DNA of 49,515 bases from Planctomycetota bacterium (GTDB lineage: Bacteria; Planctomycetota; Planctomycetia; Pirellulales; Pirellulaceae). Position numbers and translations under genes: made by a program. The stretch covers positions 1 through 49,515 of the forward strand of contig JAPOIJ010000016.1 of the NCBI GenBank assembly GCA_029979005.1, in the 5' to 3' direction. The stretch's first letter is position 1; each line of letters begins with the position of its first letter. The notes under the pieces were generated by a model, which saw only the letters and a list, made by a program, of their open reading frames with translations, made no database searches and was not told the origin of the DNA. Shown one piece after another: positions 1-49,515 of this stretch.

Positions 1-341
1 ATCAAACTCTGTCATTTAATTCCAGTGCTACATCCTAACCTTCCCGCCTCTTCGAGGGGAGACCTTTACAGAAATTGACATCCGGAGCCATGACCAAATA
101 AAGAAGACATCGATCAGCGAAACTTACGTCTGGGATCACAGCAGTCCAACTCGGCTGACACCAAAAAACTTGGCTAAAACCCTAATCCAGGCTCAAGTAT
201 TCAGTAAATAGCATGCAGTAAAATTGCGATGACTTTCCCGCAATTGTCATCATTGAGTTGCAGACTCTGTATAGTTAATTCGTTAGATTAACTCTCTGTG
301 CTTTCCCTTTTCCAATCGCCACGCTAACCATAGGTTCCAAA
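1..341. other. non-coding upstream region of the CotH-like gene
   Basis: No convincing gene is seen. The short antisense frame at 283-492 is arginine- and tryptophan-rich and overlaps the start of the CotH-like gene, so it is not called. The only structure noticed is a pair of interleaved inverted repeats at 222-251 (annotated separately). No clear -35/-10 pair can be assigned. Confidence 0.6.
222..251. repeat. interleaved inverted repeats (pseudoknot-like geometry)
   Basis: AATTGCG (222-228) pairs with CGCAATT (239-245), while GATGAC (228-233), which starts at the end of the first arm, pairs with GTCATC (246-251) beyond it. The two stems are interleaved, as in an H-type pseudoknot, about 90 bases before the CotH-like start. 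Function is unknown and the short arms could be chance. Confidence 0.35.
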
Positions 342-1697
342 GTGAACGGCTACACCATCTGCACATCACTCTTTTTGTCAACAATCGCGCCTGTCCTTTT
401 GACTTTTGCCCAGGACGATGATGCATTTTGGAAATCAGTTTACGATGACAACCACGTCTTACAAATTGAAATAAAAATCTCACGTGAGTCATGGGAAGCC
501 ATGCAACCCAAACGAAATAACAGTGCCCGTAGAAAAGGGCGGTTAGACTTCGCCAATGAATTCGACTATGCCAGATCTGAAATCACAATTGATGGGCAGC
601 TATTTCCGGATGCTGGTCTGCGATTCAAAGGAAACTCTTCTTATCGCTCTTCTCGAAACAGCCTTAAAAAACCATTCAAGATCGATACGAATCGATTCAT
701 CAAAGGGCAAAAATTGCATGGTCGAACCAAACTGAATCTCTCCAATGCATTCCTTGACCCCGCTTACATGAAAGAAAAACTTGCCTACGAAGTGTATCGA
801 GCCGCCGGATTGCCAACACCAAAAACTGGGTGGGCCAATGTCGTCCTTTCTGTCGAAGGTCTTGCCGATAAAAAGCCGCTTGGAGTTTACGTCCTGATCG
901 AGCAGTTGGACGATCGATATTTAAAGGAGAACCTCCAGGGCGACCCTCAACAGAGTATTTTGACGAAACCGGAGTCGCTCGACGATTGGGTTTATTCAGG
1001 GAAGGATCTCGAAGCGTACCAGCAGTACAACATTAAAATTGGAAAAACGAACTCACAAACAATCCAACGCTTTGCGGAAATTATCCGGTTGATTGAACAA
1101 GCTGATGACCAAGAGTTTACTGATAAGATTCAAGACTATGTTGATTTGGAAATTTTGGCCGGATACTTGGCTGCTACGAGTTTGCTTGGCAACATCGACA
1201 GCTACATTGGCATGCCCCACAACTACTACTTATTACTCAATGACCCGCGAGACCAGCTGAAAATTCTACCTTGGGATGTCAATGAAGCATTCGGGACCTT
1301 TACCCTTTTCGCCCCGTGTGAGCAGATTGTCAAATGGGAAATCAACCGTCCGTGGGTCGCACGACGAAAATTGCTAGAGCGTTTGTTTGAGACTGAAGAA
1401 TTCCCCAAAATCTACCGTAACGCTTTGGCCGATTTAATGAAAAAAGCGTTTACCGAAAAACAGTTGTTTGCGCAGATCGATGAGTATAAAACTGCACTCA
1501 CACCCCTAATTCAAAAACTCGGAACGAGTGCGTTAGATTCGTTTGAAATGGGAATCGAAGGCGATGCCAGCGGACGAAACCTGGCTGTCGGACGTAAAAC
1601 GTTCGCGATCAAACCATTTGTAAGGCAGCGAATTGAATCGGTTAAATCTCAATTAGACGGAACCGATAAAGGAGTCTCGCTGTCGCGGCAACGTTAA
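342..1697 (+). CDS. CotH-kinase-family secreted protein
   Basis: A 451-residue protein of the CotH family, named after a spore-coat protein kinase; planctomycete members are mostly exported and of unproven substrate. A GTG start gives a hydrophobic N-terminus (residues 5-23) ending near FAQ, which looks like a signal peptide. Family-typical blocks are GLRFKGNSSY, LKKPFKIDTNRF, TKLNLSNAFLDP, the YVLIEQLDD segment and, near the middle, ILPWDVNEAFGTF, where the Asp and Asn of the WDxN-like motif are the expected nucleotide/metal ligands. Length is normal for a stand-alone CotH domain. It stands alone, convergent to the next gene. The family assignment is firm; kinase activity is inferred only. 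Confidence 0.85.
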   Translation: MNGYTICTSLFLSTIAPVLLTFAQDDDAFWKSVYDDNHVLQIEIKISRESWEAMQPKRNNSARRKGRLDFANEFDYARSEITIDGQLFPDAGLRFKGNSSYRSSRNSLKKPFKIDTNRFIKGQKLHGRTKLNLSNAFLDPAYMKEKLAYEVYRAAGLPTPKTGWANVVLSVEGLADKKPLGVYVLIEQLDDRYLKENLQGDPQQSILTKPESLDDWVYSGKDLEAYQQYNIKIGKTNSQTIQRFAEIIRLIEQADDQEFTDKIQDYVDLEILAGYLAATSLLGNIDSYIGMPHNYYLLLNDPRDQLKILPWDVNEAFGTFTLFAPCEQIVKWEINRPWVARRKLLERLFETEEFPKIYRNALADLMKKAFTEKQLFAQIDEYKTALTPLIQKLGTSALDSFEMGIEGDASGRNLAVGRKTFAIKPFVRQRIESVKSQLDGTDKGVSLSRQR

Positions 1698-1750
1698 CGC
1701 GGTACTCTCGATCAATCGAAAATCTTTACTTTAACCAATTAGATTCCTAT

Positions 1751-3109
1751 TCACTCTGCGCCTAATTCGACCAGCCGCTCACGTGCACTCGTCAATGCCT
1801 CCATAGCAATTTCGAAATACTCCGGACTATCATCCTGCAATAAATTTTGCAGATAGATTTCTGGATCATCAACCCACTGCTGGAAGGCTGACACGAAGAG
1901 GCCGACGAATTCGTAATCACAAGTTTGAAGGGAACGAATAAACGCTCGATTTGCCGCTGGAAAAACGGAACTCGGCACATCGCTGACAGAAGAGAGACCT
2001 AACAAACCCGCGTAAATGACAAACTTAGAGTGACTCTCGAGCATCTTTATCGCGAATTTAATTACTCCTTCGTCAACCGCCGCCAAGCGGGTAAGTGCAA
2101 ACATCGCCTTGGCTCGAATCTGATCGTTCCGATTTTCGAGTAACAAATTCAACTCATCGACGACTCCAGCATTCGCCTTCTTCATTGCTCCGGCATTATT
2201 GATTGCATTTAATAAAACTGCAGGATTGTCAGAACGCAGTTTATCAAGGAGAGCGGACAATTGCCGTGTATCACTGTCACTCGTCACCTGCAAATAACGC
2301 AGGCCAATGATTTGCTCACTGATCGAATTTTGAGCGACGGTCTCAAGCCACGCATTTTGATCCTGCGTTAACTTAGTAGCCCTGCCTTCTTGGGGGCGAA
2401 AAAAAGAGTCATTCGTTTTTAAAAGATATTTCAGTGATTTCTGAGCCGGCTTCTTAATCACCGAAGGTACAGCATCCAACCATGACCACGACGTCTCGCC
2501 ACGGGCCCAGGCCGACAGCGCCAATGCGTACGCAAGATCTTGTTGATCAAGAAAAGGACGCGGGAATGTCTCCCATTCTGTTGTATCCCAAAACAGCCCT
2601 TTTTCATTGACCAAATTAATTTGGCTCAGCGGCACACCAAGGCCAACACCCACCACTGCTAAATCAACAAATTCTGGCAGGTGATGATATTCAAATTTCT
2701 GCTGACATAACAAATCTCGAACCACGTGATGCACAACTGCTGCTGTGGTTAAAACAGGTTCATCGCTTAACTCCGTCGTTACGGTAATTTTTCGCGTTTC
2801 AGGATCATACTCGCCCGGCAAACTACCGAGTCCTTCACAAGATCCTCCCCCTCAGCCACCGCCGCCAGATTTTTTCAGCATCTGCGGTTCAACAACAAGC
2901 TGAACATCAGTCACATCGAAAGCCAAGTGGCCACCAACAAATTCAACAATTTGCTCGGGAGCTTGAAAAACACCAACCATGGAATGGAGACTTTGATAAG
3001 GCAGGAGAAATTTCTCCGCTCCCAGACAATCGGCTAAACGCTGCAGAGCGTGCTCAATTCTCGCCTTTTCCATGTCGGGCAAATTGGGAACTGTTTTAAA
3101 AAAAGCCAT
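1751..3109 (-). CDS. candidate selenoprotein: Gly/Cys motif with in-frame UGA, HEAT-like C-terminus
   Basis: Two open frames, 2852-3109 and 1751-2821, lie in the same reading frame and are separated by a single TGA (2852-2854) and ten sense codons (GGGSCEGLGS). Reading TGA as selenocysteine gives one 452-residue protein with the motif GGGGUGGGSC (U86, C91). The N-terminal part is predicted helical plus an EFVGGHLAFDVTDV segment. After the motif comes LPGEYDPETRKITV and a helix with HHVVRD (127-132), at a place resembling a decayed HExxH site. Residues ~280-450 look like HEAT-type helical repeats. ATG at 3109 is chosen because an upstream extension to 3280 would cover a perfect 12-bp inverted repeat. 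A hairpin follows the UGA directly. Function is unknown. A nonsense mutation or sequencing error is the main alternative. Confidence 0.55.
2801..2846 (-). promoter_or_regulatory. candidate bacterial SECIS hairpin after in-frame UGA
   Basis: In the mRNA of the UGA-interrupted gene, AGGATC (2846-2841) pairs with GATCCT (2806-2801) and, inside it, ACTCG (2831-2827) pairs with CGAGT (2813-2809). The apical loop starts about 26 bases after the UGA and contains G and GU; an alternative inner stem is CTCGG/CCGGG with a 7-base loop. Bacterial SECIS elements are hairpins in the coding region just 3' of UGA with the apical loop roughly 16-37 bases away and a G in the loop, so the geometry fits. Pairing was read by eye, not folded by computer. 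Confidence 0.45.
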
Positions 3110-3153
3110 GTTTACGAACCCGTTAATTATCTGCCGAAAACCTGAACATACAG

Positions 3154-3189
3154 AATTATTTAATTTGTGGCGAGTTGAATTAAATAATT
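3154..3189. repeat. perfect 12-bp inverted repeat between kinase and UGA-containing gene
   Basis: AATTATTTAATT (3154-3165) is exactly complementary to AATTAAATAATT (3178-3189), with a 12-base spacer. It lies between the end of the kinase gene (3308) and the start of the UGA-containing gene (3109), both on the minus strand. It may be a transcription attenuator or an operator for the downstream gene; the stem has no G-C pair, so it is a poor intrinsic terminator. Confidence 0.6.
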
Positions 3190-3307
3190 GAACCCAATCG
3201 GTACTGACGAATTTCGGCGCTGTTGGTTCGCCAAATTTTATCGACACTTCGAAACTTATCACGCCTAAGACAAAACTCATTCAAACGAATCGAAACAGGT
3301 TCATTGT

Positions 3308-5491
3308 CTAGAGATCGTGTGAAAGGGCATCAACTCGAGCGACTAAAATCCAGGGTAATGCTTTAAATCGAGCGAAAACCAGTACGTCGCTGTCGTCGAC
3401 GACAAAGCCCGAAGTCGTCCCTTTCCTCGCGTGAGTCTCAAGTTCTGGAATTCCCAGAACGCCAAGTGCCTTCGTTTTATTTCCACTCATGGAAAGCGCC
3501 GACTTACGCCCTTTCTCCTCTGAACTAACCAAGACTCGTCCTGCATCATCCAGCAACCACGTTTCTTTCACACCGGCAATTTCCGGAATGTCCATCTCGT
3601 CAATGACCGTATCCATTGAAATATCGAGGCCAGCCACTCCCAGTAATTTGCCAGATCGATCATAGATCGGCTGATTGCAGGGCATTAAATAACCTGTCCC
3701 TGATGCATCGGGATAAATATCCCCCCAGATCGCGCCGTGTTTTGAAAGGTTCGAAACGTACCAAGGCCTTTTCCGAGGATCGTAGTCAGGCGGGTATTTT
3801 TCATTTGCGGGATAATTAATCATTACCCCATTTTCGAGTCCGACGTACGCCCAGTGGATTGGAGTACCCTCCCTGAGAATTGTATCCGCTTGACTTTTAT
3901 CAAGCTCGCTCGCGTCAATGCGCGCACTGCGTAACGCCGCATCACGCAAGACGTACTGCAATCCTCCTAATTGAAACACTTGATCCTGCACTTCAGGCAT
4001 CTTAACGTCAGGGGCCAAGACAACAACGCAATGATCAAAACTCGCTCGCTGCTGATATCGTTGAACCTCCACGAGATCAGCCGGGGGATTCGACCCTTTT
4101 AGATCCGCAGGTTCAATTATTCGATAGGGCTCAACCGGCGCGTGCTCAAGCTGTTCACGACTAGATGTCGAAATTCCCTCCAACAAGCCTTCCACGCGGA
4201 ATAGCAAGGAATCGAACTCATGCACTCTCTGATTAACCTTCGCAACTAAGTCGGCGAGTGTCTGCCCACGCGTCGAAGAAAGACGCTCGGCTTCGAGTCC
4301 GCGATACAAGCTGATCGTCGAAACGGCCGCAGCCATTGAAATAACAATCAACAGGGTCAACATTACCGCGACAGGATGACGCTGCACCCGACGCCACACA
4401 GATCGAACTAAATTATCAGGCCTTGCATGGACTTCCTCTCCATGAACATATCGTCGCAAGTCGTCTGAAAAACTTTGGACAGAAGCATAGCGATCTAAAG
4501 GATCTTTCGCCGTCGCTCGATCAACAATCGCCTGTAATGCAAGCGGTACGGTTTCACTTTGTTTCGCTTTGGGAAAGGAATCGCGAATTCCGGCGGGAAC
4601 TTTATCCAGCAATTCACTCATATTTTCTATTTCACGCGGGGCTGTAAATGTGAGCATTTCAAATAAGACCATGCCGAGTGAAAACTGATCACTTTTCGGG
4701 CCGACGTTTTTTCCAATTGCCTGCTCGGGCGACATATACTTTGGCGTTCCCATCATCGCGCCCACTTGCGTTTTCATACCGTCGTTGACGGTTGAAATAT
4801 CCGCCAACCCGGCTTTCGCTTCCAAACCGCCGTTGGCGGATTCATCATCCGGCTCATCCAGCAGACGCGCAATCCCCCAATCCATGACATACACTTCACC
4901 ATAAGCGCCAATCATCAAATTGTCGGGTTTCAAGTCACGGTGGATCACTCCGCGACTGTGACTGTAGGAAATCGCATCACAAACTCTCAAAAAGTGTTCA
5001 ATACGACCAATCTGACCGTGCCGTTCGTGGTCATAGTCTGAAGTCCCCAACACGGCTGAGCATTGTTTTACATACTCTGCAAATGTAATTCCGCGGATCA
5101 ACTTCATCGTTAGCGCGGGGCTACCCTGATTCGTCTCCTCCAGCCCGTAAACGGGAATTACATTCGGATGGGAAAGCTGCGCAGTGACCTGCGCTTCACG
5201 TACAAAGCGAGCCAAACCTACGTCGGCTTCACTCGAAAGGACCTTCACAGCAACTTCGCGATTCAACATACCGTCTCGCGCAGCAAATACTTCGCCCATC
5301 CCGCCCTGGCCCAATCTCGAAACGAGGGCAAAGCGGCCTTCCAGTGGACGGATAGCATCAGCCGACGCTCCAGCAAGTTCGGCCAAATTTTTACTGGATG
5401 TATCGCCCAGCCCATGGGCAACGGTTACTTCCTCGAGCTCGCCAGGAGAAGCATCAAGCGTTTTTTCAAATTCATCGTCAGTAGTATTCAC
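3308..5491 (-). CDS. membrane Ser/Thr protein kinase with C-terminal Cache-like sensor
   Basis: A 727-residue Hanks-type kinase (PknB family). Visible motifs: glycine loop GQGGMGEVF (61-69), catalytic lysine K83 in AVKVL, HRDLKPDN (184-191), DWG in place of DFG (204-206), GTPKYMSPEQA (249-258). One membrane segment spans ~374-396. The remaining ~330 residues lie outside the cytoplasm and resemble a dCache sensor, with a YPPDYDPRKRPWY segment, DIYPDASGTGYL and a GVAGLDISMDTV strand typical of the second Cache half. Ligand binding outside would thus be coupled to phosphorylation inside. The start is GTG. The gene stands alone and no substrate is evident nearby. Kinase and topology calls are strong; the sensor call comes from sequence pattern. 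Confidence 0.9.
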   Translation of the reverse strand: MNTTDDEFEKTLDASPGELEEVTVAHGLGDTSSKNLAELAGASADAIRPLEGRFALVSRLGQGGMGEVFAARDGMLNREVAVKVLSSEADVGLARFVREAQVTAQLSHPNVIPVYGLEETNQGSPALTMKLIRGITFAEYVKQCSAVLGTSDYDHERHGQIGRIEHFLRVCDAISYSHSRGVIHRDLKPDNLMIGAYGEVYVMDWGIARLLDEPDDESANGGLEAKAGLADISTVNDGMKTQVGAMMGTPKYMSPEQAIGKNVGPKSDQFSLGMVLFEMLTFTAPREIENMSELLDKVPAGIRDSFPKAKQSETVPLALQAIVDRATAKDPLDRYASVQSFSDDLRRYVHGEEVHARPDNLVRSVWRRVQRHPVAVMLTLLIVISMAAAVSTISLYRGLEAERLSSTRGQTLADLVAKVNQRVHEFDSLLFRVEGLLEGISTSSREQLEHAPVEPYRIIEPADLKGSNPPADLVEVQRYQQRASFDHCVVVLAPDVKMPEVQDQVFQLGGLQYVLRDAALRSARIDASELDKSQADTILREGTPIHWAYVGLENGVMINYPANEKYPPDYDPRKRPWYVSNLSKHGAIWGDIYPDASGTGYLMPCNQPIYDRSGKLLGVAGLDISMDTVIDEMDIPEIAGVKETWLLDDAGRVLVSSEEKGRKSALSMSGNKTKALGVLGIPELETHARKGTTSGFVVDDSDVLVFARFKALPWILVARVDALSHDL

Positions 5492-5812
5492 AAACAGTCC
5501 ATCTCATCTTGCGCGGCAGATTTTAAAAAAGAGATCGAAACGGTACTTCAAATTTTCTGGCAGTTGAGTTCGCTGACGCCAGTTGCAACAATTGTCGAAA
5601 CATAATAATACTTAATCTTCAATCGCTACGTGTCCACATCGCGGCAGCCAAAAACCACACCAACCGCATATTCGATAATACCGAAAATGATGCGGGAAAA
5701 CATCAAGTCGTTAAGTGAATTAGCTCCCATAGCCAACTCAAAGCGTCAATTCAGGGTCAATAATTTCTATCGAGATGCGCTCCTCTTAATAGTCTCAACC
5801 AAAAATAAAAAA
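5492..5812. other. divergent intergenic region, kinase / spermidine-synthase-like gene
   Basis: Holds the promoters of two divergent genes. A GTG-started frame could extend the + strand gene upstream to 5630, but the extension is basic, low in recognisable structure and reaches into the promoter region, so the ATG at 5813 is preferred. A CTGGC/GCCAG inverted repeat occurs near 5561-5586. No clear promoter consensus was identified. Confidence 0.5.
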
Positions 5813-8068
5813 ATGGCTGACCAAAATAGCTCTTCAAAGTCACTTGATGAAGATGTTCAAGCGATCCCTGATACTCGACCTGTTCAGGATCTAAGCATAA
5901 ATCCTGAAAAGGATTCTAAAGTCGCTTTGTTATTTAGCATCTGGTGCGCAATTGCAATTCTGCTTTCAGCGTTTCTGGTCTTTCAAATACAACCTGTTTT
6001 CTCAAAGATGATCCTCCCGTGGTTTGGCGGGAGCCCCGCAGTCTGGACAGCCTGTCTGATGTTTTTTCAGCTGACGTTGCTTGCCGGATACGCTTATGCA
6101 TTCTCAATCAACCGGTTACTTCCAATTAAAGGGCAAGCCATCGCGCATCTTGTACTGGTATTTGCCTCATTGCTATTCCTTCCAATCATCCCCGCTGATT
6201 CTGCGAAACCGATTGACGGAACCTTCCCAATATTACGAATACTCTGGGTTCTCATTTCAACCATTGGCTTGCCCTACTTTCTGCTTTCTTCGACGGCGCC
6301 CCTTTTCCAGGCTTGGTATGCGGCAAAACTGCCGGGAAGAACCCCTTATCGGCTATACGCTTTATCCAATGCCGGCTCACTTGTAGCTCTGCTGAGTTTT
6401 CCATTCCTCATAGAACCAACGATGAGCAGTACCTTACAAGCTTACGCTTGGTCTGCGGGCTTGGTAACCTTTGGCGTATTCACGGGGTTAATGACCGTGA
6501 TCATTCTTCGCACGAATAATGACCCACTCATTCCCGAACCCGATACACGATTAAACGAAACCACAAACGAAGATGAATCGAAAGTCACCTTCAATAATTG
6601 GCTCGTCTGGATTTCACTATCCGCGATTGGCTCTTTCACACTTCTCTCTATCTCTAACTACCTGAGCCAGGAACTCACGGTTTCACCACTGATGTGGGTT
6701 CTCCCTCTGAGCCTTTACCTCATTACTTTCATCATTAATTTCGATCGTCCCCAATGGTACAACCGCCATGCCTGGGCCATCGCGAGCCTCGTTAGCATTT
6801 TCGCCTTCGCTTCACTAAAGAATGAAAAACTGACTGAGCGATTTGACGCGTTGTTTGATAATCTGGGCCTTGAACTGTCGATTGGTGATTACGAGTATGA
6901 CGTTTTGGTTCAATCCAGTTTTGCATTGGCCTCTTTATTCTTTATCTGCATGATCGCACACGGCGAACTTGTTCGAAATAAACCAGCGGCCAACCGGCTC
7001 ACTAGTTTTTATATGGCGATGGCGACTGGTGGAGCGATTGGCGGCATGACGGTCGCAATCCTTTGCCCATACTTTTTCAAAACATTTTTCGAAACTCCAC
7101 TTACGCTGATCCTTGGCCTGATACTCACCCTCTGGATAATTTGCCAAACTGGATTTCACAAAAAACTGCCGGCATCGACCGGAACTAGAATTGCCTGCGC
7201 CGTCATTGGCCTCTATCTCTTTGTCATCATTCTCAAGTGTGAATGGAGTGGGGTGAATGAAGACACGTTTGCCAAATATCGAAATTTTTACGGAACACTT
7301 CGCGTCGACATAGAGAACTTTGGCGACAGTGAACTACAGGGCTATGGATTGTATCACGGGAATACTTTCCACGGATTTCAGTTCACTGACCCTGAATTGC
7401 GCAGCCAACCCACGACATACTACGCGCACAGCAGCGGCTTGGGAGCAGCCTTCCAATACCTTCAGGACAATAACGAATCGTTGCGGGTGGGAATCGTTGG
7501 CCTTGGGACAGGAACCACGGCCACCTACAGCAGAGAGAACGACTACTTCCATTTTTATGAGATAAATCCGCTCGTGATAAAAATCGCGAAAAACACTTTC
7601 TCGTATCTCAACGATTGCAAAGGAAAAACAGAAACGACACTCGCCGATGCAAGAATTGCAATGGAGCGTGAGGAAGACCAAAAATACAATCTAGTTGTTT
7701 TAGACGCATTTAGTGGCGATGGAATTCCTGCTCACCTTTTAACGCTCGAAGCGTTTGACGTTTACAAAAAACATCTCGCTCCCAACGGAATCGTGGCGGT
7801 GCACATTAGCAATCGCTATTTAAACCTATTTCCGGTCGTCGCCGGAATCGCAGGCCATCACAATCTTGAAATGGTATATATCGAATACATCCCCGATGAC
7901 GATAGTGGAATGGAAGAAGCCTCATCCGATTGGATACTTCTAACCAACAACCAGGATTTCATTAAAGACGAAGACGTTCAGGCTATTTCTCAGGATCCCC
8001 GCAACTGGTACCGATCGCCAATTGAATGGACGGATCAGTACAGCAACCTTATCGAAGTTATGAAATAA
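5813..8068 (+). CDS. fused membrane / spermidine-synthase-like protein
   Basis: A 751-residue protein in two parts. The N-terminal ~520 residues are hydrophobic with about a dozen membrane segments and include the family-typical WFGGSPAVWTACLMFFQ stretch near the start. The C-terminal ~200 residues form a Rossmann methyltransferase/aminopropyltransferase-like domain with VGIVGLGTGTTATY (~residue 560), an acidic FYEINP after it and LDAFSGDGIPAHLLT (~632), where Asp and the SGDGIP loop match the catalytic region of polyamine synthases. Such fusions are common in planctomycetes and proteobacteria; their reaction is unproven, so spermidine production should not be assumed. It stands alone between non-coding regions. 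Confidence 0.85.
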   Translation: MADQNSSSKSLDEDVQAIPDTRPVQDLSINPEKDSKVALLFSIWCAIAILLSAFLVFQIQPVFSKMILPWFGGSPAVWTACLMFFQLTLLAGYAYAFSINRLLPIKGQAIAHLVLVFASLLFLPIIPADSAKPIDGTFPILRILWVLISTIGLPYFLLSSTAPLFQAWYAAKLPGRTPYRLYALSNAGSLVALLSFPFLIEPTMSSTLQAYAWSAGLVTFGVFTGLMTVIILRTNNDPLIPEPDTRLNETTNEDESKVTFNNWLVWISLSAIGSFTLLSISNYLSQELTVSPLMWVLPLSLYLITFIINFDRPQWYNRHAWAIASLVSIFAFASLKNEKLTERFDALFDNLGLELSIGDYEYDVLVQSSFALASLFFICMIAHGELVRNKPAANRLTSFYMAMATGGAIGGMTVAILCPYFFKTFFETPLTLILGLILTLWIICQTGFHKKLPASTGTRIACAVIGLYLFVIILKCEWSGVNEDTFAKYRNFYGTLRVDIENFGDSELQGYGLYHGNTFHGFQFTDPELRSQPTTYYAHSSGLGAAFQYLQDNNESLRVGIVGLGTGTTATYSRENDYFHFYEINPLVIKIAKNTFSYLNDCKGKTETTLADARIAMEREEDQKYNLVVLDAFSGDGIPAHLLTLEAFDVYKKHLAPNGIVAVHISNRYLNLFPVVAGIAGHHNLEMVYIEYIPDDDSGMEEASSDWILLTNNQDFIKDEDVQAISQDPRNWYRSPIEWTDQYSNLIEVMK

Positions 8069-8463
8069 TCTGTACCCGCGGATCTTTGCGGAAAATATCT
8101 AACGGGCAATCCACTACAGCGCCGCAGTAAGAGTAGCAAACACACCCAACACCTTCACTCGCTTCGACACCTTCCCTCATTGGTTCCTGATTCTAAGGTG
8201 CCGCAAAACACCCTGCCAAACTGGCTCCCTTTCCTGTTTGGCCGTACGGTTTATTGCATACTTTTCCAAAGCAAAATTGAGCTGGAAAATCTAAAACCCT
8301 TCCCCTAGCGTTATTGATTTCTCTGCTTCAAGTCGGCCGTGAAAAATCTGGGGGAACTAATTTCCTTAAAATTCGCCCCTGGGACGTAGGGCAATCTGGT
8401 TCATGAAGATAGATTTTATGTTAACATTCGATTTCGATTCTCCGACCGCCATCAAACGTGACC
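8069..8463. other. non-coding region before the pseudopilus operon
   Basis: About 390 bases without a convincing gene on either strand. It should contain the terminator of the upstream gene and the promoter of the GspF-like operon; neither a strong hairpin with a T tract nor a clear consensus promoter could be picked out by eye. Confidence 0.5.
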
Positions 8464-9426
8464 ATGAATCAAACCAAAATCGATCAACTTAGGAATGACT
8501 TGCGAGCCGCAATTCTGGTCGACGCTCCGATCTTCGATAAGACCGAGATCAATCTGAAACAACAGCTCGCGACTGATGGAGTTGCTGATGAAAACCTTCT
8601 AAGTCGATGGCATGCCAATCAGCAACGGCTCAAGGGTGAGCAGCAAGTTGCCATTGAAAAAGAATCGAATCGCGGACAAACCGAGCCGTTTTTGAGTATC
8701 CGTTATCAAGCCGCCATTCGGGCGTTCGAGATTCTCGATGAGACTCCTCCCATCCTCGATTGTCTGGCAGTCAAAAACACCGCCAAAACTGAGATAAAAC
8801 AGGTTACTCGTCGGCCGATGCATTATCTCTGTTTAGTTTTGATAGCAACATTGGTCAGCTTGACCATTTTCAAAATGAAAGTTCTTTCTGTCGTAGACGA
8901 CTTACGAGCGGACATTGCGTTAACCAGTCAGGAAGAACCACCTCCCAGTTTCGAACACGCTACTTCACAAGACGTCTTATTCTTTGGAATCGCGACTGTC
9001 ATCCTACTTTTTATGGGATGGCTTATCTTTGGTGGCATTCAAAAACTTACCATGCGAATTGGCGGCTCCCGCTACATTAACTTTCGCACATCGGCCACTG
9101 TCGTTGAAATGACGCGGTTACTGATTAATGGGAAATTGGAACCTGTCAAAGCCGCTTGTTTAAGCATGGACTTGAGTGGCATCGAGAACAGCTTTCGAAA
9201 TGAACTCACTGCCTCCCTCGCCTCTGCCACTGATGAAATGAAACTCATTTCAACCCGTGCTTACTACACAACTGCCGCCGCACTTAAATTTGACAACATT
9301 GCAAACGAACGTACTCGAGTTACGGTCATTGGCATTGGTGGACTCATTGCAACTGCATCCATCCTGCTATATTGCGCGCCTCCATTGATTGCCGTTGCGC
9401 AAGATCTTGTGAAAGCAACGTATTAA
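8464..9426 (+). CDS. GspF-like membrane protein, first of three
   Basis: A 320-residue protein with three hydrophobic segments (~114-134, ~170-190 and near the C-terminus, ~285-308), the pattern of GspF/PilC inner-membrane platform proteins of type II secretion and type IV pili. The final stretch, RVTVIGIGGLIATASILLYC followed by a short tail, fits the last GspF helix. Sequence conservation is low, and the call rests on topology plus two GspF-like neighbours 2 and ~50 bases downstream. A GTG six bases upstream (8458) is an alternative start; ATG is preferred. It probably works with the adjacent pseudopilins at the inner membrane. Confidence 0.55.
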   Translation: MNQTKIDQLRNDLRAAILVDAPIFDKTEINLKQQLATDGVADENLLSRWHANQQRLKGEQQVAIEKESNRGQTEPFLSIRYQAAIRAFEILDETPPILDCLAVKNTAKTEIKQVTRRPMHYLCLVLIATLVSLTIFKMKVLSVVDDLRADIALTSQEEPPPSFEHATSQDVLFFGIATVILLFMGWLIFGGIQKLTMRIGGSRYINFRTSATVVEMTRLLINGKLEPVKAACLSMDLSGIENSFRNELTASLASATDEMKLISTRAYYTTAAALKFDNIANERTRVTVIGIGGLIATASILLYCAPPLIAVAQDLVKATY

Positions 9427-9428
9427 CA

Positions 9429-10469
9429 ATGGGTAATTCAATAAAATCAGACCCCATCTACGAATCGCTGGCAGCGAGATGGCAAGAAATCAGTGAGTCT
9501 AAATTGGAATTCGCCGGCGACATTACCAGGCTTTCGCAAGAAACCGACGGAATTTTAAAAAGCAATCTCCTCCAAATCGCCGCTTGGTTCAAACAAGACA
9601 CCAACTTTGATGAACTCTTAGAGCGCCCCGAGCTCCTCGCTACCTGCATTTCTGCCTTGAAATCGCAGAGAAGTCCGATCAATCCGGAACTGATTGAGGA
9701 AAGCGCTCGCGATGGTTTTTTTCAAATGGTCAACAACGCGTTTTCTCGACCACAGATAATGAAACTGTTAAAATTCCGGCTCGCCCTTTTATTCGCGATC
9801 AGCGGCCTGCTGATTATTTTCAGTATCTTCCTGGCTCCAGCGTTCGAACTGATTTACGACGACTTTGAAATTCAAATCCCCTCGGTAACGGCACTTGTTT
9901 TTACCGCCAGTCACTTGATTCGTGCCACTTGGTGGTTATTACCAATTTTGGTTCTAGGACTTTTTATTAACAATCTTATCTGGCGTTGCTCAACCGCTGG
10001 CCAAAAGTCTCTGGCGAGTAATTGGATTGACCACGAATTCAAAAATATCCGAGGTGAGCTTGGAAACTGGTGTTGGCACACCGCGATGCTACTAGAGCTT
10101 GGCTGGTCGCCGAAGAATGCCTACCTACTTGCCAGTAAATCAGTCAGCAAAAACTGGATATCAAAATGGAGTGAAAAACTCGCTCAGAACCACACCACGG
10201 AAACTCATCTTCGAGAGGGGGACTGGTTACTCGATGACCAATTCGACTTACTGAATCAAGCTATTTTAACACCTTCACACCAGAGTAAAATTGCATTATT
10301 GAAAGAAATCTCCAACTACTATTGGTCACGCAGCCAAACGACGAGCCAATGGTGGATCCAACTAATATTCAACTTGCTTTTTTGGCTTATCGGACTACTT
10401 GCTCTGCTTGCGGTTTTGGCGATCGGACTTCCCGTTCTGAATCTCATCTTTTCGCTGACGGGGTTTTAA
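9429..10469 (+). CDS. GspF-like membrane protein, second of three
   Basis: A 346-residue protein starting two bases after the previous stop. The block APAFELIYDDFEIQIPSVTA followed by a hydrophobic segment is a good match to the GspF/PilC signature (a loop ending in P-x-x-T before the second membrane helix). A cytoplasmic region lies between the middle helix and a long C-terminal hydrophobic segment. Family role: inner-membrane platform that couples an assembly ATPase to pseudopilus growth. No such ATPase gene is in the window. A longer frame beginning at 9372 overlaps the previous gene and is not preferred. Confidence 0.75.
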   Translation: MGNSIKSDPIYESLAARWQEISESKLEFAGDITRLSQETDGILKSNLLQIAAWFKQDTNFDELLERPELLATCISALKSQRSPINPELIEESARDGFFQMVNNAFSRPQIMKLLKFRLALLFAISGLLIIFSIFLAPAFELIYDDFEIQIPSVTALVFTASHLIRATWWLLPILVLGLFINNLIWRCSTAGQKSLASNWIDHEFKNIRGELGNWCWHTAMLLELGWSPKNAYLLASKSVSKNWISKWSEKLAQNHTTETHLREGDWLLDDQFDLLNQAILTPSHQSKIALLKEISNYYWSRSQTTSQWWIQLIFNLLFWLIGLLALLAVLAIGLPVLNLIFSLTGF

Positions 10470-10518
10470 CTCTCATTTCATTCTCTAAACCGAGTCAACT
10501 TTATCTACAAGATTCCTG

Positions 10519-11625
10519 ATGAACTCTAACGCACTCAACGCAAACCCGAGGCACCGATTCCCGGACAGATTCGATCGGTCAACCATCGAATCATTAGCCA
10601 TCCAGTGCGCCCCCAATCAGTTAGCCCTACTACGAATCCTCGCAGTCGCCCATCAACAGAAACTTGAGCTCCTTCCACTTCTTTGTAGTCTTGGAATGGA
10701 GTTATCCAACTTCGATCGGGGCCGGATTGCCAGCTTTACAAAAGCAATTCAATCCGGCATACCTTACATCGAAGCACTAAGCCTGACGAATGGGATCCTT
10801 CCACAGAATTGCATTACAACGATCCAAATTGCCAAAAATGATGATAATCTCTCGGAACTTTTCACTGCGATCCTAACTTACGCGAACACACTCCAGATTC
10901 AATCTTACAATCCGGTCTCTAGCGAATCTTCACGTATCATTCGATGTACCTTTCGCATTCTGATTGTCGGCCTTCTTTTCACTTGGTTCTGCTTAAACAT
11001 TCTCCCGGAATTTTTAAAAATCTTCTCGGAATTCGGAATCGAAATCCCTGCCAGACTGATTGCAACAGCTGAATTTCTCGATTACAGCTTCGCGTTTTTC
11101 TGGATTGTAATACCGTTATTACTTCTTTTTTTCACACCGTTATGGTTGAATCTCGGACGTGCCTATCTACGCACTTGGAACCCAATGCACTGGAAGAGGC
11201 CCATCTATTCAACGCAAACCAAAAACCGCTTGACGCTTGCCTTGTTAAACTCAAATCTCCACACCAATGGATCGAATGAAGACGGCAAATCTGCAATCGT
11301 CCACGAGGCTATTCCCGAGGCTGCTCCCTTGCTCGCTCAAGTGCCGCTGGATTCGGAATCATGGCAAAATCTCCGAACTAAAAAGATAATATCCCAGAGT
11401 GAAGCTCAAGCATTAGAATTGGCCGGGAACACCAAGACACAATCATGGCTCCTGTTTTGGTCGGGAATGAGAATTGAGCAAAAAAGAAATCGTCGAAGAT
11501 CCTTTATTATTCACTGGTTCATTACAACCATCGACATCTGTATCGCCTTGTTTATCATCGCATTTTTTAACGCGATTTTTCTTTACTATCGCGAATTAGT
11601 TGTATCAGTTGGCGGGTTCCAGTAG
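10519..11625 (+). CDS. GspF-like membrane protein, third of three
   Basis: A 368-residue protein with the typical half-domain: a helical start, a membrane helix, then ILPEFLKIFSEFGIEIP, which matches the conserved GspF loop, followed by a second hydrophobic helix (~residues 190-215) and a C-terminal one (~338-360). It follows the second GspF-like gene after 49 bases and precedes the first pseudopilin by 8 bases, so all are probably co-transcribed. The divergence of the three copies from one another suggests hetero-oligomer formation rather than recent duplication; this is an inference. Confidence 0.75.
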   Translation: MNSNALNANPRHRFPDRFDRSTIESLAIQCAPNQLALLRILAVAHQQKLELLPLLCSLGMELSNFDRGRIASFTKAIQSGIPYIEALSLTNGILPQNCITTIQIAKNDDNLSELFTAILTYANTLQIQSYNPVSSESSRIIRCTFRILIVGLLFTWFCLNILPEFLKIFSEFGIEIPARLIATAEFLDYSFAFFWIVIPLLLLFFTPLWLNLGRAYLRTWNPMHWKRPIYSTQTKNRLTLALLNSNLHTNGSNEDGKSAIVHEAIPEAAPLLAQVPLDSESWQNLRTKKIISQSEAQALELAGNTKTQSWLLFWSGMRIEQKRNRRRSFIIHWFITTIDICIALFIIAFFNAIFLYYRELVVSVGGFQ

Positions 11626-11633
11626 GCAAACAA

Positions 11634-12173
11634 ATGGCAAACAACTCAAAATGTAGAATCCCAAAAACTGCCACCGTTCGAATTAATCGAGGCGGCATTT
11701 TGACAACCGACCTGCTTGTTGCTGCGGTCACGTTGTTGAGCGTTATGACTTTTTTTACAACCTGCACTTTCCAAATTCGTCTTGTCTGGAAAGATATTCG
11801 CTACCAACGAATTGCGATGGAAGAGCTGAATAACCAGCTCGAATCCATCACACTCTTGAACGAAATGGAAGCTTCCGAGACCTTAGAAACCCTCGTGCCT
11901 TCAACAATCTGCAAAAAATCATTGCAAAATCCTAAACTGACTGGATCGTTAAAAAAAGACTTACTAGGAAGCCGCGTAACGCTCCAGTTAAATTGGGGCA
12001 AACGCCATTCAGGAAAACCAATGGAAGTCTCGGGTTGGCTTCAAAACAAGCCTCAAAAAGAAAATCCCAGTTCGCAGTCCGAGACTTCTTCATCGAGCTC
12101 CAACTCACAGTGGATAACTGTGGCAAGCCAATATTCCAAAATCAACAGTTCTGGACCGGAGGTGCGCGAATGA
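11634..12173 (+). CDS. pseudopilin-like protein with non-canonical leader
   Basis: A 179-residue protein with a basic N-terminus, then RGG and a hydrophobic helix (ILTTDLLVAAVTLLSVMTFF). The position after the glycine, the neighbours and the single N-terminal helix resemble GspI/GspJ-type minor pseudopilins. The residue at position +5 of the putative mature helix is Asp rather than the usual Glu, and the processing site is not standard. The C-terminal ~50 residues are Ser-rich and of low complexity. It overlaps the next gene by an ATGA. Confidence 0.55.
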   Translation: MANNSKCRIPKTATVRINRGGILTTDLLVAAVTLLSVMTFFTTCTFQIRLVWKDIRYQRIAMEELNNQLESITLLNEMEASETLETLVPSTICKKSLQNPKLTGSLKKDLLGSRVTLQLNWGKRHSGKPMEVSGWLQNKPQKENPSSQSETSSSSSNSQWITVASQYSKINSSGPEVRE

Positions 12174-12721
12174 ATCGCCGCGGCTTTTCTTTAATTCAGC
12201 TCACATTGCTAATGCCGGCCTTAGTGGTGCTGTTTCTGACGGCAGTAGCGTGGATTCACCAAACAATGGCGTTTTCATCGAACATGAAAAAACAGCAATT
12301 ACAGCATCAAAACCTCACGAGACTCGCCTCGCGGTTCCGCCAAGATGTCCAACGATGCCAAACCGTTTCCGTGGTCAATGACCAGCAAATCTGTCTTCAA
12401 TACCCGGATCGTTCTGAGATCAATTACACCGTTACTGACGAGGGGATTCAATTCTGGCAAAACACGCCCGATGGACAGCGAATTCGGCAGGACCAGTTTG
12501 AATTAGCATCAGGCTCAATCTCAAAATTTGATGCCACCGAACTGCCCACTTGGATTTCATTGTTGGTTACTCGACAGCCTGGTGCCAACCGGCAGTCATC
12601 GGAACAAAATGCTCCCTCCAACCAAGCATTGATTACCGAACTCCACTTGCGGTCCAAGCCTAATCGATGGGGGATGAACTTACTGCCTGATGCAGAGTCG
12701 TTACCAGGAGAGATACAATGA
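12170..12721 (+). CDS. GspJ-like minor pseudopilin
   Basis: A 183-residue protein beginning MNRRGFSLIQLTLLMPA, a type III prepilin leader: a short basic stretch, a Gly cleavage site, then Phe and a hydrophobic helix. The usual Glu at mature position 5 is Gln. The rest contains a CLQYPDRSEINYTV / EGIQFWQ segment like the beta region of minor pseudopilins. The start is set by the ATGA overlap with the previous gene; a longer frame from 11993 is only an overlap with that gene. Both ends overlap neighbours by four bases, which suggests translational coupling. Confidence 0.65.
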   Translation: MNRRGFSLIQLTLLMPALVVLFLTAVAWIHQTMAFSSNMKKQQLQHQNLTRLASRFRQDVQRCQTVSVVNDQQICLQYPDRSEINYTVTDEGIQFWQNTPDGQRIRQDQFELASGSISKFDATELPTWISLLVTRQPGANRQSSEQNAPSNQALITELHLRSKPNRWGMNLLPDAESLPGEIQ

Positions 12722-13122
12722 CACGAAAACTCAGACAAACTCGAAAGGGGACAGCCTTAATTACCGTCCTCGTCTGCATGGGCTTCATCTCATCCATAAT
12801 ACTTGGCTGGGTACACGTGAGCCTCAACATGAGGCGCGGCCTTCGTCGAGACCAGCAACTGGTTCAAACGCACTGGCTGCTCGAAGCCGGCATTCAACAA
12901 GGGCTGCAAAACATTCAATCGAACAAAAATTATGAGGGAGAACTAATCACTCTTTCTCAATCATTATCCAATCTCGATCGCGCGGCAATTGAAATTGAAG
13001 TACTACCGGCTACCGACCTGTTAAAAACCAAACGCATGAAAGTAATCGCCACCATCCAAAAAAATGCATCCAACGCGGAAACGGTGACGATGCGTTCTAT
13101 CACGCTCGAACTCACTCAGTGA
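12718..13122 (+). CDS. PilX/GspK-like small pseudopilus protein
   Basis: A 134-residue protein with a basic start, KGTALITVLVCMGFISSIIL as N-terminal membrane helix, and then a helix with LLEAGIQQGLQN, which resembles the EAG segment after the helix in PilX/GspK-type proteins (A-E-A-G context). It overlaps the preceding gene by ATGA and is the last tightly coupled gene of the operon. It is shorter than GspK (about 300 residues), so it may be a reduced minor pilin. Function is inferred from topology and context. Confidence 0.6.
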   Translation: MTRKLRQTRKGTALITVLVCMGFISSIILGWVHVSLNMRRGLRRDQQLVQTHWLLEAGIQQGLQNIQSNKNYEGELITLSQSLSNLDRAAIEIEVLPATDLLKTKRMKVIATIQKNASNAETVTMRSITLELTQ

Positions 13123-13205
13123 CCCGTTAAAATAATACACGAACCCTCCCGCTATCGCCCATACTGCACGACCAACCCGGTCATGATTGTTATAAAGGAA
13201 TTCAA

Positions 13206-14069
13206 ATGTTTTGCTTTTCGCAACCGCACTCAAAAGCTAATGACCGCTCCGCATTCACGCTTGTTGAGCTACTCGTTGTCGTCGCCATTATTGGAATCCT
13301 GATCAGCATGCTGCTGCCTGCTGTCCAGCAAGTTCGCGAAGCTGCCCGCCGTGTCAGCTGTTCAAACAACATTGCACAACTGGGAATCGCACTACACAAT
13401 TTTGAATTTGGTCATGAGCATCTTCCCCCGGGAGTCATCAACCCGACTGGCCCAATCCTTTCTCAGCCGATTGGTCAGCACGTTAGCTTCCTGGTTGAGC
13501 TGTTGCCTTATATCGATCAGTCTGGAATCGCCAATCGCTTCGACAAATCGCTGGGCACCTATGCCCCTGCCAATGCACCGGCCCGCGAACAAAAAATCTC
13601 ACTCTTTGAATGTCCCTCCGATTATTTCCCAGCCCACGATGGAACAGCCGGATTGACGAGCTACGCTGGCTGCCATCACAGCATGGAAGCACCGATCGAC
13701 ACCGACAACAACGGCCTGCTATTTTTAAATAGCGAGATCAGCTATGCCGACATACACGATGGAAGCAGCAACACAATCCTGATCGGAGAACGACTCTTCG
13801 ACCAATCAAGCAACCTCGGCTGGGCGTCAGGCACTCGAGCATCGCTGCGAAACACAGGCCCTATTGTTATGGCACCGGGAGCGGTCCCCAGTCCAGCCGC
13901 TCCGACCAACCTAAAAGAGGTCGGTGGGTTCGGCAGCCGCCATCCAGGCATCACCAACTTTTGTTTCGCTGATGGACGCGTCTCCTCCATCACGGACAGC
14001 ATTGACCCAATCATTTATCAAAACCTGGGAGACCGGGCTGATGGGGCGATGATGGGTGAGAGTTATTAG
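13206..14069 (+). CDS. DUF1559 family prepilin-like protein
   Basis: A 287-residue protein of the DUF1559 family, which is hugely expanded in planctomycetes. It has the canonical prepilin leader AFTLVELLVVVAIIGILIS with Glu at mature position 5, then LLPAVQQVREAARRVSCSNN and LHNFE, and ends with the family-typical block FCFADGRVSSITDSIDP, which resembles the H-x-G-G-x-N-x-x-F-x-D-G-S-V motif with the first part altered (RHPGITNFCFADG). It is likely a processed pseudopilin or cell-surface protein. It lies 83 bases after the pseudopilus operon and may be part of it. It carries the intact processing signals that the three preceding proteins lack. Confidence 0.93.
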   Translation: MFCFSQPHSKANDRSAFTLVELLVVVAIIGILISMLLPAVQQVREAARRVSCSNNIAQLGIALHNFEFGHEHLPPGVINPTGPILSQPIGQHVSFLVELLPYIDQSGIANRFDKSLGTYAPANAPAREQKISLFECPSDYFPAHDGTAGLTSYAGCHHSMEAPIDTDNNGLLFLNSEISYADIHDGSSNTILIGERLFDQSSNLGWASGTRASLRNTGPIVMAPGAVPSPAAPTNLKEVGGFGSRHPGITNFCFADGRVSSITDSIDPIIYQNLGDRADGAMMGESY

Positions 14070-14107
14070 GTGGAAGACTGCGAACAAGCAGAACGCAAAC
14101 CAATCCT

Positions 14108-15601
14108 CTAAGTTTGTTCGATCGTTTCCGTCGACTGAAAGTTCAATGATTCAAGAATATCTTGCGTCATTAAAACACACTGGTTTCTACCACTGGACTT
14201 CGCTCGATAGAGACACTTGTCAGCCATTTCAAAAAGCTCAACCACCGATTGAGCATTTGCGAATTCGGTAGAAACAACTCCCACCGAAATCGTCAATCGA
14301 ATCACTTTGCCATCGGCTTTCAGTGGATTACTTTCAACTAATCCACGCAAACGTTCAGCGACCGCTAACGACATTTCTTGATTGCAGTCACTCAAAGTAA
14401 CAATAAACTCTTCACCGCCATAGCGATAAACGTTGTCGTACTCCCGCAAAACACTTGTGAGCAACTTGGCGATGTGAATCAACGCTTCATCGCCGATTTG
14501 GTGACCATAGGAATCGTTGCACTCTTTGAAATAATCAATATCGACGACCAGTAACGAGTAAAAACTCTTCACGCGGCAACACCGTGCAAAAGCCTGGCTG
14601 GATTGCTCCTCATAGGCGCGACGATTCAATACATCCGTCAATGGATCCCTGTAAACGGTCGTCCTTAACTTCTCATTCTCCGCAGCAATTTTCTGCTGAG
14701 CTTTGACATGGGAAATTGAGATTTCCGTCATTTTTGCTTTGGCTGCTAATTCGATATCGCGGAGAGACATCGTCGTGCCATCATGGCGAAAACTCAGGAG
14801 TTTCGCATAGTCAATCCACTTGGTCTGAGCAGCAGCAAACAACAACTCCAAAGCATCTTCATTGATTGCCAATTCACCATGAAACTTGTCTTTACAGGAC
14901 TGAATCTGATCCAGGGTTGCATCCGCCGAACTAAACAAACTGGCCAACTGCCAGGACAAATCCGCTTGCCGACGCTGTTTTCCAGATTGATCCTGATTAA
15001 TACCTTTTACAAACTCCACGACCGCTTCTGGGAAATTCCAACGGCTTAAAATTTCTGCGCCAACTTCAAAGCGGTTAAATCCAAGCGATTTGTTTTCGTG
15101 CTCGATCACCGACTCGATCGAATTGACGGTTGCCCCAGTCAATGCTTCATCGGGAGTTTCGCGGTAAAGTGCAATTTCCCCGATGTTAGTCATCAACCCA
15201 GCGAGGAAACTCTCGTCTGGATTCATCTGTGTCAAATGCGAAATTGACTGCGTGGAAACAGCCAGTGCCAGCGATTTTGTCCAGAACGCTGAATAGTCAA
15301 AACCACCTTCTTCCTCTGCAACGTTGAATAGTGAGAAAGAGAGGGCAAGCATACGGACAGCACCCATGCCAAGCATCACAATAGCACCGTCAAGCGTCTC
15401 GATCGGCCGCGCCGCTTGGATTAACGGGGAGTTGCAATAAGAAACAATTTTAGCCGTCAGCGCGGGGTCTACCTGAATGACTTTCGCGATGTCTTTCAAA
15501 GCTACATCGGGGTCATCAAATAACTCGAGAAGTTTGACCGCGACTGAGGGAGGACTGGGGAGATCCTCAATGTTTAATTTTTTCAGCTGAATGGATTCCA
15601 T
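14108..15601 (-). CDS. HDOD-GGDEF diguanylate cyclase-like protein
   Basis: A 497-residue protein with an N-terminal HDOD domain (~10-212, LPSPPSVAVKLLELFDDP and SLIVQVDPALTAKIV-like start of the fold) and a C-terminal GGDEF domain. The active site reads GGEEF (395-399), and an RxxD product-inhibition site (REYD, 386-389) lies five residues upstream, so both catalysis and feedback control by c-di-GMP look intact. It is cytoplasmic, with no membrane segment. ATG at 15601 is chosen: AAGGG precedes it by about eight bases, whereas the upstream extension to 15670 lacks family similarity. It lies downstream of the motA/motB genes on the same strand and is convergent with the DUF1559 gene, so a link to motility is plausible. 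Confidence 0.9.
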   Translation of the reverse strand: MESIQLKKLNIEDLPSPPSVAVKLLELFDDPDVALKDIAKVIQVDPALTAKIVSYCNSPLIQAARPIETLDGAIVMLGMGAVRMLALSFSLFNVAEEEGGFDYSAFWTKSLALAVSTQSISHLTQMNPDESFLAGLMTNIGEIALYRETPDEALTGATVNSIESVIEHENKSLGFNRFEVGAEILSRWNFPEAVVEFVKGINQDQSGKQRRQADLSWQLASLFSSADATLDQIQSCKDKFHGELAINEDALELLFAAAQTKWIDYAKLLSFRHDGTTMSLRDIELAAKAKMTEISISHVKAQQKIAAENEKLRTTVYRDPLTDVLNRRAYEEQSSQAFARCCRVKSFYSLLVVDIDYFKECNDSYGHQIGDEALIHIAKLLTSVLREYDNVYRYGGEEFIVTLSDCNQEMSLAVAERLRGLVESNPLKADGKVIRLTISVGVVSTEFANAQSVVELFEMADKCLYRAKSSGRNQCVLMTQDILESLNFQSTETIEQT

Positions 15602-15999
15602 GAGCTTACCCTTTGGGACTTCTCTCCCCGCAATGCTTGGGATGAGACGCATATCTTTTGAGCAAAACAACCGTCTAAGTCACACAGCTCGGGCCCAAAC
15701 TCAATCTGTGTACCGCATCTAACATCTACTGAACTAATTTAGCGGCATCCTGCGCAACTTCATCATCCCTATGGGAATATGGTCGCCTTGCGACCTCCCT
15801 TCGATAATTGTAATCGTTTAAATGTGCGTTACCTTGCGGCTAAGGTATGGTCAAACCGCAAAGAACTGTCGCGGTTGCAAAAAAAGCAAACGGTCCTGTC
15901 GGTTAACCCGACGAGGGGGAGGCATTCTCGCAGCAGCAAATCCGATGTTGAAAAAAAGCATCAATCGGCGACTGCTTTCCCTACGAATTTTAGAGCCCA
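15602..15999. other. non-coding region between motB-like and HDOD-GGDEF genes
   Basis: About 400 bases. Visible are small inverted repeats: GGTCGC/GCGACC with a three-base loop near 15781-15795, GTCGG/CCGAC around 15898-15912, and a TTGC-A7-GCAA hairpin near 15875-15890. These may end the motA-motB transcript or form the leader of the HDOD-GGDEF mRNA. A c-di-GMP riboswitch was looked for and not found. Confidence 0.5.
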
Positions 16000-16752
16000 T
16001 TACTTATCTAGGCGTGAGATAACGAACGAAATTCTCGGTCGTGTTGAGTTAGAGAATAACCACGGTTTCGCCGAAACGTTCATGCGTGATTTCACAGCCT
16101 CATCGAGTCGAAAGCTGCGATCGATTTGGTTGCGAATCGCCTCGGCCGAGTCCATCGCCTCGATCAGACAGCCCTTGGAGGGCATTCGTGCCCAGACAAC
16201 AATCTCCAAAGAAAAATCGTCTCTGGCGAGCTTGGTGATCGCTGACGACGCGAGTTGAATAGCGTCTTTCTGTAGCGGCTCACGAACCTTCCCCTCCTCG
16301 ATCCGTTGGAGATTCTCAAATGAATCAAAAACAATTTGGCTGCGGGTGGGTGGTAACTCATCCACATCAAATTCTCTGCCAATATTCGTTAGAAAACGCT
16401 TGAATTCCTCCGTCTGCCTGTCGATGATCAGCTCTTTGTCATCCTCGTCATCCGGACCCAGGTGAGCTTTCAGATCCTTTTCTAAATTCTCGCTGTGTAT
16501 CGCATAAATTGGACTCGGAGCTTTCTTCGGAATCAACAATCGTGAACGATCGCCGGGTTCACCGCCGGACAACGCGATCGTCGTCTTCGGGCTCATGAAC
16601 GAACCTGTTCCAGCATACATGTTTGCGCCCGTTTGCTCTTTCGCAAAGGCGTTGAGAACAATAAAGAAAGCGAGCAGGGCCGTCATCGTATCCCCAAATG
16701 AGATAAGATATGCCTTGCTCGGTTTAGAAAGTGGGATTTTTTTTCTGGCCAT
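16000..16752 (-). CDS. second MotB-like protein
   Basis: A 250-residue protein with one N-terminal membrane helix, KAYLISFGDTMTALLAFFIVL; Asp21 is at the position of the proton-binding Asp of MotB. A signature resembling OmpA peptidoglycan-binding is not clear at the C-terminus, although length and topology fit. It begins five bases after the first motB-like gene and is downstream of motA, so a motor stator role is likely. Being less similar to canonical MotB than its neighbour, it may be a partner in a mixed stator or a regulator. Inferred from topology, conserved Asp and operon position. Confidence 0.7.
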   Translation of the reverse strand: MARKKIPLSKPSKAYLISFGDTMTALLAFFIVLNAFAKEQTGANMYAGTGSFMSPKTTIALSGGEPGDRSRLLIPKKAPSPIYAIHSENLEKDLKAHLGPDDEDDKELIIDRQTEEFKRFLTNIGREFDVDELPPTRSQIVFDSFENLQRIEEGKVREPLQKDAIQLASSAITKLARDDFSLEIVVWARMPSKGCLIEAMDSAEAIRNQIDRSFRLDEAVKSRMNVSAKPWLFSNSTRPRISFVISRLDK

Positions 16753-16757
16753 TTGAG

Positions 16758-17450
16758 CTATTTCCTCAATCCAGAAGCGTAACCGCTCTGGGCATTAGGA
16801 GTAAAACGCTCAATCACGATACGCAAATTTGAATTAGCCACCTCGCCCTGCCGCATTAAAGTCATGGCAACCTGACCGGGACGAGTCATTTCCGTATGAA
16901 ACAAATAATCCATCACTATCGATAGCCTGTCCGTGTCTGCTTTATTCGAAAACTGAAGTGATGCCCGGAATGGCAAGTCTTGCAATTGCTGAGATAACAT
17001 TCCACAGATTTCACGCCCACGAAAAGTCAACTGATCCTCGGAATCAAAAAGCAGCGCCAAGGGAATTTCGAACGCATGAGACGTCAGTTCGTTTTGTTCA
17101 GCTTCCTCATCCGTCAGCGACTTTAATCCATTTCCCCAAGTCTCCGTCGCGGGCTGTCTAAGAATCGGGGGCATCGTCGCACCACGGATTGCAATCCGCG
17201 CCGCCGGTACTCGCAAACGGTTGAGAAACGAATCATGATCGTTGTGCTTGATTTTCTTACCCGCAACACCAGTCGCCGAACCGTTGGAAAATATCGTTGA
17301 AATCGTCTTTTCGAATCGCTCTGGTTCAGTAGTGGAAAAGGTCAACAAGAGAATAAAGAACGTCATCAGTAGCGTGATAACGTCGCTGTAAGTCATAAAC
17401 CAAGCGGGAATATCACCTTTGGGCTCCGGTAATTTTTTTTCTCTCTCCAT
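16758..17450 (-). CDS. motB: MotB, flagellar stator protein
   Basis: A 230-residue protein with the MotB N-terminus PAWFMTYSDVITLLMTFFIL, including the ion-binding Asp23 in the single membrane helix. The remaining part is periplasmic; a segment LLFDSEDQLTFRGREICGML resembles the start of an OmpA-like peptidoglycan-anchoring domain. It follows motA after 82 bases and would assemble with MotA into the ion channel that drives rotation. The family length is about 230-310 residues, so the protein is on the short side. Confidence 0.88.
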   Translation of the reverse strand: MEREKKLPEPKGDIPAWFMTYSDVITLLMTFFILLLTFSTTEPERFEKTISTIFSNGSATGVAGKKIKHNDHDSFLNRLRVPAARIAIRGATMPPILRQPATETWGNGLKSLTDEEAEQNELTSHAFEIPLALLFDSEDQLTFRGREICGMLSQQLQDLPFRASLQFSNKADTDRLSIVMDYLFHTEMTRPGQVAMTLMRQGEVANSNLRIVIERFTPNAQSGYASGLRK

Positions 17451-17532
17451 GGTATGTCACTGACTGAATTAATCACAAAAACCAACTTGCTCCGAACTCG
17501 AAAGCCCACGCAAGTTCGCTCCCAACCCGAAT

Positions 17533-18318
17533 CTAGCCGCCGTCCTTTTCCAATTGAAAAACCTGCCTTGAGTTGGGAGATAGATAAGCCACCAACACGT
17601 CTTCGACGACCGGCGGGGCAAGTCCCTTCGCCAGTGCAGTGATTCCTGTAATCATCAATTCCCGACAAGCAACCTCTTCTTTAGAACGTGCTTCAAGCTT
17701 TCCAGCCAGCGGTATACAAACAACATTCGCAATTACAGCACCGTATAAGGTCGTTAAAAGAGCGACCGCCATGCCCTTACCAATCTTGCTCGGGTCATCC
17801 AATGATTGAAGCATTTGCACCAGGCCGACCAGCGTGCCAATCATGCCAAATGCTGGTGCCGCCGCACCAGTCGAGTCAAGAAGATTTTTTCCAACGGCAT
17901 GGCGATGTTCAATGGCAGCCAGTTCCGTTTCCAGAACATTTCTTACCTGCTCTTCATCCGCACCGCCAATCACGATTTCCAAACCTCGCTTCATGAACTC
18001 ATCGTCAATGTTGTCCAACTCGGATTCGAGTGCCAAGAGTCCATCTTTTCGAACGATGATCGCCAAGTTCTTGAACTGGGCAATCAGTGCTTTCGACTCA
18101 GGTAGTCGTGAAACAAAGCATTTCTTAATTACCGTGACCGTCGAAAGACAAGTCTTTAACGGGAAGTTAATCAACAAAGCCGCGAAGGAACCACCGACCG
18201 TAATCATGACTGAAGGATAGTCGATAAACGGCGCAAATCCCTTGTCGCCGCCAATTTGGATGGCGGTAAAGATTAGGCCGAAACCGGCTAATAGACCTAC
18301 AATTGTTGCTATGTCCAT
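17533..18318 (-). CDS. motA: MotA, flagellar stator protein
   Basis: A 261-residue protein with four membrane helices: two N-terminal (MDIATIVGLLAGFGLIFTA and SVMITVGGSFAALLINFP) and two central to C-terminal around STGAAAPAFGMIGTLVGLVQ and AVALLTTLYGAVIANVV, the conserved MotA blocks including the Pro before helix 3. A charged cytoplasmic loop between helices 2 and 3 is the rotor-contact region in other bacteria. It is the first gene of motA-motB-motB-like, reading away from flgB. Confidence 0.95.
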   Translation of the reverse strand: MDIATIVGLLAGFGLIFTAIQIGGDKGFAPFIDYPSVMITVGGSFAALLINFPLKTCLSTVTVIKKCFVSRLPESKALIAQFKNLAIIVRKDGLLALESELDNIDDEFMKRGLEIVIGGADEEQVRNVLETELAAIEHRHAVGKNLLDSTGAAAPAFGMIGTLVGLVQMLQSLDDPSKIGKGMAVALLTTLYGAVIANVVCIPLAGKLEARSKEEVACRELMITGITALAKGLAPPVVEDVLVAYLSPNSRQVFQLEKDGG

Positions 18319-18623
18319 CGGCGTTAATTACTAGGTTTAGATCAATTCGGTAGTGAACAAGGACATCCCGTCCTCTTAATCATCGCCCCTATGAAATGCC
18401 TAAATCGATTCGCAGATCGAATTACCGATTATTTAAAAAGCGCATGACTATTCGGAAGTATTGGTCATCTCTGGGGAAACCGCTGTTTTTAATTTAATTT
18501 TTTTGATTTTGTTTCAGTTTTCAGGCTTGTAGCGCGCACGGCGCATCACGCTGAGAACCTTAAAAATCCGGTTATTCGAGTCGTTCACACCCGCCTCGGG
18601 GGATTGGATTCCAGTAAAACTGA

Positions 18624-18884
18624 TTATGCCGTTTCTAGGGGATGGACTTCTGGTTCCAGCCAACTGATTCCACCCAAGAGTGCGACAGGATCACCAGTGA
18701 GAATTTCCCCAACCTTGAGCAACCAAAATGCCTCTCTCGCCTCATGACCTAATTCTGCTAGCTTCCTTGTGGTAGCATCCACTGCCCATCGCTTCCGTAC
18801 TGGCTCTCTATAGAGTTCAGGAATCGCGTCCCCATCCCTTCTCTGGGAAACTGATTCCGCAAACCTTGATGCGGGAACCCGCAA
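18624..18884 (-). CDS. possible small protein, unknown
   Basis: An 86-residue frame starting with TTG. It has a balanced composition with several conserved-looking segments (RKRWAVDATTRKLAELGHEA, FWLLKVGEILTGDP, ALLGGISWLEPE) and no low complexity, which makes it more protein-like than the shadows around it. It reads towards motA with a gap of 305 bases. No domain is recognised. The start lies in the 12-mer repeat, which could mean that the repeat is coding. It may be a remnant of a larger gene or spurious. Confidence 0.35.
   Translation of the reverse strand: MRVPASRFAESVSQRRDGDAIPELYREPVRKRWAVDATTRKLAELGHEAREAFWLLKVGEILTGDPVALLGGISWLEPEVHPLETA
18871..18882 (-). repeat. 12-mer GCGGGTTCCCGC, also found before flgM
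   Basis: On the minus strand the sequence CAAGATT-GCGGGTTCCCGC-ATCAA lies here; at 37571-37598 on the plus strand CAAGGATTAT-GCGGGTTCCCGC-GGATCAA occurs. The core is a 5-bp inverted repeat with a two-base centre, a shape suited to a dimeric regulator. No other copy was noticed in the window. Whether it is an operator or a shared MRVPA coding start is open. Confidence 0.4.
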
Positions 18885-18935
18885 TCTTGTTGCAACTTGT
18901 TCAGGGTTAAAGCCTACCCAACCGATCTAGGTGAT

Positions 18936-19286
18936 ATGATCGGAAAAGTTGAACAATTCAGAGCGCTTCAGGAAGCAATTCAATTTGCGTCCCAGAACCA
19001 TCGTGTCTCTAGCCAAAACCTTGCCAACATCAATACGCCGGGATATCAAACTCGGGAAGTCAATTTTGATCAATTGTTGGCGAGACTCGAGAGCAGCGCG
19101 AGTACTGCCACGAACTCAGATTATGAAGTCAGCCAGGTTGAGGGACTAGCCCAACGACGTGACGGCAACAATGTTGACCTCGATCGCGAACTCGCCGCCC
19201 TTAAGAAAAACACGTTGGCCTATCAGACACTGACCCAGCTATTGGGTTCCAAAATGGGAATACTCAAACAAGCCATTAACGGTTAA
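18936..19286 (+). CDS. flgB: FlgB, proximal rod protein
   Basis: A 116-residue rod protein. The N-terminal helix IQFASQNHRVSSQNLANINTPGYQTREV contains the axial-family NxANxxTPGY-like motif; the C-terminal helix (LKKNTLAYQTLTQLLGSKMGILKQAI) completes the coiled-coil rod fold. ATG at 18936 is preferred over the frame start at 18897 because it is preceded by AGG and gives the family's usual length. It is the first gene of a twelve-gene operon, exported by the flagellar type III system to form the rod with FlgC. Confidence 0.95.
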   Translation: MIGKVEQFRALQEAIQFASQNHRVSSQNLANINTPGYQTREVNFDQLLARLESSASTATNSDYEVSQVEGLAQRRDGNNVDLDRELAALKKNTLAYQTLTQLLGSKMGILKQAING

Positions 19287-19316
19287 GCCGCCAGTCAATC
19301 GTGGGAAGTAGTTTAA

Positions 19317-19748
19317 ATGTTTAGCAACCTTTTTTCAGCAGCGGATATTAGCGCTTCAGGCATGTCCGCCGAACGTCTGCGAATGGAAACCGTTGCCAAT
19401 AACATCGCCAATGCGAACACTACGCGTTCGGTCGACGGCCTTCCTTACCGACGCAAGCAACTTGTTTTTGCCGAGATATTGGACCCCCAACTGGGTAACA
19501 CATCAGGTCTACAGGGAGTCCGGGTTGCCGGAATGGAAGCCGACCAAAGCCCATTTGAGATGGTTTACAAGCCCGGTCACCAAGATGCGGATGAGAAAGG
19601 GATGGTAAGAATGCCTAACGTACAAATTCCCAATGAGATGGTCGACCTAATCACTGCGAGTCGTTCCTACGAAGCAAACCTCAAAGCACTCTCATCCTTT
19701 AAAGACATGGTGGAGCAAACGTTGACCTTACTGCGAGTCCCTAGATGA
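19317..19748 (+). CDS. flgC: FlgC, proximal rod protein
   Basis: A 143-residue rod protein with DISASGMSAERLRMETVANN followed by IANANTTRS, the axial-protein motif, a central region with YRRKQLVFAEI, and the C-terminal MVDLITASRSYEANLKALSSFKDM helix that is diagnostic for FlgC/FlgG. It ends with an ATGA overlap with fliE. It builds the rod next to FlgB. Confidence 0.97.
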   Translation: MFSNLFSAADISASGMSAERLRMETVANNIANANTTRSVDGLPYRRKQLVFAEILDPQLGNTSGLQGVRVAGMEADQSPFEMVYKPGHQDADEKGMVRMPNVQIPNEMVDLITASRSYEANLKALSSFKDMVEQTLTLLRVPR

Positions 19749-20056
19749 ACCCAATTGTACCGGCTTCGTCGCTTCCTTCACTGGATAGTATTTCCGGTCT
19801 TGGAAATAACAAGGGGGCGACACGGAGTAGCGGTGAAGGTGGCTTTGCAAAGCTGGTTGACAGCTTTGTACAGCAAACCAATGAAAACCAAATGATCTCT
19901 GATCAGGCAATTGACGACCTGATCCAGGGAAAAACAGATAACGTGCATCAAGTCGTGTTGGCAGTCGCGAACGCCGAGATGTCATTTCAGCTATTTATGG
20001 AAATAAGAAATAAACTAATCGATTCCTATAACGACCTCATGCGAATGCAATTTTAG
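19745..20056 (+). CDS. fliE: FliE, MS ring-rod junction protein
   Basis: A 103-residue protein. The C-terminal half, QAIDDLIQGKTDNVHQVVLAV followed by ANAEMSFQLFMEIRNKLIDSYNDLMRMQ, is the conserved FliE domain. It overlaps flgC by four bases, which suggests translational coupling, and precedes fliF by 63 bases. FliE links the rod to the MS ring and is the first exported substrate. Confidence 0.95.
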   Translation: MNPIVPASSLPSLDSISGLGNNKGATRSSGEGGFAKLVDSFVQQTNENQMISDQAIDDLIQGKTDNVHQVVLAVANAEMSFQLFMEIRNKLIDSYNDLMRMQF

Positions 20057-20119
20057 TTGTTATTCGTTTTAAATTGGCATGGCCAATTTGAACCGTAAGG
20101 ATGCCGATTCGAGAGACCT

Positions 20120-21631
20120 ATGCAAACTTTGAAATCCTTTCTAAACCAATCTCTCTTAATTTGGAGAGACTCTACCGGCGCTGGTCGAGTGGGGATTGCA
20201 TTACTGCTGACGATTTGCGTTGGCGGAATCATTACGGTTGGAATTTGGTCTGCCCAACCAAACTACGTCGTTCTCGCTCGCGACATCGATGACCCCACCC
20301 AAGCCGCAAAAATCATGGCGGCCTTAGATGCTGAGAACATCAGCTACCAGATTAAAGGCTCCGGTTCGATGATCATGGTCGGCTCCAGTAAATTATCGCG
20401 TGCGCGAATTGCCGCGGGAAAAGCGGGCTTGACCAGTGCCGGCAGCGAGATGGAAGAAATCTCCCCTTGGATGGATCCGGTAAGCCAACAGTATTACCTC
20501 AACACGAATCTCGAGCGAAGACTAAAGGTCGATATTGAAAAAATCAGAAGTGTGAAAACCGCGAATGTTCACTTGAGCATTCCGGAAAAGCAGGCTTTCA
20601 TCCGTCAATCGACCGATCCCACCGCTTCGGTTCTCATCGAAACATCGCATCTTGAAAAATTCAACGAAGCCGATGCCGCCGCGATCGCCGATTTCGTCGC
20701 CTCCGCTGTTCCCGGCCTTACTCCCGGTTCGGTTTCGGTTTCAGACACTCAGGGCAACCAGTACAGTACCGACGCCGAGGCGATGAACCTCAGCAAAAAA
20801 GAGGAATTTGTCGCTGAACGAGAGAGCGCGCTAAAACGGAAAGCCGAAAATCAGTTGCGAAATCTTTTTGGATGGGGCAATTTTAACGTTGAAGTTACTG
20901 CTGATTATAAATTTGAAAATGCAGTGCAGGAGAGCCGCGAGTTAGGGCCTGAAAAGTTCCTTATCCAAGAGAATATCAAACAACAAATGGATAGCGCAGC
21001 TGGGCCGGCCTCTGGTCTCGCAGGAACCGCGACAAACATCGGACTCCAGCCCGCTGGCGCAACCCCGCCCGCCCCCGCAAACAAGAGCCAGCTAAAGATG
21101 GAAGAGCAGGAGAGCAAATGGGATTATTCAGAATCAAAGCGTACCGAAACAATCGATGGTGCATTACTCAATTCGCTTTCCATCGCGGTAACGATAAATA
21201 AACAAGACCGAACTGCCACGCAAATTGCTGATCTCAAAACAACTCTCGAATCCTCCATTGGCGCCGCTTGCGGGGTGCGAATTGGCAAAGACCAAATCAC
21301 CGTCGATTTTATAGATTTTGTAACTGAGGAACCACTCGACGCAGTAGCAACGAGTACGATTCCATGGGATCAAATTAATGAAATCTTGAAAAATATCTCA
21401 TTGGGTGTCGCTGCTCTGGTCGCACTCTTCATTGCTCTTCGCACCTTCAAAAAGTTTCAACCTGATCCAATCGTCACGAGTGAAGCAGCCGCTGCTCCAA
21501 CATCACAATTGACACAATTAAGTGAGTTGGTCAAACAAAACCCGGAAGTATTCGCCAAGATTATTGATTCGTGGGCAAGTCTTGAAACCGAGACGGAAAC
21601 CAAAGAAGAATCAACCACCGTAGCAGCCTGA
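20120..21631 (+). CDS. fliF: FliF, MS-ring protein
   Basis: A 503-residue inner-membrane protein. Membrane helix 1 is at ~24-44 and helix 2 at ~426-442. Between them lie the YscJ/FliF ring-building domains with PNYVVLARDIDDPTQAAKIM, the block RRLKVDIEKIRSVKTANVHL and IPEKQAFIRQSTDPTASVLIE. The C-terminal tail after helix 2 (~58 residues) would bind FliG. Somewhat shorter than the 550-residue enterobacterial protein. The start is ATG, 63 bases after fliE. Confidence 0.95.
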   Translation: MQTLKSFLNQSLLIWRDSTGAGRVGIALLLTICVGGIITVGIWSAQPNYVVLARDIDDPTQAAKIMAALDAENISYQIKGSGSMIMVGSSKLSRARIAAGKAGLTSAGSEMEEISPWMDPVSQQYYLNTNLERRLKVDIEKIRSVKTANVHLSIPEKQAFIRQSTDPTASVLIETSHLEKFNEADAAAIADFVASAVPGLTPGSVSVSDTQGNQYSTDAEAMNLSKKEEFVAERESALKRKAENQLRNLFGWGNFNVEVTADYKFENAVQESRELGPEKFLIQENIKQQMDSAAGPASGLAGTATNIGLQPAGATPPAPANKSQLKMEEQESKWDYSESKRTETIDGALLNSLSIAVTINKQDRTATQIADLKTTLESSIGAACGVRIGKDQITVDFIDFVTEEPLDAVATSTIPWDQINEILKNISLGVAALVALFIALRTFKKFQPDPIVTSEAAAAPTSQLTQLSELVKQNPEVFAKIIDSWASLETETETKEESTTVAA

Positions 21632-21643
21632 GTCAAATAAGAA

Positions 21644-22657
21644 ATGTCAACGCTTTCAACAGAAGAACGACTCGCGCTATTACTAAGCGTGCTGGGGCCC
21701 GATGCAGTTAATGCTGCATTGAAGAAGATGAACCCTACGCGCTCAAATTTCATCAAGAACTTACTTGACGAATACAAAACCGTTCCTCCCAGTGAAGAGG
21801 AAATCGAGTTTATCATTCGTGATTTCAGTCGGTACTTTTCTTTCGCTATGAAAACGCTTGGCCCGGAAATCCATCAAGCATCAACCGCCCTTCGAATCGC
21901 AAAAAGAAAAAAGCTAAAACAACAGGCTCAACCCGTCACCCCCCCAGTTCCCTCGGAAGAACCCGTCGTATTTGAAAAGATCGACGAATCAGGTGACTAC
22001 GTCCGTGACTTGAACCAACTCGACCCATTTCAAATTTCAACTGCGCTCGCCGATGACAATGCAAAAACCGTTGCACTCGTGGTCAATCTGCTCGAAACCC
22101 ATTTGGGCGCGGAGATCATCAAAGAGCTTGACGATCACATTCGGGATCAAGTCATTATATATCTGAGTGAAGAAAGCGTTGTCCCGGAACGCATCATTCA
22201 GGAAGTTTTGAAAACAACGTTTCAAAAAGCGAATGCCGTTACCGTAAAAAAGGAAACCACCAGCCGAATCGACACGTTGGCTCAATTGATGCGTTCGCTG
22301 CCCAAAGATATCCGCAAAGGACTCATCGAGAAACTCAATGATCGCGATGAAGAAATGGTTCTCGCGATTCGAGCCAAACTGTACTTGTTTGATGACATCC
22401 TTCGCCTGGATGACCGTGACTGTCAAAAATTGATTGGTCAGACAAAATCGGAAATCCTCGCAGTTGCCCTTCAACAGGCAGACCCTGACATTGCAGAAAA
22501 ACTATTTAAAAATGTTTCCAAACGCGCCCGACAGGCAATCGAAGATGAAATGGAATATACAGTCGGCGCGAAAGGACACGAGATCGAAGAAGCCAGAAAA
22601 CAACTCGTCGATGCCATGGCCCGCTTAGACGAAGCAGGAGATATCACGTTGAACTAA
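21644..22657 (+). CDS. fliG: FliG, rotor / switch protein
   Basis: A 337-residue protein with the N-terminal, middle and C-terminal FliG domains; the torque domain is seen as LRLDDRDCQKLIGQTKSEILAVAL and VSKRARQAIEDEMEYTVG, which carry the charged residues that contact MotA. The middle domain is recognisable from TVALVVNLLETHLGAEIIKELD, but the usual EHPQ motif is replaced by a DDNAKT-type sequence. Divergence fits a planctomycete. It is 12 bases after fliF. Confidence 0.93.
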   Translation: MSTLSTEERLALLLSVLGPDAVNAALKKMNPTRSNFIKNLLDEYKTVPPSEEEIEFIIRDFSRYFSFAMKTLGPEIHQASTALRIAKRKKLKQQAQPVTPPVPSEEPVVFEKIDESGDYVRDLNQLDPFQISTALADDNAKTVALVVNLLETHLGAEIIKELDDHIRDQVIIYLSEESVVPERIIQEVLKTTFQKANAVTVKKETTSRIDTLAQLMRSLPKDIRKGLIEKLNDRDEEMVLAIRAKLYLFDDILRLDDRDCQKLIGQTKSEILAVALQQADPDIAEKLFKNVSKRARQAIEDEMEYTVGAKGHEIEEARKQLVDAMARLDEAGDITLN

Positions 22658-22659
22658 CT

Positions 22660-23199
22660 ATGGTTGAACATCACGTACAATTTGATCGCCAAGTAAAAAA
22701 CTGCCGATTTATGGATCGGTCAGAACCGGTGACTCGTACCGTGAATCCAGTGGCCGCCGAGGTGGCAACAGCAGCGGTCAACGAACGCATGAACGGATTG
22801 CTTGAAAACATCGCAACCGGAATCGACAGTATCGACCTTAAGACATCCGAATTTGCAGACGAAGTCGTTTCTCTTTCCATCTCCCTATCCCGCATTATTG
22901 TTGAAAAACTAGTCGGGGAATCGCAGGAACTCAAAGAAAAACGCCTAACCAATATACTTTCGGAAGCCCTCGCCCGCCCCGAGGCTCCAGTCGGTGTCTA
23001 TCTCAATCCAATCAATCTGGAGTGCATCAAAAAGCAACTGTCCAAGGACACGAATACCGAAGAAATTAACTTTCAAATCGATGACTCGATTGAGCCGGGA
23101 GAATGCCGGGTCGAATTTGACACCTATGAACTACTTTCGCGAATGGAAACTCAACTCGATGAGATCCAAGCTGGGTTAACGGAGATCATTGATGAGTAA
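22660..23199 (+). CDS. fliH: FliH, flagellar export ATPase regulator
   Basis: A 179-residue protein. It begins MVEHHVQFDRQV and has a helical region followed by the FliH/HrpE-type C-terminal domain (VSLSISLSRIIVEKLVGESQELKE, YLNPINLECIKK, IEPGECRVEFDTYE). It lies directly between fliG and fliI and overlaps fliI by eight bases. Role: binds the FliI ATPase and the soluble export complex at the base of the gate. Confidence 0.85.
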   Translation: MVEHHVQFDRQVKNCRFMDRSEPVTRTVNPVAAEVATAAVNERMNGLLENIATGIDSIDLKTSEFADEVVSLSISLSRIIVEKLVGESQELKEKRLTNILSEALARPEAPVGVYLNPINLECIKKQLSKDTNTEEINFQIDDSIEPGECRVEFDTYELLSRMETQLDEIQAGLTEIIDE

Positions 23200-24535
23200 A
23201 TTCTCCGAAAAAGTTCTCAGACGATGCTCTGAAATCGTCAGCAACACGCGATCATTGCAGTCCGTTGGGTGTCTAACCGTAGCCCAGGGTGCCATCACTG
23301 CATCACTCCCTGCCAGTGTGGGGGAGCTGGTAGAAATTGAAAATAAGTCCGGCCCCAATACACTCGCTGAAGTCATCGGATTTTCTGACGATCTCGTTCA
23401 GTTGATGCCCTTTTCGCACAACAATCAGCTCCAGCGAGGCGATCGCGTCTTTTCGTTGGGACGCCCCATGAAAGTACCCGTGGGTGATCAAATGCTGGGC
23501 CGTGTAATTAATGCCATTGGTGAACCCATCGACGGGAACGGGAAACTGGGAACTCAGCGATTCAAGAGCGTTGTCCTCGATCCGCCAAATGCACTTACCC
23601 GGAAACCTGTCGACGAAGTCTTTGCCACGGGGCAAAAAGCAATCGACGGCATGCTGACCATTGGAAAAGGTCAACGCGTGGGATTATTCGCCGGAAGTGG
23701 TGTCGGAAAAAGTACGCTGCTGGGGCAGATTGCCCGATACGCAAGCGCCGACCTCAACGTTGTCGCTCTGATTGGCGAGCGAGGACGAGAAGTACTGCCA
23801 TTCATCAATGAATCTCTGGGAGCGGAGGGGATGGCAAAATCAATTGTTATCGTCTCTACCGCCAATGAAAGTCCACTGGCCAGAGTTCGAGCAGCGGAAT
23901 CCGCAATCGCCATTGCCAACTGGCATCGACGACAAGGAAAAAGTGTATTCCTGATGCTCGATAGCCTGACGCGATTCGCGATGGCTCAACGCGACCTCGG
24001 ATTAATGCTGGGTGAACCTCCGACCACCCGCGGTTATACACCCTCTGTTTTTCAAAAGATGGCGACGCTCTTGGAACAACTCGGGAATTCCGACCGTGGC
24101 TCCATTACAGGACTGCTAACCGTGCTGGTCGATGGAGATGACATGAATGATCCGATTGCCGACTCTGCCCGCTCTATTTTAGATGGGCACATCGTCCTTG
24201 ACCGCGATCTTGCCAACGCGGGACACTATCCTCCAATCAGTGTCTTACAAAGCCTCAGTCGACTATTTCAGGAACTGACCGAACCGGTGCATGCATCCTC
24301 TGCCGTTGCTATCCGGCAAATTATGGCGAAATATCAGGATGTCATTGATCTCATTCAGGTCGGCGCCTACACCAAAGGCGCCTCACCGCAAACAGATATT
24401 GCCGTTGAAATGTATCCAAAGATTTGTCAGTTTCTCCAACAACCTTTGCAGGCTCCCTGCTCCATCGATGACACCAAGCGACAAATGCAGAGGCTCGTTG
24501 ACATGCTCCAGCACCAATATCCGCCCAGCGGATGA
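23192..24535 (+). CDS. fliI: FliI, flagellar export ATPase
   Basis: A 447-residue ATPase of the F1-beta-like family. The P loop is AGSGVGKSTLLG (~166-177); MLDSLTRFAMAQRDLGLMLG (Walker B), EPPTTRGYTPSVF and DPIADSARSILDGHIVLDR follow, all diagnostic of FliI/YscN ATPases. ATG at 23192 is chosen over the TTG at 23189; it overlaps the fliH stop by eight bases. The ATPase energises loading of export substrates in the cytoplasm. Confidence 0.97.
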   Translation: MSKFSEKVLRRCSEIVSNTRSLQSVGCLTVAQGAITASLPASVGELVEIENKSGPNTLAEVIGFSDDLVQLMPFSHNNQLQRGDRVFSLGRPMKVPVGDQMLGRVINAIGEPIDGNGKLGTQRFKSVVLDPPNALTRKPVDEVFATGQKAIDGMLTIGKGQRVGLFAGSGVGKSTLLGQIARYASADLNVVALIGERGREVLPFINESLGAEGMAKSIVIVSTANESPLARVRAAESAIAIANWHRRQGKSVFLMLDSLTRFAMAQRDLGLMLGEPPTTRGYTPSVFQKMATLLEQLGNSDRGSITGLLTVLVDGDDMNDPIADSARSILDGHIVLDRDLANAGHYPPISVLQSLSRLFQELTEPVHASSAVAIRQIMAKYQDVIDLIQVGAYTKGASPQTDIAVEMYPKICQFLQQPLQAPCSIDDTKRQMQRLVDMLQHQYPPSG

Positions 24536-24573
24536 ATAGCATCACGAAACGGCACTCGGCCTGAAAATAACCA

Positions 24574-25020
24574 ATGAACCAATCAAAAAAAATTGAAAAA
24601 CTCAACAAGGTTTTAGATTTTTACAAGAAAGAATTAGATCAACAAAAATTTCAATTGGGCGAGAAAAGCTCTTTGTTGAAAAAAATTGAAATGGCTTTGC
24701 AAGCCCACCAAACAAAAATCAAGCATTCACTCGCCGGCCTGGAATCATCCAACATGACCATTAGCAATTGCTTGATCCGAAAACCGCTGATTGACCAATT
24801 ACAAACTGAACTCGAGTCAACCCAGGAACGACTCAAAGAAGCACAGCTTGATTTTGAAAACCAAAAACAGATTATCAGAAAACAAATGTCAAAAATCGAT
24901 TCAATGGAAAAATTGATCGAACGAAAATTAGCTGAATTGATTTACGAAGAAACCAAACGTGAACATGTGACAGCTGATGAACGGTACTTAAATACCGGTT
25001 TTAAAGGAACGAAAAGATGA
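24574..25020 (+). CDS. fliJ: FliJ-like export protein
   Basis: A 148-residue, highly charged all-helical coiled coil, in the position of fliJ after fliI. Segments such as LNKVLDFYKKELDQQKFQLG and LIERKLAELIYEETKREH fit the heptad character of FliJ (usual length 145-160). It would couple the ATPase to the export gate. The assignment rests on position, length and coiled-coil character; sequence motifs are weak. It overlaps the next gene by ATGA. Confidence 0.75.
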   Translation: MNQSKKIEKLNKVLDFYKKELDQQKFQLGEKSSLLKKIEMALQAHQTKIKHSLAGLESSNMTISNCLIRKPLIDQLQTELESTQERLKEAQLDFENQKQIIRKQMSKIDSMEKLIERKLAELIYEETKREHVTADERYLNTGFKGTKR

Positions 25021-25772
25021 AATCAATTATTATTGCTGCAGTAGTCGGTTCCATCCTGTTCGGAGCCTCCGCATTGGGCTCCAAATACCTCTTTGATAAA
25101 GAACAAGAACCGGCCGCCTCGGATCCGATTACGGAGTTCGACGGCAAACTCCCCATGGTGGATTCAACCCAAACTCAGGAACAAATGCCTTTGGGGATTC
25201 GCCCGGATGTTCCGATGCCACCGAGCGTCGCACTCGATCTTATGAACTCAATTATTCAAAGCGAAAAGAAGTTGCAGGAAAAAGAAGAGCGACTTAAAAA
25301 AGAGGAAAAACGCATCTCCCTTCTCCGGGAAGATCTGGAAAGAGAACGAACCGAACTCGAATCGTTTTCAAAAAAAATCGACTCTAAAATCAACGAAGCC
25401 AAAGAAGCTACCAATCTACTTAAATTAGAAAAAGAAGCTGTCAAAAAAGAAGTTAAAGAACTTTCCATGTATGAAAATCGCCTTGGAAAAAAGGTCGGCG
25501 ACTTGGCAAGCGACGAAGTGAAACAACAGGTGAATGGCTTGAAGGACATGTTCCGGACAATGGAACCGGTTAAAGCAGCAGCCATACTTAAGGAATATGC
25601 AGACCGCGGAAACATGAATCTCGTGGCCAATCTTCTAGACAGCCTCGAAGATCGGCAACAGGCAAAAATCATTGCCGAGCTTGACAGCCCAACTCTCACC
25701 GCCGAGATCATGGACACGCTAATTAAGCCAACACCTGCCGGCCAAACCCCGATCAAGAGTTTTCTCCGGTAA
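25017..25772 (+). CDS. MotE-like membrane protein with coiled coil and MgtE-N-like tail
   Basis: A 251-residue protein with an N-terminal membrane helix (~3-25), a Pro-rich linker, a strong coiled coil (~80-165, rich in Glu and Lys) and a C-terminal helical domain (MEPVKAAAILKEYADRGNMN, LLDSLEDRQQAKIIAEL) that resembles the MgtE N-terminal fold seen in MotE, a chaperone of the periplasmic motor protein MotC in Rhizobiales. In this position other bacteria carry a similar gene next to fliJ. It is probably a periplasmic helper of the motor or export system. The function is inferred from topology and synteny. Confidence 0.7.
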   Translation: MKSIIIAAVVGSILFGASALGSKYLFDKEQEPAASDPITEFDGKLPMVDSTQTQEQMPLGIRPDVPMPPSVALDLMNSIIQSEKKLQEKEERLKKEEKRISLLREDLERERTELESFSKKIDSKINEAKEATNLLKLEKEAVKKEVKELSMYENRLGKKVGDLASDEVKQQVNGLKDMFRTMEPVKAAAILKEYADRGNMNLVANLLDSLEDRQQAKIIAELDSPTLTAEIMDTLIKPTPAGQTPIKSFLR

Positions 25773-25837
25773 CACGTTTATTTAATTCTGCAAACTAACC
25801 AAGCACGGCCAAAACAGCGGTGAACAAGGACCACGAC

Positions 25838-26104
25838 ATGGAAGTCTCAGAAGCAATTGTGATCGGCAGGAATCTGTTTACAACTTCGCTGCTACTAGTG
25901 GCTCCAATTGTCATCGTCAGTCTAGTCGTTGGCGTCTTAATCAGTATCGCACAAACCGTTACCAGTATTCAGGAGCAAACACTCACCTTTGCTCCCCGTA
26001 TCGTTGCCGTGGTCGCCATCATTATCTTCCTGACGCCCTGGTACCTTTCGACACTGAAAGATTTTACTGTCGAAATGTTTAGCTACATGAACCAAATTCT
26101 ATGA
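25838..26104 (+). CDS. fliQ: FliQ, export gate protein
   Basis: An 88-residue protein with two membrane helices (LFTTSLLLVAPIVIVSLVVG and FAPRIVAVVAIIIFL) and the loop QTVTSIQEQTLTFAPRI, the FliQ signature. ATG at 25838 is preferred over GTG 25820: AAGGA lies eight bases before it and the resulting length matches the family (about 89). It overlaps fliR by four bases. Confidence 0.95.
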   Translation: MEVSEAIVIGRNLFTTSLLLVAPIVIVSLVVGVLISIAQTVTSIQEQTLTFAPRIVAVVAIIIFLTPWYLSTLKDFTVEMFSYMNQIL

Positions 26105-26868
26105 CGGCTGAGCATCAGTTATTCAATTTCATCTTGATCCTCGCGCGAGTCTCGGCATTCGTAGCGTTCCTGCCAATTTTTGCGCAGCGACAACTGCCCC
26201 ATCTGGTCAAAGCCGGGCTTGCTATGTCGTTAACCGTATTTTGGTTTGGCGCTCTTCCGCAAGAATTATTTTACGTTAATCAAATCGATATCGTTGTCTC
26301 AGTGCTGTTTCTTGCGAAAGAGATTACGATCGGTTTTTTATTGGCGATGCTGCTCGGATTTATGTTTGTTCAAGCAAAAATTGCTGGCGCTTATGTCGGG
26401 CAGGAAGTTGGCCTCTCTCTGGCATCTGTCACCAGTCCCGGAACGTCGGATTCCTCAACGCTGGTCACAACTATTTTTGAAACCTTTGCTGTCTTACTTT
26501 TCTTCGGTTTAAATCTCCATCATTTCCTTGTTCGGATTGTGCACTACTCACTCATTCACCTCGCGGGCAAGATTGAAATCACAGACCTCCCAACAGAGCT
26601 ATTGACTCAAATGGCCAGTTCACTTACTACAAACGGAAGCATGATTGCGGCTCCGATCGGTGTAAGCCTGTTTATTTTGACCATTGCCATCTCACTTCTC
26701 AATAAAGCAGCACCCACGCTGAACCTGTTCTCGGTAGGAATGACGTTGAGAAGTGGAATTGGCATCTTGTGTCTCATTGTCTTTTTTCCAATCATCGTAA
26801 AATCAATGGAAGCTCACTTTCGTACTTACCTATTTCAATTGGAACAGTTTTTCGTCTATTTTCAGTAA
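26101..26868 (+). CDS. fliR: FliR, export gate protein
   Basis: A 255-residue membrane protein with about six hydrophobic segments. The family blocks are LARVSAFVAFLPIFAQRQLP, KEITIGFLLAMLLGFMFVQAK and AGAYVGQEVGLSLAS. It overlaps fliQ by ATGA, and flhB follows 27 bases later; fliQ-fliR-flhB is a classic order. Together with FliP and FliQ it builds the export channel; fliP is not in this window. Confidence 0.96.
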   Translation: MTAEHQLFNFILILARVSAFVAFLPIFAQRQLPHLVKAGLAMSLTVFWFGALPQELFYVNQIDIVVSVLFLAKEITIGFLLAMLLGFMFVQAKIAGAYVGQEVGLSLASVTSPGTSDSSTLVTTIFETFAVLLFFGLNLHHFLVRIVHYSLIHLAGKIEITDLPTELLTQMASSLTTNGSMIAAPIGVSLFILTIAISLLNKAAPTLNLFSVGMTLRSGIGILCLIVFFPIIVKSMEAHFRTYLFQLEQFFVYFQ

Positions 26869-26895
26869 ATCTTAAACCTCTAAAGCCAATCGGTA

Positions 26896-27960
26896 ATGTC
26901 CGAACGCAACGATCAACCGACAGAACAGCCAACACAGCGGCGCAAAGAAAGAGCGCTCGAAGACGGACAGCTGGCTTATAGCTCGGAATTGGTTGGTGGC
27001 CTGATCATCCTTGCGGCCATTGGTTTCTTCATGATGATGGGGAATTGGTTTTTTAAGGCTTTACTCGACTGCATTCGAGAAAGCCTTACTTTTTTCAATC
27101 CCATGATTGAAAATCCCGATTCGATCCTGATCAGCCTTCGACGACACGTAACGAACGTTGGCGCAGCCTGCATAGGACTGATGCTGCCCTTGATGGTCAT
27201 GATCGTTGTTGTTGGTGCACTGCAGACTCGGTTTAACATTTCTTTGAAACCACTAAATGCCAAATGGAATAAGCTCTCACCAAAATCCGGGCTCAAGCGA
27301 ATTTTTTCTACCCGTTCCGTCAATCGAGGTGCGGTCGCAATCTTAAAAACCATTGCGATAATTGTCGCAGGTTACTGGATTACGACCGCCCACTTTGAAC
27401 AGATTGCCACCTCAGGTTTCAGCAACTACCCACACATGCTCGCCATCGGTACCAGCATTATTTTGCAAATAGGCCTGGTAACGGCACTGCTGATGGTCGT
27501 TGTAGGTATCGGAGATCTTGGTTTTCAGATCTGGAAACAAAATAAAGATCTGATGATGACCAAACAGGAAATTCGGGATGAACAAAAAGACATCGAAGGA
27601 AGTCCGGAACTGAAAGCCAGAATTCGAAAAATCCAAAATGAGATGTCGCAAAAAAGAATGGCAAGAGAAGTGCCCGAAGCAACCGTGGTGATCACTAACC
27701 CGACTCACTTTGCCGTTGCTTTAAAATATGACCCACAGGTTTCTGCGGCACCAATCGTAGTCGCCAAAGGAGCTGACCTGTTGGCTAAAAAGATTATCAA
27801 AATTGCAAAAAGCAACGGAGTCGCAGTGGTTGAACGAAAACCAGTTGCCCGTTTCCTTTACGCCAATGTCAAAATTGGCCACGAAATACCGCTCGAACTA
27901 TATCAAGCGGTAGCCGAAATCCTCAACTACATCCAAAAGCTAAATCGTAAATCAGCGTAA
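26896..27960 (+). CDS. flhB: FlhB, export gate and substrate-specificity switch
   Basis: A 354-residue protein. A basic N-terminus (DQPTEQPTQRRKERALEDGQ) is followed by four membrane helices and a cytoplasmic domain with the autocleavage motif NPTH (268-271). The last part (PIVVAKGADLLAKKI, VVERKPVARFLY) is typical for FlhB, which cleaves itself and switches export from rod/hook to filament proteins under control of FliK. It is the last gene of the operon. Confidence 0.97.
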   Translation: MSERNDQPTEQPTQRRKERALEDGQLAYSSELVGGLIILAAIGFFMMMGNWFFKALLDCIRESLTFFNPMIENPDSILISLRRHVTNVGAACIGLMLPLMVMIVVVGALQTRFNISLKPLNAKWNKLSPKSGLKRIFSTRSVNRGAVAILKTIAIIVAGYWITTAHFEQIATSGFSNYPHMLAIGTSIILQIGLVTALLMVVVGIGDLGFQIWKQNKDLMMTKQEIRDEQKDIEGSPELKARIRKIQNEMSQKRMAREVPEATVVITNPTHFAVALKYDPQVSAAPIVVAKGADLLAKKIIKIAKSNGVAVVERKPVARFLYANVKIGHEIPLELYQAVAEILNYIQKLNRKSA

Positions 27961-27984
27961 CCCTTTACGCCAACGACCTAGCCA

Positions 27985-28042
27985 GTTGATCCAATCAACT
28001 CACCTCAACCGGTGAGGGGGAAACGTTAATTCACCCCCTCAC
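27985..28042. terminator. hairpin cluster between convergent flhB and flgE
   Basis: Three inverted repeats in 58 bases: GTTGAT/ATCAAC (27985-27999), CTCACC/GGTGAG (27999-28016) and GTGAGGGGG (28012-28020)/CCCCCTCAC (28034-28042). The last is a nine-pair G-C-rich stem with a 13-base loop. The second and third share bases and exclude each other. Placed between two converging operons, they probably act as a bidirectional terminator, though no long T tract is present. Confidence 0.65.
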
Positions 28043-28056
28043 GAAGGCGATCTTCT

Positions 28057-29697
28057 TTAGAAGATATTATTCAATTCTTGCAAGACTTCCGTTGCAACGG
28101 TGATTGATCTCGCATTTGCCGAGAAACCACGTTGAGCAATAATCAACTGAGTAAACTCGAGAGCAACATCAACATTCGAGGACTCGAGGTGTTCTCCACG
28201 GACCGCTCCTCTGCCATTGGCAGCACCGACGCCGATATTAGGCGTACCGCTGTTCACGGTTTGTCCGTAATAGTTATCACCAAGACTTTCGAGGCCCTGT
28301 TGATTTGAAAACCTCGCAATCGCAAGCTGTGCAACTTCAACTTCACGTCCGTTACTGGCAATCCCTGTCAATACTCCATCAGATGACACATTCATCTTCA
28401 CGATCGTTCCTGGAGAAAATCCATCCTGTTGAAACGTCGCAGAATAATTCGTCGCGAGATGAGTAAGATTGCCAAGGGAAACATCTATCTCCTGAGGATC
28501 AACGATCGAGTCAATGACCACTTCAATATTGGCATCTCCCAATCCAGTACCGTTCATTATCTGAAACGATCCGTCATCGTTAAATCGAATCTCTGAAATC
28601 AGGCCATCACTCAGGCTGACCGTGGGATCACTGGACGAAAAATTAGCTGACCAAGTATTGTTTCCAGTCTTCTCGAAGGTGACATTCAATAGATGAGGTT
28701 CACCCCGGGAATCAAATATCTGCAACGTTGAATCGACGGTATCACCTGATTTCCCGTCGGTTTCCACGATGAAGATTGCATCTTCAAAATCGGTCTCACC
28801 AACGTTACCTGCGTTGTCCGACAACTGCAGACTCAGCAACGCATCCCCTTCATTATCGGCAGTTACTAACAAATTACCGGTTGCGTCGAGGGAAACAGTC
28901 GCGCCCACGATACTCCCGTTGATTGCATTGACGAGATCGTCAACGGTAGTTGTGCCGTCCGCCGGGAGGTTCGTTGAGAACGAAGAACCATCGACATTAG
29001 TACCTACAATGTCGATCGAATCGCCCAACACATAATTGACTCCATTAAAGTCAAGATCGTTCAGCAATGTAGTGGGCGTGGCAGCCGCTCCGGCTGCTGT
29101 GAACGGAGATGCAGTCGTCAGCACTTCTGTCAGAGGTGGGACAGCTGAAGCGGGCAAGTTGCCAATTAAATCTGCCGAAGTAGTTGCTTTTCCAAGAACA
29201 CTCGCGCCCAGCGGAATCTGAATTCGCGTGTCTCCTGCAACTTGAAATCCAGGTTCAGTTCCCGTCGCTTCTCCCTTGGCACCAAAACGCTGAACGTATC
29301 CACCGGTCGAGGGATCTACCAAAAATCCAGAGGAATCGACTGAAAATGAACCGTCGCGTGTGTAAGCTTGTTGCTCTGCCTGAATGACAAAGAAGCCATC
29401 ACCGTCGAGTGCGTAGTCGAATTCACCACTACTCGCATTGAGAACTCCTTGCGTAAAATTCTGAGAGACCTCAGCGACACGAACGCCGTTGCCGACTTGA
29501 ATCGGGTTCACGCCGCCATCAACACTTCCAGAAGCACCCACGGCGGGAGCCCGATCGGTGTAAATCAGATCGGAAAATAAAACCCGTTGCGATTTGAATC
29601 CAGTCGTATTCAAGTTAGCAATATTGCTCGCAACCACATCGAGTTTCTGCTGGTGAGCCAACAGCCCAGTCGCACCGGTAATTAAACTTTTACTCAT
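28057..29697 (-). CDS. flgE: FlgE, flagellar hook protein
   Basis: A 546-residue axial protein. N-terminus LLAHQQKLDVVASNIANLNTTGFKSQRVLF carries the SNIANxNTTGFK motif; GEFDYALDGDGFFVIQ and FSVDSSGFLVDPSTGGYVQ follow; the C-terminus has SSNVDVALEFTQLIIAQRGF and ATEVLQELNN. The middle is enlarged relative to the 402-residue enterobacterial hook, so the protein has extra surface domains. It lies last in the fliK-flgD-flgE operon after a 145-base gap. Confidence 0.95.
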   Translation of the reverse strand: MSKSLITGATGLLAHQQKLDVVASNIANLNTTGFKSQRVLFSDLIYTDRAPAVGASGSVDGGVNPIQVGNGVRVAEVSQNFTQGVLNASSGEFDYALDGDGFFVIQAEQQAYTRDGSFSVDSSGFLVDPSTGGYVQRFGAKGEATGTEPGFQVAGDTRIQIPLGASVLGKATTSADLIGNLPASAVPPLTEVLTTASPFTAAGAAATPTTLLNDLDFNGVNYVLGDSIDIVGTNVDGSSFSTNLPADGTTTVDDLVNAINGSIVGATVSLDATGNLLVTADNEGDALLSLQLSDNAGNVGETDFEDAIFIVETDGKSGDTVDSTLQIFDSRGEPHLLNVTFEKTGNNTWSANFSSSDPTVSLSDGLISEIRFNDDGSFQIMNGTGLGDANIEVVIDSIVDPQEIDVSLGNLTHLATNYSATFQQDGFSPGTIVKMNVSSDGVLTGIASNGREVEVAQLAIARFSNQQGLESLGDNYYGQTVNSGTPNIGVGAANGRGAVRGEHLESSNVDVALEFTQLIIAQRGFSANARSITVATEVLQELNNIF

Positions 29698-29842
29698 CTG
29701 GATCTCTCTAACTGAAAAGGAAAATAAGGTTCAATTCCAACCGCACCAATTCGCCTGCAATCGGGAATAGCAGGCAGAACAAAGCAGCAAATAAAATGAC
29801 TGACATCTCATTCTCTGCGATCGGAATGTTAATGGCTAAAAA

Positions 29843-30202
29843 CTATATTGTGACGCCGGAAATTAAATTCAATCCAACCCGTTCGCCATTGATCAAAAGA
29901 TTAGCGGGGCCACTGTTGGCAATTAATTCCTCGACAAGTCCTGTCTTTTTCTCACCGGTCACAGCGTCCGTGTAAGAAGCTTGCTTTCCTACGAGGTTCA
30001 TCCCCTGCGTAAGCTGTGTGGTTTCCAGCAACTGTTCGAAATTAGAATTAAGCGCTTCGGTTTGCTCCAACTGCGAAAACTGCGCGAGCTGTGCAATGAA
30101 ATCTTCCTGATTGACAGGCTCGATCGGATCTTGATTTTTTAATTGTACGGTTAGCAGATTAAGAAAATCATTTGTTGCTACTTGCGATGTTATCCCTGGC
30201 AT
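29843..30202 (-). CDS. flgD: FlgD, hook cap protein (short form)
   Basis: A 119-residue protein with the FlgD core: DFLNLLTVQLKNQDPIEPVN, FIAQLAQFSQLEQTEALNS and MNLVGKQASY. The C-terminal Ig-like/FlgD-Fn domains of long FlgD (over 220 residues) are missing; the protein ends after the first beta part (LLINGERVGLNLISGVTI). Short FlgD forms occur in several phyla. ATG at 30202 is chosen over GTG 30205. It directs polymerisation of FlgE at the growing hook. Confidence 0.9.
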   Translation of the reverse strand: MPGITSQVATNDFLNLLTVQLKNQDPIEPVNQEDFIAQLAQFSQLEQTEALNSNFEQLLETTQLTQGMNLVGKQASYTDAVTGEKKTGLVEELIANSGPANLLINGERVGLNLISGVTI

Positions 30203-30277
30203 CACGCCCTCCCAAATTCATTATTATGTTTTTATTTTGAATCGAAACTAAGCCAACAGCTGATCTTGGCGTGGGCT

Positions 30278-31366
30278 TCACACCCGAATATCAATCATCG
30301 ACGTGCTTACTCGCGGCGCCGGTTGCGCGACCGACTTTGATTCCTCTAACTCATTAAACAAATCTGCACTCATAAAACTCGACTCTGCCTCACCTTCGTC
30401 GCGCGGATCTGATTGCTCACTTTGATAGCCAATGTCAAGTGAATCAAAATCGATTCCATTTTCAGCAAGCGCCTGAACTAGTTGTGATTTGTTCTGCTTC
30501 AGCAAGTCTGCCGCAACCACTTCGCTTGCCAAAATCTTGACTTGAAGAGCATCCTTATCCCAATCCAGTTGCAACGTGAGTTGCCCTAATTCCGCGGGAT
30601 GGAGTTGCAAAGTCATTTGTTTTTGTTCACCGCGCTCGGTCAGCCGAATCTGCTGAACTAAGTTTTCGGTGACTGTCTCGGTAACCGCTTCCATTTTCCC
30701 AGCCGTCAACGCGGTGGTTCTGGCTGACCGATTTAGCGGCATGGATTCCTCTTGAATCAATCCCGGAAGTGCAGCCTTTAGATTGGGCTCCGATGATTCG
30801 GTTTCATTTTCATTTCCTTGTGAAAACTCAAAACCACTCTCTTTCGCACCGTTGATTGCCTGCAAACCAACCAATAGATCAGACGCGATCCCTTCCGTTG
30901 AATCCGTCTGCATTGCAGCCGCATCATCACTTATCACGTTGACGACTTGCGTCTGCAGTGGCAAAGCTTCGACTATTTCAGAATTAGATTGTTGTAGAGC
31001 GTCTGTAGCTGATTGCGTGAGTAACGTTCCATCGGACTGAACCAAAATAGAATTCGTCAATGAATAACCACCGTTCACAGGTGATACACTCGAACCCTCC
31101 GCGATTTCATTCGATTCAACTCCGGAAATCTGGACAACCAATGAAATCGCCGAAGATGCGTCGATATTATTATCGTTCAACTCGGGAACGGCGGCTATTT
31201 CAGTAACCCCGGCGGTTTCCGAACTAACTTCTTCAACCACCTTGGCAAAACTCTCGAACGTAAGACCGGAGGGCAGGGGACTATTCAAAGTCTCGGACGT
31301 TACGGGATCATTCTCGCGCAGCGGTACATCGATAGGTAGGCTTGGTATGTTCACGGTCAGTATCAA
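30278..31366 (-). CDS. fliK: FliK-like hook-length control protein
   Basis: A 362-residue protein. The first ~230 residues are Ser/Glu/Asn-rich and of low similarity, as expected for the ruler part. The C-terminal hook-control domain is clear: EQKQMTLQLHPAELGQLTLQ, then a VKILASEVVAADLLKQ helix and LVQALAENGIDFDSLDI. The start is uncertain: TTG at 31366 or GTG at 31354 (four codons on). It is the first gene behind the perfect sigma-54 promoter at 31405-31420, followed by flgD and flgE. It switches export specificity with FlhB. Confidence 0.9.
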   Translation of the reverse strand: MILTVNIPSLPIDVPLRENDPVTSETLNSPLPSGLTFESFAKVVEEVSSETAGVTEIAAVPELNDNNIDASSAISLVVQISGVESNEIAEGSSVSPVNGGYSLTNSILVQSDGTLLTQSATDALQQSNSEIVEALPLQTQVVNVISDDAAAMQTDSTEGIASDLLVGLQAINGAKESGFEFSQGNENETESSEPNLKAALPGLIQEESMPLNRSARTTALTAGKMEAVTETVTENLVQQIRLTERGEQKQMTLQLHPAELGQLTLQLDWDKDALQVKILASEVVAADLLKQNKSQLVQALAENGIDFDSLDIGYQSEQSDPRDEGEAESSFMSADLFNELEESKSVAQPAPRVSTSMIDIRV

Positions 31367-31797
31367 AGGTATGGGTCAAAAACAATTGCGGGATCTAACC
31401 ACTTAGCAAAGCGAGTGCCATAAATTCTTTTTTGAGTGTTTTCTCTCTTCCTCCCAATAAAAATGGGAAAAACGAGCAACATGGGTTTCGCGAATTTCTA
31501 ACGAAGACAGAAAGACTTTCACCTTCGGAGGAATTTTTTGCCATCAATTGACCGCACTTGCTACTACTAAAATCTGCTAGCGGGCACTTCCTTAACCCCT
31601 TCGTACATGCTCAATACATTTGGAAAGACGTAGGCGGAAGCTGAAATCAGTTTTCAAAATCCAATTCTCTATTGACAGAAATCATCGAATTTCGAACAAA
31701 CGTTTTTGAATAAAGGCTTAAGCCCTAAAAGATAAGCCTGATCGTTGATTAATCCAAAGAAACTTGACTCCATTTCATCCGTGCTCCCATCGGTTCT
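31367..31797. other. regulatory region between fliK and the LuxR-type gene
   Basis: About 430 bases serving two divergent genes. Contents are the sigma-54 promoter of fliK (31405-31420), a TCCCA-N7-TGGGA inverted repeat 32 bases upstream of it (31452-31468), a possible activator site, and a perfect palindrome GGCTTAAGCC (31715-31724) in front of the LuxR-type gene. No further gene is seen. Confidence 0.6.
31405..31420 (-). promoter_or_regulatory. sigma-54 promoter of fliK-flgD-flgE
   Basis: TGGCACTCGCTTTGCT on the minus strand matches the -24/-12 consensus TGGCAC-N5-TTGCW exactly, with GG and GC ten bases apart. The predicted start of transcription (~31394) lies 28-40 bases before the fliK start codon. 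A sigma-54 activator gene (32636-33703) is 1.2 kb away on the same strand. Confidence 0.9.
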
Positions 31798-32484
31798 ATG
31801 ATTTTTAGCACCCCACCGAATTCACTGATCATTTGCGCAACCGACGACCCGTCCTTTGCGAAACGGATGAGCTACGCAGCCAAGTTAATTGACGCTGATG
31901 CCTATTCTTCACCAAAACTCGAAGAAGCCATTTCCTCCTGCAGACAATATTTTTCACGCTGCCTGATCGTTGACTTTGATTACTGGCATCGCGAACAGGT
32001 ACATTTTTCAGACCGCTCGATTGCCCGAGAAAACCCCTTGCTAATCGCTACGCCTTCCGGCGACAGCAACGCCGCATTTATTGCGGGTGCAGCAGGTGCG
32101 ATGGGCAACTTCGAAAAGGGTATTGAATCGTCCGAATTAGCACAGCTTTTTCAAACAGCACTTCTCAGCGAACAAACACTGCGAGAAACGCAACCCTATG
32201 ACAACCCCACATTCAACATCCTTAGCACTCGAGAAAAAGACGTTCTCACCTATTTAATGGCTGGCGAACCTAATAAGCGCGTCGCATCTTTATTAGACAT
32301 CGGACTGCGGACGGTCGAATCGGATCGAGCTCAACTGATGTCGAAACTAAAAGTCAATTCGTTTACTGAGCTAGTCAAAATGGTGACAGAAATTGAAAAC
32401 GATCTAATTCTTACGCGTCAAAAAATATTTTCCGAGATCTCGCATGGTCTGGCAAATTCCAATGTCGCGACTACCGGAGAGTGA
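31798..32484 (+). CDS. LuxR/FixJ-type regulator with divergent receiver
   Basis: A 228-residue protein with an N-terminal region resembling a response-regulator receiver and a C-terminal LuxR helix-turn-helix. The HTH is clear: FNILSTREKDVLTYLMAGEP, then KRVASLLDIGLRTVESDRAQ and LMSKLKVNSFTELVKM. The receiver part is divergent, but an Asp pair (ATDDPS), a central Asp (IVDFDYW) and Lys (NFEKG) sit at plausible acidic-pocket and beta-5 positions. It diverges from fliK and faces the sigma-54 activator, so a role in flagellar gene control is likely, though its target is unknown. No kinase partner is adjacent. Confidence 0.8.
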   Translation: MIFSTPPNSLIICATDDPSFAKRMSYAAKLIDADAYSSPKLEEAISSCRQYFSRCLIVDFDYWHREQVHFSDRSIARENPLLIATPSGDSNAAFIAGAAGAMGNFEKGIESSELAQLFQTALLSEQTLRETQPYDNPTFNILSTREKDVLTYLMAGEPNKRVASLLDIGLRTVESDRAQLMSKLKVNSFTELVKMVTEIENDLILTRQKIFSEISHGLANSNVATTGE

Positions 32485-32635
32485 ACCAGTTTAATCGACT
32501 GCCGAGGTCGCCGGACATAAGCTGACGTGCGACAATTCACCCCGCATACTTATTACTCGGGTAATCACAGATTTAATTCGCCGATCTAATCTTCGTAGAT
32601 CTAATCTCTTGGGGCATATCCTTTTGGTTGCCTCC

Positions 32636-33703
32636 CTAGCGAATTCCACTCTCTTCTGAATAGACCTTCAATTTGTTCGAAAGCGTTCGAGCTGTGACGC
32701 CTAATTCTTCCGCAGCAAGTCGTTTGTTACCCTGAAATTTGGACAACGACAACAGTATCAATCGGCGTTCCACTTCTGCCAACGTTAAACCAGCAAGCCC
32801 GTCGACATCATTCCTTTGCGCTCGATGCTTTTTCTTTGCAAGGCAATTCAGGCCGATCTTACCATCCACTGCAATCACACAAGCTCGATGAATGACATTC
32901 CGTAATTCACGGACATTACCTGGCCAATGATACTGACACAACCACTGCATCGCTTCCTTGTCTACTTCCAGACTTCCCGTCCGCGACTCCGATTGAAACA
33001 AGTTCACAAAATGCATTACGAGCAAGGGGATATCGGAAACTCTATCTCGCAACGGCGGAAGGTCGAGTTCAAGTACGTTTATTCGATGAAACAAATCCTC
33101 GCGAAAACGCCCTTCCGCGACTTCGACAGCCAAGTCACGATTCGTCGTGGCGACGATTCGGACATCAATTGAACGAGCAGAGTTACTGCCAACTGGCTGC
33201 ACTTCCTGCTCTTCGATGACCCGTAACAACTTAGCCTGCATCGCGAGAGGTATTTCACTGATCTCATCCAGCAAAAGCGTGCCTCCCTGAGCTTGCTCAA
33301 AAAAGCCGACTCTACCTGTCGAAGCTCCGGTAAAGGCGCCCTTTTCATGCCCAAAAAACTCACTTTCGATCAATGACTCAGAAACTGCCGCACAGTTAAC
33401 CGCGATAAACCTCTCTTCTGACCGGTCACTTTGCTGATGAATAAGGCGACTGAAGAGTTCCTTTCCACTTCCACTTTCCCCCGTAACCAACACCGTGGCA
33501 GAACTCTTTGCATATAGTTTTGCCAACTCAAAAAACTCACTCATTATCTTCGATTGGAACGAGATATTGCGCGTCTTTAAGTCCGAGTTGCGAGTTGCAC
33601 TTGTTTTGACCGATTCTGTACCGGGAAAGACAACACTGAACGCCGAGGCCGCTTCCAGAGGAGAGGACAGATCCGTTGTATTATTTTTTAATTCGGGGAG
33701 CAT
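32636..33703 (-). CDS. sigma-54 dependent activator (FleQ/FlbD-like, no receiver)
   Basis: A 355-residue AAA+ enhancer-binding protein. Walker A is GESGSGKE (75-82), the sigma-54 contact motif GAFTGA is intact (122-127), then [14 protein letters not shown] (Walker B) and the [10 protein letters not shown] block. The C-terminal Fis-type helix-turn-helix reads [20 protein letters not shown]. The N-terminal ~45 residues are too short for a receiver, so activity must be set by level or by a partner protein. Next to flagellar hook genes with a perfect sigma-54 promoter, it is the likely master activator of that promoter. Confidence 0.92.
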
Positions 33704-33804
33704 ATTGTTTAAAACAAAGGCATGAAATTTTCTTCTATTGGCTTTTCAATTGAAACCGAGTGTCCGAATAGGCAAACACGATCAACTGGAAGGGGCAAGT
33801 CCAA

Positions 33805-34215
33805 TCAACCCCCGTACGCTTTTTGCATCTGATTTACCCGCACCCCCTGATCGATACTCGGAACCAACTTCCGATGTGCCGCGCGTGTATGCGACTCAAG
33901 GGAATCGATTTTTTTAATAGTTCCGAGCAGCAATTCAGCCGTCTGCTTCGTTAAGCTCGAAATAGCTTCGGATGCCTGCGGTTGAGTACTTCGGTATTGC
34001 TCTTTAATCGCTCGCGACTGTTCTTCAATCGCTTGAATCTCGCTCTTACCTTGATTGAGTTGTTTCATCTGCTCCTCAATCGAATCGGAATTCGCCTGTC
34101 GACTCAACATCTCGTCGGCCAAGCTATCCAATTTCTTATACTTTTCGAGGAGTTGTCTCATGGCCTGTTCAACCTGCTGCTCGAGTTCCACTGAGTCATT
34201 TTTGTGTTGGTTCAT
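33805..34215 (-). CDS. small coiled-coil protein, unknown
   Basis: A 136-residue, Gln/Glu/Lys-rich, probably all-helical protein without membrane segment or signal peptide. Segments ELEQQVEQAMRQLLEKYKKL and EEQMKQLNQGKSEIQAIEEQ show heptads. It overlaps the upstream TPR gene by 20 bases and is the third gene of an operon. Not recognised as a named family; from composition and context it could be a chaperone or a structural adaptor for the two larger membrane-associated proteins of the operon. Confidence 0.7.
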   Translation of the reverse strand: MNQHKNDSVELEQQVEQAMRQLLEKYKKLDSLADEMLSRQANSDSIEEQMKQLNQGKSEIQAIEEQSRAIKEQYRSTQPQASEAISSLTKQTAELLLGTIKKIDSLESHTRAAHRKLVPSIDQGVRVNQMQKAYGG

Positions 34216-35092
34216 TATTTATCTCTAAAAGCAGGGCATCCAGTTCCGTCTCAACCGCCAGGAATTCATCTCGACGCTTACGACGTTCCTCTAAATACTG
34301 CAGATTCCAAGTCGTATGTTTCATTAAAAAATCGCCGGCTCCACGTCGGTCTGCAACGTTCCGAAAGATCGATTCCGCATTGATATAGTCGTCCTGATAA
34401 CGATAACAGCAACCCAGCATTAACCTCAGCCAGGCTGCTTCCTGATTATCCATCTCCTGATTTAGCAACATGCTGTAACTTCGAATCGCGGCCGGATAAT
34501 TAGCGGTCATGTAAAGACTGTTTCCCAGCTCAAGTGAATTCACTGGCTCTGCCAGAACCTGAGAACCACCAGTAATCTCGGGAGGGGCTGCAGATGGAGG
34601 CTGCGATTCAGCCACCACATCAGGGTCAGGCTGAACGGTAGGATTTTCTACCGCCGTGGCGTCCGGTTTTAAAGGATTGCCAAATATCAACTCTTTGGGA
34701 GTTGGATTCGGTGTTATTTCGCTCGATTCCGGTAAGTTCTTATCCTCTTCAATAATCTTGTTTAGCAACTTAATTCGATCAAAGATTCCCTTTAATCTGG
34801 GATCCTTTTGGGACTCACCCTCTGACTGCAGGGGAACCTGATTAGCAGGCAACTGAAGCGATGGCTGTGGTTTGGTTAACGCCGAGCCGGTGTCTGGATC
34901 GGGGGCCTGCAAAGCCGCAGCTGCTCCCTCACCCACCACTGAATTCGCTGCTGACGGGGTAGCCACCGGCGGATTTTCATTCGCAGTTTGGCCCAAACCC
35001 ACATTCGTCCAAGAGAACCATCCACTGATACAAACCATGGCTACCATGATTCGAATCCTGTGTTTCCAGTTTTTGTCATTTATTTTATTCAT
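34196..35092 (-). CDS. exported TPR-containing protein
   Basis: A 298-residue protein (ATG at 35092 preferred; the frame extends to a TTG at 35137). A basic N-terminus and hydrophobic helix (IMVAMVCISGWFSW) end near GLGQ, like a signal peptide. A Pro/Ala/Glu-rich, probably unstructured stretch follows (~residues 35-165), then a TPR-like helical region: SLELGNSLYMTANYPAAIRS, then YSMLLNQEMDNQEAAWLRLM and LGCCYRYQDDYINAESIF. It is coupled to the STN-TPR gene 41 bases upstream. The protein probably acts in the periplasm; no specific function is recognised. Confidence 0.7.
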   Translation of the reverse strand: MNKINDKNWKHRIRIMVAMVCISGWFSWTNVGLGQTANENPPVATPSAANSVVGEGAAAALQAPDPDTGSALTKPQPSLQLPANQVPLQSEGESQKDPRLKGIFDRIKLLNKIIEEDKNLPESSEITPNPTPKELIFGNPLKPDATAVENPTVQPDPDVVAESQPPSAAPPEITGGSQVLAEPVNSLELGNSLYMTANYPAAIRSYSMLLNQEMDNQEAAWLRLMLGCCYRYQDDYINAESIFRNVADRRGAGDFLMKHTTWNLQYLEERRKRRDEFLAVETELDALLLEINNEPTQK

Positions 35093-35133
35093 AACATTAA
35101 CCACAGTTTTCTGCTGCAAACTCTTGAAGCCTC

Positions 35134-37401
35134 TCAAAGTTCATCCGGAAGCAACCCGGCAAAGCAAAGTGCTGCTGAAAAATGTTTCCCTTGCTTTTGA
35201 TAGACGCCACCCATGATCTGCAAGGTCGCCTCTTTTTGTTGCTCATTCAAATTCATCTGCCAAAGGGCCTTGCACATCTCATAGCTCAATTCAGTTTTTT
35301 CGAGTTCGATATAGATCTTTGCCAATTGAGCGAGAGCGCGGATTTTCCATTGATCATCTTCGTCCGTTAAAGAACTTAACGTATTGATGGACGCGTTGTA
35401 GAGTTCAGAATCTTTTTGGAGCATGGCCAATTCAAAAACAATTCTGCGTTGCCACACTCCGATATCTGGCTTCGACAGTGCACCAATGTACATTTCTCTC
35501 GCTCTGTCTCGAAAACCAAGATTCGCGTAACTTAAACCGGCGACGTAACAATCCACAAATGAAATACACTGCTTCGAATCGATCGCGCTAACAGCTTCAA
35601 GTAGGCGGGCCCGTTCTCGCGCCAGTTCGCTTTTATTCTTCAACCCAATCGAACGAGCATAAGAACCTAAAAAAGCAGCGATGGAACTCTCGGTTGTCAG
35701 CTTGGGAATCCATTTTCTATTTCGGAAAAGACTATCGTTACAAGTAAAGGGATCTTTATTTAGTAAATACGACCTGGCAAGGTTTAAGGTCGACATCGTC
35801 TTTTGATGAGTTGTAATGGCCGTGGCCAGGCCCCGATGTGATGAGCGAATCGCTTCTTTTAGATCACCCTTCGAAATTTCGAGTTCACTTAGCAAACAGT
35901 AGGAACTGGATTTAATATCTGCATCCCGTGTTTGGTCAATCGCACTGTAGAGCATTGGGATTGCCTCTTCGGATCGATCGAGCAAGAGATTCAATTTCGC
36001 TAAATTAAAAAATAATTTTGCATTAATTTCGCCGGTTGGATTCGTTTGAGAAAGCTCCTGAAACAGATTGGTCGCAACGTCGTAGTCTTGCTCAATAATG
36101 GATAATCCAGCACGAGAGAGCAGGGAAGACTTTCGGTATTCAGTTTCACTATATTCTATTTCAAAACGCTGAAATGCTCGGTTCGCCGCATCGTAACGAA
36201 ACTGGCAGGTATCTGCTTCTCCTGCTTCGGCCTCACTTACGACAGTGATGGTGCTGTCCTTCTGATACCAGACCAACTGGTGAGGAATCAAAATTTCGTC
36301 TAATAAAACTCCAATCGAAACTGAGTCTAAGACAACCGCTCGTGATCGCCCTCGCAAAGCCTCTTTTGCTTGACTACTAAATTTCATTTCCAACTTAGAA
36401 CGGGCCGCCACCTCACCCAGTACATTCAAAATCGGCTGGACGCTGGTTGATACAGAAGCCGTAATCGTCGTCGCCAGATTCGTTGGCCGCTGGAGGAGAG
36501 ACAGAGAAAATGAGCCCATCCCGTTGAGGAGTCTCGGTTGTTGGGATACCGGATCATCGACTCTTTCAAGAAAGCTCTCTGGGTCTGGTATTGGAGTATC
36601 CACGGCCACCGACAAAGGCCGCAATAAATCAAACGACGCCAACAAAAATCCACCAACGCTGGAAAACTCAGCAAATTCTTCCTGATCTTCCGCTATCTTT
36701 TCAGGAGAATTGTCACTACGGAAATAGGAAACGTCGTTAAGAGCGATAGTCTCCAATATTTTGGCCCATTGGAAAGCAACACGCGATTTCATTGAATCAG
36801 GTAAATCCGGATAGAAATCAATTTTCAGCATTTCACTCGAAACAAGATCGATGGCTTCGACCATCCGTCCTTGAAACGCCAATACCCGGGAACAACCAAC
36901 GGTCGCTAGAAGCTTATGATTTTCATTTTTCCCGGCCTGAAAAATGGCGTCGTGATACGCATGCGAAGCCGAGTAATAGTCGCTACTTAATTCATAGCAA
37001 ATCGCTTTTCTGAGGAGCATCGAACTGCCGCCGCTACCAAATTCTTTCTCAAATTTCTGGTAGTTCCCCAAAGCCAAGGGGTAATTGCCGGCTATAAGAT
37101 AGTGATCTCCATGTTGCAGTAGAGTAACCGACGGCTCCGTTGACAAAGCCGAGCCGGATTCATTCCCCGACTCGCCATTCGCTTTGGGTGGTACACCGCC
37201 ACTTAAACCAGCAACTTGTCCAGGATCACCAACAAATGGACGGGGATTTCCCAGCTCATCCATTCCGATCTGCGTTATTTTTGACTCGCCGGGGTCTTCC
37301 GATTGATCAGGTTCACTCGAAAACATCTTGAGACACAGGATTCCGGCAAGGCTTCCGCATAAGAACAGCGTGGCAAATTTCCACAATTGAAGTTGTTGCA
37401 T
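35134..37401 (-). CDS. membrane protein with TPRs and an STN-like domain
   Basis: A 755-residue protein with N-terminal membrane helix (KFATLFLCGSLAGILCLKMF), an outside region with several TPR-like repeats, a central STN-like domain (~318-385: a LNVLGEVAARSKLEMKF helix, SVSIGVLLDEILIPHQLVWY, then STITVVSE) and further TPRs. STN modules normally occur at the N-terminus of secretins and TonB receptors, where they contact the inner-membrane machinery; here no secretin barrel follows. ATG at 37401 is one of several possible starts (ATG 37428, TTG 37500). First gene of a three-gene operon in the flagellar locus. Role unknown. Confidence 0.75.
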   Translation of the reverse strand: MQQLQLWKFATLFLCGSLAGILCLKMFSSEPDQSEDPGESKITQIGMDELGNPRPFVGDPGQVAGLSGGVPPKANGESGNESGSALSTEPSVTLLQHGDHYLIAGNYPLALGNYQKFEKEFGSGGSSMLLRKAICYELSSDYYSASHAYHDAIFQAGKNENHKLLATVGCSRVLAFQGRMVEAIDLVSSEMLKIDFYPDLPDSMKSRVAFQWAKILETIALNDVSYFRSDNSPEKIAEDQEEFAEFSSVGGFLLASFDLLRPLSVAVDTPIPDPESFLERVDDPVSQQPRLLNGMGSFSLSLLQRPTNLATTITASVSTSVQPILNVLGEVAARSKLEMKFSSQAKEALRGRSRAVVLDSVSIGVLLDEILIPHQLVWYQKDSTITVVSEAEAGEADTCQFRYDAANRAFQRFEIEYSETEYRKSSLLSRAGLSIIEQDYDVATNLFQELSQTNPTGEINAKLFFNLAKLNLLLDRSEEAIPMLYSAIDQTRDADIKSSSYCLLSELEISKGDLKEAIRSSHRGLATAITTHQKTMSTLNLARSYLLNKDPFTCNDSLFRNRKWIPKLTTESSIAAFLGSYARSIGLKNKSELARERARLLEAVSAIDSKQCISFVDCYVAGLSYANLGFRDRAREMYIGALSKPDIGVWQRRIVFELAMLQKDSELYNASINTLSSLTDEDDQWKIRALAQLAKIYIELEKTELSYEMCKALWQMNLNEQQKEATLQIMGGVYQKQGKHFSAALCFAGLLPDEL

Positions 37402-37441
37402 AGCGAACGTCTCTATCCAGCGGAACATCTCGCGAACATCC

Positions 37442-37461
37442 TCGATTCGATTACGAATCGA
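37442..37461. repeat. 8-bp inverted repeat, operator-like
   Basis: TCGATTCG and CGAATCGA separated by ATTA form a perfect 20-base interrupted palindrome upstream of the TPR-STN operon. Symmetry and position suit a dimeric transcription regulator, but no protein can be assigned. Confidence 0.5.
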
Positions 37462-37580
37462 AAACCCTAAGTCTCCACTTAATCCATAGCTTCTGCGCAA
37501 TCGTTAAAGTTGACTATCTCTGCTTATCGAGCCAAAAGCCTCGAAATCATAACCGCCATACTTCCGCTAGCAAGGATTAT

Positions 37581-37592
37581 GCGGGTTCCCGC
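37581..37592 (+). repeat. 12-mer GCGGGTTCCCGC before flgM
   Basis: Second copy of the 12-mer at 18871-18882, here oriented towards flgM-fliC. Flanks CAAGGATT and ATCAA are also shared, with two-base differences in spacing. In both places it follows a start codon (ATG or TTG), so it may encode MRVPA instead of being a regulatory site. Confidence 0.4.
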
Positions 37593-37701
37593 GGATCAAA
37601 AAGACCCAAAAGCCGATCTCAATTTTTTTTTTGCTTTATGGGGGCAAGTTTCTGGAAAGCCCTTCGATAACCCGCATGTCGGAAGAATATTAGAGGCAAC
37701 T

Positions 37702-37959
37702 ATGGAAATTTATAATCACGGCAACAATCCACGCGATCGTTTTCAGATCAACAATTCCAGCTCCAAGCCGGACACGGTTGAAAACGGAAAAGAGGTCGAT
37801 CGTGCGGATGAGGTTAAACCGAGTCAACTTCTAGAAAGTCTAGAAGGCGACTTGAATGTTCGTGAACGTTTACTTGTTGAGATTCAGGCAAAAGTCCAGG
37901 CGGGTGAGTACTCAACTCGCGCCGCTGCGGAGTCCGCCGCTCAGAACATTGTTGACTAA
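37702..37959 (+). CDS. flgM: FlgM-like anti-sigma factor
   Basis: An 85-residue protein preceded by AGAGG. The N-terminal half is polar and looks unfolded, and the C-terminal helices LLESLEGDLNVRERLLVEIQ and KVQAGEYSTRAAAESAAQNI match the sigma-28-binding tail of FlgM (VRERVLKIKAAIASGEY-type). Its place in front of fliC fits control of late flagellar genes: FlgM is exported once the hook is complete, freeing sigma-28. A longer frame from 37579 or 37510 exists, but no similarity supports it. The sigma-28 gene is not in the window. Confidence 0.7.
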   Translation: MEIYNHGNNPRDRFQINNSSSKPDTVENGKEVDRADEVKPSQLLESLEGDLNVRERLLVEIQAKVQAGEYSTRAAAESAAQNIVD

Positions 37960-38064
37960 AACTGAAGACGACAAAGCTCAGAGGGAAGGATCCCGAAATT
38001 TTGTCCAAGGATGCAAGACTTTTTACCCCCCAAAACCAACACATTTTAATCGGAGCCCGCTCAC

Positions 38065-39474
38065 ATGTTAGGCATTCAAAACAACGTTAGTGCTCTTAAC
38101 GCACAACACAACTTAGGCCGTTCACAAAACAGCCTAAATACCTCGATCGAACGACTTTCGTCTGGTTTCAAGGTCAACCGTGGTGCTGATGGACCAGCGG
38201 CCTTGGTTATTTCTGAGAAGCAGCGAGCTCAGATCGCTGGTTTGAAGGCTGCCATCGACAATACTGACAAAGCGGTTGCGGTTGTTCAGACTGCAGAGGG
38301 TGCTCTTACTGAGATCAACAGTCTTTTGGTAAAGGCTCGATCACTTTCGATCGATTCAGCGAACACGGGTGTTAATGATGCAGACGCACTTGCTGCGAAC
38401 CAAGCTGAGATCGACAACGTTTTGGATACGATCAATCGTATCGCTGCAAACACACAGTTTGGCGATTCCAACCTACTTGACGGATCTTCAGGATTGCAGG
38501 GAACCGCAAGTGACACTGACGTAACTTTCTTGAAAGCAACTTCAGATACTTCTGCTGGCTCTTACGCCGTTGCAGTTACGACTGTTGCTGAGCGAGCTAA
38601 CGCGACTGCTGGAACTGCTCAAACAACTAACTTGGCCGCTGCTGAAACGCTTACCGTTAACGGTGTTAGCATTTCTCTCAACGCTGGCCTTGATCAAAAC
38701 GCGGTTGTTTCGCGGATTAACGAATTCACCGGACAAACTGGTGTTGTTGCTGCTGTAGTCGGTGGTGCAACTCAATTGCGAACCGAATCTTTCGGAACCG
38801 CTGCAACCATTGATGTCATCTCTGACACTGCTGCTGCCGCTACAAGTTCTGGATTCGGAACAACACTTGTTCAGGATTCAGGTGTCAATGTCGCTGGTAC
38901 CATCGGTGGTAACGCCGCAACAGGAAGCGGAGCGGTTTTGACCGGATCTGCAGGTGCCTCACAGGGCATCATGGTTAGCATCGCAGAAGATGCCGCTAAC
39001 CTTACACAGACTGTAACCGGTGCACAGGGCAACATTACAATTGCTGACAACTCTTTGATCTTCCAGATTGGTGCCAACCAGAATCAAACCGTTTCGATCT
39101 CGATTGATTCAGTTGATTCAACTGGCTTGGGAATCGGTGTTGCTGGCAACCAGTTCACTAACTTGAACGAAATCAGTGTTACTTCGGCTTCAGGTGCTCA
39201 AGATTCGATCGGTATCATTGATGCTGCAATTGATGAGATTTCAACCCTTCGTGGAACACTCGGTGCTTTCCAGGGTAACACTCTGGAGTCAACCGCGACC
39301 AACATGCGTTCAACACTTGAAAACACTGTAAATGCAGAATCTGTTATTCGCGATACCGATTTCGCTGAAGAGATCTCGAAGTTCACCAACAGCCAGGTTT
39401 TGGTTCAGGCAGGTGCTTCTGTTCTTTCAAGTGCAAACCAGTCTTCTCAGTTGATCCTTTCACTACTTGGCTAA
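38065..39474 (+). CDS. fliC: FliC, flagellin
   Basis: A 469-residue flagellin with the conserved D0/D1 ends: MLGIQNNVSALNAQHNLGRS, INRLSSG-like SIERLSSGFKVNRGADGPAA at the start, and DFAEEISKFTNSQVLVQAG plus SSQLILSLLG at the end. The central part is variable, with a flagellin-IN-like segment (AETLTVNGVSISLNAG). Codon use is more biased (many GCT, GTT, GGT) than in the neighbours, as expected for a highly expressed gene. GGAG lies 13 bases before the ATG. It is followed by a strong terminator. Confidence 0.97.
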   Translation: MLGIQNNVSALNAQHNLGRSQNSLNTSIERLSSGFKVNRGADGPAALVISEKQRAQIAGLKAAIDNTDKAVAVVQTAEGALTEINSLLVKARSLSIDSANTGVNDADALAANQAEIDNVLDTINRIAANTQFGDSNLLDGSSGLQGTASDTDVTFLKATSDTSAGSYAVAVTTVAERANATAGTAQTTNLAAAETLTVNGVSISLNAGLDQNAVVSRINEFTGQTGVVAAVVGGATQLRTESFGTAATIDVISDTAAAATSSGFGTTLVQDSGVNVAGTIGGNAATGSGAVLTGSAGASQGIMVSIAEDAANLTQTVTGAQGNITIADNSLIFQIGANQNQTVSISIDSVDSTGLGIGVAGNQFTNLNEISVTSASGAQDSIGIIDAAIDEISTLRGTLGAFQGNTLESTATNMRSTLENTVNAESVIRDTDFAEEISKFTNSQVLVQAGASVLSSANQSSQLILSLLG

Positions 39475-39500
39475 ATCAACCGAGAAAACATGAGATTAAC

Positions 39501-39523
39501 AGCTTCATTGAACCGATGAAGCT
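39501..39523 (+). terminator. hairpin downstream of fliC (first)
   Basis: AGCTTCAT (39501-39508) pairs perfectly with ATGAAGCT (39516-39523) around a seven-base loop, 27 bases after the fliC stop. There is no T tract, so it may stabilise the mRNA 3' end instead of terminating. A further GCTCCC/GGGAGC stem (39542-39557) follows. Confidence 0.6.
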
Positions 39524-39575
39524 TTAGGATAAAAGAACTGGGCTCCCTGCGGGGAGCTGGTTCAACACAGCGACG

Positions 39576-39613
39576 ATGAAAGTCGGCCTCGGCCAACTTT
39601 CATTGTTTCGTTT
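39576..39613 (+). terminator. intrinsic terminator of fliC
   Basis: ATGAAAGT (39576-39583) pairs with ACTTTCAT (39596-39603), with an inner GGC/GCC extension, followed by a T-rich run (39604-39613). Together with two hairpins upstream it forms a triple stem-loop 3' region, which probably protects the abundant flagellin mRNA and insulates fliD. Confidence 0.8.
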
Positions 39614-39661
39614 AATAAGATAAGAAAAAGTTTCTATTCCCTAGCCGCTGGGAGAAATTAT

Positions 39662-41638
39662 ATGTTTTCCATTGATGGACTCGTCAGTGGGCTCGACACC
39701 ACGTCGATCATCGAAGGACTGGTCTCCCTTCAAAAATCTCAGGTCGACCGCCTGAATGTCAAGAAAAGTGAAATTCTGACAGAACAGGCTGCATTTCAGG
39801 GCGTCGAAGCGCGTCTCCTCTCGCTTAAGTCCAGCATGAGCCAGCTCAACCGCTCATCGGGCTCAGTCTTTGATCAAACCACCGCATCATCAAGCGACGA
39901 GTCTATCCTGACAGTGACTTCTCAGTCGAAGGCAATTCCCGGGTCTTACAACGTTCGAGTTAATTCCCTGGCAAGAGCCCATCAAATTGGCTCTCAAGGT
40001 TTTAGTGATCCTTCAACGACAATCTCCACCGGTACTATTTCATTCCAGGTCGGCGACCGCGCCGCGGCTGAGATTACAATTGATTCCTCCAACAATACGG
40101 TGGATGGATTGGTCAATGCCATCAACACCCAATCAGACGATGTCTCAGCGTCGATCGTTTTTGATCAAGCTAACTCGGCAAATCGAATTCTTCTGACATC
40201 GAAGTACACTGGCGAAGCCAACGAAATCAATGTCACGAACAATCTAGTGACACCAACAGGTTCTGAAGTACTTCCTGATTTTTCCGGAGCGGCTATTCAA
40301 GACGCAGCGAACGCCCAACTCCAACTTGGCTCGGGCGCGGGGGCCATTGTGGCTGAGTATGATTCCAATGTGATTGATGGATTGATCGACAATGTCACCT
40401 TAAACCTGGAGTCGGCAGACGCTTCGAAAGATATCAACATAAAAGTTACGCGCGACACCGACTCAGCCAAAACCGCAATCGAAGGATTTGTCGAAAGCTA
40501 CAATTCGATGATCCAATATATTGATGACCAGACCGCTTTCAATACTTCAACCAACACTGCCAGTCCGCTACTTGGAAATCGCACAGTTTCCACCCTGAAA
40601 ACAACCTTGAGCTCCATGGTGACCGAGAGCGTCCCCGGCCTATCTTCGTCTGTCAACCGTTTCTCACAACTCGGAATCGACATTGATAATTCTGGAAAAC
40701 TAATTATTAATTCGGCCGAACTTGAAAGTGCGTTACAAGGCAACACCGATGGAATTGAGCCGACAGACATCCAACGTGTTTTTGGAATGAGTGGTGTGAG
40801 TGACAATTCCGGCGTAAGCTTTCTACTGGGTAGTACTCGCACCAAAGCCAGTTCGTCAGCCTACCAGGTCGATATTTTGCAGGCTGCGGAACGGGGTTCG
40901 GTTACTGCAACCAGTGCGCTCGATTCTTCGATCGTCATTGATTCCTCGAACAACCAAATTCAACTTTCCATCGACAGCCTCGAAACTGACACCATCACAC
41001 TGGAATCGGGGACCTACACCCAGGAAGAATTGGCGAGTCACCTCCAATCCAGAATCAATGGGATTGATACTCGTGACTTCGATGATGTTGATATCTCTCT
41101 GGAATCGGGGTTTCTCGAAATCACTTCGCAGAGATACGGACGTTCGTCAGAAATATCCGCTATTTCAGGGACGGCCAGCAGCATCCTTGGATTCGATGGA
41201 ACTGAAACGGGCGTAGGGCAAGACGTTGCCGGTTCTTTCATTGTCGATGGCGTTGTCGAAACAGCCACGGGAACGGGACGCGTCCTGATTGGTGACTCCG
41301 ACAATGACAATACAGCTGACCTTCAAGTCCGAGTCACCTTAACTTCAACGCAGGTCTCTGGCGGAGTTGAAGCCAATCTGGATGTCTCTCGCGGCATCAG
41401 TTCATCGCTTGATAAATATTTTGGCGAACTACTCGATGCCAGCGTTGGTACGATCAAGACTGCTGAAGAGGACTTTACGCTGAGAATCGAATCGCTCGAT
41501 GCTTCCATCGCACGAGTGAACGCAATCAGCGAATCAAAAACGGAGGACTTGATCGCTCAGTTCACCGCGTTGGAAAGGGTACTGAGCGACCTACAGGGTA
41601 CCAGCAGTTTTCTAACCAGCCAGCTGGCATCGCTTTAG
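39662..41638 (+). CDS. fliD: FliD, filament cap protein
   Basis: A 658-residue protein, longer than the 470-residue enterobacterial cap. The N-terminal FliD domain is MFSIDGLVSGLDTTSIIEGL followed by a coiled-coil segment; the middle carries flagellin-IN-like repeats (ITIDSSNNTVDGLVNAINTQ; a second, similar unit at IVIDSSNNQIQLSIDSL); the C-terminal domain has ERVLSDLQGTSSFLTSQLAS, typical of FliD ends. GGGAG sits 8-12 bases before the ATG. It caps the filament and folds exported flagellin. Confidence 0.95.
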   Translation: MFSIDGLVSGLDTTSIIEGLVSLQKSQVDRLNVKKSEILTEQAAFQGVEARLLSLKSSMSQLNRSSGSVFDQTTASSSDESILTVTSQSKAIPGSYNVRVNSLARAHQIGSQGFSDPSTTISTGTISFQVGDRAAAEITIDSSNNTVDGLVNAINTQSDDVSASIVFDQANSANRILLTSKYTGEANEINVTNNLVTPTGSEVLPDFSGAAIQDAANAQLQLGSGAGAIVAEYDSNVIDGLIDNVTLNLESADASKDINIKVTRDTDSAKTAIEGFVESYNSMIQYIDDQTAFNTSTNTASPLLGNRTVSTLKTTLSSMVTESVPGLSSSVNRFSQLGIDIDNSGKLIINSAELESALQGNTDGIEPTDIQRVFGMSGVSDNSGVSFLLGSTRTKASSSAYQVDILQAAERGSVTATSALDSSIVIDSSNNQIQLSIDSLETDTITLESGTYTQEELASHLQSRINGIDTRDFDDVDISLESGFLEITSQRYGRSSEISAISGTASSILGFDGTETGVGQDVAGSFIVDGVVETATGTGRVLIGDSDNDNTADLQVRVTLTSTQVSGGVEANLDVSRGISSSLDKYFGELLDASVGTIKTAEEDFTLRIESLDASIARVNAISESKTEDLIAQFTALERVLSDLQGTSSFLTSQLASL

Positions 41639-41696
41639 AATCAAACAAAGGCAATAGCCGAGCAAGAATATATTTCTGTTTAAAAGGATGTAAACC

Positions 41697-42107
41697 ATGG
41701 CGTATCAAAGTGATCAAGTGCTCGACAATATGATCAAGGGACTTTCAAGAATCGATATGCTACTGGTCCTTTACGACCGCACGATCGCTTCACTGGAGGC
41801 AGCTAAATCAGCCAAAGAAGCAAGCGATGCAAAAATGCAGCAACAGTATGGCTATGAAGCAAATAAGTTAATCATGGGAATTCACAGTGGTCTGGACACT
41901 GATAAATACCCAATGGCTGTCGATGTCGCCCGATTGTTGCACTTCATCATGACGAGAATCGAACAGCAGAACTTTTCCGACGCGATCAAGTTCACAAAAC
42001 AACTTCGCGAAAGCTATGCCCAAATCCGGGATCAAGCGGTTCAACTTGAATCCAAGGGAGAGATTCCGCCAATCATCCAATCCAGCGGTGTGAATACCAT
42101 CGCTTAA
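41697..42107 (+). CDS. fliS: FliS, flagellin export chaperone
   Basis: A 136-residue four-helix protein. Helical blocks MIKGLSRIDMLLVLYDRTIA and YPMAVDVARLLHFIMTRIEQ fit FliS (LLxxLYDxxI is the signature). It follows fliD by 58 bases and has AAAGGATG as ribosome-binding site. It binds the C-terminus of flagellin in the cytoplasm. Confidence 0.92.
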   Translation: MAYQSDQVLDNMIKGLSRIDMLLVLYDRTIASLEAAKSAKEASDAKMQQQYGYEANKLIMGIHSGLDTDKYPMAVDVARLLHFIMTRIEQQNFSDAIKFTKQLRESYAQIRDQAVQLESKGEIPPIIQSSGVNTIA

Positions 42108-42260
42108 GTTTATCTCGACATCATCCTCGGCTGGTTGGCCTGATCCAGTGAAATAGCGTTTCAGATCTCGTGCAATTAGCTCAACAGCCGGTGATGGTTC
42201 TTTCGCGGCGCTCGATTCACAGATTTTCCAGCGTCTTGTTTCACTAATCAATGGATTGTT

Positions 42261-44171
42261 ATGTGTGGAATTCTGGGCATCATTACCGGCCCTACTGGCG
42301 AATCACTGGATGAATCGCGAGTACTTAAAATGCGCGACACGATGAAGGATCGTGGACCCGACGGATCCGGTTATTTCCGTCATGCCCAGATTACACTAGC
42401 CCATCGCCGACTCGCCATTCGCGACATCGAACATGGTCAACAGCCATGGATTTCTCAAAACGGTAAATACGCCTTTGTTTACAACGGGGAAATCTACAAT
42501 GACGATGAAATTGCCAAGTCCCTCTCGGAAAACGGCATCGAACTTCGCACCCAATGTGACACTGAGGTTTTAGCAGAAGCCTGGTCGCTATGGGGTAGGA
42601 AGTGCATTGATCGGATCCGCGGCATGTTCGCCTTTGCAGCCGTTGAACTCCGGACCGGCAAAACCTGGCTGGTACGCGATCGCCTTGGGATGAAGCCGCT
42701 ATTCTATGCTGCGATTGAAGGTGACTTTGTCTTCGCAAGCTCAATCGCGGCCATCAGAATGCATCCTCGCTTTACATCTCAACCCAATTTGGCGACCCTC
42801 TCTCACTACCTTCAAACGCTTAGAATTACCCTGGGAAGAGACACTGTTTTTCAGGGCATCTCCACATTATTGCCGGGTGAAATCGTCAGCTTTCAGTATC
42901 CGGATCTGAACAGTGAATTTTACTGGGTGCCTCCGACCCAAGCGACAAAGCCTTCGGTCAGTTTTGAAGATGCAGCATCCCAACTTGGAGAATCGCTAAA
43001 ACAAACAGTTCAGCAACACCTAAAGAGCGATGTGACTGTCGGTATGATGATGAGTGGAGGCGTAGATTCCAACACACTAGCGACTTTGGTGAGACAGCAA
43101 TCCGGTAGCAAGATGACAGGTGTCTGCGGGGGAGGCGTCAACAATCCACCGACAAACGAATCGGGGAGTGATTTTGAATTTGCACGCTCCTGCGCCTCGC
43201 ACCTTGATTTTGATTATTCGGAAGTCCGTATCACCAGCGAACAATATCGTGATAGCTGGCAATCTCTCGTTGGCAAACTTCAATCGCCTTTGGCAACGCC
43301 AACCGACACAATCATCTTTAATATTGCAAAACACTTAAAACAGTTTTGTGGAGTAGCGCTGGGAGGTGAAGGTGCTGATGAAGCGTTTTGTGGTTACGCG
43401 ATACAACATTGGTCCGGCAATGACTATGACCGTGCCAGAGGTACAAGCAAACTAAATGAGCAACAACAGCTCGAATTTCAAAATGGTCTAAACCAGCAAT
43501 ACGGCAGAGACAATTTCAATTCTCTAGCCGAACATTATCTGGCATCCAATGGCCTCATTCCATGGAGTGCACAACAAGCACTTTTCCGACCAGAATATTA
43601 CACCGACGAGATCCCACAACTGATCACCTCACATTACCAGCAAATGTTCGAGACCCAGGGTGACATCCCCACGGCAGAGAAGTACGCTGGCGTGCTTATT
43701 AGCGTGAATCTTGAAAGCCTCCTGCGACGCCTTGACACCGCAACCATGGCGGCCAGTCTCGAAGCCCGAGTGCCCTATGCGGACCATGTCATTATTGAAA
43801 ATGCGGTACAGCTTCCGCACCAATACAAAATTGACCTCGCACCGGACGAAGCCTCCCCATGGCTGAGTTCACTCGCTTTATCTGAACGAGGCAGTCTTCG
43901 TTCCAAACGAATCTTAAGATCCGTCGCATCCGACCTCCTGCCCGCCCAACTCGCACAGCGTCCTAAAATGAGCTTTCCAACGCCGTTACCGCAATGGTTG
44001 AGTTCCGATTGGCAGCCATGGATCAAAGAGAAACTCGAACGTAGTGATTTCGCAAACACGCTCTTTCGTCCCGAAGCTCTAGCTGAAGTCACAAACTTTC
44101 CAGATCGGATTTCGTTATGGAAATGGCCACTCATCAACACCATTCTTTGGGGCGATCAATGTTTCAATTAA
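42261..44171 (+). CDS. asnB: asparagine synthetase (glutamine-hydrolysing)
   Basis: A 636-residue protein with N-terminal class II glutamine amidotransferase domain starting MCGILGI, where Cys2 is the nucleophile, and conserved RGPDGSG, AHRRLAIRD and YNGEIYND. The C-terminal synthetase domain has the PP-loop SGGVDS (265-270) and the LRRLDTATMAASLEARVPY block. Full length. It converts Asp, Gln and ATP to Asn; related enzymes act in polysaccharide modification, so a role in surface sugar or amide formation is also possible. It sits between fliS and an HDOD gene, with a strong terminator behind it. Confidence 0.92.
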   Translation: MCGILGIITGPTGESLDESRVLKMRDTMKDRGPDGSGYFRHAQITLAHRRLAIRDIEHGQQPWISQNGKYAFVYNGEIYNDDEIAKSLSENGIELRTQCDTEVLAEAWSLWGRKCIDRIRGMFAFAAVELRTGKTWLVRDRLGMKPLFYAAIEGDFVFASSIAAIRMHPRFTSQPNLATLSHYLQTLRITLGRDTVFQGISTLLPGEIVSFQYPDLNSEFYWVPPTQATKPSVSFEDAASQLGESLKQTVQQHLKSDVTVGMMMSGGVDSNTLATLVRQQSGSKMTGVCGGGVNNPPTNESGSDFEFARSCASHLDFDYSEVRITSEQYRDSWQSLVGKLQSPLATPTDTIIFNIAKHLKQFCGVALGGEGADEAFCGYAIQHWSGNDYDRARGTSKLNEQQQLEFQNGLNQQYGRDNFNSLAEHYLASNGLIPWSAQQALFRPEYYTDEIPQLITSHYQQMFETQGDIPTAEKYAGVLISVNLESLLRRLDTATMAASLEARVPYADHVIIENAVQLPHQYKIDLAPDEASPWLSSLALSERGSLRSKRILRSVASDLLPAQLAQRPKMSFPTPLPQWLSSDWQPWIKEKLERSDFANTLFRPEALAEVTNFPDRISLWKWPLINTILWGDQCFN

Positions 44172-44248
44172 ACATCACGTTTCCACCATCCAACGGCTCT
44201 AAAACCGGATAATCCGCAAATCAATTACAAGTAGCAATTCGAAGGATT

Positions 44249-44271
44249 CGGACAGAAGTTTGTCCGTTTTT
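44249..44271 (+). terminator. intrinsic terminator of asnB
   Basis: CGGACA (44249-44254) pairs with TGTCCG (44261-44266) across the six-base loop GAAGTT, followed directly by five T (44267-44271). Located 78 bases after the asnB stop. Confidence 0.85.
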
Positions 44272-44468
44272 AAAAAACAATTAACACACCCAGATTAAAA
44301 ATTCTTCGATTCAATTAATAGGAGCGACTAGGTGACGACGGCTGTTCGAAAAAACTGAAAACCAATCGCATCAGCGCTTTAGCATGGTCTATAATCTCGT
44401 AGTACGCATACTCAAATTCATTCTAATTCTTCATTAAGAATGCGTTCCTAATCCAGTCGGAAACTATT

Positions 44469-45383
44469 GTGAATAACACGATCTTAAACCTCCCGAATAC
44501 CGATTCGAAACGAAAGCTCACCGAAAAGCTGATACAAACGGCTCGAGAGATTAAGATGCTTCCGGACATCGCCCTCAAAGCGATTGAGATTGCCGACAAC
44601 CCGAATGCGAGTACTCAGGAATTCGCAAATATCATTGCTCAGGATCCGCGACTGACTAGAGATATCCTGTCACTATCCAACAGTCCGTTGTTTCCGCGAG
44701 CGCCCGGCGTCAAACCAATCTCATGCTTAAAAATGGCAATCAACCGGCTCGGTTCGCGACAAACAAAGCAAATGATTCTCGTCTCGTGCTATTCCAGCAT
44801 GTTAAATCAAATGGACATGGACGAAGTTCAGGTTCGTGAGGTTCTCGGACGGCATAGTTTTTTAACGGGCGTAATCAGCACTAAATTAAACAAGCTATTC
44901 AAACTCGGAATTCAAGGAGAGGAATTTACCGCGGGCTTGCTCCACGATGTCGGTAGAATCCTTTTGGCCACGGCCGCACCTGACGAATTCAAAGCACTCG
45001 ACGCCATGGACTTCAGCGAACGCCACGACGTCATCCAAGCAGAAATCGATCACATTGGAACGTCTCACGCAGAAATAGGTGAATGGTTCCTGCTTCGCAA
45101 TCACCTTCCTGAAGAGCTGGTCAGCGTAGCCCGTCATCACCACAATCCAGCAGAATGTGGAAAATTCAAGCGGTTCGTCGCTTTGGTTTCTGTTGCAGAC
45201 GATCTAGCCAACTACTATCAACGCAAAGAGTTGGAAACCGAGTACGACTGCTCCGACCTTGCGAGCTTAAAGCTTCTCGAGACCCTTGGCGTTGAGGATC
45301 CAGTCGCAATCCTCACCGAAGCATGGCCCGACATCTTAAGTGATTCGGTTGACAGCTCACTCCAGCTTTCCAGACTTTCGTAA
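44469..45383 (+). CDS. HDOD-domain protein
   Basis: A 304-residue single-domain HDOD protein (MLPDIALKAIEIADNPNAST, IIAQDPRLTRDILSLSNSPL, LHDVGRILLATAAPDEF; the HD pair of the metal site is partly kept, and HHHNP near the end). HDOD proteins act as regulators or signal adaptors linked to c-di-GMP and motility. GTG start; 297-base leader upstream. It lies in the late flagellar region; target unknown. It differs from the HDOD-GGDEF protein by lacking a cyclase domain. Confidence 0.88.
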   Translation: MNNTILNLPNTDSKRKLTEKLIQTAREIKMLPDIALKAIEIADNPNASTQEFANIIAQDPRLTRDILSLSNSPLFPRAPGVKPISCLKMAINRLGSRQTKQMILVSCYSSMLNQMDMDEVQVREVLGRHSFLTGVISTKLNKLFKLGIQGEEFTAGLLHDVGRILLATAAPDEFKALDAMDFSERHDVIQAEIDHIGTSHAEIGEWFLLRNHLPEELVSVARHHHNPAECGKFKRFVALVSVADDLANYYQRKELETEYDCSDLASLKLLETLGVEDPVAILTEAWPDILSDSVDSSLQLSRLS

Positions 45384-45433
45384 ACGGTTCAACGTGTCAG
45401 TTGGCTGGGTTAACGCCCGTTCCGTCCAGCCTC

Positions 45434-46891
45434 TTACCGAAGAAAATTCAACAGGCTGGTCGAAGTAATTTGAGCCGTGACGGAATAGGTAAACTCAAGT
45501 AACGACTGCTCATTTTGCAGTCGCAAAACCGTTTCCGGAATGTCAGTCGACTGGACATTGCTCAGCTGTGTTTCTACCTCGAGTTCGAGATCCCCGATCC
45601 GATATTCCAGCTCTTCCAATGACTGCAGCGATGCAGATTGACGTCCCATGGTGATGAGGATGTGATCCGCCATCTCACTTAAATCGCCGATCCGACGATC
45701 CAATGCGGCCGCATAATCAGCGTTACTCAAGTCACGATTGTTTCGCAAATCTTGAGCCAACTCATGGAGCACTTGAAACGCGTTTGCCGTCCCGGGAAAC
45801 TCCAAATAGTCCGTCCCCGGACGTGTGATTTGCTGGGTATCAATATGCGCTTGACCGCCGCTTGTGGAATCGACAATCGTCTGGCTCGCAGAAAAATCAA
45901 TGGCGAGACTGGTTAGACCTCCATCCACACTTATCGTTCCATCGCCCGTTAGCCCATCCGTTCCGCTAAACCCTGGAATGACAGTGCTCATATCGAGATA
46001 AACATGCCGGCCGCTGGCATCTACCACCTGGAGATCGACGTCCGTGCTGGACCACGGAATGGGCTCGCCACCATTTAACTGAACCGTTCCGGAAGTTCCC
46101 GCTCCACTGAGATCGACAACCGTAATTTGATTATCTCCTGCCGGGCCAAGCACGGTATCTCCACCCGCAGAACTGGCCCCCGGTGAAACACCCGAGGTTC
46201 CGTCGAAGGTGGTCAGTGTGTGCGACACCAATAAATTAGCTCTACCAACCATGCTGTCAGTACCGGCGCCGTTTTTGGCCCCCGTCTCTCCGTACACCAG
46301 CATCTCCCCCCGATCACCGCTCTCGAAAACCTCGTCCCCGGCATAAAACGTTTCGATGGCCACCCTGGTTCCAATGTAGGCGTAACTACTTTCAGAGGCA
46401 CCTTGATAATCAGCAACCAAAGGCCCGCCTTCCACCTGAGGCTCTCCAAAATCATAAGGCGGATGATCAGCTCTAACTCCCGAATAAAGATACGAACCAC
46501 CCAACTGTGAACTCGCAATATCCTTCATGTTTTCAAGTAAGCTCTCCACTTCAATCGCGATCGCATTTCGGGCACTGGGCGTATTTGCCTGAACGCCCTG
46601 CTGCGCAAGTGATTTTGCTTGAACCAGAATATCGTGAGATTGCTGCATATTGAGGACGCTCATATTGAGCTTTGCCTCAGTATCATTCACCGCCAAAGCA
46701 TCTGACTGAAGATGCTGAAGTTGCGTCGACAATGTTGTAACCTGCCGAAATGCTACCGGATCCTCAGACGCCCTTTCGAGACGCACACCTGATGAAATCT
46801 GACGCTGATACTTGGTAATGTTCGAATTAAAATTCGAGACAAATCGAATTGCCTGATTCGTATTCGTTTGGGATGTCGTTCGATAAAGCAT
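45434..46891 (-). CDS. flgL: FlgL, hook-filament junction protein
   Basis: A 485-residue axial protein, about 170 longer than the enterobacterial one. The N-terminus RFVSNFNSNITKYQRQISSG with VRLERASEDPVAFRQVTTL is the FlgL/flagellin D0-D1 signature; the C-terminus has LEVETQLSNVQSTDIPETVL, LRLQNEQSLLEFTYSVTAQI and TSLLNFL. The insertion at residues ~200-365 is Gly/Ser/Thr/Asp-rich and beta-like. It follows flgK by four bases; together they join hook and filament. Confidence 0.94.
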   Translation of the reverse strand: MLYRTTSQTNTNQAIRFVSNFNSNITKYQRQISSGVRLERASEDPVAFRQVTTLSTQLQHLQSDALAVNDTEAKLNMSVLNMQQSHDILVQAKSLAQQGVQANTPSARNAIAIEVESLLENMKDIASSQLGGSYLYSGVRADHPPYDFGEPQVEGGPLVADYQGASESSYAYIGTRVAIETFYAGDEVFESGDRGEMLVYGETGAKNGAGTDSMVGRANLLVSHTLTTFDGTSGVSPGASSAGGDTVLGPAGDNQITVVDLSGAGTSGTVQLNGGEPIPWSSTDVDLQVVDASGRHVYLDMSTVIPGFSGTDGLTGDGTISVDGGLTSLAIDFSASQTIVDSTSGGQAHIDTQQITRPGTDYLEFPGTANAFQVLHELAQDLRNNRDLSNADYAAALDRRIGDLSEMADHILITMGRQSASLQSLEELEYRIGDLELEVETQLSNVQSTDIPETVLRLQNEQSLLEFTYSVTAQITSTSLLNFLR

Positions 46892-46895
46892 TATT

Positions 46896-48854
46896 TTACC
46901 TGATCATCTGGAACAGTTCGTCGAGCATGGATTCCATCGATCGCACAACTTGAACTGCGGCTTCGTAAGTTTTTTGATATTGGGTCAAATTAATGAGCTC
47001 CTCATTAACGTCGACTCCCGAAACAGAATCTCGCTCGGATGCATATTGAAATTTCAAATCAGAAAGACTGCTCTGCACACTCGTGGAAGCCTGTACGCGG
47101 AATCCAATTTCAGAGTTAAGCTCACCAAGAAAGTTCTCGAACGTAGCCCCACCGTCAGCTACGAATTGATTTCGCATTTCGATCAGGCCTTTAAGGTTGT
47201 CGGTGTCGGCCAAGTCTCCCGACTGAGACGTAGCGATTAAATCCGGGTTGCCTTTGATTCGGGAGTCCAAATCGATACTGCGAGCATCGTTCCCGGAAAA
47301 GAACGTATTCAAACCAACGGCTGAAAGTATTCCGCTGGTGTCCGGGTCAGCGACCATGACAACTTCAAAATTATCACCGGCATTCAAATTACCAACGCCA
47401 AATTCCAATGACACTCCCTGACCAAGCTCCAGGGGATCTCCGGCGGCATAGCCATCTCCCACATCAATCTCATCGATTACCGTGCCGCTGGCATCCGCAA
47501 CCTGTACTTTCAAACCAACTGTTTTGCCAATCTCACCGGTTCCAAGCGCAGTGATGGTATACGTTTGATTTGCTTCGCCGGTATAATTTCCACTCAAGCC
47601 CGGAATCGATGTTCCCGTCACCGCTGCCAAATCAGGTGTGGTCTCTAATCGACCGGTAAAATCGAATTGATAACCGGGTTGTGCGATCACCGACATTTTC
47701 CCCGTGTTACTATCAACGACTGCTTGAACGTTACTAATCGTCGTAATTTTCGTCGCGACATCACGCAACGAATCAGTGGCTGGATCAATCGTTATTCCCG
47801 TCGTTTGTCGTTCCCCTGAAGGAGAAGTAATTGTGACAAACAGCTCGCCGGCCTCGACGGGAAAGACAGCCGACTCGTCTAACGGCAAATCAACATCGCT
47901 AACCGCACGCGTTCCATGAAGTGTCTTGAACGACCCGTCGATTCCAACGCCCACCGCATGCAGTTGATCCATCTGAGATATCAATTCTGCGGCAAAGGTA
48001 TCAATCTGACCCGAAAAACGCTCGATCACATTGTTGTGCACATCAAGAAGCGCCGCGATTCGCCCACCGGCGAACTCTACAGGCCGGTCACCTCCCTCAA
48101 GCTGAACCTGAATATTACCTGAAGCATCGGTCACCGTTTCAAACCGAACCGGAGTCATACCGATGTTGACCGAACTACCCGCAAGCCCAAGTCCCATATT
48201 ATTTTGGACAAACTCAAACCGCTGCACATCAACCCGCTCGGCAATCCGATTCACAAGTCGGTCACGTTTATCGAGCAAATCATTCGGGATTCTATCTTCC
48301 AAGGTTGCATTGATTTGGTTTTGCAGTTCTACCAGTTCCTCAATTTCAAGATTGAGCGTGTCAACTTCCAGTTGAAGTTGCTGCTTTACGCCGTCTTTAA
48401 TATCGACGAACTGATTTGAAGTCTCTCGAATACGATTGGCTAAATTCCCCGCCTGATTTAAAACTGAATTCCGAAGCGAAATCTCTCCAGGATTAGCTGA
48501 GAGTCGAGACATTTCATCAAACAGCCCATTCAACGCATCCTGAATCGAACCGTCACCTACTGTGAGAACTGATTCTATTCGCGACTCCAACATCAAACTT
48601 TGATCGATTCGGCTCAGGTCAGAGGTGGAATTCGTATACGCCGTTTCGGTGATATTATTTCGGATACGGCGCAATTCGCCGACATTGACGCCCGCCCCGG
48701 CAACTTTTCCGTCGACGACTGTCGAACGCCGGGTGTCGAGTAAAACGTCTTGGCGGTGATAGCCCTCTGTACTCGCATTAGCGAGGTTTTGCGAAATCGT
48801 ATTGATCGCAAACTGACTGGCCTGAATCGCTGATAGTCCAATGTTAAGATTCAT
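46896..48854 (-). CDS. flgK: FlgK, hook-filament junction protein
   Basis: A 652-residue axial protein. Start: LSAIQASQFAINTISQNLAN with ASTEGYHRQDVLLDTRR, the HAP1 motif; end: GVDVNEELINLTQYQKTYEA, then AVQVVRSMESMLDELFQMIR. The middle has a segment YTITALGTGEIGKTVGLKVQ that looks like an inserted flagellin-IN-like module. Ten bases separate it from flgN upstream, giving an flgN-flgK-flgL operon. Confidence 0.96.
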   Translation of the reverse strand: MNLNIGLSAIQASQFAINTISQNLANASTEGYHRQDVLLDTRRSTVVDGKVAGAGVNVGELRRIRNNITETAYTNSTSDLSRIDQSLMLESRIESVLTVGDGSIQDALNGLFDEMSRLSANPGEISLRNSVLNQAGNLANRIRETSNQFVDIKDGVKQQLQLEVDTLNLEIEELVELQNQINATLEDRIPNDLLDKRDRLVNRIAERVDVQRFEFVQNNMGLGLAGSSVNIGMTPVRFETVTDASGNIQVQLEGGDRPVEFAGGRIAALLDVHNNVIERFSGQIDTFAAELISQMDQLHAVGVGIDGSFKTLHGTRAVSDVDLPLDESAVFPVEAGELFVTITSPSGERQTTGITIDPATDSLRDVATKITTISNVQAVVDSNTGKMSVIAQPGYQFDFTGRLETTPDLAAVTGTSIPGLSGNYTGEANQTYTITALGTGEIGKTVGLKVQVADASGTVIDEIDVGDGYAAGDPLELGQGVSLEFGVGNLNAGDNFEVVMVADPDTSGILSAVGLNTFFSGNDARSIDLDSRIKGNPDLIATSQSGDLADTDNLKGLIEMRNQFVADGGATFENFLGELNSEIGFRVQASTSVQSSLSDLKFQYASERDSVSGVDVNEELINLTQYQKTYEAAVQVVRSMESMLDELFQMIR

Positions 48855-48863
48855 TTTTCCACT

Positions 48864-49466
48864 CTAACAACTTGTTTTGAGGAAACCGGAATCTGAAGAT
48901 CCCTTTTGGGTTTGCCCTGAGGCATCATAAGAATTTAGACCTGTCCGGTCGCCGGCCAACAATTGATCAAAGTAACTCAACGTATATACAAGAACTGTTT
49001 GATTACCCATTGCGATTGCTGAGAATTGGTCGTATTTGGTCTTCACTTCATCTCGCAATGTCATCAACTCACTCTTGATTGGCTCAGCCATTTTTCGGGA
49101 CAGTTGAGTCACTGAAACCGGAGCATCCACCTGCATCTCCAATTCGCTCAAAAGGAGCGGCAAGCGTTTACGTGCTTCGAGCACCGGATGGAATTTCTGG
49201 GTAATCTCCGAATTCAAACGGTTCAACCGAGCGCGGACTTCCTCGTTTTTTCTGTAATGAGCTCGCGTCAGATCCAAATTGTCTTTGCTTTCAACTTCGC
49301 CTTTGTTTGAAACCAATTCGCTCGCCTGCCGCTTTCGCTGCTCTTTTAGAATGGATTGAACCTCTAAGCTGGATTCAATTACAGCGTCAAGCAAAACGGA
49401 TTCCTGTCGAAGATGCTGCATAATTTGCCGCGTTTTTTCTATCAGTTGTTTCTCTTGGTTTTCCAT
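48864..49466 (-). CDS. flgN: FlgN-like chaperone
   Basis: A 200-residue, strongly helical and charged protein upstream of flgK, where FlgN, the export chaperone for FlgK and FlgL, is expected. Long helices are RQIMQHLRQESVLLDAVIES and LSELEMQVDAPVSVTQLSRK. Longer than the usual ~140 residues, with a polar tail after residue ~175. The assignment relies mainly on position and fold character. The gene is complete, since its start (49466) lies 49 bases inside the window end. Confidence 0.75.
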   Translation of the reverse strand: MENQEKQLIEKTRQIMQHLRQESVLLDAVIESSLEVQSILKEQRKRQASELVSNKGEVESKDNLDLTRAHYRKNEEVRARLNRLNSEITQKFHPVLEARKRLPLLLSELEMQVDAPVSVTQLSRKMAEPIKSELMTLRDEVKTKYDQFSAIAMGNQTVLVYTLSYFDQLLAGDRTGLNSYDASGQTQKGSSDSGFLKTSC

Positions 49467-49515
49467 CAGTCCCTCGTCACGGTAACGTTTGCGACTATCT
49501 AAATAAATGTCTACC

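Follow-up and report, generated by a model that had tools for sequence, protein, structure and literature searches.

We conclude, with very high confidence, that positions 1751..3109 of the window (i.e., the whole 49,515-nucleotide stretch of planctomycete DNA analysed here) hold one intact bacterial selenoprotein gene of 452 residues, a judgment that is drawn from sequence and that covers the identity of the gene, not its function. This gene is encoded on the minus strand, with its ATG at 3109 and its terminal TGA at 1753-1751, and has full-length homologues (n = 34). When the frame 3109->1754 is read with TGA as selenocysteine (Sec), it gives 452 residues (MAFFK...LGAE) up to the TGA at 1753-1751 and contains a single internal TGA, codon 86 (2852..2854, read 2854-2852), within the stretch SGGGGUGGGSCEGLG, with Cys91 five residues further on. 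The preliminary description had proposed a candidate selenoprotein at these coordinates, with one TGA between two open frames in the same frame, a continuous 452-residue product on readthrough and a Gly-rich run five residues ahead of a Cys; all of this is borne out, and the strand, which it had not stated, is minus. Its expectation that annotation would split the gene in two also holds for mechanical ORF calling, which yields pieces at 2852-3280 (142 aa) and 1751-2821 (356 aa); because gene calling of this kind cuts the gene, such families are easily missed. The Gly-rich Sec loop (GGGGUGGGSC, residues 82-91; 2837..2866, minus) is conserved in the 34 homologues, and no signal peptide was seen by eye at the N terminus of the window protein. 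To the preliminary description we add, besides the strand, a putative zincin-like domain origin, HEAT-like repeats and a clade in which Cys stands in place of Sec, and each sequence-based check that we ran (site codon, machinery and recurrence of the TGA) supports the selenoprotein reading.

When 197 related genomes were searched, 57 gave a match of some kind and 34 a full-length one (E 1.3e-85 or better), the matches in the other 23 being weaker and mostly partial. Aligned with these full-length homologues, whose identity to the window protein goes down to 38%, the UGA site reads 30 U and 4 C, with TGA in 30/34 genomes, TGT or TGC in 4/34 and no non-Cys alternative. Every one of the 26 same-genus homologues, counting that of the own genome, has TGA, and the further TGA forms (G073, G118, G076 and G082) come from three genera, as do the Cys forms (G038, G101, G040 and G055). 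Two same-genus genomes (G009 and G013) gave no match to the selenoprotein in the search of the 197 genomes. Seven loci with 84-95% identity (Mariniblastus sp., Pirellulaceae and Planctomycetaceae bacterium), which came from a short-peptide contig scan, were taken as already in the set and left out of the homologue counts. In a phylum-wide sample of 392 genomes there were matches in 37, full-length only in the own genome, and several of the partial matches have TGA or TAG inside the match. From the substitution rates, the region after the TGA is judged to be under purifying selection: for the seven closest pairs, dN/dS is 0.052-0.113 downstream of the TGA and 0.074-0.38 upstream, where the top value comes from one nearly identical pair.

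The hairpin that the preliminary description had placed after the TGA is present, and it covaries over 30 sequences. This predicted SECIS hairpin (2814..2830, minus), to which covariation, RNAalifold and synonymous-codon constraint point, has a 6-bp stem that starts 21 nt past the UGA and pairs window positions 2830-2825 with 2819-2814, enclosing the 5-nt loop AGUUU. The TGA and the 45 nt after it align gap-free in 30 sequences, and the loop is GGUCU in 16 of these rows, AGUUU in 13 (the window among them) and AGUCU in one; the GGUCU form presumably resembles the loop of E. coli fdhF. All three loops have the G that, following PMC1088965, is part of the bacterial SECIS criterion of a small apical loop with a G. 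Over the 29 distinct rows, 97.7% of the 174 stem cells are paired, with changes on both sides in 10 cells, and 0/500 shuffles (which ignore relatedness) reached either this pairing or this number of double-change cells; slid versions of the stem pair in only 24.7-49.4%. Counted by stem pairs, there are two with a double change, no better than in shuffles (232/500 reach two), and sliding the stem by +3 likewise gives two (3 cells). RNAalifold predicted the same helix unprompted, folds of single sequences (48 nt) did not always form the hairpin, and Rfam gave no match for the hairpin region at E up to 1. Among 22 representatives that are <80% identical, synonymous constraint is strongest at the hairpin: the top eight of 178 18-column windows begin 3-10 columns past the TGA, rank 12 goes to the one that starts at +1, and codon +10 is GGT or AGT in 22/22, with a like-residue identity of 1.00 versus 0.40 expected. 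The comparisons support a mechanism in which SelB and Sec-tRNA(UCA) decode the UGA at 2854-2852 as Sec, guided by this hairpin in the coding sequence just past it.

The selenocysteine genes by which the preliminary description proposed to check its reading (selA, selB, selD and tRNA-Sec) were all found in the own genome (92.5% complete), at 586, 365.9, 259.2 and 67.4 bits, respectively, the tRNA-Sec with anticodon tca (UCA in RNA). In this genome, the selD match (L063, C124:23733-24641) accounts for ∼305 residues out of an open frame of 740 aa, which may mean that SelD is joined to a further domain here. Across the 30 TGA genomes, selA is above cut-off in 24 (missing in G002, G003, G004 and G018; fragments only in G021 and G023), selB in 27 (missing in G002, G004 and G023) and tRNA-Sec, among scored candidates, in 26 (E 3.0e-12 or better; missing in G004, G021, G023 and G027), with all three together in 23. 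Absence of tRNA-Sec is not absolute, since only a share of the candidates (20 in each genome, 150 in the repeat) is scored; when the search was repeated for the genomes without a strong match, the best candidates were tRNA-Ser or tRNA-Gly. Two of these genomes are incomplete, G004 (80% complete), with 0/3 markers, and G023 (71% complete), with the selA fragment only. Neither selA nor selB is above cut-off in any of the four Cys genomes (97-100% complete). There, the best match to the tRNA-Sec model is in each case a tRNA-Ser(tga) according to ARAGORN, scoring barely above the gathering score in three (49.2-49.8 bits) and 45.5 bits in G040.

On a tree of the 34 homologues and nine outgroup relatives, made by a quick method that leaves several forks unresolved, the U/C difference at the site needs one change, and the Cys clade is nested among Sec forms, grouping with G073/G118/G082 at SH-aLRT 99. 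Sec is therefore probably the older state, and the association between Sec and its machinery counts as a single evolutionary event, the tree needing only the one change. In this history, Sec would have given way to Cys in a single clade in which neither selA nor selB is detected, i.e., a natural Sec-to-Cys replacement alongside machinery loss, and the existence of both forms in related bacteria makes a direct test of selenium's contribution possible. Three of the four Cys forms (L036, L037 and L038) have an extra Cys immediately before the Sec-equivalent Cys (GGGCCGG), as though this vicinal pair compensated for the lost Sec. G103 and G109, both 100% complete and from the genera of the Cys-form genomes G040 and G055, had no match among the 197 genomes searched; the gene may be dispensable after loss of selenium use.

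A single stop in one frame could, at first glance, mark a pseudogene, the TGA being a point mutation or a sequencing error, and the preliminary description had allowed for a point mutation. However, the TGA recurs in 30 genomes, with identities down to 38%, and is therefore no error of one assembly; dN/dS downstream of it is 0.052-0.113; and Cys is the sole alternative at the site. Because one codon is TGA in 30/34 homologues and Cys in the other four, chance or decay is excluded as its origin, a point mutation included, and with the codon conserved in 30 genomes we rejected the pseudogene reading, which we consider scarcely credible. It is also very improbable that the two frames are two genes, or that an 85-residue N-terminal product is made and translation reinitiates downstream. 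Partial termination is expected at a Sec UGA, so a short product may also exist; recoding of the E. coli fdhF UGA is put at 30-40% in vivo in PMC4513850. Against this reading, the homologues share no start (the first ATG, GTG or TTG lies 11 to 64 codons past the TGA, at +11 in 8/30), conservation is among the highest at the codons directly past the TGA, ahead of any start, and all four Cys homologues are single open frames. With no common start after the TGA and with the Cys homologues unbroken, this reading was likewise rejected. A UGA read as another amino acid, by a code change or by Trp/Gly readthrough and with no part for selenium, would suit the glycine-rich context, and UGA=Gly codes occur in some bacteria. 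Yet TGA still terminates 12/30 of the TGA-form genes, 4/4 of the Cys-form genes and 6/28 of the window ORFs with at least 250 aa, Cys is the only alternative residue, and the full Sec machinery is present in the own genome; on these grounds we rejected a code change, and we hold it to be highly improbable.

For the intact selenoprotein, the scaffold can be traced through more distant relatives. The profile of the 34 homologues aligns over 427 columns with that of 19 relatives (hhalign; probability 100, E 2.4e-46), which were picked from the weaker matches in the 197-genome and 392-genome searches and are not all of them, and planctomycete zincin-like HExxH proteins (e.g., L058 and L069) are homologous over these 427 columns, with the same domain order. 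The two sets differ at two places: HExxH is kept in 12/19 relatives and found in 0/34 of the selenoprotein family, in which residues 127-131 (HHVVR in the window protein; 2717..2731, minus) take its position, and the Gly-rich Sec loop coincides with a gap in the 19 relatives. By the HExxH criterion the selenoprotein is thus not a metallopeptidase. The label "zincin-like" rests on the HExxH motif and on matches of the relatives to SprT-like and M78 models, all of them below the cut-offs, and the N-terminal domain of L058/L069-type relatives has no Pfam model above cut-off. Shared ancestry of the N-terminal domain with a zincin-like HExxH domain, with the zinc motif lost and the Gly-rich Sec86 loop gained, is supported by these comparisons. 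The C-terminal half matches best at HEAT-like repeats around residues 285-364 (2018..2257, minus), with Pfam HEAT_2 at 21.6 bits (E 2.8e-4; curated cut-off 27.7) and the 34-row profile matching PDB alpha-Rep chains at positions 277-377 (E 1.2e-9). In the PDB search with this profile, the significant matches were repeat proteins, in the C-terminal half, and none fell on the Sec domain; C-terminal HEAT repeats are also found in some of the planctomycete zincin-like HExxH proteins. AlphaFold2, run on the window protein with seven close relatives, gave a mean pLDDT of 41 and a pTM of 0.27. Eight planctomycete proteins of ∼250-274 aa with HExxH (L070, L071, L073, L074, L078, L084, L086 and L088) form a family with a conserved DxExxTDL...G.G(I/L)F.AN stretch, and no Pfam model came out above cut-off in the three that were scanned.

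We take the gene to found a selenoprotein family absent from Table 1 of PMC13188914 (2026) and from NCBIfam 20.0. As far as that table goes, its 119 prokaryotic selenoprotein families and subfamilies include no zincin-like or HEAT family and no GGGGUGGGSC motif, and NCBIfam 20.0 gave only unrelated weak matches for the window protein and L038. No such family appeared in the literature searched, which stopped short of preprints and most subscription papers; the selenoprotein candidates from two planctomycetes that supplement S9 of PMC4807772 is described as holding may already include it. The family is like bacterial selenoproteins as a class in its in-frame UGA, its Cys homologue, the hairpin after the UGA and the accompanying selA, selB, selD and tRNA-Sec, and differs from those in Table 1 of PMC13188914 in its zincin-like/HEAT-like scaffold and its motif, which are unlisted there. 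The UGSC-containing protein (NF041046) likewise has Gly, Ser and Cys following Sec, but it is a 147-position family, the motif here is UGGGSC instead, and the window protein has no NCBIfam match; the NF041046 profile gave 0 matches in four genomes, controls likewise giving 0, so that only the NCBIfam scan of the protein bears on this point. In hypothetical protein DG (NF049953, ribbon_DG_selen; motif GUxG in Table 1 of PMC13188914), Gly flanks Sec on both sides as well, but this is a 172-position family that the window protein does not match, and its profile was above cut-off in 0/4 genomes; a single match below threshold in G025 lies at another place in that genome. Characterised selenoproteins mostly have a thioredoxin-like fold, according to PMC13188914. 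The present family would place Sec on a scaffold unrelated to that fold, zincin-like and without the zinc motif.

Residues invariant in the 34 homologues include K15, E19, H61, G84, U/C86, G87, G88, Y101, R106, D132, E146, W174, D175 and Cys397, among others. Cys91 is present in 32/34 (replaced by Ser in L017 and by Val in L051), so that not every member can use a simple Sec-Cys91 pair; Cys28 (28/34) and Cys81 (19/34) also vary, and what is fixed is thus the selenol or thiol at position 86, not its partner Cys. Cys397 is probably structural, since several relatives without the loop have it too. We infer, tentatively and at somewhat less than even confidence, that Sec86 acts in redox chemistry as a selenol in the cytosol, the HEAT-like repeats serving for docking, and we favour this role over metal or metalloid binding. 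In such a thiol/selenol redox enzyme, Sec86 would be the reactive centre, held flexibly by its glycine hinge near the former active-site cleft; a selenenylsulfide would join it to Cys91 in the proteins that have this residue and, in the others, to a different Cys or to a partner protein, which the HEAT-like repeats would dock. It is possible, though less likely than not, that a zinc-less metallopeptidase-like domain became a selenium enzyme by insertion of a glycine hinge with Sec beside the old cleft. If true, it would define a class of selenoprotein catalysis distinct from both the thioredoxin fold and the metal-cofactor enzymes, later turned into a Cys enzyme in a lineage that gave up selenium use.

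Alternatively, the protein could be a selenoprotein whose selenolate binds or senses a soft metal, a metalloid or selenium, with no redox catalysis. The varying Cys residues leave no fixed resolving Cys (Cys91 32/34, Cys28 28/34, Cys81 19/34), invariant H61, D132 and E146 could be further ligands, and the relatives are, by motif, metal-site proteins. On the other hand, no metal-resistance gene lies among the scanned neighbours, the neighbourhood is not conserved, and Cys397, shared with several relatives without the loop, is probably structural; we consider metal binding unlikely, and the redox role stays the one we favour. The gene neighbours in the window are a CotH-kinase protein (342-1697) and a Ser/Thr protein kinase that carries a dCache sensor domain (3308-5491). 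Comparison of the neighbourhoods of the window and 20 relatives (out of 33 other loci) showed no gene widely shared and gave no hint of function, homologues of the kinase gene lying near the selenoprotein gene at 4/21 loci and of the CotH gene at 2/21. Elsewhere in the window, on both strands, are flagellar genes (20120-24535, 28057-29697, 38065-41638 and 46896-48854), a set that comprises FliF, FliG, a FliI-type ATPase, an FlgE-type hook protein, flagellin, FliD and FlgK.
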